A DNA stretch of 64,000 nt. Origin: an uncultured Bacteroidales bacterium. GTDB lineage: Bacteria; Bacteroidota; Bacteroidia; Bacteroidales; P3. Positions 1 through 64,000 of this stretch are shown here, piece after piece (the stretch's first letter is position 1; every line of letters begins with the position of its first letter). Position numbers and translations under genes: made by a program. The notes beneath the pieces were generated by a model. The model had not been told where the DNA came from. It saw only the letters and a program-made list of their open reading frames with translations, and ran no database searches. The stretch covers positions 62,001-126,000 of the forward strand of contig CAMVMX010000001.1 of assembly GCA_947168665.1 (NCBI GenBank). The letters are read 5' to 3'.

Positions 1-870
1 CTTATCCTTTAGCTTTAACCATAAACTATTATTCCCTTTGAATGTTTCGCAGGCTGCTGAATACACTATACTATTTTGAGGGAACTTTTTTGTGATAAAT
101 AAATCCAGAAAAGTTTCACTTATCACTATCTTAGCTTCTTCTTCTTTTGAAAACACAACTAATCTATTCAAATCTTCCCCCCATAATTCAATTAACTTAG
201 GAAAATGAACCCTTACATCATTATAAAATTGACCTGTCAACAACCAATGCTGACCATCAGAATAGAGACCGTGGGTAACAAGAATTGTCACACCATTATC
301 TGGCAAATAATTCAGTATGATATCAGGGGTTACTTGTTCACCCTTTCTTATACAAGTATCCCAATCCAACATTTTCTTACATTTTGTTACGACTTCTTCA
401 TATCCGTTTTCCCCAGGTCTATTTATTACATTCAAAAGGCAAATGCTCTTTTTCTCACACAATGAGCCTCCCTTGCCAGAAGCCTTGTTGTTACTAATAT
501 TTTTAAACAATTCTTCTATATCTACAGCCTTCTCTTCTTCCTCCTCTTCTGGATAATAGCACCACATAATCACACCGCCATCCTTAATCTTTACGCAGAT
601 GGCTATATCGTCTTGATAAGCATTCTCCACATTCGGCATTGCCTTGATTTCATCCAGATGTTGTGCCATTTCTTCCACCGTCGCTGATGATTCGTAGATT
701 CGGGAGACATTATTCATCACCACCTCGGCATTGGCAAGCACTACCCGTGCCTCTTCTTCGGTGATTTCGTCCTTGTCCTTGTTGCAGCCCACTGCAAACA
801 GGCTGAGCAGCACACATGCCGCCAGTCCGAACAGCTTCGTTTTAATGTTCTTTTTCATTTTCAGTTGCAT
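1..870 (-). CDS. Partial lipoprotein with possible clan-CD (caspase/CHAT-like) cysteine peptidase motifs; C-terminus beyond window
   Basis: Minus strand is open from ATG at 870 (or MKK... at 858) to the window edge: MKKNIKTKLFGLAACVLLSLFAVGCNKDKDEITEEEA...TILVTHGLYSDGQHW...SIVYSAACETFKGNNSLW. Lipobox LFAVGC. Missing from the ORF track because no stop lies in the window. Confidence 0.75.
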   Translation of the reverse strand, partial: MQLKMKKNIKTKLFGLAACVLLSLFAVGCNKDKDEITEEEARVVLANAEVVMNNVSRIYESSATVEEMAQHLDEIKAMPNVENAYQDDIAICVKIKDGGVIMWCYYPEEEEEEKAVDIEELFKNISNNKASGKGGSLCEKKSICLLNVINRPGENGYEEVVTKCKKMLDWDTCIRKGEQVTPDIILNYLPDNGVTILVTHGLYSDGQHWLLTGQFYNDVRVHFPKLIELWGEDLNRLVVFSKEEEAKIVISETFLDLFITKKFPQNSIVYSAACETFKGNNSLWLKLKDK

Positions 871-1206
871 TTATACACAAGAAGGGGTTATGTCTTCCTT
901 CGTTGTGCTGGGTTCGACTTTTTCTCACGGCCCGGTGAATACCAATACAATACAAGAAAGTGGAGCCATCCATTTGACCCTATTTTTATCGGTAGGGCTT
1001 CGACTCCCTTAAAGTACAAAATACGGTTCAGTGAATTGCTCCACTGAAGGATGTATCATGAGGATAATACAATCCAACAGGGGCATTCATCTTCCCTGTA
1101 TTCCAAGTACTTTTTTGTGAAGTGTCGAAGTTCACCGATATTGGAATAGAGCGAAAATGCGCTTTCTCAATCACATACAGACATATCCTTTTTATGTCTG
1201 CGGGTG

Positions 1207-1214
1207 CAAATATA
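1207..1214 (-). promoter_or_regulatory. Bacteroidetes -7 box TATATTTG upstream of the left-edge lipoprotein
   Basis: Reverse complement of caaatata; matches TAnnTTTG. Confidence 0.5.
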
Positions 1215-1305
1215 CAAATTTATTTTAATATAGCGGCATTATTTCTGTATTCCACCTTTTAAATGCCTGAAGGCTCGAACATTGTGCGATACCAAAGAGC
1301 ACCCG

Positions 1306-1346
1306 CCCCGCTCCTTCTTCGCTAAATTAGCGAAGAAGGAGCGGGG
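1306..1346. repeat. Long perfect hairpin (18-19 bp stem)
   Basis: ccccgctccttcttcgct-aaatt-agcgaagaaggagcgggg. Confidence 0.85.
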
Positions 1347-1525
1347 AAGGTGGGGTTGGCGACCATGCTTCTAACGAGCATGCAGTGTCGCTGCGACACA
1401 ATAAAAAAACGGTTATCCCGTTAATACAAATGACGAAATAAGTCCCCAAACATAAACACTTGTCGACCCCGAGTAGGACGACGCCCTTTTTGAAAACAAC
1501 AATTCAACAATAATAACATAACGCT

Positions 1526-3088
1526 ATGATTGACAACACTGGTACACCTTTCAACGCCGTGAGCGGCGAGAAACATTTAGGAATCATCCCCTCCATGGCC
1601 AACCGCCACGGCCTCATTGCCGGGGCCACGGGCACGGGCAAGACCTGCACGCTGCAGAATCTGGCCGAGACTTTCAGCGCCATGGGTGTGCCGGTGTTCG
1701 CCACTGACATCAAAGGCGACCTCTCGGGAGTGGCCAAGGCCGGCGGCGGCAACGTGCATTTCGAGAAGAGCATCGAGGACAACGGGCTGAAGGCCTGCGG
1801 CTTCGAGTACAGGGAGTTTCCCGTGTGCTTCTGGGATGTATTTGGCGAGCAGGGCCACCCGCTGCGCACCACCGTCAGCGAGATGGGGCCGATGCTGCTG
1901 AGCCGCATTCTGGATTTGAACGACACGCAGAGCGACGTGCTGAGCATGGTGTTCCGCATTGCCGACGACCAGCAGTTGCTGCTCCTCGACCTCAAGGACC
2001 TCCGCAAGATGCTGGAGGAGGTGGGCAACAACCGCGCCCAGTATACGACCAGCTACGGCACCGTGGCCCCCGCCACAATCGGGGCCATCCAGCGCAGCCT
2101 CCTGACATTAGAGAGCCAGGGGGGCGACAAGTTCTTCGCCGAGCCGGCCATCGATATTTTCGACTTTATGCAGACCCGCGGCGGTCGCGGCGTGATCAAC
2201 ATCATGGCGTCGGACAAGATTATCAACTCGCCCAAGGTCTACACCTCCTTCCTGCTCTATCTGCTCAGCGAGCTGTATGAGCAGCTGCCCGAGGTGGGCG
2301 ACCTGGACAAACCCAAGCTGGTGTTTTTCTTCGACGAGGCCCACATGCTCTTCAATGGCATCAACAAGGCCCTGTTGGAGAAGATTGAGCAGATGGTACG
2401 CCTTATCCGCTCCAAGGGGGTGGGCATCTATTTCTGCACCCAGAACCCCGATGATATTCCCGACAATGTGCTGGGGCAGCTGGGCAACCGTGTGCAGCAC
2501 GCACTGAGGGCCTACACCCCGCGCGACCAGAAGGCTGTGCGGACGGCGGCAGAGACCTTCCGCGCCAATCCGGCTTTCGACACCACGACGGCCATCACCG
2601 AGATGGGGGTGGGCGAGGCACTGGTGTCTTTCCTCGACGCCAAGGGTGTGCCCACCATGGTGGAGCGCGCCCGCATCCTGCCCCCGCAGGGACAGGCCGG
2701 CGCACTGACTCCGGACGAGCGGCAGCGCATCATAAGTACGTCGATGGTTTATGGCAAATACGACCGCGTGAACGACCGCGAGTCGGCCTACGAGATACTG
2801 AGCGAGCGCATGCAGCAAGCCCTCGAGGCCAAAGAGCAGGCACAGCAGCAGAAGGAGGAGGAGAAACGCCTGAAGGAGGAGGCACGCCAGCAGCGCGAAG
2901 AGGAGCGCCAGGCAGCCGCCGAGGAGCGCAAACGCAAGGCCGAGGAACGCGAGCGGCAGCGCGCCAAGGAGAAGAGCCTGGGCGGCAGCCTGCAGAAGAT
3001 GGTGGTGACCAAGGCCAAACGCGAGCTGGTGAACCAAGCCTTCAAGCTGGGCCGCGGCCTGCTGGGCTCGCTGCTGAAAGGGAAATAG
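1526..3088 (+). CDS. DUF853 / HerA-like ATPase (YjgR family)
   Basis: 520 aa; N-terminal IPSMANRHGLIAGATGTGKTCTLQ Walker A, VFFFDEAHMLF Walker B; C-terminal E/K/R-rich coiled coil. Confidence 0.85.
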   Translation: MIDNTGTPFNAVSGEKHLGIIPSMANRHGLIAGATGTGKTCTLQNLAETFSAMGVPVFATDIKGDLSGVAKAGGGNVHFEKSIEDNGLKACGFEYREFPVCFWDVFGEQGHPLRTTVSEMGPMLLSRILDLNDTQSDVLSMVFRIADDQQLLLLDLKDLRKMLEEVGNNRAQYTTSYGTVAPATIGAIQRSLLTLESQGGDKFFAEPAIDIFDFMQTRGGRGVINIMASDKIINSPKVYTSFLLYLLSELYEQLPEVGDLDKPKLVFFFDEAHMLFNGINKALLEKIEQMVRLIRSKGVGIYFCTQNPDDIPDNVLGQLGNRVQHALRAYTPRDQKAVRTAAETFRANPAFDTTTAITEMGVGEALVSFLDAKGVPTMVERARILPPQGQAGALTPDERQRIISTSMVYGKYDRVNDRESAYEILSERMQQALEAKEQAQQQKEEEKRLKEEARQQREEERQAAAEERKRKAEERERQRAKEKSLGGSLQKMVVTKAKRELVNQAFKLGRGLLGSLLKGK

Positions 3089-3140
3089 TCCCGGAGAAGT
3101 TCCCCCTACTCACCGTCTGAGTGAGGCCGGAACGGGGCCG

Positions 3141-4725
3141 GATTCCCCGTTAGGGGATAGCGCTTAATAGAAAAGAGTGTGAACGAGAGAAAGATTCCCC
3201 GTTAGGGGATGACGCTTAATAGAAAAGAGCGTGAACGGGAGAAAGATTCCCCGTAGGGGATGGCGCTTAATAGAAGATGTGATTGAGAGAAAACCCCTAC
3301 GGGGTATTTGAATGATGGATTATGGGGACGCTATTAAGAGATAAGCCCTACGGGCTATCTTGTTGAAGTTGGAAGAGGGAAAGATTCCCCGTAGGGGATG
3401 GCGCTTAATAGAAAAGAGCGTGAACGGGAGTAAGATTCCCCGTTAGGGGATGACGCTTAATAGAAAAGAGTGTGAACGGGAGAAAGATTCCCCGTTAGGG
3501 GATGGCGCTTAATAGAAAAGAGTGTGAACGAGAGAAAGATTCCCCGTAGGGGATGGCGCTTAATAGAAAAGAGCATACAGGGAGAAAGATTCCCCGTAGG
3601 GGATGACGATTAATAGAAAAGAGCATACAGGGAGGAAGATTCCCCGTAGGGGATGACGCTTAATAGAAAAGCGTGTGAACGAGAGAAAGATTCCCCGTAG
3701 GGGATGGCGATTAATAGAAGATAAGATTGAGAGAAAACCCCTACGGGGTATCGCGAGGACGGAGAAGGGGGAGCTGCTATTAAGAGGAAAGCCCTACGGG
3801 CTATCTTGTTGATGATGGAAGGGAGAAAGATTCCCCGTAGGGGATGGCGCTTAATAGAAAAGAGCATACAGGGAGAAAGATTCCCCGTTAGGGGATGACG
3901 CTTAATAGAAGATGAGATTGAGAGAAAACCCCTACGGGGTATCGCGAGGACGGAGAAGGGGGAGCTGCTATTAAGAGGAAAGCCCTACGGGCTATCTTGT
4001 TGATGATGGAAGGGAGAAAGATTCCCCGTAGGGGATGGCGCTTAATAGAAAAGAGCATACAGGGAGAAAGATTCCCCGTTAGGGGATGACGCTTAATAGA
4101 AGATGAGATTGAGAGAAAACCCCTACGGGGTATCGCGAGGACGGAGAAGGGGAAGTTGCTATTAAGAGATAAGCCCTACGGGCTATCTTGTTGATGATGG
4201 AAGGGAGTAAGATTCCCCGTTAGGGGATGACGATTAATAGAAAAGAGCGTGAACGGGAGAAAGATTCCCCGTGGGGATGGCGCTTAATAGAAAAGAGTGT
4301 AAACGGGAGAAAGATTCCCCGTTAGGGGATAGCGCTTAATAGAAAAGAGTGTGAACGGGGCAGGATTCCCCGTTAGGGGATGGCTATTAAAAGAAAAGAG
4401 CATACAGGGAGGAAGATTCCCCGTTAGGGGATGACGCTTAATAGAAAAAAGCATATAGGAAGAAAGATTCCCCGTTAGGGGATGGCGCTTAATAGAAGAT
4501 GGAATTGAGAGAAAACCCCTACGGGGTATTTGAATGATGGAAAAGGGGGACGCTATTAAGAGATAAGCCCTACGGGCTATCTTGTCGAAGCTGGAAGGGA
4601 GAAAGATTCCCCGTTAGGGGATAACGCTTAATAGAAAAAAGCATACAGAGAGAAAGATTCCCCGTTAGGGGATGACGCTTAATAGAAAAAAGCATACAGG
4701 GAGGAAGATTCCCCGTTAGGGGATG
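3141..4725. repeat. Array of ~33 short hairpin units (A-type ~51-52 bp period, interspersed B-C pairs)
   Basis: Repeated gattccccgt(t)aggggatggcgcttaatagaaaagag... (about 23), aacccctacggggtat (5) and aagccctacgggctat (5), read directly. Confidence 0.95.
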
Positions 4726-4899
4726 GCGATTATGGAGAGTCGCAATCTCTGCTTGGCGGGCTATGCCGTTGGGTGTTTTCGATGGGTTGTTTCGTGTATC
4801 CATAAACGGAGCCGGTGAGGCGACTACCATTCGCCACACCGGCTGCGGGGGGGGTATTGCTGCGGAGGGTGACATTATCTCACCACTCCGATTCAAGGC

Positions 4900-5661
4900 T
4901 TAGAAGTGGTAGTTGAAGCCGAGGCGGAAGAGGCCGAGATGGTCTTCCAGTGTCTCGGCGTTGAGGTTGGCAACACAGCGGAAAGAATTGGAGGTTCTTT
5001 TGCTTTCGCGGATGTCGCCATCGTCGGTGGAACGATAGTGTGCAGTGGAGGTGGTGAAGGCAAGGCCCAGAAGGTCGACATAGAGGTCGGCCGAGAAGCG
5101 GTTGCTGATGCGGTAGTTGACACCCGGGACAATGGAGAGGGAGAAGTTGGAGGTGGTGGTATTGCCGGTGCTTGTCTCGTCGCGAGCGCTGATAACGCCA
5201 TCGATGGCGGTGCGGAAGGTGTGTGTCTTGACGGCTGGGATGAAGCCATAAGCGGCCTGTGCCTCGGCGAAGAAGGTGAAGCGGTTGGCGGTCAGGAATG
5301 AATAGCGGAAGTAGGGCGCGATATAGAATCCTGTTGAGGTGGTCTTTACCCAGCCCTCGAAATCTGGACTGGTATAGTAAGAATCATAGACACTATAATC
5401 CTTAATGGTGCTGGATGTGAATCCGAGGACGATGCCTACGTGCATCTGCGGGTTGATGTTGTAGCCGAACTTGGGGGCAATGGCGAGGTCGGTGTGGACG
5501 TCGGCGGGCAGGGTGAACTCGGTGGTTGTGGTGCCAATGGAATTGGAGTACCATCCATTACCACCGCTGGTGTTGAAGCCGATTTGGCCTCCGATTACGA
5601 ACTGAGCATTGGCAGCGAAAGCAAAGGCTGCGAGTGCGATGGTCAATACGATTTTCTTCAT
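4900..5661 (-). CDS. Outer membrane beta-barrel (porin-like) protein
   Basis: Signal peptide MKKIVLTIALAAFAFAANAQF; alternating aromatic beta-strand pattern; ends LFRLGFNYHF. Confidence 0.75.
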   Translation of the reverse strand: MKKIVLTIALAAFAFAANAQFVIGGQIGFNTSGGNGWYSNSIGTTTTEFTLPADVHTDLAIAPKFGYNINPQMHVGIVLGFTSSTIKDYSVYDSYYTSPDFEGWVKTTSTGFYIAPYFRYSFLTANRFTFFAEAQAAYGFIPAVKTHTFRTAIDGVISARDETSTGNTTTSNFSLSIVPGVNYRISNRFSADLYVDLLGLAFTTSTAHYRSTDDGDIRESKRTSNSFRCVANLNAETLEDHLGLFRLGFNYHF

Positions 5662-5703
5662 GGTGTGAAAATTTTAGGGTTAATATATTGTGATTTGACT
5701 TTG

Positions 5704-5711
5704 CAAAGATA
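5704..5711 (-). promoter_or_regulatory. -7 box TATCTTTG for the beta-barrel gene
   Basis: Reverse complement of caaagata, ~43 nt upstream of the start. Confidence 0.55.
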
Positions 5712-5789
5712 CACATTTTTTCGGAAACGGAGAGTGTTTTAGGCGAAGGCCCGCCAGCCATCTTTTCCCCTGCCCGTGGGGGGCAAGGG

Positions 5790-6491
5790 TTAGTTCTGAC
5801 GCACAGCACGGACAGCGATGCCAGTGTTGCGGACGCCGTCGTACATGTCCTGGTAGCCCGAGCGGAAGCCGAAGACCCACGCGTAGACCGGGCGGCCCGT
5901 GTCGAGCGAACTCGACCAGTAGAGGCCGTCGCTGCCGTCGCCGTAGAGCGAACTGTCCGAGCGGGCGCCGGCGGCGGGAAGAAAGAGACTGTTACCATTG
6001 GAGCCGGTGAAGCGGAGACCGTACACTCCATTCTGCGTTGTCCACTGGCTGGTGGTGTGGTCCATCAGCTCCTGCCACTCATCCCTTGTTGGGGTACGAC
6101 CGCCGTAGTTGGCGGAGGCGGCATCGTCGCCAGGCTGTAGGGTGGTCAGGTTGTCGGTGAAGCCATTGTAGCCATAACTCGATTTATTGCAGTATTTGGT
6201 GAGAAGGTAATCGTCCCCGTTGCAGTAACGGTAGGTACTCCAGTTGTAGACGCTTTTGGGGCTGGTCTCGCCCCAGGCAAAGTAGTCGCCATAGTCCTCC
6301 GGCGAGTCGGCACCCACGTTGCGCGTAGCCCACAGCAGACCGCTGGGCAGGCCAAGGTCAACCCAGTCGCTGATAGGTTCCGGCCGGTTGTTGCCGGGGT
6401 CTATAGGTTCTATTTTCTCTCCGCATCCGTCGAGTAGAGCGGTGGTTACCAGCATCATGATGGCCATAAACAATGTTGTCAAGTATTTCAT
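5790..6491 (-). CDS. FISUMP-type surface lipoprotein
   Basis: Lipobox TALLDGC; VDLGLPSGLLWATRNVGADSPEDYGDYFAWGET...TPTRDEWQEL...YWSSS. Confidence 0.75.
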   Translation of the reverse strand: MKYLTTLFMAIMMLVTTALLDGCGEKIEPIDPGNNRPEPISDWVDLGLPSGLLWATRNVGADSPEDYGDYFAWGETSPKSVYNWSTYRYCNGDDYLLTKYCNKSSYGYNGFTDNLTTLQPGDDAASANYGGRTPTRDEWQELMDHTTSQWTTQNGVYGLRFTGSNGNSLFLPAAGARSDSSLYGDGSDGLYWSSSLDTGRPVYAWVFGFRSGYQDMYDGVRNTGIAVRAVRQN

Positions 6492-6546
6492 AATGTAATT
6501 TTTAAAGGTGAATAATGTTTAATTTTGCAGTATTGTGTTCAATTTG

Positions 6547-6554
6547 CAAATATA
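6547..6554 (-). promoter_or_regulatory. -7 box TATATTTG for the FISUMP lipoprotein
   Basis: Reverse complement of caaatata upstream of start 6491. Confidence 0.5.
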
Positions 6555-6653
6555 CACATATTTACCGATATGTATAACTTTTTTTGCTTAAAAGTAAAAA
6601 GGGAGGCACCGACGGGCGGTGTCTCCCCTGTTTGTGTATGGATGTTTGGGGAA

Positions 6654-8075
6654 TTAGAAGTAGAGGTCGCGTTCGCCTTCGCCTATCTTGCAGAGGTTGC
6701 CTTCGACACGCTTTTTGAGTTCCTCTTTGCTGAAGGTCTGGGTGAGCTGTTTGAGCAGCTCGAGGCCTTTGGCCTTGGTCTCGGGGGTAGCATAGTCCTC
6801 GAGGTATTCGCGGAAGGTGAACATGGCGTTGGGCTTGCAGTACTCCTTGATGAGGCCGGGTTTGGCGAGGTCCATGAAGTCGGCACCCACGCGACCTTTG
6901 CGGTAGCAGCCGGTGCAGAAGGAGGGGATGTAGCCGCCGTCGATCATCATGCTGATGACCTCGTCGAGGGAGCGGTGGTCGCCGAGGGTGAACTGGGCGC
7001 CGGTCTTCTGATGGTCGGACTGGTCGGTGCTGCCTTCGCCGGCATCGTAGCCGCCGGGGTTGGTCTCGGAGGCGGCACTGATCTGGCTTACGCCGTATTT
7101 GACCAGCTGGTCGCGCATTTCGGGCCGCTCGCGGGTGGAGATGATGATGCCGGTGTAGGGCATGGCGATGCGGATGATGGATACGATTTTCATGAAGTCC
7201 TTGTCGCTGACGGGGTGCGGCAGGTTTTCGGGCAGTGAGAAGGGGGTGCCTTCGGCAGGCTCGATGCGGGGGAAGCTGACGGTGTGGGGGCCGCAGCCGT
7301 AGTCCTCCTCAAGGTGGCGGGCATGCTCCATGATGGCGAGGATTTCGAAGCGGTAGTCGGTGAGGCCGAAGAGGACACCGAGGCCTACGTCGTCGATGCC
7401 GCCCTCCATGGCGCGGTCCATGCAGGTGAGGCGGTAGAGATAGTCGCCTTTGGGGGTGCCGGCGGGATGGAACTTGGCGTATTCGACGGGGTCGTAGGTC
7501 TCCTGGAAGCAGACGTAGGTGCCAATCTTCTCGGCTTTGAGCTTGGCAAAGTCTTCGACGCTCATGGGTGCGAGCTCGATGTTGATGCGGCGGATGGTGG
7601 AGCCTTTCTCGTCCTTGGCGGCATAGCAGCGACGGATGGCCTCGACCATGTAGTTGGCGTCGTTGCGGGGACTCTCGCCACAGATGAGGAGGGCGCGTTT
7701 GTGGCCCATGCGCAGCAGGTGGAGGGTCTCTTGCTCAATCTCGTCCATGGTGAGGACTTTGCGGAGGAGCTGTTTGTTGTCGCGGCGGAATCCGCAGTAG
7801 ACACAGTTGTTGACACAGGCGTTGCCGGTGTAGATAGGGGCAAAAAGGACGAGGCGTTTGCCGTAGATTTCCTCCTTGCAGTAGTGGGCGGTGTCCAGAA
7901 TCTTCTGGATGTCGGCCTCGTCCTCGACGCAGAGGAGTTTGGCCACGTCCTCGAGGTTGAGGCCTTTGAGCTTGCGGGCCTTGTTGAGGATGTCGTTCAG
8001 TTCGGACTGGGTCGGAACATTATTGTCGAGCAAGCCATAGAGCTTGTCGCGGTCGATGAAATTTTGATTTCTCAT
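6654..8075 (-). CDS. hydG: [FeFe]-hydrogenase H-cluster radical SAM maturase HydG
   Basis: 473 aa; radical SAM CVNNCVYC; IYGKRLVLFAPIYTGNACVNNCVYCGFRRDN; C-terminal FCTGCYRKGRVGADFM. Confidence 0.93.
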   Translation of the reverse strand: MRNQNFIDRDKLYGLLDNNVPTQSELNDILNKARKLKGLNLEDVAKLLCVEDEADIQKILDTAHYCKEEIYGKRLVLFAPIYTGNACVNNCVYCGFRRDNKQLLRKVLTMDEIEQETLHLLRMGHKRALLICGESPRNDANYMVEAIRRCYAAKDEKGSTIRRINIELAPMSVEDFAKLKAEKIGTYVCFQETYDPVEYAKFHPAGTPKGDYLYRLTCMDRAMEGGIDDVGLGVLFGLTDYRFEILAIMEHARHLEEDYGCGPHTVSFPRIEPAEGTPFSLPENLPHPVSDKDFMKIVSIIRIAMPYTGIIISTRERPEMRDQLVKYGVSQISAASETNPGGYDAGEGSTDQSDHQKTGAQFTLGDHRSLDEVISMMIDGGYIPSFCTGCYRKGRVGADFMDLAKPGLIKEYCKPNAMFTFREYLEDYATPETKAKGLELLKQLTQTFSKEELKKRVEGNLCKIGEGERDLYF

Positions 8076-8087
8076 GATATTTAGGAT

Positions 8088-8333
8088 TTACTGTTTTGTC
8101 AATACGGCTTTGGATTCGACGTCTTGCAGACGGCCCAGGCGGCCGGTGAGGGCGTTGATGCGGTCGGGCAAGCCTTCGACGATGAGGGAGATGACGGCCA
8201 CGGGACGCTGGTGGAAGGGCAACCCCTGCCGGCAGAGGACAATATCGGAAAATTCAGAAATGATGAGATTGATTTCTGCGGACCGTGAGCGGTCGAGTAC
8301 GAGTATGGTGATTGTTCCTATTCTCTTCTCCAT
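8088..8333 (-). CDS. TM1266-family iron-only hydrogenase system regulator
   Basis: 81 aa small ACT-like: MEKRIGTITILVLDRSRSAEINLIISEFSDIVLCRQGLPFHQRPVAVISLIVEG; 12 bp upstream of hydG. Confidence 0.85.
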   Translation of the reverse strand: MEKRIGTITILVLDRSRSAEINLIISEFSDIVLCRQGLPFHQRPVAVISLIVEGLPDRINALTGRLGRLQDVESKAVLTKQ

Positions 8334-8393
8334 CAGGTATTAGGCTTTTGGGTTAGACGAATATTACGTGTTGTTTTCGGCTGCAAAGATACG

Positions 8394-8401
8394 AAGATTT
8401 T
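8394..8401 (-). promoter_or_regulatory. -7 box TATCTTTG for TM1266-hydG
   Basis: Reverse complement of caaagata in the divergent intergenic region. Confidence 0.5.
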
Positions 8402-8455
8402 TGGGATTGCCAATAATGTCGAAGAAAAAAAACTCAATTATCAATAAAAAAATCG

Positions 8456-8463
8456 TATATTTG
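8456..8463 (+). promoter_or_regulatory. -7 box TATATTTG for crt-hbd
   Basis: tatatttgc 32 nt upstream of ATG 8495. Confidence 0.6.
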
Positions 8464-8494
8464 CAGTCCGAAAAAGAAACAAACAAAGTATACT

Positions 8495-9268
8495 ATGTAT
8501 AACTATATTAAGATAGAACAGAAAGAGGCCGTGACGGTGTTGACCATCTCGGCACCGAAAACGCTGAATGCACTGAACAGTGCCGTGCTGCGCGAAATGG
8601 ACGACGCGTTGACCCATCTGCCCGAGGGCACCCGTGTGCTGGTGGTAACGGGCGATGGGGAGAAATCGTTTGTGGCGGGAGCCGACATCAGCGAGATGGC
8701 CAACCTGAATGTGCCGCAGGGACAGACCTTCGGCAACCGCGGCGCGATGGTGTTCCGCCGGATTGAGACGCTGCCCATCCCCGTCATTGCCGCCGTCAAC
8801 GGCTTTGCGCTGGGTGGCGGATGCGAGCTGGCTATGGCTTGCGACATCCGCATCTGCTCGGAGAATGCCAAGTTCGGACAGCCCGAGGTGGGGCTGGGAA
8901 TCATTCCCGGCTTCAGCGGCACGGTGCGCCTGTCGCGCTTAGTGGGCATGGGCATGGCCAAGCAGCTTATCTATACCGGCAAGGCCATCAAGGCCGACGA
9001 AGCCCTGCGCATAGGGCTGGTGAACGCGGTGGTGCCCCAGGCCGAGCTGATGGACAAGGCGCTGGAGATGGCCAACCAGATGGCCGCCAACGCTCCGCTG
9101 GCAGTGGCCGCCGCCAAGCAGTGCATCAACGCCACATACGACATGGACATGGACTCCGCCATCCTGTATGAGAATGGGGCCTTCGGCCAGTGCTTCGGCA
9201 CCGAGGACCAGAAAAACGGCATGAAGGCTTTCCTGAACAAGGAGAAGCCCGCCTTCAAGGGGAAATAA
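8495..9268 (+). CDS. crt: Enoyl-CoA hydratase / 3-hydroxybutyryl-CoA dehydratase (crotonase)
   Basis: [42 protein letters not shown]. Confidence 0.88.
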
Positions 9269-9303
9269 TCGGAACAAAACAATATTTTAAAACACTCAAT
9301 ACT

Positions 9304-10140
9304 ATGAAAATTTGCGTAATAGGTACTGGTACCATGGCAAAGGGCATTGTGAAAGCCTTTGCCGCCAAAATGCCTGTAGTAATGAAGAGCAGAACCCAGG
9401 GCAGCATTGACAAGGCTATGGGTTCGATCGCCAAATCGTATGCCAAACTGGTGGAGAAAGGCAAGATGACCCAGGAGGCTGTCGACGCCCTGCTGGCCAA
9501 CATCACCACCACCACTGACTATGCCACCTTCGCCGATGCCGACCTCGTGATTGAGGCCGCCGTCGAGGAGATGCAGCTGAAGAAGGATGTGTTCACCGAG
9601 CTGGACAAGATTTGCAAGCCCGAGACCATCTTTGCCACCAACAGCTCATCGCTGAGCATCACCGAGATTGCCGCCTGCACGCAGCGTCCCGCCCAGTTTA
9701 TCGGCATGCACTTCTTCAACCCCGCCGACCGTATGGCTCTGGTGGAGGTAATCCGCGGTCAGCTGACCAGCGACGAGGTGTGCAAATGCGTCATCGACCT
9801 GGCCACCGAGATTGGCAAACAGCCCGTCGAGGTGAAAGAGGCTCCCGGTTTCGTAGTGAACCGCATCCTTATCCCCATGATTAACGAGGCTGTCGGCATC
9901 CTGGCCGACGGCATTGCCAGCGCCGAGGACATCGACAAGTGCATGATGCTTGGTGCCAACCACCCCATGGGTCCCCTGGCCCTGGCCGACCTCATCGGCA
10001 ACGATGTGAACCTGGCCATCATGGAGGTGCTGTACAAAGAGTTTGGCGATCCCAAATACCGTCCTCACCCCCTGCTGCGCAAGATGGTGCGTGCCGGTCT
10101 GCTGGGCCGCAAGACTGGCGAAGGCTTCTACAAATATTGA
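9304..10140 (+). CDS. hbd: 3-hydroxybutyryl-CoA dehydrogenase
   Basis: [20 protein letters not shown] Rossmann; [20 protein letters not shown]-track start 9190 is an over-extension. Confidence 0.88.
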
Positions 10141-10159
10141 TTGCCCAACCCTGATTTCG

Positions 10160-10199
10160 AAGACAGGAGGAAAGCCGATGGGTTTTCCTCCTGTCTTTG
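10160..10199 (+). terminator. Intrinsic terminator after hbd
   Basis: aagacaggaggaaa...ttttcctcctgtctttgtttt. Confidence 0.7.
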
Positions 10200-10773
10200 T
10201 TTTGCCTGCAGGGGCCGGCTACTGCGAGACAGCAGTCCTAATCTTATGCAGTCGGCGGGTGGTGAGTGAAAAGTAATGTTTTGCGACAAAGAACAATGAT
10301 TTTTAATATAAAACTGTCCGCTGTGGGTGTTTTCGGCGTTAGAGAGACACCTGTTCGGAATCCAAATCCAAAGCCTTGCTCGCTCCGGCCCGGACAGGCA
10401 GGTCATTTTGTTGTGATTTGACATGAGTTTATCCGTAAGTTGTTTCCATATATTTTATGGATAAGAAACAATGAAGAATAAATAGAGAAAGGAAACAGAA
10501 ATAAAATAATGGCCGCACGCATTCTTCAGCAAAAACAGCGGAGGGAGGAAAACGGAGCCACTGATTGGCGACAACCCCGACAAGCGCATGACGGCGATGG
10601 AAAAACCGACAACTCACAATAACCAATGCCCGACAACAGGGACGGCATTCAACTGCACGACTGCTATGATAGGGACAGTTTAGCATGCACGGCCGGGGCA
10701 ATGACAGCACTGGATTGACCGCCCCGGTTGGCACACCTACCGACCGACGACAGAACCGGCGGCTGCAATACAT

Positions 10774-10806
10774 AAAAAACTCCCGCAACCGAGGGCTGCG
10801 GGAGTT
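10774..10806 (-). terminator. Intrinsic terminator for ilvE
   Basis: aactcccgca...tgcgggagtt with A-tract on + strand (U-tract on transcript). Confidence 0.75.
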
Positions 10807-10826
10807 AGAGATTATCGTGATCTCAA

Positions 10827-11852
10827 TTAGTCTATGACAGTGTTCCAGTGGTGGACATCCTCGGCCTCGCCAAGCTGGATGGCACGCAGGGCGTGGTACA
10901 GTTTGGTGCTCCAGGGACCCGGTTCTTTACCGAAGACATAGCTCTTGCCAGTCTCAGGATCGTCCAGACGCTCGATGGGGCTGATGACAGCAGCGGTACC
11001 GCAAGCACCAGCCTCCTGGAACTCGGAGAGTTCGTCAACATCAATGGGGCGACGCTCCACCTTCATGCCCATGTCCTCAGCCAGCTGCATGAGGCTCTTG
11101 TTGGTGATGGAGGGCAGGATGGAAGTGCTCTTAGGAGTGATGTAGGCGCCGTCCTTGATGCCGAAGAAGTTGGCTGCGCCAGCCTCGTCAACATATTTCT
11201 TCTCCTTGGCATCGAGGTAGAACTCGCATGCATACTGACCGCCGTGGCAAGCCTCGACGTGGGCACGGAGCGAAGCAGCGTAGTTGCCGCCCACCTTATA
11301 GATACCAGTTCCGAGAGGAGCGGAACGGTCATACTTGCGGGTGATGACATAGGGGTTGGCCTTGAAGCCGCCTTTGAAATAAGGTCCGACGGGGGTGACG
11401 AAGATGACGAACAGATACTCATCGGCAGGTTTCACACCCACGGTGATGCCGGTGCCAATCAGCAGCGGACGGAGGTAGAGGCTTGCGCCGGTGCCGTAGG
11501 GAGGAATGAAACGCTCGTTGAGTTTGATGACCTTCTTGCACATCTCCACAAATTTCTCGGTGGAAAGCTCAGGCATCATGATGCCGCGGCAGGTGCTCTG
11601 CAGACGCTCGGCATTGGCTTCGGGGCGGAAGATACGGATCTTGCCGTCTTTGCAACGATAGGCCTTCAGACCTTCGAAAGCCTCCTGGCCATAGTGCAAG
11701 CTCGATGCAGCCATGTGCATCTCGATATGTTCGGAGGAGGAGACCTCAATCTCGCCCCATTTGCCGTCGCGATAGTAGCAACGGACATTATAGTCGGTCT
11801 TTACATAACCGAAAGGAAGGTTTTCCCAATCAATATTCATGCTGTTTGCCAT
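10827..11852 (-). CDS. ilvE: Branched-chain amino acid aminotransferase
   Basis: MANSMNIDWENLPFGYVKTDYNVRCYYRDGKWG...LHYGQEAFEGLKAYR...EAGACGTAAVISPI; the track's extra 16 residues are translated tRNA and spacer. Confidence 0.9.
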   Translation of the reverse strand: MANSMNIDWENLPFGYVKTDYNVRCYYRDGKWGEIEVSSSEHIEMHMAASSLHYGQEAFEGLKAYRCKDGKIRIFRPEANAERLQSTCRGIMMPELSTEKFVEMCKKVIKLNERFIPPYGTGASLYLRPLLIGTGITVGVKPADEYLFVIFVTPVGPYFKGGFKANPYVITRKYDRSAPLGTGIYKVGGNYAASLRAHVEACHGGQYACEFYLDAKEKKYVDEAGAANFFGIKDGAYITPKSTSILPSITNKSLMQLAEDMGMKVERRPIDVDELSEFQEAGACGTAAVISPIERLDDPETGKSYVFGKEPGPWSTKLYHALRAIQLGEAEDVHHWNTVID

Positions 11853-11876
11853 AATACTTGTGTGTTTAAAAAAAAG

Positions 11877-11950
11877 TGGTCCCACTTGGGCTCGAACCAA
11901 GGACCCACTGATTATGAGTCAGTTGCTCTAACCGACTGAGCTATGGGACC
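11877..11950 (-). tRNA. tRNA with CAT anticodon (elongator Met or lysidine-type Ile2)
   Basis: GGTCCCATAGCTCAGTCGGTTAGAGCAACTGACTCATAATCAGTGGGTCCTTGGTTCGAGCCCAAGTGGGACCA folds as a cloverleaf; CCA not encoded. Confidence 0.95.
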
Positions 11951-11976
11951 AACTTTTCGTCTCTCGAAATCGGGTG

Positions 11977-11984
11977 CAAAGATA
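11977..11984 (-). promoter_or_regulatory. -7 box TATCTTTG for the tRNA
   Basis: Reverse complement of caaagata, 27 nt upstream of tRNA 5' end. Confidence 0.5.
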
Positions 11985-12307
11985 CAACTTTTTTTCCATT
12001 CAGCAAGAAAAATTTTCAACTCCCCTTCTTCATGGCTATGAAACAAGCTCTTGCCCAACACTGACGACAGCTCTGCCACCCCGCAGTCACCCCTCACGCC
12101 ATCTTCCACAAAGGCAAAACTCACCTTTCCCCATCCCGCAGGTCCTCCGCCGACAGCCCTCGGTGTCGCCAACAGCCTCACGACTACCGATTCTCACCCC
12201 CCTTTTTGACCCCTTCGCGCCACTGCCGGCAACAGCTGCCACACATTTTTTTCTGCCAAATCAAGAAAAAAGTGTAATTTTGCAAGTTTAAAAAACAGCA
12301 CCTGCTA

Positions 12308-12718
12308 ATGGGAAGAATCCTTGCAATCGACTATGGCATAAAGCGTACAGGAATCGCCGTGACCGACCCGGAGCGTATCATCGCCACCGGATTGACCACC
12401 GTGGCCACCCCCACCCTCATGCAATTCCTGCGCGACTACTGCCAAAAAGAACCCGTCGACCTTTTTGTTGTCGGCCAACCCAAGCACATGGACAACACCC
12501 CTTCGCAGTCCGCCGCCATCATCGAACCCTTCGTCCGCCAGCTGGCCCAAGCCTTCCCCGACAAGCCCGTGGCCCGAATCGACGAGCGATTCACCTCCAA
12601 GCTGGCCTTCCAAGCCATGATTGACGGCGGCCTGAAGAAAAAGCAGCGGCAGGACAAAGGAATGATTGACCAAGTCAGCGCCACCATCATGCTGCAAGAC
12701 TATATGCGAACCCTATAA
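12308..12718 (+). CDS. ruvX: Holliday junction resolvase RuvX/YqgF
   Basis: MGRILAIDYGIKRTGIAVTDPERIIATGLTTV; DERFTSK. Confidence 0.9.
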   Translation: MGRILAIDYGIKRTGIAVTDPERIIATGLTTVATPTLMQFLRDYCQKEPVDLFVVGQPKHMDNTPSQSAAIIEPFVRQLAQAFPDKPVARIDERFTSKLAFQAMIDGGLKKKQRQDKGMIDQVSATIMLQDYMRTL

Positions 12719-12730
12719 AAAGAAAAATAA

Positions 12731-13294
12731 ATGCTCTATCCCATCATTGGCTACGGCCACCCCACCCTGCGCAAAGTAGCGCAACCAGTCGACAAAGACT
12801 ATCCCGGCCTCGACCAACTCATAGCCGACATGTACGAAACCATGTACAATGCCGACGGCGTAGGCCTCGCAGCCCCGCAGATTGACCTCAGCATCCGCCT
12901 GGTCGTCATCGGCTTCCGCCCCTACGACGAGAAGACCGACACCTTTGGCGACCCCGCCGAGGAGCACACACTCATCAACCCCGAAATACTTGAATTCCTC
13001 GGCGAGAAGCAATACTTCAACGAAGGCTGCCTCAGCATCCCCGACATCCACGAAGATGTCCTCCGCCCCGAAGGCCTCCGCCTACGGTGGTACGACGCCC
13101 AGTGGCAACTCCACGAAGAGGAAATCCACGGCATGTTTGCCCGCGTGGCGCAGCACGAAATCGACCACCTCGAAGGCAAAGTCTTCACCGACCGGCTCAG
13201 CCCCATCCGCAAGACCATGATCAAGCGCAAACTCAACGACGTCATCTCCGGCCGGATCCGGACAGCCTACCGCATGAAACCCAACAAAAAATAA
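12731..13294 (+). CDS. def: Peptide deformylase
   Basis: GVGLAAPQIDLSIRLVV, EGCLSIPDI, VAQHEIDHLEGKVFTDR. Confidence 0.93.
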   Translation: MLYPIIGYGHPTLRKVAQPVDKDYPGLDQLIADMYETMYNADGVGLAAPQIDLSIRLVVIGFRPYDEKTDTFGDPAEEHTLINPEILEFLGEKQYFNEGCLSIPDIHEDVLRPEGLRLRWYDAQWQLHEEEIHGMFARVAQHEIDHLEGKVFTDRLSPIRKTMIKRKLNDVISGRIRTAYRMKPNKK

Positions 13295-13306
13295 CACACA
13301 TACACA

Positions 13307-13828
13307 ATGAAACGCACAGCACTCATACTCATCCTTGCCGCCCTTGTGGCAGCCTGCGGCCCCAGCAAAGAGGAACGCATAGACCAGATTGAAAACTTCG
13401 AAGACTCCATCTTCGAATCCGCCATCGCCGCCGACGAGGCCACAGCCGACCAACTCACAGCACTCTACACCGACTTTGCCGACCGCTACCCCTCCGACAG
13501 CCTCACCCCCCAGTACCTCCTCAAAGCCGCCGAAGTGCAGAGCAACGTCATGCACACCGACCGCGCCATCGAACTCTTCGACCGCATCATAGCCGACTAT
13601 CCCGACTTCGAGGACGTCCCCATCTGCTACTTCCTCAAAGGCAGTGCCTACGAAGACAACTCACAGTTCGACCTGGCCAAACAAGCCTACCAGACCTTTG
13701 TCGACAAATATCCCGACCACTTCATGGCCGCCACCACGCGCACCATGATTCCCAACGTAGGCCTGAGCCCCGAGGAAATGCTCGACAAAATCCTCGACCA
13801 AGCCAACGACACCCTCATAGCACAGTAA
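13307..13828 (+). CDS. TPR-containing lipoprotein
   Basis: Lipobox ALVAAC; TPR-like AIELFDRIIADYPDFEDVP / LAKQAYQTFVDKYPDH. Confidence 0.65.
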   Translation: MKRTALILILAALVAACGPSKEERIDQIENFEDSIFESAIAADEATADQLTALYTDFADRYPSDSLTPQYLLKAAEVQSNVMHTDRAIELFDRIIADYPDFEDVPICYFLKGSAYEDNSQFDLAKQAYQTFVDKYPDHFMAATTRTMIPNVGLSPEEMLDKILDQANDTLIAQ

Positions 13829-13844
13829 AACAACCCGACAGCGT

Positions 13845-15686
13845 TTGAGCGACATCATCAACATACTGCCCGACAGCGTCGCCAACCAGATAGCCGCCGG
13901 CGAAGTGGTCGACCGTCCCGCCTCGGCAGTCAAAGAGCTGCTCGAGAACGCCCTTGATGCCGGTGCCACCAAAATCCAGCTCATCCTCAAAGACGCCGGC
14001 CGCACACTCATCCAAGTCATCGACAACGGCAGCGGCATGAGCGACAGCGACGCCCGCGTCTGCTTCGAGCGCCACGCCACATCCAAAATCCACAAAGCCG
14101 ACGACCTCTTCGCCATCCGCACCATGGGCTTCCGCGGCGAGGCCCTCGCCTCCATCGCGGCCATCGCCCAAGTGGAACTGAAAACCAAACTCCGCGACCG
14201 CGAACTCGGCACCCTCATCCTCATCGAGGGCAGCCACATCAAAGAGCAGACCCCCTGCGCCTGTCCCGACGGCACCTCCATCGCCGTCAAAAACCTCTTC
14301 TTCAATGTCCCCGCACGCCGCAACTTCCTCAAACGCGACAGCATCGAACTCAGCCACATCGAGGAAATCTTCAAACGAGTGGCCCTCATCAACTACCGCA
14401 CCGACTACTCCCTCAACGCCAACGGCCGCCTGCTCTACGACCTCCGCGCCGGCAACTTCGCCGAGCGCATCAGCCAGATTTTCGGCAACAGCTACCGCCA
14501 ACGCCTCTGCCCCGTCAACGAGCAGACCGACATCGTCACCATCGAAGGCTACGTGTCCAAACCCGAATTTGCCCGCAAAAGCCGTGGCGAGCAATACCTC
14601 TTCGTCAACCACCGCTTCATCAAGCACCCCGCACTCAACGCCGCCATCGAGAAAGCCTACGCCGACATCATCCCCGACCACCACTACCCCTCCTACTTCA
14701 TCCACCTCCAAGTCGACCCCTCCCGCATCGACGTCAACATCCACCCCACCAAAACCGAAGTCAAATTCATCGACGAAAACGCCCTCTTCGCCATCCTCCG
14801 CGCCGCCACCAAGAAAGCCATCGGCCAGTTCAGCCTCGCCACCGAACTGCAATTCAACCCCATCGAAGAGGTCGACTTTCCCCCGGCCCCCAAAGGCTAC
14901 ATCCCCACCCCACCGCAGGTGCACTACAACCCCGACTACAACCCCTTCCAGAGCCACCGCTCCCCCTCATCCTCCCCCTCGCGCCCCTCGCAGCCCGACA
15001 GCCGCCGCGACCCCGACTCCAAATGGACCTCCTTCTTCGACCTCGACACCACCCCCACCGACACCCCTCACCAAACTCGCATCGACCTCACCCCAACGCC
15101 CGCTGATTCCCCCGCGCCCGCGGCGCCCCCAGTCCCGACCGACACCCCCTGCCTCCAGCTCATGGGCACCCACATCGTCAGCGTCATGCCCTCCGGCCTC
15201 CTGGTCATCGACCAGCACGCCGCCTCCGAGCGCATCCTCTTCGAGCGGCTCCTCAGCCACTCCGCCACACCCCATCCCCAGCAGCTCCTCTTCCCCGTCA
15301 ACTGCCAGTTCACCCCAGCCGACGCCGACATCTTCAACGAACTCCTGCCCGAACTGCGCCGCTACGGCTTCGAGATAGGCACCCTCGGCCAGACCACCTT
15401 CGTCGTGTCCGCCACCCCTCCCGATGTCAAAGAAAGCGAATTGCAAACCCTCTTCGACCAAATCATCGTCGAGTACAAAGGGACCATGATCCAGAAATTC
15501 GCCGACCGCACCCAGAGCCTCTGCCGCTCCATGGCGCGCCAACTGGCCCTCAAGCCCGGCACCCCCCTCCAGCAAACTGAGATGCAGCAACTCGTGGCCG
15601 ACCTCTTCTGCTGCCAGATGCCCACCCTCAGCCCCTCCGGCCGCAAAACCATGGCCATCCTTACCCCCGACCAACTCATAGTTTGA
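13845..15686 (+). CDS. mutL: DNA mismatch repair protein MutL (TTG start)
   Basis: LPDSVANQIAAGEVVDRPASAVKELLENALDAGA; GFRGEALASIA; endonuclease motif DQHAASERILFE. Confidence 0.93.
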   Translation: MSDIINILPDSVANQIAAGEVVDRPASAVKELLENALDAGATKIQLILKDAGRTLIQVIDNGSGMSDSDARVCFERHATSKIHKADDLFAIRTMGFRGEALASIAAIAQVELKTKLRDRELGTLILIEGSHIKEQTPCACPDGTSIAVKNLFFNVPARRNFLKRDSIELSHIEEIFKRVALINYRTDYSLNANGRLLYDLRAGNFAERISQIFGNSYRQRLCPVNEQTDIVTIEGYVSKPEFARKSRGEQYLFVNHRFIKHPALNAAIEKAYADIIPDHHYPSYFIHLQVDPSRIDVNIHPTKTEVKFIDENALFAILRAATKKAIGQFSLATELQFNPIEEVDFPPAPKGYIPTPPQVHYNPDYNPFQSHRSPSSSPSRPSQPDSRRDPDSKWTSFFDLDTTPTDTPHQTRIDLTPTPADSPAPAAPPVPTDTPCLQLMGTHIVSVMPSGLLVIDQHAASERILFERLLSHSATPHPQQLLFPVNCQFTPADADIFNELLPELRRYGFEIGTLGQTTFVVSATPPDVKESELQTLFDQIIVEYKGTMIQKFADRTQSLCRSMARQLALKPGTPLQQTEMQQLVADLFCCQMPTLSPSGRKTMAILTPDQLIV

Positions 15687-15723
15687 AAACCCAGTTACCA
15701 ACAAAAACAAACACCCCCACACC

Positions 15724-16332
15724 ATGTCCGACTATTCACCCCAAGGCTTCCGCGTGCTCCCGCCCGTGGTCAAAAACCTCCTCATCATCAACCTCATCGT
15801 GTTCCTCGCCACCATGGTGCTTGAACGCTATGGTTACACCCACATCACCTCCATGCTGGCCCTCAACGCCCTCCCCACGGGGCGCTTCCGTCTCTGGCAA
15901 CTCTTCACCTACATGTTCATGCACTCCGGCTGGAGCCACATCATCTTCAACATGTTCGCCCTCTGGATGTTCGGCTACGTGCTTGAAAACTATTGGGGAT
16001 CACGCCGCTTTCTGGTCTACTATCTCGTCTGCGGCATAGGCGCCGGGCTGTGCAACCTCCTCGTGCCCGGCTGGGGCATCACCGTGGGGGCCTCGGGCGC
16101 CGTCTACGGCATCCTGCTGGCCTTCGGCATGATGTTCCCCGAAGAGCGCATCTACCTCTACTTCCTCATGCCCATTAAGGCCAAGTGGTTCGTCATCGGC
16201 TATGCCGCCATCGAACTGCTTGAAGGCATCTTCGCCACCGACGGCATCGCCCATTTCGCCCACCTCGGCGGCATGCTCTTCGGCCTGCTGCTCATCCTCT
16301 ATTGGCGCAAACACCCCTTCTCGCGCTTCTGA
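15724..16332 (+). CDS. Rhomboid-family intramembrane serine protease
   Basis: LFTYMFMHSGWSHIIFNMFALWMFG; GASGAVYGILLAFG; HFAHLGGMLFGL. Confidence 0.88.
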   Translation: MSDYSPQGFRVLPPVVKNLLIINLIVFLATMVLERYGYTHITSMLALNALPTGRFRLWQLFTYMFMHSGWSHIIFNMFALWMFGYVLENYWGSRRFLVYYLVCGIGAGLCNLLVPGWGITVGASGAVYGILLAFGMMFPEERIYLYFLMPIKAKWFVIGYAAIELLEGIFATDGIAHFAHLGGMLFGLLLILYWRKHPFSRF

Positions 16333-16358
16333 CCCCCCATCCCGACAGCTACATACTG

Positions 16359-16398
16359 CAAAGGTCCCCCAGACAGACACTGCCGGGGGACCTTTGTT
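16359..16398 (+). terminator. Intrinsic terminator after rhomboid gene
   Basis: caaaggtccccc...gggggacctttgttt. Confidence 0.7.
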
Positions 16399-16691
16399 TG
16401 CAACTCTCTGCCAGCCCTGTCGTCCCCTATCGCGCACCCCACACACCAATATCCCTTTGCACCCCAAAAGCCTTGCCGACCTTGCTTTACACACAAAGGG
16501 AAAGAGGTTGCAAGCCCAATCGTTTCGCATTCCCTGTGCGGCAAATGGAGAGAATATTACAGGTTCGCCGTGAAGGAAATGGCGTTTGTTTGGAATAAAT
16601 ATGGCTTAGAAGAAGCGACCCGAGAGCTTGCCGCACACTGGGTGGAGGGGCAAGGGGTCCGGCCCGGCAGGAGTGTGACAAAATTACGAAA

Positions 16692-16720
16692 GCGGCCCGC
16701 CAACGCTGTTGGCGGGCCGC
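16692..16720 (-). terminator. Terminator-like hairpin for agu genes
   Basis: gcggcccgccaac-gct-gttggcgggccgc, 13-bp perfect stem downstream of aguA stop; short U-tract. Confidence 0.6.
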
Positions 16721-16752
16721 GGATGGGTCTTTTCCGCTTGCGGGCTGCAGGG

Positions 16753-17802
16753 TCAGTAGGCGGGCATCTGCTGCGAGAGGCAGTGGAAGGAGCCGAGCCC
16801 CCAGACGATGTCGGTGCTGTCGATGCCCACTATCTCGCGGTCGGGGAAGCAGGCTTCGAGGGTGTAGGCGGCTTGGTTGTCGGCCAGGCAGCGGTAGGTG
16901 GGGAAGATGACTTTGCCGTTGGCGATATAGAAGTTAGCATAGCTGGCGGGGAGGCGCTGGTTATCGTAGAACACCATGTCAGGCATGGGGAGTTCGACGA
17001 CGGTGGGCTGCTTGCCGTTGGCCAGGCGGCAGGAGTTGAGGGTTTTGAGGTTGCGCTGCAGGGCCTGGTAGTTCTCGTCCCAGATGTCCTCCTCGACGGC
17101 GGTGATGATGGTGTCGGGGGCGATGAAGCGGCTGAGGTCGTCGACGTGGCCGTCGGTGTCGTCGCCCACTATGCCGTCGGCAAGCCAGATGATGTTGTCG
17201 ACACCGTAGTAGGCGCGCAGGTTGTCCTCAATCTGGTCGCGGGTGAGGCCGGGGTTGCGGTTGGGGTTGAGGAGGCAGGAGGTGGTGGTGAGGAGGTCGC
17301 CTTGGCCGTTGACGTCGATGCTGCCCCCTTCCATGACGATGCCGGGTTCGAAGAACTGCAGGTGGGGGTCGGCGGCGGCGAGGTGGCGGTAGATGTGGAG
17401 GGGTATCTGGGTGTCGAGGTCGTAGGGGTATTTGCCGCCCCAGGCGTTGTGGTTCCAGTTGACGATGGCGTGGCGCGAGGGGTCCTGCCGGTTGAGGAGG
17501 AAGGCGGGGCCGTGGTCGCGGCACCAGGCGTCGTTGGTGGGGAACTGGTGGAAGTGGATGCGGCTCATGTCGGTCCCGGCTTTGCGGAGCTGGGTCTCGA
17601 CGTGGTCCTGCATGCGCTGGTCGTCGACGTTGATGTGGACGTCCTCGTCCTCGGCCAGGGTTTTGACGAAGATGTGGTAGGAGGGGAAGATGGTTTCTAT
17701 CTTACCGGGCCAGGAGTCCTCGTTGTGGGGATAGCTGAGCCAGGTGGCCTGGTGGGGTGCCCATTCGGCGGGCATGTAGTAGCCTTGTTCTTTGGGTGTC
17801 AT
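16753..17802 (-). CDS. aguA: Agmatine deiminase
   Basis: MPAEWAPHQATWLSYPHNEDSWPG; NDAWCRDHGP; EGGSIDVNGQGDLLTT. Confidence 0.92.
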   Translation of the reverse strand: MTPKEQGYYMPAEWAPHQATWLSYPHNEDSWPGKIETIFPSYHIFVKTLAEDEDVHINVDDQRMQDHVETQLRKAGTDMSRIHFHQFPTNDAWCRDHGPAFLLNRQDPSRHAIVNWNHNAWGGKYPYDLDTQIPLHIYRHLAAADPHLQFFEPGIVMEGGSIDVNGQGDLLTTTSCLLNPNRNPGLTRDQIEDNLRAYYGVDNIIWLADGIVGDDTDGHVDDLSRFIAPDTIITAVEEDIWDENYQALQRNLKTLNSCRLANGKQPTVVELPMPDMVFYDNQRLPASYANFYIANGKVIFPTYRCLADNQAAYTLEACFPDREIVGIDSTDIVWGLGSFHCLSQQMPAY

Positions 17803-17866
17803 GATTGTGTTATTTTCAGTTTAATCGGGGCTTTCGGAACATCTGGATGCCACAGCAGGGGAAGGG

Positions 17867-18730
17867 TCAGTCGATGAAGCGGTTGAGAATGGGGCTGTAG
17901 GAGTCGATGCGGCGGTCGCGGAGGTAGGGCCAGTGGCGGCGGTAGTGGTCGGTCTGGTCGAGGTCGAGTTCTTGGACGTGGAGGGCTTCTTCGAGGTGTG
18001 GTGCCTGGTAGAGGAGGCGGCCGAAGGCGTTGGTGATGAAGCTTCCGCCCCAGAATTGCATGCCGCCTTCGCGGCCGGTGCGGTTGACGCTGATGACGGG
18101 CACGCCGTTGGCCACGGCGTGGCTGCGCTGGATGGTTTGCCAGGCTTGGTATTGCTCGGTGTTGTCGTCTTCGTTTTGGCGGACGTCCCAGCCGATGGCG
18201 GTGGGGAAGAAGAGGAGTTGGGCGCCCATGAGGCTGGTGATGCGGGCGGCCTCGGGGTACCACTGGTCCCAGCAGATGAGGACTCCGAGGGTGGCGAAAC
18301 GGGTGTGGAAGACGCGGTAGCCGAGGTCGCCGGGGGTGAAGTAGAATTTCTCGTAGTAGCCGGGGTCGTCGGGGATGTGCATCTTGCGGTATTTGCCAAG
18401 GTAGGAGCCGTCGGCGTCGATGACGGCGGTGGTGTTGTGGTAGAGGCCTTCGGCGCGTTTTTCGAAGAGGGAGCATATAAGCACTACCCCCAGCTCGCCG
18501 GCCAGGCGCATGAAGTGCTGGCAGGTGGGGCCGTCGGGCACGGGCTCGGCCAGGGAGAAATTTTGGTAGCGCTCCTCGTCGCAGAAGTAGAGGGAGGCGA
18601 AGAGCTCTTGCAGACAGATGATTTGCGCCCCTTGCGCGGCCAGGCGGCGCACGGCGTCGGTGTAGCGGAGGATGTTGGCCTGTTTGTCGGCCCCGCAGGC
18701 CATTTGGGCTATTCCTACTTTGACTTTCAT
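17867..18730 (-). CDS. aguB: N-carbamoylputrescine amidase (nitrilase superfamily)
   Basis: VKVGIAQMACGADKQANI; LQELFASLYFC; GVLICWDQWYPEAAR. Confidence 0.9.
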   Translation of the reverse strand: MKVKVGIAQMACGADKQANILRYTDAVRRLAAQGAQIICLQELFASLYFCDEERYQNFSLAEPVPDGPTCQHFMRLAGELGVVLICSLFEKRAEGLYHNTTAVIDADGSYLGKYRKMHIPDDPGYYEKFYFTPGDLGYRVFHTRFATLGVLICWDQWYPEAARITSLMGAQLLFFPTAIGWDVRQNEDDNTEQYQAWQTIQRSHAVANGVPVISVNRTGREGGMQFWGGSFITNAFGRLLYQAPHLEEALHVQELDLDQTDHYRRHWPYLRDRRIDSYSPILNRFID

Positions 18731-18775
18731 AGAGATAATAGTTTTTTACGTTGCTTTTCGGTTTGCAAATATACG

Positions 18776-18783
18776 CATTTTTT
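18776..18783 (-). promoter_or_regulatory. -7 box TATATTTG for aguB-aguA
   Basis: Reverse complement of caaatata. Confidence 0.5.
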
Positions 18784-18846
18784 TTCAAATGGCGTTATAT
18801 TGTCGCACATTATTTCAGAAAAAAACTCATTACTTAAAAAAAAACG

Positions 18847-18854
18847 TATCTTTG
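18847..18854 (+). promoter_or_regulatory. -7 box TATCTTTG upstream of mini-ORF 18868
   Basis: cgtatctttgtaaaa. Confidence 0.5.
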
Positions 18855-18867
18855 TAAAAAAATAATC

Positions 18868-18957
18868 ATGAAAAAAGGCATTATAATCTTTGGGGTTCTG
18901 GCCCTGTCATCTCTCAACAGCACTTGGGGACTAATACGTGTCATTACACAAGTTTGA
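18868..18957 (+). pseudogene. Truncated signal-peptide mini-ORF (29 aa)
   Basis: MKKGIIIFGVLALSSLNSTWGLIRVITQV*, correctly spaced from a promoter box; not in the ORF track (too short). Confidence 0.4.
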
Positions 18958-19079
18958 CCCACAAAACCAATTAATCAGCCCTCCCTCGCCCCCGGCAACC
19001 GCTTGGCACAGAAACAATACATATCCCGCGTTGTTCCGTCACCCACCTATTATAGAAAAACTTACAATAATATAGAGAC

Positions 19080-20528
19080 ATGAAAAACATTGCTACAATC
19101 GCCTTAGTCCTGCTCGCCTCGTAGATCCCCACCAGAGCACAGTCCTACGACACTGTCACTGGCCCGAACGGTAGACTGCCCGGTTACCATTACACCGAGT
19201 GGTACGACACGTGCGACGCGTATTTCGATACCAGTCATTCACCTTACAGTTATCCTACTCACCCGTGGCACGGGAGAATATATGAAATTTTTTACTGTCC
19301 CTCTGCGAGTGAATGGAAACTACGACCCGAATACGTTGACCACCCCGCTGCCATTACCGGCGTCGGAGTTTGGCAAACCGACACATGGCTTAGCCCGGCC
19401 TTTCATCCTCCTTTTCCCTATTTCAACAATCCTCGCGTACCCGAATATGTAAATATTTTTAAATCCTTCAACGACACAATTCTATTGTTTGATTCCATCC
19501 GATGGGACACCGCCACCCCTAAAATATATAAGATTCCCTATCATTTCGACACCGCCACCTATGGATTCAAATACTGCCTCCTTTACGAAGTTCACCTTAA
19601 AACACCAATCCTTGTTGACTCTCAATTCTATCTTGCTGGCACCACAAACAATAATAATATACCTCTTAACGACTTCATGTACCGTTCGAAACCGACATGC
19701 TACCATAGTCTGCAGGTGAACTATGGTTGTGGTGGGCCTATGCGCATAAGGTATTTTATGACAAGAGATTCAATATGGGGTGTTTTTACGCACCATAACA
19801 GATCATACGGCTATGTCCAGCCCATGATTGACTACGCCATGGTGCACACCCTCTCGGCCGACAGCTCCATGGGCGCAGCCTACCCCGACTGCAAGCTGTC
19901 CAAACATGTCAACCAGACAATCTACGCCATCCCCAAAAGTGCATACAGATTCACCTGGTGGAACGATGGCGACACCAACAACCCCCGCACCGTCTTCATC
20001 ACACAGGACACCACCTTTACCGCCTACTTCTCCGACAGAGACTACTACCACGTCACCGCAAAGCCAGACTACCCTGTCCGCGGACATGTCGACGGCAGCG
20101 GCATCTACTTCGAGGGCGACACTGTCACCCTCACCGCCATACCCAACAACACCTACCAATTCCTCCGCTGGAACGACGGGAACACCTCCAACCCACGGAA
20201 ATTTATCATCACGCAAGACTCCTCATTCACTGCCCGCTTCACCTGGCCGACCGAAGGCATCTCTTCCCCCGACAGCCTGAACGCCCTTTTCACCCTTACC
20301 CCCAACCCTGCACACCGCACTGTGACTATTACAATCAACTCCCAACTCTCAATCCCCAACTCTCAATTCTCGTTCACCCTCGCCAATGCCTCCGGCCAGG
20401 AACTCCTCTCACTCAAAGTCAACCAACCGACAATCTCCGTACCTCTCGACAAATACCCCGCAGGCACCTATTTCGTCACAATCCACTCTCCGGAGGGCTC
20501 CTCGACCCAGAAACTTACCATCCAATAA
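19080..20528 (+). pseudogene. T9SS-cargo-like secreted protein interrupted by in-frame TAG at 19122-19124
   Basis: MKNIATIALVLLAS*IPTRAQSYDTVTGPNGRLPG... then open in the same frame to 20528; InlB-B-like modules (WNDGDTNNPRTVFITQDTTFTAYF) and C-terminal LTPNPAHRTVTI...YPAGTYFVTIHS...KLTIQ sorting-like domain. Confidence 0.75.
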
Positions 20529-20544
20529 CCCTTATCCAGACAAG

Positions 20545-20583
20545 CAAACGACCCTGCAATGCCATTCATTACAGGGTCGTTTG
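20545..20583 (+). terminator. Intrinsic terminator
   Basis: caaacgaccctg...cagggtcgtttgtttgt. Confidence 0.7.
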
Positions 20584-20679
20584 TTTGTCATTCAAAATAG
20601 ACGAGGAATATATTCAACGTCAATTAGTAATCATTGTATGAAAGTTTGTGTTGAAAAACCATTTTGACTTCCACACTTT

Positions 20680-21798
20680 TTATCGGCGGATCACAGCAGT
20701 GGTGCCTTGGGCATTTTGGAGGGTTACGGTGGTGGAACGGGTCTTGCCGTCGCGGTAATAGGTGACGTCGACCAGGTCGCCGGGTGCGTGGCGGCCGATT
20801 TCTTCCATCATCTCGGCGAAACTGTTGACAGGCGCGCCGGCCACAGTGAGCAGGAGGTCGCCCTGACGAAGGCCGGCCTTGTCGGCGGCGCAGTCGGGCA
20901 CCACACGGGCCAGCAGCACGCCTTTGACTTCCTGCAGCCCCATCTGGCTGGCAAGTGAGGAGGTCATCTCGACCACATTGACGCCGAGGTAGGCACGCTG
21001 GGCGTGGCCATAGCGGCGCAGGTCGTCGGCCACTTTGCGGGCCAGATTGGCAGGAATGGCGAAACTGTAGCCGGTATAGTAGCCGTCGGCCGAGGCGATG
21101 GCGGTGACGATGCCGATGAGCCGGCCGCTGGCATCGACAAGGGCTCCGCCGGAGTTGCCGGGATTGACGGCGGCGTCGGTCTGGATAAAGGACTCAATGG
21201 GACTCTCCATGCCGCGGCTGTTCTCGATGATGCCCACATTGCGCGCCTTGGCGCTGATGATGCCGGCGGTGACGGTGGAGGTGAGGTTGAAGGGGTTGCC
21301 GATGGCCAAGACGGGCTGGCCGACACGGGCGCTGTCGGAATTGCCGAAGGGGAGGGCCTTCAGTCCGGCGGCATCGACCTTGATGAGGGCGAGGTCGGTG
21401 GCGGGGTCGGTGCCGATGAGGGTGGCGGGGAGCACTTTCTTGTCGTTGAGGGTCACTTGTATGCTTTCGGCGTCCTGCACTACGTGGTTGTTGGTGACGA
21501 TGTAGCCGTCGGGGCTGATGATGACTCCGGATCCGTAGGCGGAGTATTCTTTACGCTGCACCCCTTGGTTAATGATGAATCCGAAAAAGGACTGGTAGAG
21601 CGGGGTAAGGCGGGTCTGGGTGGTGCGGATGTGCACCACGCCGTCGATAGTCTGGGCAGCCACGTCGCTGAAGTCGGCATAGCGCATCACTCCCTGCGTC
21701 GAGACGGGGACGGGGTTGTTCACTTCTGCATTCTGCTGGGTCTGGCCCGAATGGCAGCCCAGCAATGCCACTGTCATTACTAAAAAGAGTTTCTTCAT
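20680..21798 (-). CDS. HtrA/Deg-type trypsin-like serine protease, probable lipoprotein
   Basis: Start MKKLFLVMTVALLGCHSGQTQQ (21798); TNNHVV, DLALIKVD, NPGNSGGALVD, C-terminal PDZ; ORF-track start is over-extended. Confidence 0.88.
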   Translation of the reverse strand: MKKLFLVMTVALLGCHSGQTQQNAEVNNPVPVSTQGVMRYADFSDVAAQTIDGVVHIRTTQTRLTPLYQSFFGFIINQGVQRKEYSAYGSGVIISPDGYIVTNNHVVQDAESIQVTLNDKKVLPATLIGTDPATDLALIKVDAAGLKALPFGNSDSARVGQPVLAIGNPFNLTSTVTAGIISAKARNVGIIENSRGMESPIESFIQTDAAVNPGNSGGALVDASGRLIGIVTAIASADGYYTGYSFAIPANLARKVADDLRRYGHAQRAYLGVNVVEMTSSLASQMGLQEVKGVLLARVVPDCAADKAGLRQGDLLLTVAGAPVNSFAEMMEEIGRHAPGDLVDVTYYRDGKTRSTTVTLQNAQGTTAVIRR

Positions 21799-21864
21799 AG
21801 GGCTATTGAATTTTTGTGGGCAAAACAAAAAGGGGAAAAAATATTGTATGTTTAATATTTTTTG

Positions 21865-21872
21865 TATTTTTG
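21865..21872 (+). promoter_or_regulatory. -7 box TATTTTTG for glycosyltransferase
   Basis: tgtatttttgc. Confidence 0.5.
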
Positions 21873-21937
21873 CAGTTTGCATGGAGGTGCAAAGCACGCC
21901 TCCCCCACCCTTGTTCAACAAACAAACTACCACAGTT

Positions 21938-23080
21938 ATGCACATCATCATCGTAGGCACAGCACACCCATACCGCGGCGGTCTCGCCGCTTTCAACGAG
22001 CGCCTGGCGGCCCAGTTCCAGCAGGAGGGCCACGAGGTGGAGATGTACACTTTCACCCTCCAGTACCCCTCGTTTCTCTTCCCCGGCAAGAGCCAGTTTA
22101 CCGACTCGCCCGCCCCGGCACACCTCAACATCAAACGCCGCATCAACTCGTGCAATCCCTTCAACTGGTTTTCCGTGGGCAGGGAAATCAGAAAGAAACA
22201 GCCGGACCTGGTGGTCTTTGCCTACTGGATGTCGTTCATGGCGCCCTGCTTCGGTGCCATCGCCCGGCAGATAAAGCGCGACCGGCACATCCGCTGTATT
22301 GGACTGGTGCACAACATGCTGCCCCACGACCACAAAGCCATCGACCGCCACCTGCCTTTCTATTTTGTCAAAGCGATGGACGGGTTCACCACCCTGTCGG
22401 AGGCGGTGATAGCCGACATCAACCACTTCGACCACGCGGGCAAGCCCAAAACCTGGGCCCCGCACCCCATCTACGACCATTATGGCACCCGTGTAGACAA
22501 GATGGTGGCACGCCGCGAGCTGGGACTTGACCAGAATGGGCGTTACGTGCTGTTCTTCGGCTTCATACGCGATTATAAGGGTCTGGACCTGCTGATTGAT
22601 GCCTTCGGCGACCCCCGTCTGCAGGACCTGGGGGCGAAGCTAATTGTGGCCGGCGAATTCTACGGCAGCCCCCAACCCTATCTGGACCGCATCCGCTCGT
22701 TGGACATCAGCGACATCGTAGTGCTGCACAACGACTATATCCCCGACTCGCGGGTAAACCTCTATTTCGGTGCCGCCGACATTGTGGCCCAGCCCTACAA
22801 GAACGCCACCCAGAGCGGTGTGACCCAAGTGGCCTTCCACTTTGAGAAACCCATGCTGGTAACCAATGTGGGGGGACTGGCCGAGATAGTGCCGCACGGC
22901 AAGATAGGCTATGTGGTGGAACCCAACGCGCAAGAAATCACTGACGCACTGATCGACTACTACAAAGAGAATCGAGAGACCCCCTTCACCGAAGCCCTGC
23001 GCGAAGAGAAGAAGAAGTACACCTGGGACCGCATGACAGCCGCCGTGCTTCAAGCCGCCAAGGCCACTCCCGCCCGCTGA
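21938..23080 (+). CDS. Glycosyltransferase family 4-like protein
   Basis: MHIIIVGTAHPYRGGLAAFNERLAAQF; ADIVAQPYKNATQSGVTQVAFHFEKPMLVTNVGGLAE. Confidence 0.85.
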   Translation: MHIIIVGTAHPYRGGLAAFNERLAAQFQQEGHEVEMYTFTLQYPSFLFPGKSQFTDSPAPAHLNIKRRINSCNPFNWFSVGREIRKKQPDLVVFAYWMSFMAPCFGAIARQIKRDRHIRCIGLVHNMLPHDHKAIDRHLPFYFVKAMDGFTTLSEAVIADINHFDHAGKPKTWAPHPIYDHYGTRVDKMVARRELGLDQNGRYVLFFGFIRDYKGLDLLIDAFGDPRLQDLGAKLIVAGEFYGSPQPYLDRIRSLDISDIVVLHNDYIPDSRVNLYFGAADIVAQPYKNATQSGVTQVAFHFEKPMLVTNVGGLAEIVPHGKIGYVVEPNAQEITDALIDYYKENRETPFTEALREEKKKYTWDRMTAAVLQAAKATPAR

Positions 23081-23229
23081 AAGGCATACCTGTTTCATCC
23101 CTCGCCCTTCCCCAAGGCCAAACTGCGGCCACAAGGGAGGGGCATTGTTGCGCCCCTTGGCCCGGATGCCATGGCCTATGTTGAAAAATATTTTTTGACT
23201 ACAACGATTTTTTTTCATAACTTTGTATC

Positions 23230-24798
23230 ATGGAAATTATGTCCCAATCGAACACAAGACGCAAAGACAGAATGTCTTACGAGCAAGTGTTCAGCATCAA
23301 CGGTGGCAACAGGCCGCCACAGGCCCCCGAATTGGAGGAAAATGTGCTGGGTGCGCTGATGCTGGATGCCAACGCGCTCAACACTGCCATTGAACTGCTG
23401 CACGAGGAATATTTCTATAGACCCGAACACCAAGTCATCTTCCGCGCCATCCATAAGCTGTTCGAGATGAACCAGCCTGTGGATATGCTGACCGTCACCA
23501 ACCAGCTGCGCCAAACTGGCGAACTGGAGGCCGCCGGCGGCGCTTTCCATATCAGCGAGCTGACCAGCCATATCGTCAGCGCGGCTCATATTGAGTACTA
23601 TGCCCGTGTGCTGAGCGAGAAATACATCTCGCGCGAACTTATCCGTGTCTCGACCGAGACCATCACCAGTGCCTACGACGAGACCACCGACGTGGTAGAC
23701 CTCCTCGACAAGACCGAGGGGCACCTGATGGACATTAACGACAAGAATTTCCGTTCAGACTTCCACCCCGTGGGCGACCTTGTCCAGGCCGCCACGGCCC
23801 AGATTGACGAAGCCTCAAACAGCGAGGGAGGTGTGGCGGGCATCCCATCGGGGTTTGTCGACCTCGACCGCCTCACCGCCGGTTTCCACCCCGGCACCCT
23901 CATCATCCTTGCCGCCCGTCCGGCCATGGGTAAGACGGCCTTCGCCCTCTCCATAGCCCGCAACATGGCCATCGACCACAAGAAGCCCGTGGCCTTCTTC
24001 TCGCTCGAGATGACAGGGGTCGAACTGGCCATGCGCCTCATATCGGGCGAGGCCCAGATAGCGGGCGACAAACTCAAAAAAGGCGAACTCCAAGCCTTCG
24101 AGCGGAAGCAGCTGGAGGTGCGTACCCAAGCCCTCAACGATGCCAAGCTTTTCATCGACGACACCCCGCAGCTGACCATCTACGAGCTACGGGCCAAATG
24201 CCGCCGTCTGAAGCAGCACCACGACATCCAGATGGTCTTCATCGACTACCTTCAGCTCATGAGTGCCGGCAGCGATGCCCTGACACGCGGCGGCAACCGC
24301 GAGCAGGAAATCAGCACCATCAGCCGCCAGCTGAAAGCACTCTCCAAGGAACTCAACATCCCGGTGCTGGCCATGTCGCAGCTGAGCCGTGCCGTGGAGA
24401 CCCGTGGCGGCACCAAAGAACCCATGCTGAGCGACCTGCGCGAGTCCGGCGCCATCGAGCAGGACGCCGACATCGTCATGTTCATCTACCGTCCCGAATA
24501 CTATGGCATCATGGAGGACAACGCTGGCTCCACCGTCGGCATGGCCGACATCATCCTGGCCAAGCACCGTAGCGGCGGCGTAGGGCGCGTGCGTCTGCGG
24601 TTCCAAGGCAAATACGCCCGGTTCGAGAACCCCGAATTCCTCACCAACGACCAGCTAGCCAACAGCGCACTCCCGCAAAACGCCAGTTTCGACTCCGACG
24701 GGGCCCCCACCATCCTCATCGACTCCAAGATCAACCGTAAGGACGACGGCCCGCAATTCGCCACCGGCCTCCCCGCCGACGACGAACCCCCATTCTAA
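23230..24798 (+). CDS. dnaB: Replicative DNA helicase DnaB (true start may be 23239 or 23272)
   Basis: PPQAPELEENVLGALMLD; LAARPAMGKTAFALSIARN; FFSLEM; VFIDYLQLM; SQLSRAVE. Confidence 0.93.
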   Translation: MEIMSQSNTRRKDRMSYEQVFSINGGNRPPQAPELEENVLGALMLDANALNTAIELLHEEYFYRPEHQVIFRAIHKLFEMNQPVDMLTVTNQLRQTGELEAAGGAFHISELTSHIVSAAHIEYYARVLSEKYISRELIRVSTETITSAYDETTDVVDLLDKTEGHLMDINDKNFRSDFHPVGDLVQAATAQIDEASNSEGGVAGIPSGFVDLDRLTAGFHPGTLIILAARPAMGKTAFALSIARNMAIDHKKPVAFFSLEMTGVELAMRLISGEAQIAGDKLKKGELQAFERKQLEVRTQALNDAKLFIDDTPQLTIYELRAKCRRLKQHHDIQMVFIDYLQLMSAGSDALTRGGNREQEISTISRQLKALSKELNIPVLAMSQLSRAVETRGGTKEPMLSDLRESGAIEQDADIVMFIYRPEYYGIMEDNAGSTVGMADIILAKHRSGGVGRVRLRFQGKYARFENPEFLTNDQLANSALPQNASFDSDGAPTILIDSKINRKDDGPQFATGLPADDEPPF

Positions 24799-24830
24799 TC
24801 TACGCATAATAATCATCAAAAATATTCACA

Positions 24831-25886
24831 ATGGAAAACATCGAAAATCTGACCAAGCAGGATCTCCTGAAAGAGACCATCAAACACATCGACATTAAGA
24901 AATACGACTCCACCGAGCTCATCGACGCCATGCGCAGCATGTCGTTCACCAGCCGCGACACCGCCCGTGCCGCCGATATCCTCACCATGATGTGCAAAGA
25001 GAAAGACTGCACCAACATCCTCACCATTGCCGGTTCCACCAGTGCCGCCGGGTGCATGCAGGTGTATGTCGACATGGTTCGCAACAAGATGGTTGACGTG
25101 GTGGTCTCCACCGGCGCCTCCATCATCGACATGGACCTCTTCGAGGCCCTCGGCTTCAAACACTATGTCGGAACCAAGGAGAACGTCATCCCCGACACCA
25201 AGCTCCGCGAACTCTACATCGACCGCATTTACGACACCTTCATCGACGAGGAAGAGCTCCAGGCCTGCGACAACGCCACCTACGAACTGGCCAACATGCT
25301 CGAAGCCCGTCCCTACAGCTCGCGCGAATTCATCTACGAACTGGGCAAATGGCTCCACAACGGCCGCGCCGTGAAGAAAGACAGCCTCATCCAGACTTGC
25401 TATGAGTGCGGCGTACCCATCTTCTGCCCCGCTTTCAGCGACTGCTCAGCCGGTTTCGGCATCGGCAAGCACCAGTGGGAACGTGCACAGAAAGGCGAGA
25501 AATACCTCAGCATCGACTCCGTGTGCGACTTTGTCGAACTCACCAAAATCAAGATGGCATGCCCCCAGAGCGGCCTCTTCATGGTGGGCGGCGGCACCCC
25601 CAAGAACTTCGCACAGGACACCGTTGTCTGCGCCGAGATTCTGGGCCACGAAGTACCCATGCACAAATACGCCATCCAAATCACCGTGGCCGACGTGCGC
25701 GACGGCGCCTGCAGCTCCTCCACCCTTCTCGAAGCCGGCAGCTGGGGCAAAGTGAGCGAAGAATTGCAACAGATGGTCTATGCCGAAGGCACCACCGTCA
25801 TCCCCGCCATCGTTTCCTACGCCTACCACAACGGCTGCTGGAAAGACCGCGAATACAAAAACTGGCAGAAACTGTTCGAAAAATAA
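24831..25886 (+). CDS. Deoxyhypusine synthase-like family protein
   Basis: SFTSRDTARAADIL; STGASIIDMDLFEALGFKHY; family hallmark VGGGTPKNF. Confidence 0.82.
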   Translation: MENIENLTKQDLLKETIKHIDIKKYDSTELIDAMRSMSFTSRDTARAADILTMMCKEKDCTNILTIAGSTSAAGCMQVYVDMVRNKMVDVVVSTGASIIDMDLFEALGFKHYVGTKENVIPDTKLRELYIDRIYDTFIDEEELQACDNATYELANMLEARPYSSREFIYELGKWLHNGRAVKKDSLIQTCYECGVPIFCPAFSDCSAGFGIGKHQWERAQKGEKYLSIDSVCDFVELTKIKMACPQSGLFMVGGGTPKNFAQDTVVCAEILGHEVPMHKYAIQITVADVRDGACSSSTLLEAGSWGKVSEELQQMVYAEGTTVIPAIVSYAYHNGCWKDREYKNWQKLFEK

Positions 25887-25898
25887 TCCCACCACATT

Positions 25899-27185
25899 AT
25901 GGAAGAAAGCATCCGCAAGCAGCTGAATGCCCTTCTGCGTCAAGAGGTCGTCCTGGCCACGGGCTGTACCGAGCCCGGGGCCGTGGCCCTCTGCGTCAGC
26001 AAGGCATGCGAAACCCTGGGACACCAACCTGAGCGCATCGAACTCCGGCTCAGCAAAAACGTCTTCAAAAACGCCATGGGCGTCGGCATCCCCGGCACCG
26101 GCATGATCGGGCTGCCCATTGCCGTAGCCATGGCCGTTGTGGCCGGCGACTCCAGTCGCGGCCTCGAAGTACTCACACTCCCCTCCCAGCAGGTGGAGCA
26201 AGCCAAAGCCTGGCTGGCCAACAACGCTTCGCGGATCTCCATCGGGGTCAAGGACAACTGTGAGAAACTCTACATCGAGTGCCTCTGCACCGCCGGCAGC
26301 GACAGCGCCACTGCCGTCATCAGCCACCGCCACACCCACTTCATCCTCGTCGCCCGCAACGGCCAAGTGCTATACGACGGCACCGCCACCGCCCCCAACA
26401 GCGACCCCGCTGCCGACGACGACTGCTGCGCCGACGGCCTCTGCCTCTCGGCACGCATGGTCTTCGACTATGCCACCACCGCCCCGCTCCACGAGCTCGA
26501 ATTCATCAAAGAAACCGTTAAATACAACGATGCCGCAGCCGCCGAAGGACTCAAAGGCTACGGCCTCCAGACGGGCAAGATACTGATGGAAAACGCCGGC
26601 GGCGACATCGTCCACACCGTTGTGGCCCGTACCGTGGCCGCCTCCGACGCCCGCATGGACGGCTGCACCCTCTCCGTCTACAGCAACAGCGGCAGCGGCA
26701 ACCAAGGCATCGCCTGCACCCTTCCCGTCTACAACTACGGCAAAGCCAAAGGCTGCACCGACGAGCAGATAGTCCGCGCCCTGGTGCTCAACCACCTCAT
26801 GTCCATCTACATCAAGCGGGGCATCGGCCGCCTTAGCGCCCTCTGCGGCATCGTCAATGCCAGCATTGGCGCCGCCTGCGGCATCGTCTACCTCCACGGC
26901 GGGAGCTTCGAGCAAATCTGCTACGCCATCAAGAACATGATCAACACCATCGCCGGCATGGTCTGCGACGGCGCAAAACCCAGCTGCGCCCTCAAAATGA
27001 GCACCGGCCTCTACAGCGCCTTCGTCAGTGCCGAACTGGCCCACCACAACTGCGTGGTCGACGCCACCGACGGCCTCAGCGAACGCGACGTCGACTGCTC
27101 CATCCGCAACCTCGGCCGCCTCGGCCACGACGGCATGGACCAAGTCGACGACACCGTCCTCGACATCATGACACACAAACAATAA
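25899..27185 (+). CDS. UPF0597 / CyuA-like L-cysteine desulfidase or L-serine ammonia-lyase-like protein
   Basis: EVVLATGCTEPGAVALCVSKA; NVFKNAMGVGIPGTGMIGLPIAVAMAVVAGD; GMVCDGAKPSCALKM. Confidence 0.82.
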   Translation: MEESIRKQLNALLRQEVVLATGCTEPGAVALCVSKACETLGHQPERIELRLSKNVFKNAMGVGIPGTGMIGLPIAVAMAVVAGDSSRGLEVLTLPSQQVEQAKAWLANNASRISIGVKDNCEKLYIECLCTAGSDSATAVISHRHTHFILVARNGQVLYDGTATAPNSDPAADDDCCADGLCLSARMVFDYATTAPLHELEFIKETVKYNDAAAAEGLKGYGLQTGKILMENAGGDIVHTVVARTVAASDARMDGCTLSVYSNSGSGNQGIACTLPVYNYGKAKGCTDEQIVRALVLNHLMSIYIKRGIGRLSALCGIVNASIGAACGIVYLHGGSFEQICYAIKNMINTIAGMVCDGAKPSCALKMSTGLYSAFVSAELAHHNCVVDATDGLSERDVDCSIRNLGRLGHDGMDQVDDTVLDIMTHKQ

Positions 27186-27376
27186 GCCTCGCGACCCCGC
27201 ACAAGCCCACCGGCACGGAGCGCCCAAAGCCACTTATCCTCACACCGATAACCCTTGGCCACGCCGTCCGGCAACAAACCCTGTAACAACGCCTTGTTGA
27301 TAACTTTCGCCCAGTCGCACCTGCTTATCCAAAATTAATTCATATTTTTGCATCGGATTTTATAACGTATTACATC

Positions 27377-27748
27377 ATGGAACACAGAAAAGAAGAATTG
27401 TATTCGCAAGCCATTCCCGCCGGAAAACGCCGTTACTTTTTCGACGTAAAAGAGACCCGTGGAGGTGACAAATTCATTACCATCGCCGAAAGCCGCCGCA
27501 TTTTCGACAACAATACTGGTGAATTCTACATCGACAAAAACAAAATCTTCCTCTACAAAGAAGACTTCGAAAAATTCAAAAAAGGCCTCGCCAACGCCAT
27601 CTCCTTCATCGAGACCGGCATCGAACCCGAACCCGTAGTGGCCGAGAACGACTTCCACAACAGCGACGACGACCGCGACAACGGCTTCTTTGACAAAGAC
27701 GAAGAGAAACCCTCCTACACCATCGACGACATCGACTTCAAATACTGA
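27377..27748 (+). CDS. DUF3276 / PUR-family DNA/RNA-binding protein
   Basis: EELYSQAIPAGKRRYFFDVKETRGGDKFITIAESRR; KIFLYKEDFEKF. Confidence 0.85.
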   Translation: MEHRKEELYSQAIPAGKRRYFFDVKETRGGDKFITIAESRRIFDNNTGEFYIDKNKIFLYKEDFEKFKKGLANAISFIETGIEPEPVVAENDFHNSDDDRDNGFFDKDEEKPSYTIDDIDFKY

Positions 27749-27756
27749 CCTTGGCC

Positions 27757-28542
27757 ATGGGTAAAATCATCTCGGTCGCCAATCAGAAAGGCGGTGTTGG
27801 CAAAACCACCACCGCCGTCAACCTCAGTGCCGCCCTGGCGGTGATGGAGTACAAGGTACTGCTTGTCGACGCCGACCCCCAGGCCAACGCCTCCTCCGGA
27901 CTCGGCATCAACACCGACGAACTCGACAAAAGCGCCTACGAATGTTTCCTCGGCCAAGCCGACATCAACGACTGCCTGGTGCAGACCGACACCCCAAACC
28001 TCACCGTCCTCCCCACACGCATCGACCTCGTCGGAGCCGAAGTGGAACTCGTCAACGAAAAAAACCGCGAGTACTTCATCAAACGCGCCCTCGACCCCGT
28101 CAAGGACAACTACGACTTCATCATCATTGATTGCAGCCCCTCCCTCGGCCTCATCACCGTCAATGCCCTCACCGCCTCCGACTCCGTCATCATCCCCATC
28201 CAGAGCGAATATTTCGCCCTCGAAGGCCTGGGCAAACTTCTCAACACCGTCCGCATCGTCCAGACGCGCCTCAACCCCCAGCTCTCCATCGAAGGGCTTC
28301 TCATCACCATGTACGACTCCCGCCTGCGTCTCGCGCGGCAAGTGGTCGAGGATGTCCGCGCACACTTCAAAAAACTCGTCTTCGACACCCTCATCTACCG
28401 TAACACCAAACTCGCCGAAGCCCCCAGCTACGGCAAGTCAGTCATCATGTACGACGCCACCTGCGCCGGTGCCGTCAACTACCTCAACCTCGCCACCGAG
28501 ATGCTCAAGCGCAACAAGATGAAGCCCCCGTCGCAAAGCTGA
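27757..28542 (+). CDS. parA: Chromosome partitioning ATPase ParA/Soj
   Basis: MGKIISVANQKGGVGKTTTAVNLSAALA; VDADPQANASSGLG. Confidence 0.93.
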   Translation: MGKIISVANQKGGVGKTTTAVNLSAALAVMEYKVLLVDADPQANASSGLGINTDELDKSAYECFLGQADINDCLVQTDTPNLTVLPTRIDLVGAEVELVNEKNREYFIKRALDPVKDNYDFIIIDCSPSLGLITVNALTASDSVIIPIQSEYFALEGLGKLLNTVRIVQTRLNPQLSIEGLLITMYDSRLRLARQVVEDVRAHFKKLVFDTLIYRNTKLAEAPSYGKSVIMYDATCAGAVNYLNLATEMLKRNKMKPPSQS

Positions 28543-28646
28543 CCCGCCTGCGCCACCCACACTCCCCTCACCAACAGCCGACACAAGGCCCGCAACAACA
28601 AGTATCACTAACACCAAACACAACACACCAAAGCACTAAACACCCA

Positions 28647-29534
28647 ATGGCAAGTAAGAAACCCCTTATCCCCGGTCGTGGACTGGATGCCATTCTCGGC
28701 AACATCGATGTCGAGAACCTCAACGGCACCGCCTCCGATGTCACCGCCGCCATCAGTATGGTGCCTATTGACGACATCGAGACCAACCCCTTCCAGCCTC
28801 GCAAAGAGTTCGACGACACCGCGCTCCAAGAGCTGGCTCAGTCCATCCGTGAACAAGGCATCATCACTCCCATTACCGTAAGGCGCATGCCCGACGGCAA
28901 ATACCAACTCATCGCCGGCGAGCGCCGCTTCCGCGCCTCCCAACTGGCAGGCCTCACCGAACTCCCCGCCTACATCCGTGTAGCCACCGACGGCCAGATG
29001 ATGGAAATGGCACTCGTCGAGAACATCCAGCGCGAAAACCTCAACGCCATGGAGATAGCCCTCTCCTACAACGCCCTCATCGAAGAGTGCCAGCTCACCC
29101 ACGAGCAACTCAGCCAGCGTGTCGGCAAAGACCGCTCCACCATTACCAACTACCTCCGCCTCCTCAACCTCCCCGCCGAGACCCAGCTCGCACTCAGCTC
29201 CGGCCAAATCAGCATGGCCCACGCCCGCGCACTCATCAACGTCGACGACCCCGAGCGCCACCTCGCCATCCTCCACGACATCGTCAACCGCCACCTCTCC
29301 GTCCACCAGACCGAACAACTCGTCAAAGCCAACAAACAGCCCGCGCGGCAGCCCCTCACCACCAAACCCGAACTGCCCACCACCCACAGCGCCGCCCAGT
29401 CGCAGCTGCGCCAAACCCTCCAGTCCGATGTCGAAATCAAACGCTCCCGCCGTGGCAAAGGCACCCTCACCATCCACTTCAACAACGACGAGGACTTCGA
29501 CCGAATCATGAAACTCCTCGACCCCCATGTCTGA
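28647..29534 (+). CDS. parB: Chromosome partitioning protein ParB
   Basis: KPLIPGRGLDAILG; NPFQPRKEFDDTALQELAQSIREQGIITPITVR; AGERRFRAS; ENIQRENLNAMEIA. Confidence 0.93.
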   Translation: MASKKPLIPGRGLDAILGNIDVENLNGTASDVTAAISMVPIDDIETNPFQPRKEFDDTALQELAQSIREQGIITPITVRRMPDGKYQLIAGERRFRASQLAGLTELPAYIRVATDGQMMEMALVENIQRENLNAMEIALSYNALIEECQLTHEQLSQRVGKDRSTITNYLRLLNLPAETQLALSSGQISMAHARALINVDDPERHLAILHDIVNRHLSVHQTEQLVKANKQPARQPLTTKPELPTTHSAAQSQLRQTLQSDVEIKRSRRGKGTLTIHFNNDEDFDRIMKLLDPHV

Positions 29535-30147
29535 ACCGCAGACCGATAACATCCACCCTGCCCCCTCCGCACCCCACACCCTGCGGTCCCTTGTCGCCGT
29601 GGTGCTGCTCCTGGCCTCCACCGCCGCCGCATCTCCTGTCCGCGCCCAGCAAGTGCTCGAAGCCCCCACCGTCGTCCAAGCACCCCTCCCGCCCAAACCT
29701 CACAACCCCACCAAAGCCCTCCTCCTCTCCCTCATACCCGGAGGCGGACAAATCTACAACGGCCAGGCTTGGAAAATCCCCATCATCTACGGTGCTCTCG
29801 GCGGCGTAGGCTACTTCGCCTACACCAACTACACCAACATGGCAGCCTTCAAGAAGGAATACCTCCATCGCGTCAACGGCGGCACCCCCCAACTCGAAGG
29901 CTACACCACCTACCCCAACTCCAGTATCTACAATCTCTACCAGTCCAACAATAAAAACTTCCAACTCTTCGTTATCATCACAGCCGCAGTCTACGGGCTC
30001 AACCTCATCGACGCCTACGTCTTCGGCCACCTCTACGACTTCCAGATCAACGACGACCTCTCCCTCCACCTCTCCCCCTCGCTGGCGCCCACTCCCCTCG
30101 CCCCGCAGCCCCTCGCGCCCACATTCCAACTCACCCTCAAATTCTGA
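29527..30147 (+). CDS. DUF5683-type membrane protein
   Basis: NPTKALLLSLIPGGGQIYNGQAWKIPIIYGALGGVGYF; NLIDAYVFGHLYDF; overlaps parB end. Confidence 0.7.
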   Translation: MSEPQTDNIHPAPSAPHTLRSLVAVVLLLASTAAASPVRAQQVLEAPTVVQAPLPPKPHNPTKALLLSLIPGGGQIYNGQAWKIPIIYGALGGVGYFAYTNYTNMAAFKKEYLHRVNGGTPQLEGYTTYPNSSIYNLYQSNNKNFQLFVIITAAVYGLNLIDAYVFGHLYDFQINDDLSLHLSPSLAPTPLAPQPLAPTFQLTLKF

Positions 30148-30183
30148 AAACAAACAACATCAAACGATAAAACAACCCAATCC

Positions 30184-30891
30184 ATGAACCCCATCCTAAT
30201 GATTCAAGCCGACCAGGCCGATGTGCAGACAGCCCTCGACACCATGGCTGCCGTAGCTTCACCCGAACGTATAACCCTCTGGGACATGACCCTCAAAGGC
30301 GGTTGGATAATGCTCGTCCTCGCCTGCCTTCTGGCTCTCGCCATCTACATCGCCGTCGAGCGCTACCTCGCGCTGCGCCAAGCCCTCAAAACCGAGAACG
30401 ACGACCTCTTCATGAACAGCATCCGCGAGTACATCCACAAAGGCGACGTCGACGCCGCCCGCAACCTCTCCAAAAGCACCAACTCACCCCTCGCCCGCAT
30501 GGTCGACAAAGGCCTATCACGTCTGGGCCGTCCCCTCTCCGACATCCAAGCCGCCATCGAGAACGAAGGCAAACTCGAAGTGGCGCGCCTCGAAAAGCGC
30601 GTATCCCTCGTCGCCACCGTCGCCTCCCTCGGCCCCATGATCGGCTTCCTCGGCACCGTCACCGGCATGGTCACCTGCTTCCAAGACATGGCCTTCGCCG
30701 GCAACAACATCGACATCTCCGTCCTCGCCACCGGCATGTACGAAGCCATGGTCACCACCATCGGCGGCCTCATCGTCGGCATCGTCTGCTACTTCCTCTA
30801 CAACGTCCTCGTCACCCGCATCAACAAAGTGGTCCTCGACATCGAAGTCCGCGCCACCGAATTCATGGACCTCCTCCACGAACCCGCCTAA
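30184..30891 (+). CDS. exbB: MotA/TolQ/ExbB proton channel family protein
   Basis: LPxM-type core VATVASLGPMIGFLGTVTGMVTCFQDMA; MYEAMVTTIGGLIVGIVCYFLYN. Confidence 0.9.
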   Translation: MNPILMIQADQADVQTALDTMAAVASPERITLWDMTLKGGWIMLVLACLLALAIYIAVERYLALRQALKTENDDLFMNSIREYIHKGDVDAARNLSKSTNSPLARMVDKGLSRLGRPLSDIQAAIENEGKLEVARLEKRVSLVATVASLGPMIGFLGTVTGMVTCFQDMAFAGNNIDISVLATGMYEAMVTTIGGLIVGIVCYFLYNVLVTRINKVVLDIEVRATEFMDLLHEPA

Positions 30892-30920
30892 TCACCCCAC
30901 CCCAAAAAACAGCAGCCGTT

Positions 30921-31334
30921 ATGATTGAGACAAGAAACAAACTCACCATCGAAAACAACAACTCCACCATGTCCGACCTGGTGTTCCTGCTGTTGGTCTT
31001 CTTCATGATGACCTCCACCCTCATCAGCCCCAACGCCGTCAAGCTCCTCCTGCCCGAAAGCGGCAGCAAGACCATGGCCAAGCAGAACGTCACCGTCTAC
31101 ATCGACGAAAACCACAACTTCCAAGTCGGCAACACCCCAACCGACGTCGACGGCCTCCAGCCCCTCATCGCCTCGGGCATCGAAGCCGGAGTTACCGACG
31201 CCTGTGTCGTGCTCCGCTCCGACAAGACCGTCCCCGTCCAATACGTCGTCAACGTCATCGACGCCGTCAACGCCATCAACGAGCAGACCGGCTCCAAACA
31301 CAAAGTCATCCTCGCCACCTCCCCCAAAAAGTAA
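30921..31334 (+). CDS. exbD: ExbD/TolR biopolymer transporter
   Basis: MIETRNKLTIENNNSTMSDLVFLLLVFFMMTSTLIS; YVVNVIDAVNAINEQTG; ORF-track start 30303 is an over-extension. Confidence 0.88.
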   Translation: MIETRNKLTIENNNSTMSDLVFLLLVFFMMTSTLISPNAVKLLLPESGSKTMAKQNVTVYIDENHNFQVGNTPTDVDGLQPLIASGIEAGVTDACVVLRSDKTVPVQYVVNVIDAVNAINEQTGSKHKVILATSPKK

Positions 31335-31368
31335 CACACCCACTACCCAAACCAACCGTCACAGCAAT

Positions 31369-32157
31369 ATGACAAACTCAACAGACAACGACAAAAAAAA
31401 CCGGGTAATCTCCGGGGCCGTCACCTTCCTCTGCATGGCCCTGGCCCTCATCGTCTGCCTCTCCTTCGGCTACGACCCGCCCGACCCTCCCATACCCGAA
31501 GAAGGAGTCGAAGTCAATCTCGGCAACAGCGACTTCGGACTGGGCGACAACCCCATGCCTGAAGCCTCCGAAGCCAGCAGCGCACCCCGTCCGCGCGCCG
31601 CCACCGAGCAAGTCTCCACCCAAAGCACCGAAGCATCCGCCCCCATCTACTCATCGCCCAAACCCTCCACCGCCAAGACCGACAACCCCACTCCCACCAC
31701 CACCCAGCCCGAACCCCCAAAAGAGCCCGAAATCAACAAAAACGCACTCTTCAACGGCAACCGCGGCAACAAAAACAAGAACACCAACAGCGGCAGCGAA
31801 GGCAACACCTACGGCAAAGGCAACATGGGCAAAGAAGGCGGCGACCCCAACTCCAACCGCTACGACGGCACCCCCGGCCGCGGCGGCGCAGGCTTCAGCC
31901 TTGCTGGCCGCAGCGCACGCGCACTCCCCGAACCCAAAAACTCCACCAACAAAGAAGGCAAGGTAGTGGTGAAAATATGGGTCGACCGCACCGGCAACGT
32001 CACGCGGACCGACGCACCCGTAAAAGGCTCCACCCTCACCGATAAAGGCCTTGTGCGCCAGGCCCAATCCGCTGCCATGAAAGCCAAATTCAGCCCCAAG
32101 GACGACGCCCCCGAAGTCCAGACCGGCACCATCACCTACGAATTCCGCAACAACTGA
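31369..32157 (+). CDS. TonB-like energy transducer
   Basis: One N-terminal TM, P-rich linker, C-terminal EGKVVVKIWVDRTGNVTRTDAPVKGS...AAMKAKFSP...GTITYEFRNN. Confidence 0.75.
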   Translation: MTNSTDNDKKNRVISGAVTFLCMALALIVCLSFGYDPPDPPIPEEGVEVNLGNSDFGLGDNPMPEASEASSAPRPRAATEQVSTQSTEASAPIYSSPKPSTAKTDNPTPTTTQPEPPKEPEINKNALFNGNRGNKNKNTNSGSEGNTYGKGNMGKEGGDPNSNRYDGTPGRGGAGFSLAGRSARALPEPKNSTNKEGKVVVKIWVDRTGNVTRTDAPVKGSTLTDKGLVRQAQSAAMKAKFSPKDDAPEVQTGTITYEFRNN

Positions 32158-32160
32158 CCC

Positions 32161-32538
32161 ATGGACGAACCCATACGCATCGACAAATACCTCTGGGCTG
32201 TGCGCCTCTACAAGACGCGCAGCCTCGCCACCGATGCCTGCCGCTGCGGCCACGTCCGCCTCGGCGGACAGCCCGTCAAACCCTCACACGAAATCAAAGC
32301 CGGCGAAACCTACGAAATCTCCATCGAGCAGCTCCATCGCGTCATCCAAGTGCGCCAGCCCTTGGCCAACCGCGTCGGGGCCAAACTCGTCGAAAACTAC
32401 ATGACCGACCTCACCCCCCAGGAAGAATACGAGCGCATACAACTCATCCGCCAATACGCCTTCGAAAAACGCGACCGCGGCGCCGGCCGCCCCACCAAAC
32501 GCGAGCGCCGCGACATCGAAGAGTTTAAATACAAATGA
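32161..32538 (+). CDS. S4-domain RNA-binding protein (HslR-like)
   Basis: IRIDKYLWAVRLYKTRSLATDACRCGHVRLGGQPVKPSHEIKAGE; GRPTKRERRDIEEF. Confidence 0.88.
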   Translation: MDEPIRIDKYLWAVRLYKTRSLATDACRCGHVRLGGQPVKPSHEIKAGETYEISIEQLHRVIQVRQPLANRVGAKLVENYMTDLTPQEEYERIQLIRQYAFEKRDRGAGRPTKRERRDIEEFKYK

Positions 32539-32639
32539 CCTCACCCCGCCCTCAACGCCACGCCAGCAACCCGCAACAAAAAAATCGCACCCCCCTGCAA
32601 TAAATCCGACATCAAAAATACATAATAACAGATTCGACC

Positions 32640-33173
32640 ATGGACGAAGAAGAGGTAATCCGCGACATCCTGTCAGGCAACGTCAACCGCTATGCCGAAA
32701 TCGTCAAAGCCTACCAGACCATCGTGGCCAACCTCTGCTACAAAATGGGAGGCCTCAAACTCGACATCCCCGAAATGACCCAACAAGTCTTCGTCGAGCT
32801 CTACCTCGCCCTCCCACGCTTCCAGTTCAAGTCGAAACTGAGTACATTCATCTACCGCATCACCGTCAACGTCGTCTGCAAAGAACTCAAACACCAAAAG
32901 CGCACCATCGTCCCCACCGACGAATACCCCATGCCCGACCGCCCCGCCGACGAACCCAACATCGAGCAATCCATCATCCGCAACGAACAACTCCGCCAAC
33001 TGCGCATAGCCATGGGACACCTCAACCCCGAACAGCGCACCGCCCTCGTCCTCTACACCTACAGCGACTTCTCCTACAACGACATTGCCGACGTAATGCA
33101 GTGCACCACCGCCAAAGTCGAATCACTCATCTTCCGGGCACGCAAAAACCTCAAAAAAATGCTCACCCCCTGA
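32640..33173 (+). CDS. RNA polymerase sigma-70 family (ECF-type) factor
   Basis: ILSGNVNRYAEIVKAYQ; MTQQVFVELYLALPRFQFKSKLSTFIYRIT; YTYSDFSYNDIADVMQCTTAKVESLIFRARKNLKK. Confidence 0.88.
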   Translation: MDEEEVIRDILSGNVNRYAEIVKAYQTIVANLCYKMGGLKLDIPEMTQQVFVELYLALPRFQFKSKLSTFIYRITVNVVCKELKHQKRTIVPTDEYPMPDRPADEPNIEQSIIRNEQLRQLRIAMGHLNPEQRTALVLYTYSDFSYNDIADVMQCTTAKVESLIFRARKNLKKMLTP

Positions 33174-33232
33174 CACCCCCCGCGCCCCAACTCCCGCCCA
33201 CTGCCACCACCCAACCCCAACAAACAACAGCC

Positions 33233-33571
33233 ATGAAAGAAACAACACATACCACTGACGACCCCACCCTGCAGCAGCTCCGCGCCCTGTGCTACACCGA
33301 GCCTATCGACGTCACCGACGCCGTCATGGCCCGCATAAGCACCATGCCCCTGCTCTCTCCCCACGCCCTACGCCGCCAACGGCTGCAGCGGTGGACCACA
33401 GCCGTGGCCGCCTGTGCCGTCATCGCCGTGGCCATCAACATCACCCTCCTCTTCACCCGCAACTACAACGAAACCCAAATCAGCAACGTCATCGCCTCAG
33501 TCTACGACTACAACCTCGACTACCAAAACTCATCCCCCATCAACCAATCCGTAGCACTCGAATACCTCTAA
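33233..33571 (+). CDS. Small single-TM protein, candidate anti-sigma factor
   Basis: 112 aa with one TM helix (WTTAVAACAVIAVAINITLLFT) immediately after the sigma gene. Confidence 0.5.
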   Translation: MKETTHTTDDPTLQQLRALCYTEPIDVTDAVMARISTMPLLSPHALRRQRLQRWTTAVAACAVIAVAINITLLFTRNYNETQISNVIASVYDYNLDYQNSSPINQSVALEYL

Positions 33572-33600
33572 CCCCGAACACCCACCAATAATCATATATT

Positions 33601-34089
33601 ATGAAACGTACAACCCTCTTCCTCACCGCAATACTCATCGGGCTCACCCTCACAGCACAGCCCCCCGACGGAGGCCCCCACAAGCGCCACCGCCGCCCCG
33701 AACCGCCCAAAGTCGAGCAGATGGTCAGCAACCTCTCGGCCATCCAGAAAAAACGGCTTGAAACCATCACCGCCGACTGCCAGCAACAAGTCGACAAACT
33801 CGAAACGGAACTCAACACCGTCCGCCAGAAAATCCGCACACTCATGGACCAGCCCGGCGACCAGTCCGACAAACTCTTCCCGCTCATCGACCGCGAAAGC
33901 CAACTCCAGGCCCAGATAGCCAAAACCATGTACACCGTCCGCCAGCAAATCGACCGCGTCCTCACCGACGAGCAGCTGGCCGAATTCCGCTCACGCCTCA
34001 AGGCCGACCACAAACAGCGGATGTCCAAACAGCGTCCTGCCAAAAGGCTGGACGGCACCCAAAAACAGTCGCGCAAACCGCGAAGCTAA
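33601..34089 (+). CDS. Periplasmic Spy/CpxP-like (LTXXQ-type) protein
   Basis: Signal peptide; VEQMVSNLSAIQKKRLETITADCQQQV...VLTDEQLAEFRSRLKADHKQRM. Confidence 0.6.
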   Translation: MKRTTLFLTAILIGLTLTAQPPDGGPHKRHRRPEPPKVEQMVSNLSAIQKKRLETITADCQQQVDKLETELNTVRQKIRTLMDQPGDQSDKLFPLIDRESQLQAQIAKTMYTVRQQIDRVLTDEQLAEFRSRLKADHKQRMSKQRPAKRLDGTQKQSRKPRS

Positions 34090-34123
34090 CACAGGATTTT
34101 TGTTTCATCAGATAATGTGGTTG

Positions 34124-34153
34124 CGCTACCCCTCCGTGGGGTAGCGTTTTTTT
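34124..34153 (+). terminator. Strong intrinsic terminator
   Basis: cgctacccc-tccgt-ggggtagcg-ttttttt. Confidence 0.9.
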
Positions 34154-34350
34154 CTCGCCGGGTCGCGCATCAAACCTCACAATCAGCCCCGCGCATCGCA
34201 AATACAACAGCCAGGGGTCGACCTTCCTCCGCTCGCCCTGCGCCATTTTAAACCCATTTCAAACCCATTTCATCGTGCCCCGAGGGACAAATGGGTGCCG
34301 CTCGAAGCTTGGAACAGTAAATGTCGGGCGAAGTCAGAGCCTCTGGCCTG

Positions 34351-34899
34351 TCAGTCCGCCGCGACCCTGTCACGCTCCATCCGCAGCAGTCGTTGCTTGC
34401 GTTCCTGTCCGCCGGCATAGCCCGACAGCCGCCCTCCGGCTCCCACCACCCTGTGGCAGGGGACTATCAGCAAGACCGGATTGCATGCCACCGCGTGGCC
34501 GACGGCTTGCGCCGACATGCGGTCATGGCCAAAGGTCCGGGCCAGCTCCGCGGCCAACGCGCCGTAAGTGGTAGTCTGCCCGTAGGGGATGGACTGCAAA
34601 AGCCGCCAGACGGCCCGTTGGAAAGGGGTGCCACTCAGGGCTATCGGCGGTGTCGACGGGAGTTTGGCTCCGCCGAAATAGGCTTCCAGCCACTCGGAAG
34701 CCTGACGCAGCGCAGAGTCCGCAACGTCGGCCCTGTCCGCGACCGGGATGGCGGGAAAGTGGCTGCCAAGCCATCGAGGCGGCGACGGTTGCCCGTCGAA
34801 ACAAAGTCCCACAAGCGATGCGCCGTCCGAGCCCAGCACAATGTTCCCCAACGGAGAGGGATAACAACCAAGATGCAACATAGATTGGGCCATCCGCAC
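34351..34899 (-). CDS. ogt: Methylated-DNA--protein-cysteine methyltransferase
   Basis: GTPFQRAVWRLLQSIPYGQTTTYGALA; LIVPCHRVVGAGGRLSGYAGG. Confidence 0.92.
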   Translation of the reverse strand: MRMAQSMLHLGCYPSPLGNIVLGSDGASLVGLCFDGQPSPPRWLGSHFPAIPVADRADVADSALRQASEWLEAYFGGAKLPSTPPIALSGTPFQRAVWRLLQSIPYGQTTTYGALAAELARTFGHDRMSAQAVGHAVACNPVLLIVPCHRVVGAGGRLSGYAGGQERKQRLLRMERDRVAAD

Positions 34900-34958
34900 G
34901 GGAACACAGTTAGGGTAACATCCGGGTCATCAATGACATAATGATTGCCCGAGGGCAA

Positions 34959-35780
34959 TTAATCATAATAACTGAAGGTGCGGACCACGGTGATGGAGTA
35001 CAGTTCCTTGCCTTCTATCACATCGATTGTGGCCTTGGTCCAGTTGCCGTGGTCGTCGTATTCGGTGTAGGTGTATTTATTGTGGGGCTGGACGGAGGGG
35101 CGGCCGCCGAGGTCTTGCTCCCAGTCGGAGAACCACGTCTCGGCAGTGTCGCCACGCTCGTCATAGCGGATGTGGAAATCGAGATAGCGTCCTTCGCCGG
35201 AGCGGGCACGATCCAGCCGGCCGTTGGCATCGTAGCGGTAACGCTCCACCCCGCCGGGGATGGACTTGAAGACTGGACGTCCCAACGAGTCGTAGCGGTA
35301 GACGGTGCTGTCGCCCCACGCATTCACCTGCACCAGCGGACGGCAGTGGTCGTCGCAGGTGATGAGGTTGTCCGTCACGCTGTTGCCGTCCTCGGTCTTG
35401 TTGATAAGGTATTCCGAGAATCCGGCGAGGCAACCAAGGCTGTCGTAGAAATACACCACGCTGTCCACACAGCAGCTGTTGGTCGACACGAAAAGGAGCA
35501 GCTTCCCGTCCGGGCCATAAGCATAACGCTCGTCGGTCTGGCCCTGCATGGCGGCAGTGGACATGGCGGTGCGCATTCCGGTCTCGTTGTAGGCCTCGGC
35601 GGTGGTGACGAATAGCTTGTGCTCGGCATCCATGCAGAAATCGGTGCGCTGCACGGTCTGCACCCGGCCCCGATAGCCCATCTGTCCAGTGCTGTAAAGA
35701 TGGGTGAACTCGCTCTGCCCCTGCGCGACAATGGGCAGCAGCAACAGGCAAATAGAAATGGTAGATCTTACATTCTTCAT
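34959..35780 (-). CDS. Secreted YD/RHS-repeat-like protein
   Basis: Signal peptide; YAYGPDGKLLL, YRYDSLGRPVFKSIPGGVERYRYDANGRLDRA, YTYTEYDDHGNWTKATI. Confidence 0.55.
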   Translation of the reverse strand: MKNVRSTISICLLLLPIVAQGQSEFTHLYSTGQMGYRGRVQTVQRTDFCMDAEHKLFVTTAEAYNETGMRTAMSTAAMQGQTDERYAYGPDGKLLLFVSTNSCCVDSVVYFYDSLGCLAGFSEYLINKTEDGNSVTDNLITCDDHCRPLVQVNAWGDSTVYRYDSLGRPVFKSIPGGVERYRYDANGRLDRARSGEGRYLDFHIRYDERGDTAETWFSDWEQDLGGRPSVQPHNKYTYTEYDDHGNWTKATIDVIEGKELYSITVVRTFSYYD

Positions 35781-35787
35781 TTTTGAA

Positions 35788-36131
35788 TCATTGTAATGTA
35801 AAACAGCGATATTGAAATGATAACCTATAGTTTCTCTTCAACTCATCCGACAGGAATGAGCGTTCTATCAATTCAAGTGCAAGCGTGGATTCTTTGGCAA
35901 AGGCATCAATCTCACGTCTGACCAATCTGTCCGGCAAGCCAATCCTACCGCCAAATTCCACGAGAACGGAAACAGGTAGTCGGACTTGTATTCCTCATTC
36001 CTCAACGGCATAGTGAGACATACGGGCGCTCCCGTATAATCATCTTTATAGGAGAATGTGAAACGCCTGCTGTCATCCTCCCGAAGGATGCCCGCCTCCA
36101 TGCCGTTTACATACACCTTACCTTGTCTCAT
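35788..36131 (-). pseudogene. hipA: hipA remnant: N-terminal fragment joined out of frame to a C-terminal fragment
   Basis: N-part LTMPLRNEEYKSDYLFPF; another frame downstream encodes EFGGRIGLPDRLVRREIDAFAKESTLALELIERSFLSDELKRNYRLSFQYRCFTLQ* ending at 35788. Confidence 0.75.
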
Positions 36132-36339
36132 ATTCCATCACTTTAGGTTTCACATCTAATTGTAGTCCTATGGTGTCAAGAATGGCCAGCAATGTGGCAA
36201 TTTGTGGGTTTCCTTCGCCCCGTTCAATTGCAACAAGGGTGTTGACAGCAACCCCCGAAAGCTCAGAAACCGTGCGCTGGTTTACCCCCAGCACGGCACG
36301 CCGCTCTTTAATAATCTGCCCGATTTCATTCAAGTCCAT
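36118..36339 (-). CDS. HipB-like HTH (XRE) transcriptional regulator
   Basis: MDLNEIGQIIKERRAVLGVNQRTVSELSGVAVNTLVAIERGEGNPQIATLLAILDTIGLQL; overlaps hipA start. Confidence 0.85.
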   Translation of the reverse strand: MDLNEIGQIIKERRAVLGVNQRTVSELSGVAVNTLVAIERGEGNPQIATLLAILDTIGLQLDVKPKVMEYETR

Positions 36340-36366
36340 AATACCATTATATTGCGATTTCCGCTG

Positions 36367-36374
36367 CAAAAGTA
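36367..36374 (-). promoter_or_regulatory. -7 box TACTTTTG for hipB-like gene
   Basis: Reverse complement of caaaagta, ~28 nt upstream of MDLNE start. Confidence 0.45.
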
Positions 36375-36562
36375 CATCTATTATTTCATTCAGCCAAATA
36401 AAATCGCAGTATGTTGATATTTTTCCATCAGAATGCTCCTTTTATAATAACATCGAATTATACTAAACCACACGAATCATACGTGTCATTCGTGCAATTC
36501 GTGTTCTTTTATTAAATCAACCCCCTCTTCCGCATTTCAAAGAAGCACATTGAATCACTATT

Positions 36563-37423
36563 TTATATGACACTATTTAGAAATTCATCACGTTTACGCT
36601 CCCATGTTGTTTCTTTAGGTTGCTTTAGTCCAAACATATCTGTAAGTTTGTCCTTTAATAGATTCATATGAGCATATGCTTTCTTTGCATTCACTTTAAC
36701 AGAAAGTACACTTTGCCCTACAACACCTTTCATATCTTCAAATTCCATATCTTTTGTAAGGAAAGAACAACCATCAGACTTTAGCACCCACGCAGCTCCC
36801 ATCTCGTTCAAAGAAACAGGACTTTTAAAATAACGTGGCGACTGGATAAATATTACAAAAAGTTCATGAGTCTCAAATAACTTACGCAAACCTTCAAATA
36901 TGTCCTGTCCCAACTTGATGCCATATTCTGGGATAGAACTACAAAATAGATTTGTTCCATTAAATCCAAGGCTTTCAAGAAGAGACACAAGTGCCGTTAC
37001 AAAGTCCTCGTCATCATGAGAATGACTAATAAAAATCATTGGGGACTTGGATGAAAGTCCGTTATCCTCAGATTTGTTCAGCTGCCTTTTCATATTTTCA
37101 CCCTTTACTAATGCATTTAAGTAAGAAATATCCCGTTGGAGTTCAGATTTTAAATCTTCCCGGAAATCTCGATAGAAAAGTCTATTTATTCCTCGGCTTG
37201 GAAGGTTATTGACCTCTTGAGAGTCTTTACCATAAAGAATAGCTAACAATTGCTCTATTTCCATCTCCAAATCATCTGCCTTTCTTGATAAAGTCCTTAT
37301 TAGAGATTCATCATACTTTATTCCAAATGGACTATGCTTTCCATCAGGCATTTTTCCAACTTCAACGATTAAATCCTTCGCAAGTTCTATCTGATTATTC
37401 AAAAATTCCTCAGTTTGTATCAT
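36563..37423 (-). CDS. TIR-domain protein
   Basis: KSPMIFISHSHDDEDFVTALVSLLESLGFNGTNLFCSSIPEYGIKLGQDIFEGL...SPVSLNEMGAAWVL. Confidence 0.75.
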   Translation of the reverse strand: MIQTEEFLNNQIELAKDLIVEVGKMPDGKHSPFGIKYDESLIRTLSRKADDLEMEIEQLLAILYGKDSQEVNNLPSRGINRLFYRDFREDLKSELQRDISYLNALVKGENMKRQLNKSEDNGLSSKSPMIFISHSHDDEDFVTALVSLLESLGFNGTNLFCSSIPEYGIKLGQDIFEGLRKLFETHELFVIFIQSPRYFKSPVSLNEMGAAWVLKSDGCSFLTKDMEFEDMKGVVGQSVLSVKVNAKKAYAHMNLLKDKLTDMFGLKQPKETTWERKRDEFLNSVI

Positions 37424-37483
37424 TTTAGATTTATGTATTATTTATTTATTTTTTTAACTATTTGGATAATAATATTTCTTCAC

Positions 37484-37491
37484 ATCAAAAG
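37484..37491 (-). promoter_or_regulatory. -7 box TACTTTTG for TIR gene
   Basis: Reverse complement of caaaagta. Confidence 0.4.
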
Positions 37492-37558
37492 TATTTATAT
37501 ATTTAATTATCAAGCATAAAATTCAAACTTAATCGTAGTCGGAGATGTAAAGTTTTTT

Positions 37559-38857
37559 TCATCTTTTCTTATAATAAACACGCATCCAACCGTCCCATGC
37601 ATCGCCTTTCATACCAAAATGATGCTTTGTTGATTTCATATACCAAGTTAGAGCCTCATCATAATCTTCACGTCTTTCATAATACCAACCAAGATTGTAT
37701 TGTGCATCGGCATGCCCTTGTTCTGCAGCCCTATGAAACCACTCAACTGCATCTTTATTACCATCCATCCAATAGAAACAACCCCCAAGATAATTTTGAG
37801 CATCTGTATGTCCCTGTTCAGCAGCCAAACGAAACCACTTTTTTGCCTCCTCCCAATCATGCTTCATACCAATACCTCTCATACAACATAATCCAAGTGA
37901 ACATTGCGCATTAGCATGTCCCTGCTCAGCAGCCTTTTGATACCACTCTGTCGCCTCTTTCATTTTTTTTAATAGTACACAAATACTTTTTTGATAATTA
38001 TTGACATCTGGAACAAACACTCTGTGGGATGGTAGATGATACTTTGCTACTTCAAATTCTGTCATATCAGATTTTTGTCCCACAGTCTGGTACCATTCTA
38101 TTACTTCTTTTATGTCACGTTTTACTCCTTTGTAATCAACCTTGTAGATCAAACATCCAAGATTGTATTGAGCATCGGCATATCCTTGCGCTGCTGCCTT
38201 TCTAAATAGCTCTGCAGCCTTTTCTTCGTTATTCTTATTACCATAATCTACACCAGTGTCTCCATCCAAGAAAGGGCTACTTTTAAAATAACACAAACCA
38301 AGACTGTTTTGGGCATCAACGTGGTCTTGCTTCGCTGCCTTACTATACAATCTTACTGCCCTTCTCCTGTTCTTCTTTACAAGATCGCCATTATAATAAC
38401 ATACACCTAGATTATACTGAGCATCAGCATACTTCTGTCTCGCCGACTTGCGATACCATTTAACAGCCTCCTTTGGATTCTGTTTCACACCAATTCCATA
38501 ATGGTATCTTTTTGCTAATAAAAAACGAGATTCAGAATTTTTCCGTTCAGCTAATAGCATATCTCTCAGCAGTTCTGATGAATCATTATTTAAGCCAAAA
38601 AGTATCTTCTCTAACTTTATCCAATATTCTTTATCACAATAAGTATTATACTCCACTTGATAAAGTAACTGACATTGCTTATTCATGTTCTTAATACCAA
38701 TGAAATGTAAGGAGATCTCTTCCTTTTCGTAGACGCTTACGTCTTTATGCATTTTGAGGTTGAAATAGGTGCCGGGCTTGGCAATGCCTTTTTCCTCGTC
38801 GAAGAGGTAGACGCGGCATTCTACCTCGGTTTTGATATGTAGTACTGATGTTCCCAT
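37559..38857 (-). CDS. Sel1-like repeat protein
   Basis: Multiple AxxWYxKAAEQGHADAQYNLGxCY repeats after a beta-rich N-terminal region. Confidence 0.9.
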   Translation of the reverse strand: MGTSVLHIKTEVECRVYLFDEEKGIAKPGTYFNLKMHKDVSVYEKEEISLHFIGIKNMNKQCQLLYQVEYNTYCDKEYWIKLEKILFGLNNDSSELLRDMLLAERKNSESRFLLAKRYHYGIGVKQNPKEAVKWYRKSARQKYADAQYNLGVCYYNGDLVKKNRRRAVRLYSKAAKQDHVDAQNSLGLCYFKSSPFLDGDTGVDYGNKNNEEKAAELFRKAAAQGYADAQYNLGCLIYKVDYKGVKRDIKEVIEWYQTVGQKSDMTEFEVAKYHLPSHRVFVPDVNNYQKSICVLLKKMKEATEWYQKAAEQGHANAQCSLGLCCMRGIGMKHDWEEAKKWFRLAAEQGHTDAQNYLGGCFYWMDGNKDAVEWFHRAAEQGHADAQYNLGWYYERREDYDEALTWYMKSTKHHFGMKGDAWDGWMRVYYKKR

Positions 38858-38868
38858 TTTCTTACAAT

Positions 38869-39903
38869 TTATTCATTTTCTACTTTTGTTTCATTCGCTC
38901 TTGCCAGACGTTTCACCTCTTCCACTTCGGCTTGTAGCTGCTCGGTGGTAGGAAGATAGAGTTGGTATTGGCTGGCAAGAATGGTGTTGTTGTCCTCGGG
39001 TAAAGCCATTCGTACCATTGTATCATTTTTGCGAGTGCAGAGAAGGATGCCTATGGTAGGATTCTCTCCTGCGACACGCTCCGTGCGGTCATAGTAGTTC
39101 ACATACATCTGCAACTGGCCAAGGTCTTGGTGTGTCAGTTCCCCTGTCTTCAACTCCACCACGACAAAGCATCGTAATAGGCGATTGTAGAATACCAAAT
39201 CGATGAAAAACTCATCGTCTTCCAGCAGGATTCGTTTCTGTCTTGCCACAAAAGAGAACCCCTTCCCCATTTCGAGCATAAACTCAGCAATATGGGATAT
39301 GATGGCTTGTTCCAAATCACGCTCATAATAAGATGCTTGTGGTTTAAGCCCGAGAAACTCTAACACCATGGGGTCTTTAACAATCTCTGTTGGGGATTCG
39401 GGGATACGCTCCTTGCGAGCCACGGACAACACCGACTCTTTATCGTTGCTCATGAGTAGTCGTTCGTACAATAGGGAGTCTATCTGTCGCTTCAGCTCTC
39501 GCCCAGTCCATGCGTTGTTTACCGCTTCTAACTCATAGTACTCACGTTTGTCGGGGTCGGATATTTGCATAAGTAGTCGATACTGAGCCCAATTCAATTG
39601 CGACCGCACTGCGGACGCAATTGGATATTCTCTATAAAACTGACGTGCACGCTCCAACTGACGATGACCAAATCCGCTACCATATTCTGGTTCCAAACGC
39701 AGGGCAAGGTTCTTGATAAGGTATGAGCCATAGTCAGCTCGTTCCTTCCCTTGTTGCTCCTCCTCAAAGATGCGCTTGCCTAATTGCCAATACATCTGCA
39801 CACGACAGAAATCCACATTGCGAACAGCAGTGGCACGGGCATTGTTAATAATGGAGCGTATGTCGGACACAAATGTCTCTTGCATGGTTGTAAGTGTATT
39901 CAT
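38869..39903 (-). CDS. PDDEXK nuclease-domain protein (DUF1016/YhcG-like)
   Basis: NARATAVRNVDFCRVQMYWQLGKRIFEEEQQG; GKGFSFVARQKRILLEDDEFFIDLVFYNRLLRCFVVVELKTGELTHQDLGQLQMYVNYYD. Confidence 0.88.
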   Translation of the reverse strand: MNTLTTMQETFVSDIRSIINNARATAVRNVDFCRVQMYWQLGKRIFEEEQQGKERADYGSYLIKNLALRLEPEYGSGFGHRQLERARQFYREYPIASAVRSQLNWAQYRLLMQISDPDKREYYELEAVNNAWTGRELKRQIDSLLYERLLMSNDKESVLSVARKERIPESPTEIVKDPMVLEFLGLKPQASYYERDLEQAIISHIAEFMLEMGKGFSFVARQKRILLEDDEFFIDLVFYNRLLRCFVVVELKTGELTHQDLGQLQMYVNYYDRTERVAGENPTIGILLCTRKNDTMVRMALPEDNNTILASQYQLYLPTTEQLQAEVEEVKRLARANETKVENE

Positions 39904-39930
39904 AATAGTAGGTATGATGTTCCCATGGTA

Positions 39931-41232
39931 TTATTGGTTATTGTCTTTGATTAGTTTTTCTACATTGTAGAGTGGCACGTTCTCCATCCAGTCTTGGTCT
40001 TTGTAGGGCAATGTGGAGAATCGCACGCCTTTGAGGTCGGGGTTTTTCTCTATGAAGGTGCGGAGCGACTTGGAATGGACATTCGCCTCAGCCTTTACCT
40101 CGATAGGCAGTATACGATGTTCTGCCTGCACGATGAAGTCTACCTCCATCTGCGAATCATTAGTTGCGTAATAGTGGATGGGGAGAGCAGAAGGCACCAT
40201 CTGCGACAGCACATATTGCTCCGAAAAGGATCCTTTGTATTCTGAAAAGGCGTTGTCGCCCAACAACACATCCTTTGCCGGCGCATCCATCTGTGCTCCG
40301 AGCAGTCCCACATCGTTCATATACAGCTTGAATACCGAAGGCTCTTCATAGAAACGCAACGGCATCTTGGGCGTACTGACGCGCGTGACCTTATACACCA
40401 GTCCTGCATCTAACAGCCATTGAATGGCAAGCAGGTAGTCGCTGGCTCGACTTCCCGGTTTCACATCTGAGTATTTGAACTTCTTGTTCTCTTTTGCCAG
40501 CTGCTGCGGGACGGCATCCCACACCATAGCGATGCGCTCTGCCTCGCTCCGCGACACATGCTTGGAGAAGTCTTTGCGGTAGTCTGCCAGTATCTGTTTC
40601 TGAATCTTGCGTACCTCGTGGGGGTTGCCCTCTTCTGCAAAGGACTTCACCGCTGCCGGCATTCCTCCCACATAATAGTACTGCCGCAGCAGTTCGATGA
40701 AGAAACTGTTGAGTGAACTGGTGGAGGAGGAATCACCATTCTGCAACATCTCGGCCGCCTGTTCCTTTCCCATGGCCATCACAAACTCGGTGAACGACAT
40801 GGGATAGAGGTTCATCATATCCACCTTCCCCACAGGGAAAGAAACACCCTGATGCAGCGATATGCCCAACAGGGAGCCAGCCACTATTACATGGTATTCT
40901 GGAGCATTCTCACAAAAATATTTCAATGCCGTCAGGGCACGCGGATATTCTTGTATCTCATCAAGGACAATCAAAGTAGAACCCGCTGCAATGGATTCAC
41001 CCGAGACTGCCGACAGGGCAGTCACCATACGACGGGTATCAAAGTCCTTAAAGACCTCCTCAATCTGTGGGGTGCTCTCACAGTTGATGTACGCCGTGTT
41101 GGAATATTCCTTTCTCCCAAATTCCCGGATAATCCAAGTTTTTCCCACTTGACGCGCCCCATTTAAGATAAGAGGCTTTCTTCCGCTCCTACACTTCCAT
41201 TTAAGCAAATCATTATATATCAGTCGTTCCAT
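39931..41232 (-). CDS. AAA-family ATPase with DUF4143-type C-terminus
   Basis: PLILNGARQVGKTWIIREFG; LIVLDEIQEYPRALTALKYFCE; EVDFIVQAEHRILPIEVKAEANVHSKSLRTF. Confidence 0.88.
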   Translation of the reverse strand: MERLIYNDLLKWKCRSGRKPLILNGARQVGKTWIIREFGRKEYSNTAYINCESTPQIEEVFKDFDTRRMVTALSAVSGESIAAGSTLIVLDEIQEYPRALTALKYFCENAPEYHVIVAGSLLGISLHQGVSFPVGKVDMMNLYPMSFTEFVMAMGKEQAAEMLQNGDSSSTSSLNSFFIELLRQYYYVGGMPAAVKSFAEEGNPHEVRKIQKQILADYRKDFSKHVSRSEAERIAMVWDAVPQQLAKENKKFKYSDVKPGSRASDYLLAIQWLLDAGLVYKVTRVSTPKMPLRFYEEPSVFKLYMNDVGLLGAQMDAPAKDVLLGDNAFSEYKGSFSEQYVLSQMVPSALPIHYYATNDSQMEVDFIVQAEHRILPIEVKAEANVHSKSLRTFIEKNPDLKGVRFSTLPYKDQDWMENVPLYNVEKLIKDNNQ

Positions 41233-41241
41233 AACATTAAT

Positions 41242-41358
41242 CTACATTTTTTCAGACGTATTCACGATGCAAAGATACATTTTTTTGGACGAATAATGGA
41301 AGAAAAACTACATTTTTTCAGACGACCAACGGGGCAGAAACTACATTTTTTCGGACGA
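41242..41358. repeat. Four direct repeats of (c/a)TACATTTTTT(t/c)(a/g)GACGaa at exact 33-bp spacing
   Basis: Copies start at 41242, 41275, 41308, 41341. Confidence 0.9.
41270..41277 (-). promoter_or_regulatory. -7 box TATCTTTG for ATPase operon
   Basis: Reverse complement of caaagata; overlaps the second 33-bp repeat copy. Confidence 0.5.
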
Positions 41359-41390
41359 ACGCCTGTCGTTGTTAACAGAAAGAGGGCTTG

Positions 41391-41412
41391 CCCAACCATC
41401 GGCAAACCCTCT
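41391..41412 (-). terminator. Terminator-like hairpin for valS
   Basis: agagggcttgcc...ggcaaaccctct. Confidence 0.5.
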
Positions 41413-41431
41413 TTATTCATAAGAGACAGCA

Positions 41432-44104
41432 TCAACCCAAGGCCTCAATCTGGGCCTTGATGGCGGCTATCTTGCTTTCGGCGTCGGCTTTCTTCTGGCG
41501 CTCGACGGCGACAACTTTCTCGGGGGCTCCGTTGACGAATTTCTCGTTGGAGAGTTTCTTCATGACGGAGGCGAGGAAGCCTTCGGCGTATTTGAGCTCG
41601 TCGTTGAGTTTCTGGAGTTCAGCCTCTTTGTCGATGTTGAGGCTGACGGAGACGAAGCACTCGGTGGTACCGACCATGAAGCTGAGGGCGCCCTCGACTT
41701 TGTCGGAGACGGTCTCAATCTTGGAGACGCTGGCCAGTTTGCAGATAATGCCGTTGAACATGGCCGGGCACTGGCCTTTGATATAGAGGTCGAGCTGTTC
41801 CTTGGGTGAGAGGCCTTTGCTGTTGCGGAGGTTGCGGACACCGGCAATGATGTCGCGGGCCAGGGAGAAGTCGTCGAGCATACGCTGGTCGAAGAAGACG
41901 CTGTGGGGCATGTGCTGCACCATGATGCTGGCGCCTTCGGGACGGTCGGAGAGGGCGTGCCATATCTCCTCGGTGACGAAGGGCATGAAGGGATGCAGGA
42001 TGCGCATGAGGCGGTCGAAGACGGCGATGGTGGAGTCGTAGGTCTCGCGGTCGATGGGTGTGCCGTAAGCGGGTTTGATCATTTCGAGGTACCAGGAGCA
42101 GAAGTCGTCCCAGACGAGTTTGTAGCTCTTCATGAGGGCTTCGCTGAGGCGGAAGTCGTCGAAATCGCGTTCGATTTCTTCCAGCACCTGCGCCATACGC
42201 ATCTCCATCCACTGGACACTGACGGCGTTGTCGTAGCTCTGCTTGAGGTCGTCGCTCACTTCCCAGCCCTTGACCAGACGAAGGGCGTTCCAAATCTTGT
42301 TGGAGAAATTGCGGCCTTGCTCGCAAATGCTCTCGTCAAAGGGGATGTCGTTGCCCGCTGGAGCGGTGAGGAGCATGCCCATACGCACGCCGTCGGCACC
42401 GTATTTGTTGATAAGTTCGATGGGGTCGGGGCTGTTGCCAAGACTCTTGGACATCTTGCGACCCAGTTTGTCGCGGACAATACCGGTGAAGTAGACGTGG
42501 TGGAAAGGCACCTCGTGGCGGTATTCCTCACCGGCCATAATCATCCGGGCCACCCAGAAGAAGATGATGTCGGGGGCGGTGATGAGGGTGTCGGTGGGAT
42601 AGTAATATTTAATCTCGTCGTTGTCGGGATTGCGGATGCCGTCAAAGAGGCTGATGGGCCAAAGCCAGCTGCTGAACCAGGTATCGAGAACGTCCTCGTC
42701 CTGACGGAGCTGGTCGGGGGTGGAGAGGGCACCGGGGTGCTTGGCATTGGCCAGGGTGTAGGCCTCGTCGCGAGTGGTGGCCACGACGACTTCGGTCTTG
42801 CCGTCGACATCATAATAATAAGCCGGGATGCGGTGACCCCACCAGAGCTGACGGCTGATGCACCAGTCTTTGATGTTCTCTAACCAGTGGCGGTAGGTGT
42901 TTTTGAATTTGGCGGGGTGGAACTGGATGGTGTCATCCTCCACCACTTCGAGGGCCTTCTTGGCCACATCGGACATGCGCATGAACCACTGCGTGGAGAG
43001 TTTGGGCTCGATGACGGCGTCAGTACGCTCGGAGTGACCCACCTTGTTGGTGTAGTCTTCAATCTTCTCGATAAGGCCTGCCTCCTCGAGGTCTTTGACA
43101 ATCTGTTTGCGGCAGGCGAAGCGATCCATACCGGCATACTGCATTCCTTTGTCGTTGAGAGTGCCGTTGTCGTTGAAGATGTCGATGGTGTCGAGGTTGT
43201 ATTTGAGGCCGAGATTGTAGTCGTTGATATCGTGGGCAGGTGTGATTTTCAGCGCACCGGTGCCGAACTCACGGTCGACATACTCATCCATGATAATCTG
43301 CACACTGCGCCCCACGCCAGGGACGACGACACGCTGGCCTTTGAGGGCTGCGTAGCGGGGGTCGTCGGGATGGACACAGACGGCTGTATCGCCGAGGATG
43401 GTCTCGGGACGAGTGGTGGCCACAACGATATACTGCCCTTTCTCATTCTGCTTGATGCCGCTTTCCTCGCCTGTGGGGAGTGCGGGGCCATCAATATAAT
43501 AGCGCAGGTAGAAGAGCTTGCCGTGGCTCTCCTTGTAGATTACCTCCTCGTCGCTGACGGCGGTGAGGGCTTTGGGGTCCCAGTTGACCATGCGCACACC
43601 GCGATAGATAAGCCCCTTGTTGTAGAGGTCGACAAAAACACGGATGACGCTCTCGTAACGGATGTCGTCCATGGTGAAGGCGGTGCGGTCCCAGTCGCAG
43701 GAGGCTCCCAGTTTGCGGAGCTGCTTGAGGATGATGCCGCCATATTTCTCTTTCCACTCCCATGCATACTTCATATACTCGTCGCGGGAGAGGTCGCGCT
43801 TGTCGATGCCGCGCTCTTTGAGCATGGCCACCACCTTGGCCTCGGTGGAGATGGAGGCGTGGTCCGTGCCGGGCACCCAGCAGGCATTCAACCCAAGCAT
43901 ACGTGCACGGCGGATGAGGACATCCTGGATGGTGTTGTTGAGCATGTGGCCCATGTGCAGCACACCCGTCACATTGGGCGGGGGGATGACAATGGTGTAC
44001 GACTTGCGGTGGTCGGGTTCGGAATGAAAGAATTTCTTTTCCAGCCAGAAGGAGTACCATTTCTCCTCTACGATGCTGGGGTCGTATTTCGGTGCAAGAC
44101 TCAT
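41432..44104 (-). CDS. valS: Valyl-tRNA synthetase
   Basis: 890 aa; [41 protein letters not shown]. Confidence 0.95.
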
Positions 44105-44132
44105 TGATAAATTATATGTTTAAAGAAAACGG

Positions 44133-44188
44133 AAAAGTGTAGAATGTCGTGGGTGAACACACCCATGTAATGGCATTCTACACTTTTT
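44133..44188 (-). terminator. Terminator for korB
   Basis: aaaagtgtagaatg...cattctacacttttt long stem. Confidence 0.75.
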
Positions 44189-44198
44189 CAATCAGATA

Positions 44199-45227
44199 TT
44201 ACACTTCCCAAGTGTCGCCAGAGTTGAGCAGGTCATCGACGCAAGTATATTTGCAGCTGGCCTTGCACTCGTCCATCTGGTGTTCGTAGAGCTGTGTATA
44301 GGAGGGTTTCTTGACGTTGCGGATTACACCAAGAGCCACGGGGAGGTCGCCACCCATGTGGGCCAGCATCATGTGGATGCCGGTGTCCTCGGTGGTCTCA
44401 TCGTGGACCATGATGTCGTCGATTGTGATGCCGTTCTCGCCGATGGTGACAGCTTCGAGCTGACGGCCATTGAAACGCAGACCCTTGTTCTTCTCTTTGC
44501 CGAAAATCATGGGTTTGCCATGTTCGAGAACGATGGTACGGTCGTCGCGCACGGCGCGGTCGGTGATGGCGGCATGGGTTTTGTCGTTAAATATCATGCA
44601 GTTTTGCAGCACCTCAATGACTGATGTGCCATCGTGTTCGGCAGCACGCACCATGATATCGGTGGTCAGTGCGGGCACACAGTCAAGCGTACGGGCAAAG
44701 AATGTGCCTTGCGCACCCATCACCAACTCGCCCGGGTTGAAGGGGTAGTCAATGGTGCCGAAGGGTGAAGTCTTGGTCACCTGTCCGAATTTGGTGGTAG
44801 GGCTGTACTGGCCTTTGGTCAATCCGTAGATTTCGTTGTTGAAGATGGTGATGTCGAGGTCCTGGTTGCGGCGCACGGCATGAATCAGGTGGTTGCCACC
44901 GATAGCCATACTGTCACCGTCGCCCATGTTCACCCAAACGCTCAGTTCAGGGTTGGCCAGTTTGACACCGGTAGCAATGGCACAGGCACGACCATGAATG
45001 CCATGGAATCCATAAGTGTCAACATAATATGGGATACGCGATGAGCATCCGATACCAGACACCATGCAGATGTTCTCCTTCTTGTCGTGCAGTTTAGGGA
45101 ATGCAGCCAAAAGGGAGGCGAGAATGGCATGGTCTCCACAGCCGGGACACCATTTTACCATCTGGTCGCTGGTAAAATCAATCTTTGTATATTCAGCGTC
45201 TGTCTTTGGAACGAAATGTCTTTCCAT
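44199..45227 (-). CDS. korB: 2-oxoacid:ferredoxin oxidoreductase beta subunit
   Basis: KWCPGCGDHAILASL; GIGCSSRIPYYVDTYGFHGIHGRACAIATGVKLANPELSVWVNMGDGDSMAIGGNH. Confidence 0.92.
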   Translation of the reverse strand: MERHFVPKTDAEYTKIDFTSDQMVKWCPGCGDHAILASLLAAFPKLHDKKENICMVSGIGCSSRIPYYVDTYGFHGIHGRACAIATGVKLANPELSVWVNMGDGDSMAIGGNHLIHAVRRNQDLDITIFNNEIYGLTKGQYSPTTKFGQVTKTSPFGTIDYPFNPGELVMGAQGTFFARTLDCVPALTTDIMVRAAEHDGTSVIEVLQNCMIFNDKTHAAITDRAVRDDRTIVLEHGKPMIFGKEKNKGLRFNGRQLEAVTIGENGITIDDIMVHDETTEDTGIHMMLAHMGGDLPVALGVIRNVKKPSYTQLYEHQMDECKASCKYTCVDDLLNSGDTWEV

Positions 45228-45280
45228 AATTATATCTTTTTAAAGGTCTTAATTAAAGAGCTTGATGGTCTATGTTTATA

Positions 45281-47119
45281 TTACATCTCAAGCAGTCTTT
45301 CGAACTCGGCTTTCAATTCTCCAACCTCGAAGGGGAGTCCCATGACTTTGTTGTACTGATGCATGGGGCATTCGGGGTACTGGGTGCGCAGATAACCGGC
45401 GAACTGACCGTTGTTCAACTCGCAGACCACAATCTTTTTGTACTTCCGTAGAATATCGCCGGTGTTTTTGGGCAGCGGGCAGATATAGTTGAAGTGGGTG
45501 TAGGCGACTTTCTTGCCTTCATTGTTCAGCTCTTCGACTGCGAGGGTAAGGGCGCCAGCGGTGCCACCCCAACCAACAACCAGCAGGTCGGCATCGGGGT
45601 TGCCCTTCACTTCCTGTTCGGGAATATAGTTGGCAACACGGTTCACCTTCTCCTGACGGTTATAAACCATCAAGGCATGGTTTTCGGGGTCGGTGCTGAG
45701 AGGGCCGTCGGGGCATTTCTCCAATCCGCCTACACGGTGGCGCAGACCTTCCATGCCGGGCAGAGCCCATTCGCGGGCAAAGGTCTCGGGGTCGCGGCGG
45801 AAAGGACGATAGTCCGGGTCGTTGGGTTTGGCCAGACGGGGGGTGATGCTCGGCAGGTCGGCCACTTTGGGAATGCGGAACAGTTGCGATCCGTTGCCCA
45901 AATAGCCATCGGTAAGCAGAATAACGGGGGTCATGTGTTCCAGGGCCAGCTTGGCGGCAGTGTAAGCCCAGTAGAAGCAGTTGGCGCTACTGGAAGCTGC
46001 AACCACGATAAGGGGAGCCTCGCCGTTACGGCCATAAAGAGCCTGGTTCAAGTCGCTCTGCTCGGTTTTGGTGGGAAGGCCAGTAGAGGGGCCGCCACGC
46101 TGCACGTCAACAACCACAAGGGGCAATTCCGTCATCACGGCCAGACCGAGTGCCTCACTCTTCAGCGACAGTCCGGGACCAGAGGTACTGGTGCAGGCCA
46201 GAGCACCAGCATAGCTGGCTCCGATGGCAGAGCAGATGCCTGCTATCTCGTCTTCGGCTTGAAAGACTCGGGCACCAAGACCTTTGTGTTTGGAAAGTTC
46301 GACCATCACATCGGTGGCGGGGGTGATGGGATAGCTGCCTAAGAAAAGACGGCGGCCGCTACGCTCGGAAGCAGCCAACAATCCCCATGCCGTAGCCACG
46401 TTGCCAGTGATATTACGGTAGCGACCTTTAGGCATTTGGGCCTGGGCAACCTCAACTATCTTTGAATGAATCAACTCGAGTTTCTCGGCATACTCATAAC
46501 CCTCGGAGAGGACGGCTTTGTTCAATTTCACCACATCGGGCTTCTTGGCGAATTTGCGCTCAAGGTAAGCATTGGTTTTCTCAAGTGTCTTATTGGTGAG
46601 GAAGAAAATCATACCGAGAGCGAACATGTTGCGGCTCTTATCGGCGGTTTTCTTGTCGGCACCCAATTCTTGACCGATGCGCTGAGTAAAAGAAGTGATG
46701 GGGGCGTGTACTATGGTATAAGCGTGTTCGAATTCCTCGGTGAAAGGATTCTCCTTATATCCAGCCTTCTCCATTGCTTCTGTGGTGAAGGTGTCAGCAT
46801 CCACTATGACCGTGGCACCTTTCTTAGCCCATTTCAGCTGCGACTTGAATGAGGCAGGGTTCATGGCCACAAGAATATCGCACTTGTCGCCAGAACTGTA
46901 GATGTGAGAGCCTACGTGCACCTGGTAGCCCGATACACCGGCTATCGTGTTGTGGGGGGCACGAATCTCGGCGGGATAGTCGGGGAAAGTGGCGATGTCG
47001 TTACCCGTCAGGGCCGACGCGTCGGAGAAGAGAGTCCCCGACAGCTGCATACCATCACCGGAGTCACCAGCGAAGCGAACCACGAGGTCATCTCTATTAA
47101 CTATCTGATTGTTTGACAT
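45281..47119 (-). CDS. korA: 2-oxoacid:acceptor oxidoreductase alpha subunit (fused gamma-alpha)
   Basis: VVRFAGDSGDGMQLSGTLFSDASAL...GSYPITPATDVMVELSKHK...TSTSGPGLSLKSEALGLAVMTELPLVVVDVQRGGPSTGLPTKTEQSDL. Confidence 0.93.
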   Translation of the reverse strand: MSNNQIVNRDDLVVRFAGDSGDGMQLSGTLFSDASALTGNDIATFPDYPAEIRAPHNTIAGVSGYQVHVGSHIYSSGDKCDILVAMNPASFKSQLKWAKKGATVIVDADTFTTEAMEKAGYKENPFTEEFEHAYTIVHAPITSFTQRIGQELGADKKTADKSRNMFALGMIFFLTNKTLEKTNAYLERKFAKKPDVVKLNKAVLSEGYEYAEKLELIHSKIVEVAQAQMPKGRYRNITGNVATAWGLLAASERSGRRLFLGSYPITPATDVMVELSKHKGLGARVFQAEDEIAGICSAIGASYAGALACTSTSGPGLSLKSEALGLAVMTELPLVVVDVQRGGPSTGLPTKTEQSDLNQALYGRNGEAPLIVVAASSSANCFYWAYTAAKLALEHMTPVILLTDGYLGNGSQLFRIPKVADLPSITPRLAKPNDPDYRPFRRDPETFAREWALPGMEGLRHRVGGLEKCPDGPLSTDPENHALMVYNRQEKVNRVANYIPEQEVKGNPDADLLVVGWGGTAGALTLAVEELNNEGKKVAYTHFNYICPLPKNTGDILRKYKKIVVCELNNGQFAGYLRTQYPECPMHQYNKVMGLPFEVGELKAEFERLLEM

Positions 47120-47163
47120 TTTAGAAAGATTTTAATAAACAATGCATAATAAAATTTGATTTG

Positions 47164-47171
47164 CAAAAATA
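47164..47171 (-). promoter_or_regulatory. -7 box TATTTTTG for korAB
   Basis: Reverse complement of caaaaata. Confidence 0.45.
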
Positions 47172-47409
47172 CAAAAAATAATCCACTCTGCAACAATCCC
47201 ATGAAAAGAAATAGAACAATTTGTTGTTCATAAACAATAAACATCTAAAAGGGTGCATCTTGCAGAACGAAATCCATGTAGTCACCAAGAACTTCTTTTC
47301 AGAAGGGGAACTTTATTCAATACTCCAGTATCGATTCACAATCTTATGGGCTGACACTTAAAAAAAGGCTTTTTTGAAGAAAAAAAACACCACATCACAT
47401 TTTTTTTTG

Positions 47410-47417
47410 TACCTTTG
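47410..47417 (+). promoter_or_regulatory. -7 box TACCTTTG for MORN gene
   Basis: ttgtacctttgcaa. Confidence 0.55.
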
Positions 47418-47434
47418 CAAAAAAATATAGGCCA

Positions 47435-48082
47435 ATGAAAACGAGGATTGTACTGATTATTGCGGCATTAATTGCCTTGACATACAGCCATTTTGTTTGG
47501 GCCCAAGTGTCCCGTCCTGTGGTATTCAAGAGCGGCAATGTCTACCATGGTTCCTTCGACGGATTCACACGGCCCCATGGCTACGGCACTATGGAGTTTC
47601 CCAATGGCGACCGATATGACGGCGAATGGCACAAGGGAAAGTACCATGGCAAAGGAGTATATACTTATGCCTCAGGAGGTCGCTGCGAAGGCCAGTGGGA
47701 AGCAGGCAAAATGGTAGGCAAAGGCACCATATACTTCCCTAATGGCGATGTGCTTGAGGCCGACTTCACCGACGGCGAAAAACAGACCGGCCACGGCAAA
47801 TTCACCTATGCCAACGGCAGCGTGTATGAGGGATACTTTGCTGAGGGAGTGCCCGAAGGTCAAGGCAAGAAGGTGTGGCCCAATGGAGCCTCATACGAAG
47901 GACAATGGCACAACGGATCCATGAGCGGAGAAGGTACATACCGTTTCGAAAACGGCGCCACATACACCGGGTCATGGGTCAATGGCCGATACAACGGCGA
48001 AGGCACTTATACCAACAGCCGGGGCGAAGTGACCCATGCCATCTACAAGGACGGAAAAATTGAAAAGATTATCGAAGACTAA
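47435..48082 (+). CDS. MORN-repeat protein (about 7 repeats)
   Basis: YDGEWHKGKYHGKGVYTYASGG, YEGQWHNGSMSGEGTYRFENGA, YTGSWVNGRYNGEGTYTNSRG. Confidence 0.9.
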   Translation: MKTRIVLIIAALIALTYSHFVWAQVSRPVVFKSGNVYHGSFDGFTRPHGYGTMEFPNGDRYDGEWHKGKYHGKGVYTYASGGRCEGQWEAGKMVGKGTIYFPNGDVLEADFTDGEKQTGHGKFTYANGSVYEGYFAEGVPEGQGKKVWPNGASYEGQWHNGSMSGEGTYRFENGATYTGSWVNGRYNGEGTYTNSRGEVTHAIYKDGKIEKIIED

Positions 48083-48100
48083 ACATAAACAATTCACATT

Positions 48101-50266
48101 ATGCGCAAAACATTTATTCTCTTAGCCATACTCCTGGTTTCCTCTCAGGTTTTCGGGCAGCAGGTGAACCTCAACAGCAACGGAAAATGCGACGGGGTGA
48201 CGCAGGTCAAGCTGCAACACCTCCGCCAATCCAAATCCGCTAACAATGAGGTAAGACTGCTTGCCAAGGTGGGGAACGGTTTCGATGCCCGACACCTGGC
48301 ATCTAAAGGAATTATTGTTGGCACCCAAGCGGGCGACATTGTCACCTTAAGGTTGCCTTTGGACAAATTCAACATCTTGGATAACGAATCCTCCATACTG
48401 CAATACAGCCTCTCGGAGAGAGTGTTCCCCACTATGGACCGCACCCGCTTCGACACCCACACCGACAGTGTCCAGGCCGGAGCCGGACTTCCCCAAGCCT
48501 TCACAGGCAAAGATGTTCTGATCGGCATCACTGACTGGGGCTTCGACTACCGCCACCCTAACTATAACAACAACGGCACCGACAACCGCCGTCTGCTACG
48601 AGCCTGGGACCAGTTCAGGCTGAAGGGCCCCGCACCTGCAGGATATGATTATGGCACAGAGATAGTAGGCCGCCACGACTTGCTACAGGCCCAGGGCGAC
48701 ACTTCGGGCCTCTATGGCTATGCCACTCATGGCACCCACGTGGCTGGCATCTGCGCCGGTCGTGGCATTGACGGCAAATACACTGGTCAAGCGCCCTACG
48801 CCCAACTCCTTTTCGCCTCCTTCCATCTTGACCTCGCCTCCTGGATTGATGCCGTAGGCTGGATGAAAAACGTGGCCAAGGAAGAAGGAAAACGCCTTGT
48901 TGTAAATAATAGTTGGGGAATGTATACCCTCGGGCCTATCGATGGCACATCGTTGGCGAGCCAGGCTATAAACAATCTCTCGGACAGCGGCATAGTGTTT
49001 GTCACCAGCGGCGGCAACTGCGGCGATGACCTTTTCCACATCTCACGCACTTTCACCGCCTCCACACCCGACACGCTACGCACCATCGCAACCTACTATG
49101 ACTATCAAGAAATTGGTGAGGCCATCACCCTCTGGGGCGAACCGGGCAATCACTTTGACATGTCATTCGCCATGGTAAAAGGGGATGATTCGATATGCAT
49201 GCCCTGGGTCACAACTTTCGACGGCCAGGCTTACCCGTACATGACATTTGTCGATGGCAAATACTATCTCGACAGCACGATGGTGGCTCCCAATGGCGAC
49301 CGCCTCCATTTCGAGTTGATAGTGGAGTCTGCCAACATCTTCAATGGCCGTCCGCACGTGGTACTGAATGTAGACAAGGTGCCGGGCTATGCAATTCATT
49401 TGGCAGTGACGGCTCAGGAGGGAACCGTCCATGCATGGAATGTCTGTATACTTGCGAATGGCGCAGGCAACATGGGAGCAGCCTTCTCCCGAGGCTCTCA
49501 TCTACACTATACTGCAGGCGATAACTTTTACGGCATCGGCGAGCCCGCGTGTGCCGAAAGTTGCATCGCCGTTGCTGCCCATAGCGCCGACCACCTCAAC
49601 ATCCACAATGAGGTAGAACTGGGCTACCTTACCAGCTTTTCGAGCAAAGGACCCACCATCGACGGCCGTCGCAAACCCGAAGTTTCCGCTCCCGGCGCCA
49701 ACGTGGTTTCCTCCATCAGCTCCCTCACCACCGAGGCCTACAACGCAGTCATGACATTCTCGCATGGCGGCACCAATTATATTTGGAGCCGCATGTCGGG
49801 CACCTCAATGTCCGGTCCTGCGGTGACGGGCATTGTGGCCCTGCTGCTGGAGGCTAACAGCCAGTTGACCCCCGCCGAAGTAAAAGAGATTCTCTGCATA
49901 ACTGCCCGCAACGACGAGGTCACGGGTCCGCTGCATGAGCGCGACAGTATGAGCGACGCATGGGGATGGGGCAAGGTCGACGCACTTCGGGCTGTAAACG
50001 AAGCCCTGGCGAGAGTTGACATCAATCAAGCCGATGCCGAGTGGTTCGGGAAGTCGCTCCAGGTGTTCCCCAATCCTGCATCGGGCAAGATAAATATCCT
50101 CACCGGACGTCACACACCTGAACAAGTGTCGATTTACTCCATAAGCGGAGTACCCGTGCTGACCCAATCAATCACGATGGAGGGCAGCATTGACTGCTCC
50201 GCTCTGCCCCGCGGAGTGTATGTACTCAGATGCGGCGCGCGCACAGCCCGAATTGTCCTTCAATAA
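48101..50266 (+). CDS. S8-family serine peptidase with T9SS C-terminal sorting-like domain
   Basis: ITDWGFDYRHPNY, HGTHVAGICAGRG, MSGTSMSGPAVTGIVALLLEAN; C-term LQVFPNPASGKINI...LPRGVYVLRCG. Confidence 0.9.
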   Translation: MRKTFILLAILLVSSQVFGQQVNLNSNGKCDGVTQVKLQHLRQSKSANNEVRLLAKVGNGFDARHLASKGIIVGTQAGDIVTLRLPLDKFNILDNESSILQYSLSERVFPTMDRTRFDTHTDSVQAGAGLPQAFTGKDVLIGITDWGFDYRHPNYNNNGTDNRRLLRAWDQFRLKGPAPAGYDYGTEIVGRHDLLQAQGDTSGLYGYATHGTHVAGICAGRGIDGKYTGQAPYAQLLFASFHLDLASWIDAVGWMKNVAKEEGKRLVVNNSWGMYTLGPIDGTSLASQAINNLSDSGIVFVTSGGNCGDDLFHISRTFTASTPDTLRTIATYYDYQEIGEAITLWGEPGNHFDMSFAMVKGDDSICMPWVTTFDGQAYPYMTFVDGKYYLDSTMVAPNGDRLHFELIVESANIFNGRPHVVLNVDKVPGYAIHLAVTAQEGTVHAWNVCILANGAGNMGAAFSRGSHLHYTAGDNFYGIGEPACAESCIAVAAHSADHLNIHNEVELGYLTSFSSKGPTIDGRRKPEVSAPGANVVSSISSLTTEAYNAVMTFSHGGTNYIWSRMSGTSMSGPAVTGIVALLLEANSQLTPAEVKEILCITARNDEVTGPLHERDSMSDAWGWGKVDALRAVNEALARVDINQADAEWFGKSLQVFPNPASGKINILTGRHTPEQVSIYSISGVPVLTQSITMEGSIDCSALPRGVYVLRCGARTARIVLQ

Positions 50267-50326
50267 AATAGCCATCTTCCACTACCCCCAACTCTTGTAT
50301 ATTCCAACTGCAATCACACACCAGAG

Positions 50327-51322
50327 ATGCTGAAATATTTCAAAAGCAACAATATCATCGTCCAGACAATAGTCGTGCTGGCCATTACTGGATTGATGTG
50401 GGCCCCCAGCTTTGCCCACCCGCGCACCTCGCCCGTCGCCGGTGGCGGCAGTCTCTTTTACTGGCTTACGGGGGCTTTGAGTCCTACCTTGTCCAATGTG
50501 ATTGCTATTGTCCTCATGCTTGCGGAGGGTGTCCTCCTGACGAGCATCCTCTACCGCCATAAATTGATTGGGCAGGGTTCGCTGCTCCCCCTGCTTTTCT
50601 ATGTTATAGCCATGAGTGCGGGCCGTCCGGCTCTGACACCGGTGCTATTGGGTTCGCTTTTCTTGCTGTTGGCCACCCGGCAGTTGCTCCTCACCTCAAC
50701 CCTTCTCTCTATAGGACTTGACAAGACTTTCGGCGCCGCCGCCTGCGTGGGTCTGGCCACTATAATATGTCCCACACTGATGGTTTTCCTCATCCCGTTA
50801 GTCATCAGCATGTTCAACTACAGCCTATATAGCTGGCGCGACTGGGCGATGCTGGTTCTCGGTTTCCTCGCACCATGGATTCCCATCGAGACCTACTACT
50901 GGATAGTCGATGAACTGTTCTACCGCAACTACCTATTGCTCTATACGCTGACCGACTTCCATCTGAATGTGGGCGGAACAGCCATGCAGTGGGCAGTCAG
51001 TGTTGTATTTCTGCTATTGCTGCTGTGCGGAATACTCCGCGTCATCGGGATGAGCCGCAACCGCAGCATTAATTTCAACAAAAACATCGCCACGCTGCTG
51101 CTTTTCACCATTGGCAGTGTGGCGCTGGCTGGATACAACGGCCTTTTCCCCGTAGCCACTGCCGACTATGCCATCCCGCTTGCCGGCTGCATCACCTATC
51201 TTTTCATTGAAGTCGGTTCTTCCGGTCTGGGCAGACAGTCCAGCAACCTATGGTACAATATATTGTTCATTGTCCTTATCCTCTTCTTTGCCTTATCTAA
51301 CTGGTACATGCCCCTTGCATAA
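50327..51322 (+). CDS. Multi-pass membrane protein
   Basis: 331 aa with many hydrophobic helices; conserved neighbourhood upstream of rnhB. Confidence 0.65.
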   Translation: MLKYFKSNNIIVQTIVVLAITGLMWAPSFAHPRTSPVAGGGSLFYWLTGALSPTLSNVIAIVLMLAEGVLLTSILYRHKLIGQGSLLPLLFYVIAMSAGRPALTPVLLGSLFLLLATRQLLLTSTLLSIGLDKTFGAAACVGLATIICPTLMVFLIPLVISMFNYSLYSWRDWAMLVLGFLAPWIPIETYYWIVDELFYRNYLLLYTLTDFHLNVGGTAMQWAVSVVFLLLLLCGILRVIGMSRNRSINFNKNIATLLLFTIGSVALAGYNGLFPVATADYAIPLAGCITYLFIEVGSSGLGRQSSNLWYNILFIVLILFFALSNWYMPLA

Positions 51323-51346
51323 AACTTCAAAATTCCCACCATCGCG

Positions 51347-52012
51347 ATGCTTTATAGTCAATACACACCCGACCTGATTGAATGCGGCCTCGACGAAGCT
51401 GGAAGAGGCTGTCTGGCCGGTGCTGTTTTTGCCGCTGCTGTAGTGCTGCCCAAAGGCTACCGCAACGATACCTTGAATGACTCGAAACAACTGACTGAAC
51501 GGCAACGCTACGCCTTACGCGATCAGATTCAGCACGACGCTCTCGGCTGGGCCGTGGCCAGCGTCGATGCCGACGAAATCGACCGCACAAATATCCTCCG
51601 TGCAGCCATCCACGCAATGAATCTGGCCGTGAAAAAACTGTCCCTTACCCCTGAATTGCTCCTGGTCGACGGCAATCGATTCTACAACGAAAGCCTCATC
51701 CCATACTACACCATCGTCAAAGGCGACGGCAAATACCTCTCCATTGCCGCAGCATCCATTCTTGCCAAAACCTACCGCGACGACTACATGAACCAACTCC
51801 ACCAGCAATATCCCCAATACGGATGGGACCGCAATAAAGGCTACCCGACCGCAGCCCACTACAATGCCTTGGCTCAATTCGGCCCCACACCCCTCCACCG
51901 CCAGTCGTTCAAACTCTCCAAACCATCAGAAACCACAAGCAACAAAGCGGTAGCGACCCCATCCAAGTCCGAACTGACATCTCCGAACCGTCTCAAACAA
52001 CGTCCCAAATGA
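51347..52012 (+). CDS. rnhB: Ribonuclease HII
   Basis: ECGLDEAGRGCLAGAVFAAAVVLP; DSKQLTERQR; ASILAKTYRD. Confidence 0.93.
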   Translation: MLYSQYTPDLIECGLDEAGRGCLAGAVFAAAVVLPKGYRNDTLNDSKQLTERQRYALRDQIQHDALGWAVASVDADEIDRTNILRAAIHAMNLAVKKLSLTPELLLVDGNRFYNESLIPYYTIVKGDGKYLSIAAASILAKTYRDDYMNQLHQQYPQYGWDRNKGYPTAAHYNALAQFGPTPLHRQSFKLSKPSETTSNKAVATPSKSELTSPNRLKQRPK

Positions 52013-52563
52013 GTGTAGTCGAAAAAATAAGAGAGCAATACAAAGCCAACTTGATGCAGGAACTGGCAGCAAAACCCCACCACCGCCGCATCATGCATCT
52101 CGACGATGTGCGAAGCATCGGAGTCATAGCCCGAAACCTGACCGACACCCAACAGATTACGCTGAGCCAATTCACCCACCACATGACCAACCGGGGAAGC
52201 ATGGTCCGCAAACTCGAACTACCTCACAATGCCGAAGACCTTCTGGACAAATACGGTCTCCCCAAGCCCGAATTCATGCAGTTCTTCACCAGCTACCACT
52301 ACGACCTCCTTATCGACACCACCACGGGCAGCGACCTTTTCGGACCCTACGTCACGCTCAACACCTCCTCGAACCTCCGTGTCGCCTACGGCGGCACACC
52401 TCCCCTACCCCAGACTGCCGACCCCCAAAAAACAGACACCGACTCGCAGCCCAAATGCCACCTTGGCATCTACGACCTGATTATCATCGGCAAACCGACT
52501 TTCGACATGTCGCGCTACCTTACAAACATTCTCGAATACCTCGTCCAAATCCGCAAAACATAA
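52009..52563 (+). CDS. Conserved hypothetical protein (DUF6913-like)
   Basis: 4-bp overlap with rnhB; KPEFMQFFTSYHYDLLIDTTT. Confidence 0.55.
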   Translation: MSVVEKIREQYKANLMQELAAKPHHRRIMHLDDVRSIGVIARNLTDTQQITLSQFTHHMTNRGSMVRKLELPHNAEDLLDKYGLPKPEFMQFFTSYHYDLLIDTTTGSDLFGPYVTLNTSSNLRVAYGGTPPLPQTADPQKTDTDSQPKCHLGIYDLIIIGKPTFDMSRYLTNILEYLVQIRKT

Positions 52564-52639
52564 CATAAAAACTTAAAGAATAGTGAATAGAAAAAGAGCG
52601 ATTCAAATCACTCATCACAAATAAAAAAAACACATCATA

Positions 52640-53524
52640 ATGAAGAATCCATTTGTTGGCACAGGGGTAGCACTCGTCACCCCTTTCCGAAAACAAGAAA
52701 CCATAGATTTCAGCCGTCTGGAGAAACTTATTGACGACATCATTGGCGGCGGTGTAGACTATATTGTTGCCTTAGGCACCACCAGCGAGGCTGCCACCAT
52801 GACCGAAACCGAGCGCCACGCACTCCAGGACTTCATCGTCGAGTGTGTGGGAGGCCGCTGCCCCATCATGCTGGGCCTGGGCGGCAACAACACTCTGGCA
52901 GTACGCGACGCAATTGCCAACACCAATTTCGAGGGCATCAGCGGCATCCTCTCCGTGGCACCCTACTACAACAAACCCAACCAACGGGGGTTAGCCCAAC
53001 ATTTCAGACAGGTGGCCGAAGCCTCACCCGTGCCGGTAGTCATCTACAACGTTCCGGGACGCACCGGTGTCAACATCACTGCCGACACGACCCTGCTGCT
53101 GGCACGTGAATGTCCCAATATCATCGGAATCAAAGAGGCCTCCGGCAATATGGCTCAAGTGATGCAGATTCTGCATGGCAAACCCGAAGGCTTTATGGTG
53201 ATTTCGGGCGACGACAGCCTGACCCTCCCAATGATTCTGATGGGTGCACAAGGAGTAATATCCGTTATTGCCAACGCCCTTCCCTCCGAGATGAGCGCCA
53301 TGGTCAAATATGGACTCAAAGGCGATGTAAAAAAAGCCCTGCCTCTCCATTACCGCATGATGCCCTTGATGAACGCCATCTTCGAAGAGGGCAACCCTGC
53401 CGGCATCAAAGCTTTGATGGAGCAACAGGGCCGAATCGGCAACACGCTGAGACTTCCCTTGGTAAAAGTGAGCAAACCCCTTTACAATAAAATCGCTTCA
53501 CTCTATGACGAATTTAACGCTTAA
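52640..53524 (+). CDS. dapA: 4-hydroxy-tetrahydrodipicolinate synthase
   Basis: GTGVALVTPFRKQETIDF; ALGTTSEAATMTETERHA; YNVPGRTGVNI; GIKEASGNMAQ. Confidence 0.93.
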   Translation: MKNPFVGTGVALVTPFRKQETIDFSRLEKLIDDIIGGGVDYIVALGTTSEAATMTETERHALQDFIVECVGGRCPIMLGLGGNNTLAVRDAIANTNFEGISGILSVAPYYNKPNQRGLAQHFRQVAEASPVPVVIYNVPGRTGVNITADTTLLLARECPNIIGIKEASGNMAQVMQILHGKPEGFMVISGDDSLTLPMILMGAQGVISVIANALPSEMSAMVKYGLKGDVKKALPLHYRMMPLMNAIFEEGNPAGIKALMEQQGRIGNTLRLPLVKVSKPLYNKIASLYDEFNA

Positions 53525-53924
53525 GGCTTGCGCTGTATTCCGTCACGACCGCTATGCCACCGAGGCCACTGGGGTAGTTATTGACGAAGCAAGCCAGCAC
53601 TATGCGCGATGCAGTGTCCACATCACCCCCACCCTCCGCAATGCCAAGGGGGCTGTGATGGGAGGCGTATTGTTCACCCTTGCCGACTTAGCCTTTGCCA
53701 CTGCCGCCAACAGCGAATGTCTGGAAGCCGACTCCCCGCTGGAGTGGGTAACTTCAAGCAGCAGCATAGAGTTTCTGAGCCAGCCCAAAGACAACCTCCT
53801 GATTGCAGAGACGGAGTGCCTGAAACAAGGCCGGACCACCTGTCTCTACCTCATCCATATAACCGACGGTCTGCAACGCAAAGTGGCTGTCGTGTCGGCC
53901 AGGGGAGCTAAAATTTCGCAATAA
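53505..53924 (+). CDS. PaaI-like hotdog-fold thioesterase
   Basis: NAKGAVMGGVLFTLADLAFATAAN; 20-bp overlap with dapA end. Confidence 0.8.
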   Translation: MTNLTLKACAVFRHDRYATEATGVVIDEASQHYARCSVHITPTLRNAKGAVMGGVLFTLADLAFATAANSECLEADSPLEWVTSSSSIEFLSQPKDNLLIAETECLKQGRTTCLYLIHITDGLQRKVAVVSARGAKISQ

Positions 53925-53987
53925 CGCCACGACAGACCACAACAACATCATCCCTCAACACTAATTGAATGAACTAACCTCCCGAAT

Positions 53988-54803
53988 ATGACCATAGACG
54001 AAATACGCAACACCGTACACGACGAGTACCTGGCCTTTACCGAGGAATACGACCGCTATACCCTATCCAAAGACCAGCAGAACAAAACACCTTTCCTTGA
54101 CGAGGTCGAAGAATACCTGAGCCTCCACAAAGGCAAAAGGCTGCGGCCTTTGTTGGTATTGCTGGCAGCCAAAGCCTGTGGACACATCGATCACAGCCAC
54201 GTGCTTATGGCCACCGCCATGGAGATGCTCCACAACGCAACCCTGATGCATGATGACGTGGTGGACGAGTCTGATTGGCGGCGCGGCGGCGAGTCTATCC
54301 GCAGACGTTGGGGCAACCAAGTGGCCGTGCTGTGTGGCGATTTCTACCTAGCTCAAGTGATGAACATCCTACAGACTGTCGGAAACCGCGAAGCCACCAA
54401 ACTGATTGCCCAAGTGGTGTCCACCATGTGCCGGGGCGAACTGTCTCAACTGTACTGGACCTCAAAGAAAGAAGTGACGCAAAATGTATACCTTGACATA
54501 ATCGGCGACAAAACCGCCTCTCTGATGGGCGTATGCTGCGAACTGGGAGCCCTGCCTCCTGCAACCGGCTCCCCTGCCCCATCCCGCCAAGCGCTGCATG
54601 ATTTTGGCTACCACTATGGACTCGTCTTCCAAATGCGTGACGACCTGGCCGACGGAGTCACCGCACACGACATCCACATGCCAAGCACCTCAGTCGCATC
54701 TGAACTTATCGCGCGCCAATGCCAACTGGCAACCGACGCCCTCCACTCCTTACCTCCCAATCCCGCGCGCGATGCCATGGAAGCTCTGCTTTTCATGGAT
54801 TGA
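53988..54803 (+). CDS. Polyprenyl synthetase family protein
   Basis: GKRLRPLLVLLAAKACG; ATLMHDDVVDESDWRRG; FQMRDDLAD. Confidence 0.88.
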   Translation: MTIDEIRNTVHDEYLAFTEEYDRYTLSKDQQNKTPFLDEVEEYLSLHKGKRLRPLLVLLAAKACGHIDHSHVLMATAMEMLHNATLMHDDVVDESDWRRGGESIRRRWGNQVAVLCGDFYLAQVMNILQTVGNREATKLIAQVVSTMCRGELSQLYWTSKKEVTQNVYLDIIGDKTASLMGVCCELGALPPATGSPAPSRQALHDFGYHYGLVFQMRDDLADGVTAHDIHMPSTSVASELIARQCQLATDALHSLPPNPARDAMEALLFMD

Positions 54804-54879
54804 GATTTTTTTTATTCACCACACAAGAACTAAAACCCGACAAATACAAAATTAATAAACAAATAAAAACCTAATTATC

Positions 54880-55386
54880 ATGAAAAGATTGATCCTATCC
54901 GCAATTTGTCTTATCATTGGGGGCATAGCACTGGCTCAGAATGCCACCCTGCCCCAGAACATTACCCTTAAGGCTCTCGACGGCTCCTCTGTCCAGACCT
55001 CAGCCATCCAGAACGACGGTAAACCCATCATCATCAACTTCTGGGCCACATGGTGCAAGCCCTGCAACCGCGAGCTGAACACCATCAAAGACCTCTACGA
55101 AGAGTGGCAGGAAGAAACCGGTGTCAAGATTGTAGCCATCTCCATCGACGATGCCCGCAGCGCATCGCGCGTCAAGCCCCATGTTGACGGCAACGGATGG
55201 GAATACGAAGTCTACATCGACCAAAATCAAGACTTCAAGCGCGCCATGAACGTAGTCAACCCTCCTCACACTTTTGTCATCAACGGCAAAGGCGAGATTG
55301 TTTGGCAACATGCCTCCTATGTCGAAGGCGACGAAGAGGAACTGATAGAAGTAGTGAGAAAAGTCGCCGCCGAATCCAAACAATAA
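54880..55386 (+). CDS. TlpA-like thioredoxin-fold protein
   Basis: Signal peptide; PIIINFWATWCKPCNRELNTIKDLYEEW. Confidence 0.9.
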   Translation: MKRLILSAICLIIGGIALAQNATLPQNITLKALDGSSVQTSAIQNDGKPIIINFWATWCKPCNRELNTIKDLYEEWQEETGVKIVAISIDDARSASRVKPHVDGNGWEYEVYIDQNQDFKRAMNVVNPPHTFVINGKGEIVWQHASYVEGDEEELIEVVRKVAAESKQ

Positions 55387-55410
55387 CCACCCAAAGCCTA
55401 ATTTCATACA

Positions 55411-57084
55411 ATGATGACAAACTTCAGAAAACTCATCGTCCTTCTGGCCCTGGCGGCGATAGCTGCGCCACAACTCAAGGCTCAGGGCATTATGGGCGGC
55501 CACGTGACCGGGAACATACAGATTGACGGTCAGGTTTCGCACGCCGACTCCCTCATCGGTGCTTCCGATGTGCCTGAGAATCTGCTCTCCAACAGCCGTG
55601 CCGACATCCTCTACACCAATGGCAACTTCAGCGCCGGCCTGCGTTTCGAAGCCTACCTGAACCCCATGCTGGGGTTCAACGCCCTCTATCAAGGCATGGG
55701 CGTGCCCAACTTCTTTGCCAGCTATCAGAACGACCTTATCAGCGTCACGGCGGGCAACTTCTACGAGCAGTTCGGCAGCGGCATGATTCTCCGCGCCTAC
55801 GAGGACCGCTATCTCGGCCTTGACAATTCTCTGCGCGGCCTGAACGTTGCCCTGCGCCCCTTCCCCGGTGTCACCATCAAAGCCCTTACCGGCGTGCAGC
55901 GCATCTATTGGGGCTACAACACCCAAGGCCTCGTCCGCGGTGTCGATGGCGAAGTGAACCTCAATAGTATCATTACCCCCATGGCCGAGAGCAAATTCCG
56001 CATGACTCTCGGAGCCGGATTCGTCAGCAAATATGAGCCCGACGAATTCATCAGCAGCCCCGAACCGGGCTACAAACTCAACCTCCCGCTCAATGTCGGA
56101 GCCGGAGCCGTCCGCATGGACATGAACTACGGCAACTGGAGTCTTCAAGCAGAATATGCCCACAAAGGGCAGGACCCCAGCGTCATGAACAACTACATCT
56201 ACCGCGAAGGCGAAGCCCTTATGCTGAACGCCGTCTACTCGATGAAAGGTTTTAGCGCCAACCTCCAGGCCAAGCGCGTAGACAACATGTGCTTCAAATC
56301 CGCCCGCAGCGAAAGTGGCGAGATGCTCTATATCAACTACATCCCCGCCATCACCAAGCAGCACACCTACGCCTTCCTCAACATGTATCCCTACGCCACG
56401 CAGACCACCGGCGAGATGGGCCTGCAGGGCGACGTGATGTACAAAATCAAGAAAGGCACCCTCCTGGGTGGCAAATATGGCACCGACATCCACATCAACG
56501 GCGCCGTCATCACCGGCCTCGACACCACCACCATCGGTGGCGCTGGCACCGACGGCTACACCTCCTCGTGGTTCAAAACCGGCGACCTCTACTACACCGA
56601 CCTCTCGCTCGAAGTGGCCAAGAAACTCAGCTCCGCCCTCAAACTCACCTGCACCTACGGCTATCAAATCTTCAACCCCATCGTCGAGGGACACCACGGC
56701 GACCTCCACCACAACCATGTGGCCGTGGCCGACCTGACTTGGAAAATCAACAAAAAGAACGTTCTCCGTTTCGAAGCCGAATGGATGGGCAGCGATAGCA
56801 AATACGACCCCGATGTCGACGACAAACGCTGTGGCGACTGGATTATGGGGCTTGTCGAATACAACTTCGCCAGCTCATGGTTTATCTCCGTCAGCGACCA
56901 ATACAGCTACCACGACGGCAACAACGCCAACTACTACAACGTCAGCCTGGGCTACAACCACGGTGCCACCCGTCTGCAGCTCGGCTATGGCAAGCAGCGC
57001 GAAGGCCTTCTCTGCATCGGCGGTGTGTGCCGCCAAGTGCCTGCCAGCAATGGTTTGACCTTCAGCCTCACCACCTCTTTCTAA
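55411..57084 (+). CDS. Secreted/outer membrane beta-rich hypothetical protein (DUF6029-like)
   Basis: Signal peptide; YLNPMLGFNALYQGMGVPNFFASYQNDLISVTAGNFYEQFGSGMILRAYEDRYLGLDNSLRG. Confidence 0.65.
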   Translation: MMTNFRKLIVLLALAAIAAPQLKAQGIMGGHVTGNIQIDGQVSHADSLIGASDVPENLLSNSRADILYTNGNFSAGLRFEAYLNPMLGFNALYQGMGVPNFFASYQNDLISVTAGNFYEQFGSGMILRAYEDRYLGLDNSLRGLNVALRPFPGVTIKALTGVQRIYWGYNTQGLVRGVDGEVNLNSIITPMAESKFRMTLGAGFVSKYEPDEFISSPEPGYKLNLPLNVGAGAVRMDMNYGNWSLQAEYAHKGQDPSVMNNYIYREGEALMLNAVYSMKGFSANLQAKRVDNMCFKSARSESGEMLYINYIPAITKQHTYAFLNMYPYATQTTGEMGLQGDVMYKIKKGTLLGGKYGTDIHINGAVITGLDTTTIGGAGTDGYTSSWFKTGDLYYTDLSLEVAKKLSSALKLTCTYGYQIFNPIVEGHHGDLHHNHVAVADLTWKINKKNVLRFEAEWMGSDSKYDPDVDDKRCGDWIMGLVEYNFASSWFISVSDQYSYHDGNNANYYNVSLGYNHGATRLQLGYGKQREGLLCIGGVCRQVPASNGLTFSLTTSF

Positions 57085-57137
57085 TCACTTTCACATCCAA
57101 CAACTGCGGACCCCTCTCCGCATAATAATAACAGACA

Positions 57138-57965
57138 ATGAAAAAAACAATCTTCACCGCACTCGTTTGTGCACTCGTGTTCCTGACCGCCTCCTGCGAC
57201 AAGATAGAGCAGGACCGCTACACCGTTCCCGCCGGTGCCACCGGACAATGGTTCCCAAGCCACGAGAATATCCCAAACATACAACGCGCCATGATTGAGA
57301 AATACACCGGCGTCCGTTGCGTCAATTGCCCCGATGCCGACGAGGTCATCCACGCCTCGCTCGACCACTATGGCGACAACCTCGTGGCCGTCGCCATCCA
57401 TTCCGGCGCCTTTGGCCGTCCGCTGGGTTCCGACCCCGACCTCCGCACCGAGGGAGGCACCGTATGGTACGAAACCCTTGTCGGCACCAGCACCGGCCTC
57501 CCGGCCGCCATGGTCAACCGCGGCGACCTCTTCAACCCCCTCTCCGGCATCAACGACAAAGTGGATCAAATCCTCGCCTACCAGCCTCCCGTCTCCATGC
57601 TCATGTCCAGCACCTCAAACAACGACCTACTCATAGCCGAAATCCACATCGGATTCCTTCAAACCATCTCCCAACCCCTCAACATCACCCTCCTGCTGAC
57701 CGAGGACAACATCCTCACCACACAGACTCATGTCGGTGGCGACATACACGACTACGCCCAGAACCACGTCCTCCGCACCATCTTCACCGACGCCTGGGGG
57801 GTCCCCATCGATGTTGACAAAACCGAAGGCAGCAAATATTTCATCAATCTCCCCATCAACCTCCCTGACCAATGTGTTGCTGGCAACTGCCATCTTGTGG
57901 CCTTCATCTCCGACCAAGAAAGCCGTCAGATCCTCAACGTTGTCCAGTGCGACCTCATTCCATGA
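57138..57965 (+). CDS. Omp28-like lipoprotein
   Basis: Lipobox FLTASC; RAMIEKYTGVRCVNCPDADEVIHA. Confidence 0.75.
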   Translation: MKKTIFTALVCALVFLTASCDKIEQDRYTVPAGATGQWFPSHENIPNIQRAMIEKYTGVRCVNCPDADEVIHASLDHYGDNLVAVAIHSGAFGRPLGSDPDLRTEGGTVWYETLVGTSTGLPAAMVNRGDLFNPLSGINDKVDQILAYQPPVSMLMSSTSNNDLLIAEIHIGFLQTISQPLNITLLLTEDNILTTQTHVGGDIHDYAQNHVLRTIFTDAWGVPIDVDKTEGSKYFINLPINLPDQCVAGNCHLVAFISDQESRQILNVVQCDLIP

Positions 57966-59308
57966 ACAAACGCATCCTCTCGCTGGCCCTGCCCAACATC
58001 ATCACCAACATCACCGTACCCCTGCTCGGCATGGTTGATATGGCCATTGTTGGGCGGCTCAGTGCCAGCCATATCGGTGCGATCGCCATCGGCACTCAAA
58101 TCTTCAACCTCATCTACTGGAACTTCGGATTCCTCCGCATGGGCACCAGTGGCTTCACCGCCCAAGCCTACGGCGCCAACAACTTCAACGAAGCCGTCCG
58201 CATCTTCGTCCGCGCCATCGCCATCGCCCTCACCGTAGCCCTGCTGCTCATCCTGCTCCAATGGCCCATAAGCCGTCTCTCGCTGCTGATATTCAAGGGT
58301 GGCCCCGAAGTGCTGCAACTGGCCCTGGCCTATTTCTTTGTCCGCATCTGGGCTGCCCCCGCCACCCTTGGCCTCTACGCCGTCAAAGGGTGGTTCATCG
58401 GCATGCAGAACTCTCGCCTGCCCATGTGGATAGCCATCTTCCTCAACTGCGTCAACATCATCTGTAGTCTCCTCTTCGTACTCGTGCTCCACTGGGGCAT
58501 CGAAGGCGTAGCCCTCGGCACCGTCATTGCGCAATACAGCGGCTTTGCCGTTGGCCTCGGCTTCCTCTTCCGCGAAATGAAACGCCTCAAACCCCGCACC
58601 ACCCTCTCCTTCCGTCTGCTCCCACTGCTCAAAGAGTCCCTGCCCTGGAACAGTCTCAAACCCTTCTTCAAAGTCAACGGCGACATCTTCCTCCGCACCG
58701 TCTGCCTGGCCACAGTCTTCACATTCATCACCGCCGCCAGCAGCCGCATCAGCCCCCAAGTGCTGGCCATCGACGCCCTCCTCATGCAATTCTTCACCCT
58801 CTTCAGCTACATCATGGACGGCTTTGCCTATGCCGGCGAGTCGCTCGTGGGCCGCTACATCGGCGCCCGCGACAGCCGTTCCCTCCGCCTCACCGTCAAA
58901 CTACTCATGCGCTGGGGTCTGGCACTCACCATCCTCTTCACCGCCGCCTATGCCATCGCCGGCGAATGGATTCTGCGCCTTTTCAGCGACCAACCCGACG
59001 TCATCGACGGCACCATGCAATATCTCTTCTGGACCCTCGTCATACCCGTCTGCGGCTTCGCGGCATTCCTTTTCGACGGCATCTATGTCGGCGCCACAGC
59101 CTCGCGCACCATGCTCATCTGCATGATTATCGCCTCCCTCTCCTTCTTCGCAGTCTATTACCTTGGCAAACTCCTCCTGCCCCTCCACCGCGCCGACCCC
59201 TTCGTCTGGAACAACATCCTATGGACCGCCTTCATGGTCTACCTTGCCCTGCGGGGCATCCTCCAAGCCCTTTTCCTGAAAAAATCAATATACAATAAAA
59301 TCCAGTAA
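57962..59308 (+). CDS. MATE family efflux transporter
   Basis: MNKRILSLALPNIITNITVPLLGMVDMAIVGRLS; FNLIYWNFGFLRMGTSGFTAQAYGA; ATGA overlap with preceding gene. Confidence 0.9.
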   Translation: MNKRILSLALPNIITNITVPLLGMVDMAIVGRLSASHIGAIAIGTQIFNLIYWNFGFLRMGTSGFTAQAYGANNFNEAVRIFVRAIAIALTVALLLILLQWPISRLSLLIFKGGPEVLQLALAYFFVRIWAAPATLGLYAVKGWFIGMQNSRLPMWIAIFLNCVNIICSLLFVLVLHWGIEGVALGTVIAQYSGFAVGLGFLFREMKRLKPRTTLSFRLLPLLKESLPWNSLKPFFKVNGDIFLRTVCLATVFTFITAASSRISPQVLAIDALLMQFFTLFSYIMDGFAYAGESLVGRYIGARDSRSLRLTVKLLMRWGLALTILFTAAYAIAGEWILRLFSDQPDVIDGTMQYLFWTLVIPVCGFAAFLFDGIYVGATASRTMLICMIIASLSFFAVYYLGKLLLPLHRADPFVWNNILWTAFMVYLALRGILQALFLKKSIYNKIQ

Positions 59309-59328
59309 AATACACCAACAGTATCATT

Positions 59329-62175
59329 ATGAAATCACCCATCCGAATTATCCTTATGGCAGCCATGCTACTTGGCTGCTTCAATGCCCATGCCGTCTAC
59401 GTAGAGCAAATGCCCATCTACAAAATCCAACCCAACGGCGACACGGCACATTTCTTTGTCACCGGCGACGAATGCTACCACCGCTTCCACGACGCCAACA
59501 ACTACACCATAGTCCAAGCCATCAGCGGCTGGTGGGTCTACGCCCTCCCCGCCGCCGACAAGGGCATACAGCCCTCCGCCTATCCCGTCGGCACTGTCGA
59601 CCCCGCCACCCTCAACATCACGCCCGGCCTCGACATCACCTACGACCAATGGCTCCAGCGCCGACACTACTGGGACATCCCCGAACAATACCGTGTCGAA
59701 AAGCCCAAAACCAGCGGACGCAACCACGGCGACTTCTGCAACCTCGTCATCTTCATCCGTTTTGCCGACGACACCCCCTACTCCCGCAGCCTCTCCAACG
59801 TCGACCACATGTTCTCCGACTCCTCGTCTGAAAACGCCGTATCCGTCTACAACTACTTCCGCCACGCCTCCTACAACAAAATCTCCATCCGCACCCACTA
59901 CGCCCCCGCCCCCAACGGCGACAGCATCCTCTCCTACCGCTGCCCCCACCCGCGCGACTACTTCATGCCCTACACCGAGGACAACCCCATCGGCTACTAC
60001 GGCAGCGATGAACGCCGCAGCCGCGAATTCGAACTCATCATGGGCGCCGTCAACTACATCAACGACTCCGCACCCATCCCCTCCAACGTCGTGCTCGACT
60101 GCGACAACGACGGCTACATCGACAACGTCAACTTCGTCGTCAAAGGCCCCGCCGCCGACTGGAGCGACCTCCTCTGGCCCCACAAATGGCAACTCTACGA
60201 CCGCGAAGTCTACATCAACGGCAAACGTGTCAGCACCTTCAACCTCGCCCTCGAAGGGTCAGGCGACGAATACTTCGGCACCAGCACCTTCTGCCACGAA
60301 ATGTTCCACTCGCTCGGCGCGCCCGACCTCTACCGCTACAACCGCGGCACCAACATCACGCCCGTCGGTCCCTGGGACCTCATGGCCACCAACTCCCGTC
60401 CCCCCCAGCACATGACCGCCTACCTCAAATACAAATACGGCAACTGGCTCGACAGCATCCCCCTCATCACCACCCCCGGCACCTACTCCATCCGCTCCAT
60501 CGGCGACGGAGTCGACCACAACATTGCCTACCGCTTCCCCAGCGCCCACCCCGACCAATTCTACGTCGTCGAATTCCGCGACATTGAAGAAACCTTCGAG
60601 ACCACCCTGCCCGGCTCCGGCCTCCTCATCTACCGCATCGACACCCGCTACGAAGGCAACGCCGGCTACAACGGCCGCGACTACTTCGACGAAATGTGGA
60701 TCTTCCGCCCCAACTCCAACAGCAACCAAGAAAACGGCAACCTCGGCAACGCCTTCTTCACCCCCCGCCGCTCCCGCAGCCAGTTCACCCCCTCCTCCAC
60801 CTACTACCCCTACCTCACCGAAGGCAACCCAGACGTAACCTTCTCCATCTCCAAAATATCCATGCCCGGCGACTCCATCACCTTCTACTACACCAACCAC
60901 CCCAAGCCCTCACACCTCGAAGTGGAACGCACCACCACCTCCACCATCACCCTCACATGGCTCGGCAACTTCGACGCCTACGCCGTATCCTACCGCCCCT
61001 ACGGCTCATCCGAGGCCTACAGCCGCCGGGTAGTCAGCTCATCGCACATCACCCTCGCCAACCTCCTGTCACAAACCGCCTACGAAATCCGCCTGACCGG
61101 CCTCTACAACCCCGAAGGCGACTCCTTCCGCGACTCCAGCGATTACATCTACACCACCATCACCACCCAGATGTGCAACAACTCCAACGAATTCGAAATA
61201 GCCGCCAACCAGTCGCAACCCCGCGTCGGCATACCCTACTACCAAAACCAAGACTACAACTACTCGCAGCAAATCTACCTCGCCGACGAAATGCAAGGCC
61301 CAATGACCATATCCTCCTTCAACCTCTACTTCGACTACTCCCAAACCCTCACCAAAAAGAACTGCACCATCTACATGGCCAACACCTCACTCGCCAACTT
61401 CAACGACTCCACACCCCTCGTCCCCGTCAGCCAGCTCACCCAAGTGTTTGAAGGCAAAATCCAATACAACCAAGGCTGGAACACCATCCGCCTCCAGACA
61501 CCCTTCTACTACAACGGCACCGACAACCTCCTCATCGCCATCGAAGACAACTCCGGCACCCGCACCTACATCGGCGACAAATTCCACGTCCACACCACCT
61601 CCGACATCATGTCATACATCTACTACGGCACCGACATCAACCCCGACCCCAGCGCCGACACCATCCAAGGCTCACAAAGCCGCAACCGCTTCCGCAACGA
61701 CATCATGTTCAACGGCTGTCCCGACAACGGCTCACAAGTCTACGCCTGCGTCTTCGCCGACAACAGCGAGCGCGGCCGCGCCACCGGTCAAGGACTCTAC
61801 GACCTCAACGAAACCATCACCCTCCACGCCTATCCCCGTCCGGGCTACCGCTTCATGATGTGGCAGGACAACAACACCGACAACCCGCGCACCGTCACCC
61901 TCACCCAAGACACCGTCTTCGTCGCCTACTTCGGCACACCCCTCGGCATCGACGACAGCGACACCACCGCCGGCTGCCTCATTCTCACCCGCCACCTCAG
62001 CGTCACCGTCCAAGGGCTGCAAAACCAGTCGCTGGCCATCTACGACCTCATGGGTCGCGCCATAGCCCGCAGCGACGGCCGCCAAAGCGGCACACTCACC
62101 TTCCAACTGCCCCACACCGGCATCTACCTCCTCCGCATCGGCGACGACAAACCCATCAAAATCTTCATCCATTAG
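59329..62175 (+). CDS. M6-family metalloprotease-like protein with fibronectin-like region and T9SS C-terminal sorting-like domain
   Basis: FCHEMFHSLGAPDLY (HExxH); GPWDLMA; module YRFMMWQDNNTDNPRTVTLTQDTVFVAYF; C-term HTGIYLLRIGDDKPIKIFIH. Confidence 0.88.
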   Translation: MKSPIRIILMAAMLLGCFNAHAVYVEQMPIYKIQPNGDTAHFFVTGDECYHRFHDANNYTIVQAISGWWVYALPAADKGIQPSAYPVGTVDPATLNITPGLDITYDQWLQRRHYWDIPEQYRVEKPKTSGRNHGDFCNLVIFIRFADDTPYSRSLSNVDHMFSDSSSENAVSVYNYFRHASYNKISIRTHYAPAPNGDSILSYRCPHPRDYFMPYTEDNPIGYYGSDERRSREFELIMGAVNYINDSAPIPSNVVLDCDNDGYIDNVNFVVKGPAADWSDLLWPHKWQLYDREVYINGKRVSTFNLALEGSGDEYFGTSTFCHEMFHSLGAPDLYRYNRGTNITPVGPWDLMATNSRPPQHMTAYLKYKYGNWLDSIPLITTPGTYSIRSIGDGVDHNIAYRFPSAHPDQFYVVEFRDIEETFETTLPGSGLLIYRIDTRYEGNAGYNGRDYFDEMWIFRPNSNSNQENGNLGNAFFTPRRSRSQFTPSSTYYPYLTEGNPDVTFSISKISMPGDSITFYYTNHPKPSHLEVERTTTSTITLTWLGNFDAYAVSYRPYGSSEAYSRRVVSSSHITLANLLSQTAYEIRLTGLYNPEGDSFRDSSDYIYTTITTQMCNNSNEFEIAANQSQPRVGIPYYQNQDYNYSQQIYLADEMQGPMTISSFNLYFDYSQTLTKKNCTIYMANTSLANFNDSTPLVPVSQLTQVFEGKIQYNQGWNTIRLQTPFYYNGTDNLLIAIEDNSGTRTYIGDKFHVHTTSDIMSYIYYGTDINPDPSADTIQGSQSRNRFRNDIMFNGCPDNGSQVYACVFADNSERGRATGQGLYDLNETITLHAYPRPGYRFMMWQDNNTDNPRTVTLTQDTVFVAYFGTPLGIDDSDTTAGCLILTRHLSVTVQGLQNQSLAIYDLMGRAIARSDGRQSGTLTFQLPHTGIYLLRIGDDKPIKIFIH

Positions 62176-62200
62176 CCACTGCCACACCCGGCATACCCCC

Positions 62201-62235
62201 AGAGAGACACGCCCGCGCGTGTCTCTCTTTTTTTT
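62201..62235 (+). terminator. Strong intrinsic terminator
   Basis: agagagacacgc-ccgc-gcgtgtctctct-ttttttt. Confidence 0.9.
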
Positions 62236-62267
62236 CACCCCGCAACCCCGGCCACCACGCCCTCGCT

Positions 62268-62282
62268 CCGCCCGTAGGGCGG
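62268..62282. repeat. Isolated GTA-loop palindrome
   Basis: ccgccc-gta-gggcgg. Confidence 0.6.
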
Positions 62283-62532
62283 CAAAAGCCTTCCCAAGGG
62301 ATCGGACTCAGACGCAGGGGGGCCATTGAAATGGTGGCGAACAACCACAAAAAGGGCATAGGACGAGCGAGCCTGGAGCGAAGCCCGCCACACCCATCCG
62401 GCGCGCGGAAACGGCCTCAAAATGGATCAACCTACATCAAAAACACAGGCCCGGCGCAACGCCGGGCAACAAAAAAAGGGTCCCCGCGACAACCGAAAGA
62501 AAAAAAACTAAGAATTATTCAGAAAAAAACCG

Positions 62533-62540
62533 TATATTTG
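62533..62540 (+). promoter_or_regulatory. -7 box TATATTTG for gcvT
   Basis: ccgtatatttgtaag. Confidence 0.55.
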
Positions 62541-62599
62541 TAAGTTCAACAGAACGGCAATTTAAAGCATAAATAATAATAAATCAAACAATTAATATA

Positions 62600-63706
62600 A
62601 TGAAGACAACCCCTTACACAGACCTCCACATTTCACTTGGAGCCAAGATGGCCGAATTTGCAGGCTATAACATGCCTATCCAGTACACCGGCCTGGTCGA
62701 AGAACACAACAATGTCCGCAACAATGTCGGCGTGTTCGACGTGAGCCACATGGGCGAGTTCCGCGCCAAAGGCCCCGTGGCCAAACATTTCATGCAGTAC
62801 GTCACGGTCAACGACGTCGAAGCCCTCACCGACGGCAAGGTGCAGTACACCTGTCTGCCCAACGGCCAGGGCGGCATCGTGGACGACATGCTGGTCTACC
62901 GCGTCAAGGACGACGAGTATTTCATGGTGCCCAACGCCGCCAACATCGACAAGGACTGGGCCTGGATGAGCCAGATAGCCGACAAGATGGGCATGAAGCT
63001 GGGCGAAGACTTCGTCAACGAGAGCGAACAGTGGGCACAGCTCGCCGTGCAGGGTCCCAACGCCCTTAAGGCTATGCAGAAACTGACCAGCGAGAACATC
63101 GTCGACATGGAGTACTACACCTTCAAAATCCTGACTTTTGCAGGTGTTGAGAACATCATCCTCTCCACCACGGGCTACACCGGCGCCGGCGGATGCGAGA
63201 TTTACATCCCCGCTGCCAAGGCCATCGACGTGTGGAACGCCGTGTTCGAAGCCGGCAAAGAGTATGGCATCATGCCCGCCGGTCTCGGCTGCCGCGACAC
63301 CCTCCGTCTGGAGAAAGGTTTCTGCCTCTATGGCCACGAGATGGACGACACCATCAGCCCCCTCGAGGCTCCGCTGGCATGGATCACCAAGCTGAAAGCC
63401 GAGAACAACTCTTTCATCAACAAGGAGCTTTTCCTGGCCCAGAAGGCCGCCGGCGTGAAGCGCAAAATTGCCGGCTTTGAGATGGTCGACCGCGGCATCG
63501 CCCGCAACGGCTACGAGGTGTGCAATGCCGAGGGCAAGTGCATCGGCGAGGTGCGCAGCGGCAGCCCCAGCCCCAGCACCGGCAAGAACATCGGCACCGC
63601 CCTGCTCTGCGCCGAGTATGCCAAGACCGGCACGGAGATTTACATCAAAATCCGCGAGAAACTGGTGAAAGCCATCACCGTGAAAATGCCTTTCTACGAG
63701 GGCTAA
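62600..63706 (+). CDS. gcvT: Glycine cleavage system aminomethyltransferase
   Basis: MKTTPYTDLHISLGAKMAEFAGYNMPIQYTGLVEEHNNVRNNVGVFDVSHMGEF; GYTGAGGCEIYIP; LRLEKGFCLYGHE. Confidence 0.95.
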   Translation: MKTTPYTDLHISLGAKMAEFAGYNMPIQYTGLVEEHNNVRNNVGVFDVSHMGEFRAKGPVAKHFMQYVTVNDVEALTDGKVQYTCLPNGQGGIVDDMLVYRVKDDEYFMVPNAANIDKDWAWMSQIADKMGMKLGEDFVNESEQWAQLAVQGPNALKAMQKLTSENIVDMEYYTFKILTFAGVENIILSTTGYTGAGGCEIYIPAAKAIDVWNAVFEAGKEYGIMPAGLGCRDTLRLEKGFCLYGHEMDDTISPLEAPLAWITKLKAENNSFINKELFLAQKAAGVKRKIAGFEMVDRGIARNGYEVCNAEGKCIGEVRSGSPSPSTGKNIGTALLCAEYAKTGTEIYIKIREKLVKAITVKMPFYEG

Positions 63707-63733
63707 TCCTCAGCCAGTCTTATAGCTGAAATC

Positions 63734-63772
63734 AACGAGGGTCTGCACCGCATGGTGCAGACCCTCGTTTTT
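63734..63772 (+). terminator. Intrinsic terminator for gcvT
   Basis: aacgagggtctgcacc-gcat-ggtgcagaccctcgtt-ttt, 16-bp perfect stem. Confidence 0.9.
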
Positions 63773-63910
63773 CTGTCAACAACTTTATGGATTGATATTG
63801 ACTAATGGCGTTGTGAGATGCAGAGGACCGGGAATTGCCGCGATACACGGCCGGCATGGCTTGCGCCTGAATCCTTTTTCAGCCCTGCATCAGGTTGCCG
63901 GGTGCGGATG

Positions 63911-64000
63911 GTCAATCGTCGACGTGGGTGACGCGGCCCTGCATGTCGAACTGGATTTCGAGACCATTGGTGAGTTTCACTTCGTACCCTCTGATCATCT
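63911..64000 (-). CDS. C-terminus of a PepSY-like protein (partial)
   Basis: Minus strand open to window edge: ...MIRGYEVKLTNGLEIQFDMQGRVTHVDD*. Confidence 0.55.

Follow-up and report, generated by a model that had tools for sequence, protein, structure and literature searches.

The question raised by this locus is what placed 33 short hairpins between two convergent genes. Within the window, the whole stretch of 64,000 nucleotides that was analysed, re-reading and counting located these hairpins at 3145 to 4723 (start of the first stem and end of the last). Their order along the array is AAABCAAAAAAABCAABCAABCAAAAAABCAAA. This exact recount reproduced the 23 A, 5 B and 5 C hairpins of the initial annotation. 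The reported period of ~51 to 52 bp for A and the pairing of each B with a C some 50 bp on were likewise recovered, with A-to-A distances of 50 to 52 bp (start to start) and C following B in 5/5 cases at 52 to 54 bp. The C-to-A distance is 41 bp and the A-to-B distance 45 to 46 bp, and Tandem Repeats Finder returned periods of 51 to 52, 191 and 382 bp. The array lies, as described, between a DUF853 gene, whose stop codon is 53 bp ahead of it, and a convergent gene for a putative outer-membrane beta-barrel protein.

Features of the locus:
1526-3088, plus strand: upstream convergent gene, HerA_C/DUF853 ATPase (PF05872, 699 bits)
3141-4725, no single strand: whole array, 33 units of one REP-like family in two orientations
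3145-3260, minus strand: A units 1 to 3, read on the minus strand as CTATTAAG[CA]G-N3-4-TCCCCTA(A)CGGGGA
3294-3354, plus strand: B-C pair 1, ATTGAGAGAAAACCCCTACGGGGT ... CTATTAAGAGATAAGCCCTACGGGCT
3387-3704, minus strand: A units 4 to 10
3738-3800, plus strand: B-C pair 2
3833-3895, minus strand: A units 11 and 12
3929-3991, plus strand: B-C pair 3
4024-4086, minus strand: A units 13 and 14
4120-4182, plus strand: B-C pair 4
4215-4482, minus strand: A units 15 to 20
4516-4576, plus strand: B-C pair 5
4609-4723, minus strand: A units 21 to 23
3812-4193, no strand: two adjacent 191-bp AABC modules, 98% identical, a recent segmental tandem duplication
4810-4844, no strand: inverted repeat AGCCGGTG...CACACCGGCT, seen in the sequence and also in the sister species G086
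4900-5661, minus strand: downstream convergent gene, putative outer-membrane beta-barrel protein (PF13505 just under cut-off)

A, B and C as a single element

Applied to 16 further tiles of 3.4 kb elsewhere in the window, the same scan found no repeated hairpins, and chance was therefore excluded as the source of the array. A 33-bp tandem repeat of 3.5 copies at 41243-41359 is unrelated to it. A coding repeat was rejected, the longest open reading frame wholly inside the array being 85 aa and without support. A sigma-70 promoter scan gave no match; promoters of Bacteroidota differ.

The initial annotation had distinguished three hairpin types. The counts hold, but A, B and C form one family, with A on the minus strand. 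On the plus strand B reads ATTGAGAGAAAACCCCTACGGGGT and C reads CTATTAAGAGgaaAGCCCTACGGGCT; these and the minus-strand reading of A follow a common plan of a box CTATTRA[GA][CA]G, 3 to 4 nt, a stem, a TA(A)C loop and the returning stem. The shared 5' box, distance, loop and stem plan indicate a single element present in two orientations. Its stem is GC-rich and only ~5 bp long, the CTATTRA box lies ~13 nt upstream of the stem, and a spacer of ~20 nt follows the hairpin. Folding as single-stranded DNA gave the expected hairpin for A, B and C, with modest energies. The CTATTRA box was also considered as a target for unit insertion and rejected: it precedes the 5'-most hairpin in 17/21 runs, and an orphan box follows the last unit in only 9/21, and in several of those nine it belongs to one more, degenerate unit.

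Other copies and history of the site

The element is not confined to the window; had the genome held this copy alone, that would have counted against a mobile family. Within the genome the unit model gave 66 matches. Further arrays of the same family lie at contig ends (C4, C20 and C17), and single units stand alone on C11 and C24. The C20 array stops ~10 bp before the start of a transposase gene, tnpA. In G086, which has its own REPtron and a TnpA 98% identical to that of C20, a single array connects the same tnpA with the same flank that are split here between C20 and C17; these two contig ends thus appear to be two sides of one array.

G086 also carries an array at the same HerA_C/outer-membrane site, with a different ending; the contig that carries its HerA gene stops there, which leaves only one side visible. 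The window array sits as a unique insert within a contig of 391 kb, and an array recurs at this site in the sister species; it is therefore not the assembly artefact that had been a concern, although its exact copy number could still be one. In three more distant relatives (G060, G064 and G078) the convergent gene pair stands without an array, and its gap of ~90 to 110 bp holds a plain terminator hairpin. The array would thus have arrived after the split from these three and before that from G086, or have been lost in them. The inverted repeat at 4810-4844 probably represents the terminator that the two genes had originally. The 98% identity of the adjacent 191-bp modules indicates that tandem duplication followed at the window site.

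At an orthologous site (C6 in G086 and C11 here; loci L237 and L007, respectively), adjoining a gene that resembles a large DNA methyltransferase, G086 has 9 tandem units, one of them degenerate, compared with 2 in the genome studied here. The one orthologous site compared closely, C15 of this genome (L259) against an array on C58 of G086, was discarded as a clean empty site: the C15 site carries a different, larger palindromic repeat, and these other palindromes prevented an exact insertion junction from being read there. Among named records, the relatives come from metagenome assemblies of rumen Bacteroidales (L070 and L071).

A Y1 transposase and the hairpins beside it

The transposase gene beside the C20 array is as follows:
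L003 (C20), 819-1277: tnpA, Y1 (HUH) transposase of 153 aa, directly 3' of the array

It is one of four Y1_Tnp genes in the genome, each flanked by a different repeated hairpin. The check put forward in the initial annotation, for a RAYT or Y1 transposase encoded elsewhere, was therefore positive as to the Y1 family but not as to classical RAYT, the enzyme being IS200-like and of subclass 1.2. The protein matches PF01797 (88.7 bits) and has the motifs DHVH, WQ and YIRCQEEHH, in agreement with DH[VI]H, WQ and Y-x3-Q-x2-HH. Subclass 1.2 was defined by the motifs DHVH, WQ and Y-x3-Q-x2-HH (PMC6006769), and the likeness extends to a length of ~150 aa, low copy number and occurrence in Bacteroidetes. 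The C20 protein has no Y-x3-NP motif of TnpAREP class 2 and scored 19.2 bits against a cut-off of 80 for the RAYT model NF047646. The NCBIfam RAYT model was far under cut-off for all four Y1 proteins, and the IS200 model was above cut-off for two. In fold, the predicted structure (pLDDT 87) matches the TnpA of ISDra2 and of IS608, whose structures were determined with hairpin DNA, at E values of 1e-8 to 1e-7; a weaker match (E 1e-5) is to 4er8, the TnpAREP-REP complex of E. coli. The other three genes (L010, L011 and L012, on C2, C11 and C25) are also subclass 1.2-like, with flank hairpins of the types GTCCC..GGGAC, CAGCC..GGCTG and TCCCC..GGGGA.

Repeated hairpins were found at all 33 tnpA loci examined in the same family of genomes and, within 800 bp of tnpA, at 71 of 80 further loci from named sources (mostly Bacteroidota, some Ignavibacteria and a few others). 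The remaining 9 had none by this proximity test, some because of shortened flanks. All three subclass 1.2 motifs are strictly present at 71 of these 80 wider loci. Regions 1.6 to 2.4 kb away, which are often coding, had repeated hairpins in 2/56 cases, one of which (L130) is of the same hairpin type; Markov shuffles of the loci, free of the coding effect but unlike real intergenic DNA, had them in 0/800. Published accounts differ in that subclass 1.2 is listed with REP "no" in Table 1 of the classification and described as generally lacking IS200-type terminal structures (PMC6006769). No later work on REPs of this subclass was found in the open-access literature.

The hairpins also vary together with the gene. 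Stem covariation scored 0.495 compared with 0.084 for shuffled stems, both sides of the pairs changing with pairing kept; as extraction demanded perfect stems, the percentage paired is uninformative and the variety of pairs informative. The more alike two tnpA genes are, the more alike are their hairpins (Mantel r 0.37, 0/2000 permutations, on a set holding at least one contig twice, as L053 and L071). The unit model, R1, matched 14/15 family genomes whose tnpA reached 50% identity or more, and 35 of the 134 others. Because its training set included some tnpA flanks that it later matched, and extraction demanded perfect stems, the covariation and genome-match results lean towards the hypothesis. 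Five genomes (G044, G087, G108, G135 and G144) gave model matches with no detectable Y1_Tnp, which would need loss of tnpA or another enzyme and suggests that units outlive the gene. Two others (G105 and G082) had only weak or partial Y1_Tnp matches. The isolate Phaeodactylibacter xiamenensis (L083) carries 38 copies of its own hairpin type over several contigs, with 0 copies of a reversed-pattern control. Across loci, same-orientation neighbours outnumber opposite ones by 241 to 43, and the spacing of the former peaks at 48 to 58 bp in 40 of the 63 loci with tandem neighbours, across different hairpin types. A tnpA clade at L056 to L059 has hairpins in which GGCTACC replaces CTATTRA as the box, the distance to the stem being unchanged.

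Origin of the array

The array is best explained as a non-autonomous REP family that was spread by its cognate subclass 1.2 TnpA, encoded on C20, and then grew in place by tandem duplication, a reading to which we assign a probability of about 0.8. Among the three roles put forward in the initial annotation, a REP/BIME-like mobile palindrome family gave the best fit, with copies around the genome and an array adjoining tnpA. In this proposal TnpA would bind the unit hairpin as single-stranded DNA and would cut and rejoin it at set points close to the box or the tail, copying units into new intergenic sites, the window site among them. A short row of units could then lengthen by tandem duplication, through slippage, recombination or the action of TnpA itself. 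At the window site tandem duplication makes up much of the increase, and for this a transposase is not required. Host function is most likely neutral or slight, as hairpins at the 3' ends of convergent genes.

Described REP/BIME elements and their REPtrons (TnpAREP/RAYT class 2; PMC2817692, PMC6006769, PMC8266576) are likewise short tagged palindromes in many copies and two orientations, mostly intergenic, with a low-copy Y1/HUH transposase gene flanked by hairpins, each transposase having its own hairpin type. The present element shares a short palindrome at several extragenic sites, BIME-like groups with opposite orientations (A on the minus strand, B and C on the plus strand) and a place beside a Y1 transposase gene, on C20, in G086 and at the wider loci. 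It differs in its class 1 TnpA (Y-x3-Q-x2-HH rather than Y-x3-NP), in having the CTATTRA box ~13 nt before the stem instead of GT[AG]G at the hairpin's 5' foot, and in its short stems and long head-to-tail runs. With the insertion sequences of the IS200/IS605 group (IS608, ISDra2) the enzyme shares a predicted transposase fold, catalytic motifs and, probably, hairpin recognition. Unlike in those elements, no tnpB was seen beside the tnpA genes examined, no near-identical tnpA copies occur in the genome, and the hairpins are numerous and scattered rather than one at each end. The tag of the CGTC REPs, reported also in Bacteroidetes and Chlorobi without a transposase (PMC3733652), precedes ATCCCC in only 9 of the 23 A units; B and C lack it, the stems are ~5 rather than 8 to 9 bp, there is no CCA tail, and the present element is associated with tnpA. 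The BrickBuilt MITEs of Porphyromonas gingivalis, a Bacteroidota species, are likewise miniature elements with a minisatellite, which in their case lies inside an inverted-repeat MITE (PMC4596501).

A passive minisatellite, in which a 3'-end hairpin expanded by slippage and unequal recombination with no transposase, would accord with the near-identical modules, the higher-order periods and the differing array lengths at the C11/C6 site. It is nevertheless improbable, as copies of the element lie in either orientation at a number of unrelated sites, and hairpins stand beside tnpA in 33/33 family and 71/80 wider loci and co-vary with it. Less probable still is a transcribed element with a structural role, either a 3' UTR made of many hairpins or a terminator acting in both directions, that would protect or end both convergent mRNAs. 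Its position just past one stop codon and between convergent genes, and 37 terminator-like sites compared with 2.7 in shuffles, point that way; yet relatives have a single plain terminator hairpin in this gap, other arrays lie between co-directional genes, the family tracks tnpA and not a gene pair, and an Rfam search of the array gave sub-threshold matches only, with no family at gathering score. Such a role is compatible with the REP explanation.

Less probable again is a binding platform for a nucleoid protein or gyrase, as might be proposed by analogy with E. coli BIME-2, for which gyrase binding is a precedent (PMC2817692). The same-orientation peak, about five helical turns and common to different hairpin types, would suit it, but a fixed unit length would also be expected from transposition or duplication. 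This role, too, would be compatible with the REP explanation. A CRISPR or CRISPR-like array, suggested by palindromes at a regular 50 to 52 bp, has a negligible probability: the spacers are themselves repeated rather than unique and the units lie in two orientations, as the initial annotation had argued in part, and the family is tied to Y1 transposases.

REPtron-type systems are already known, and hairpin partners for subclass 1.2 TnpA are the new part of the REP explanation favoured here. The sole classification found that treats these enzymes gives them no REPs and hence no known substrate (PMC6006769); repeated, covarying hairpins beside nearly all subclass 1.2 tnpA genes are a candidate substrate, and hairpin and TnpA form a testable pair in cultivable Bacteroidota. 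Arrays of this kind would account for contig breaks at such sites in short-read assemblies. On balance we favour a broader view, held less firmly than that of the array itself, in which subclass 1.2 Y1 transposases across Bacteroidota and neighbouring groups form REP systems of their own, apart from the RAYT/TnpAREP class, each with a cognate short hairpin, a [CT]TA-type 5' box ~13 nt upstream and a tendency to head-to-tail arrays of ~50-bp units. The finding would bring the IS200-like branch of the Y1 family into the transposase-REP partnership and, if the broader view is true, these systems would represent a second origin of that partnership within the family.
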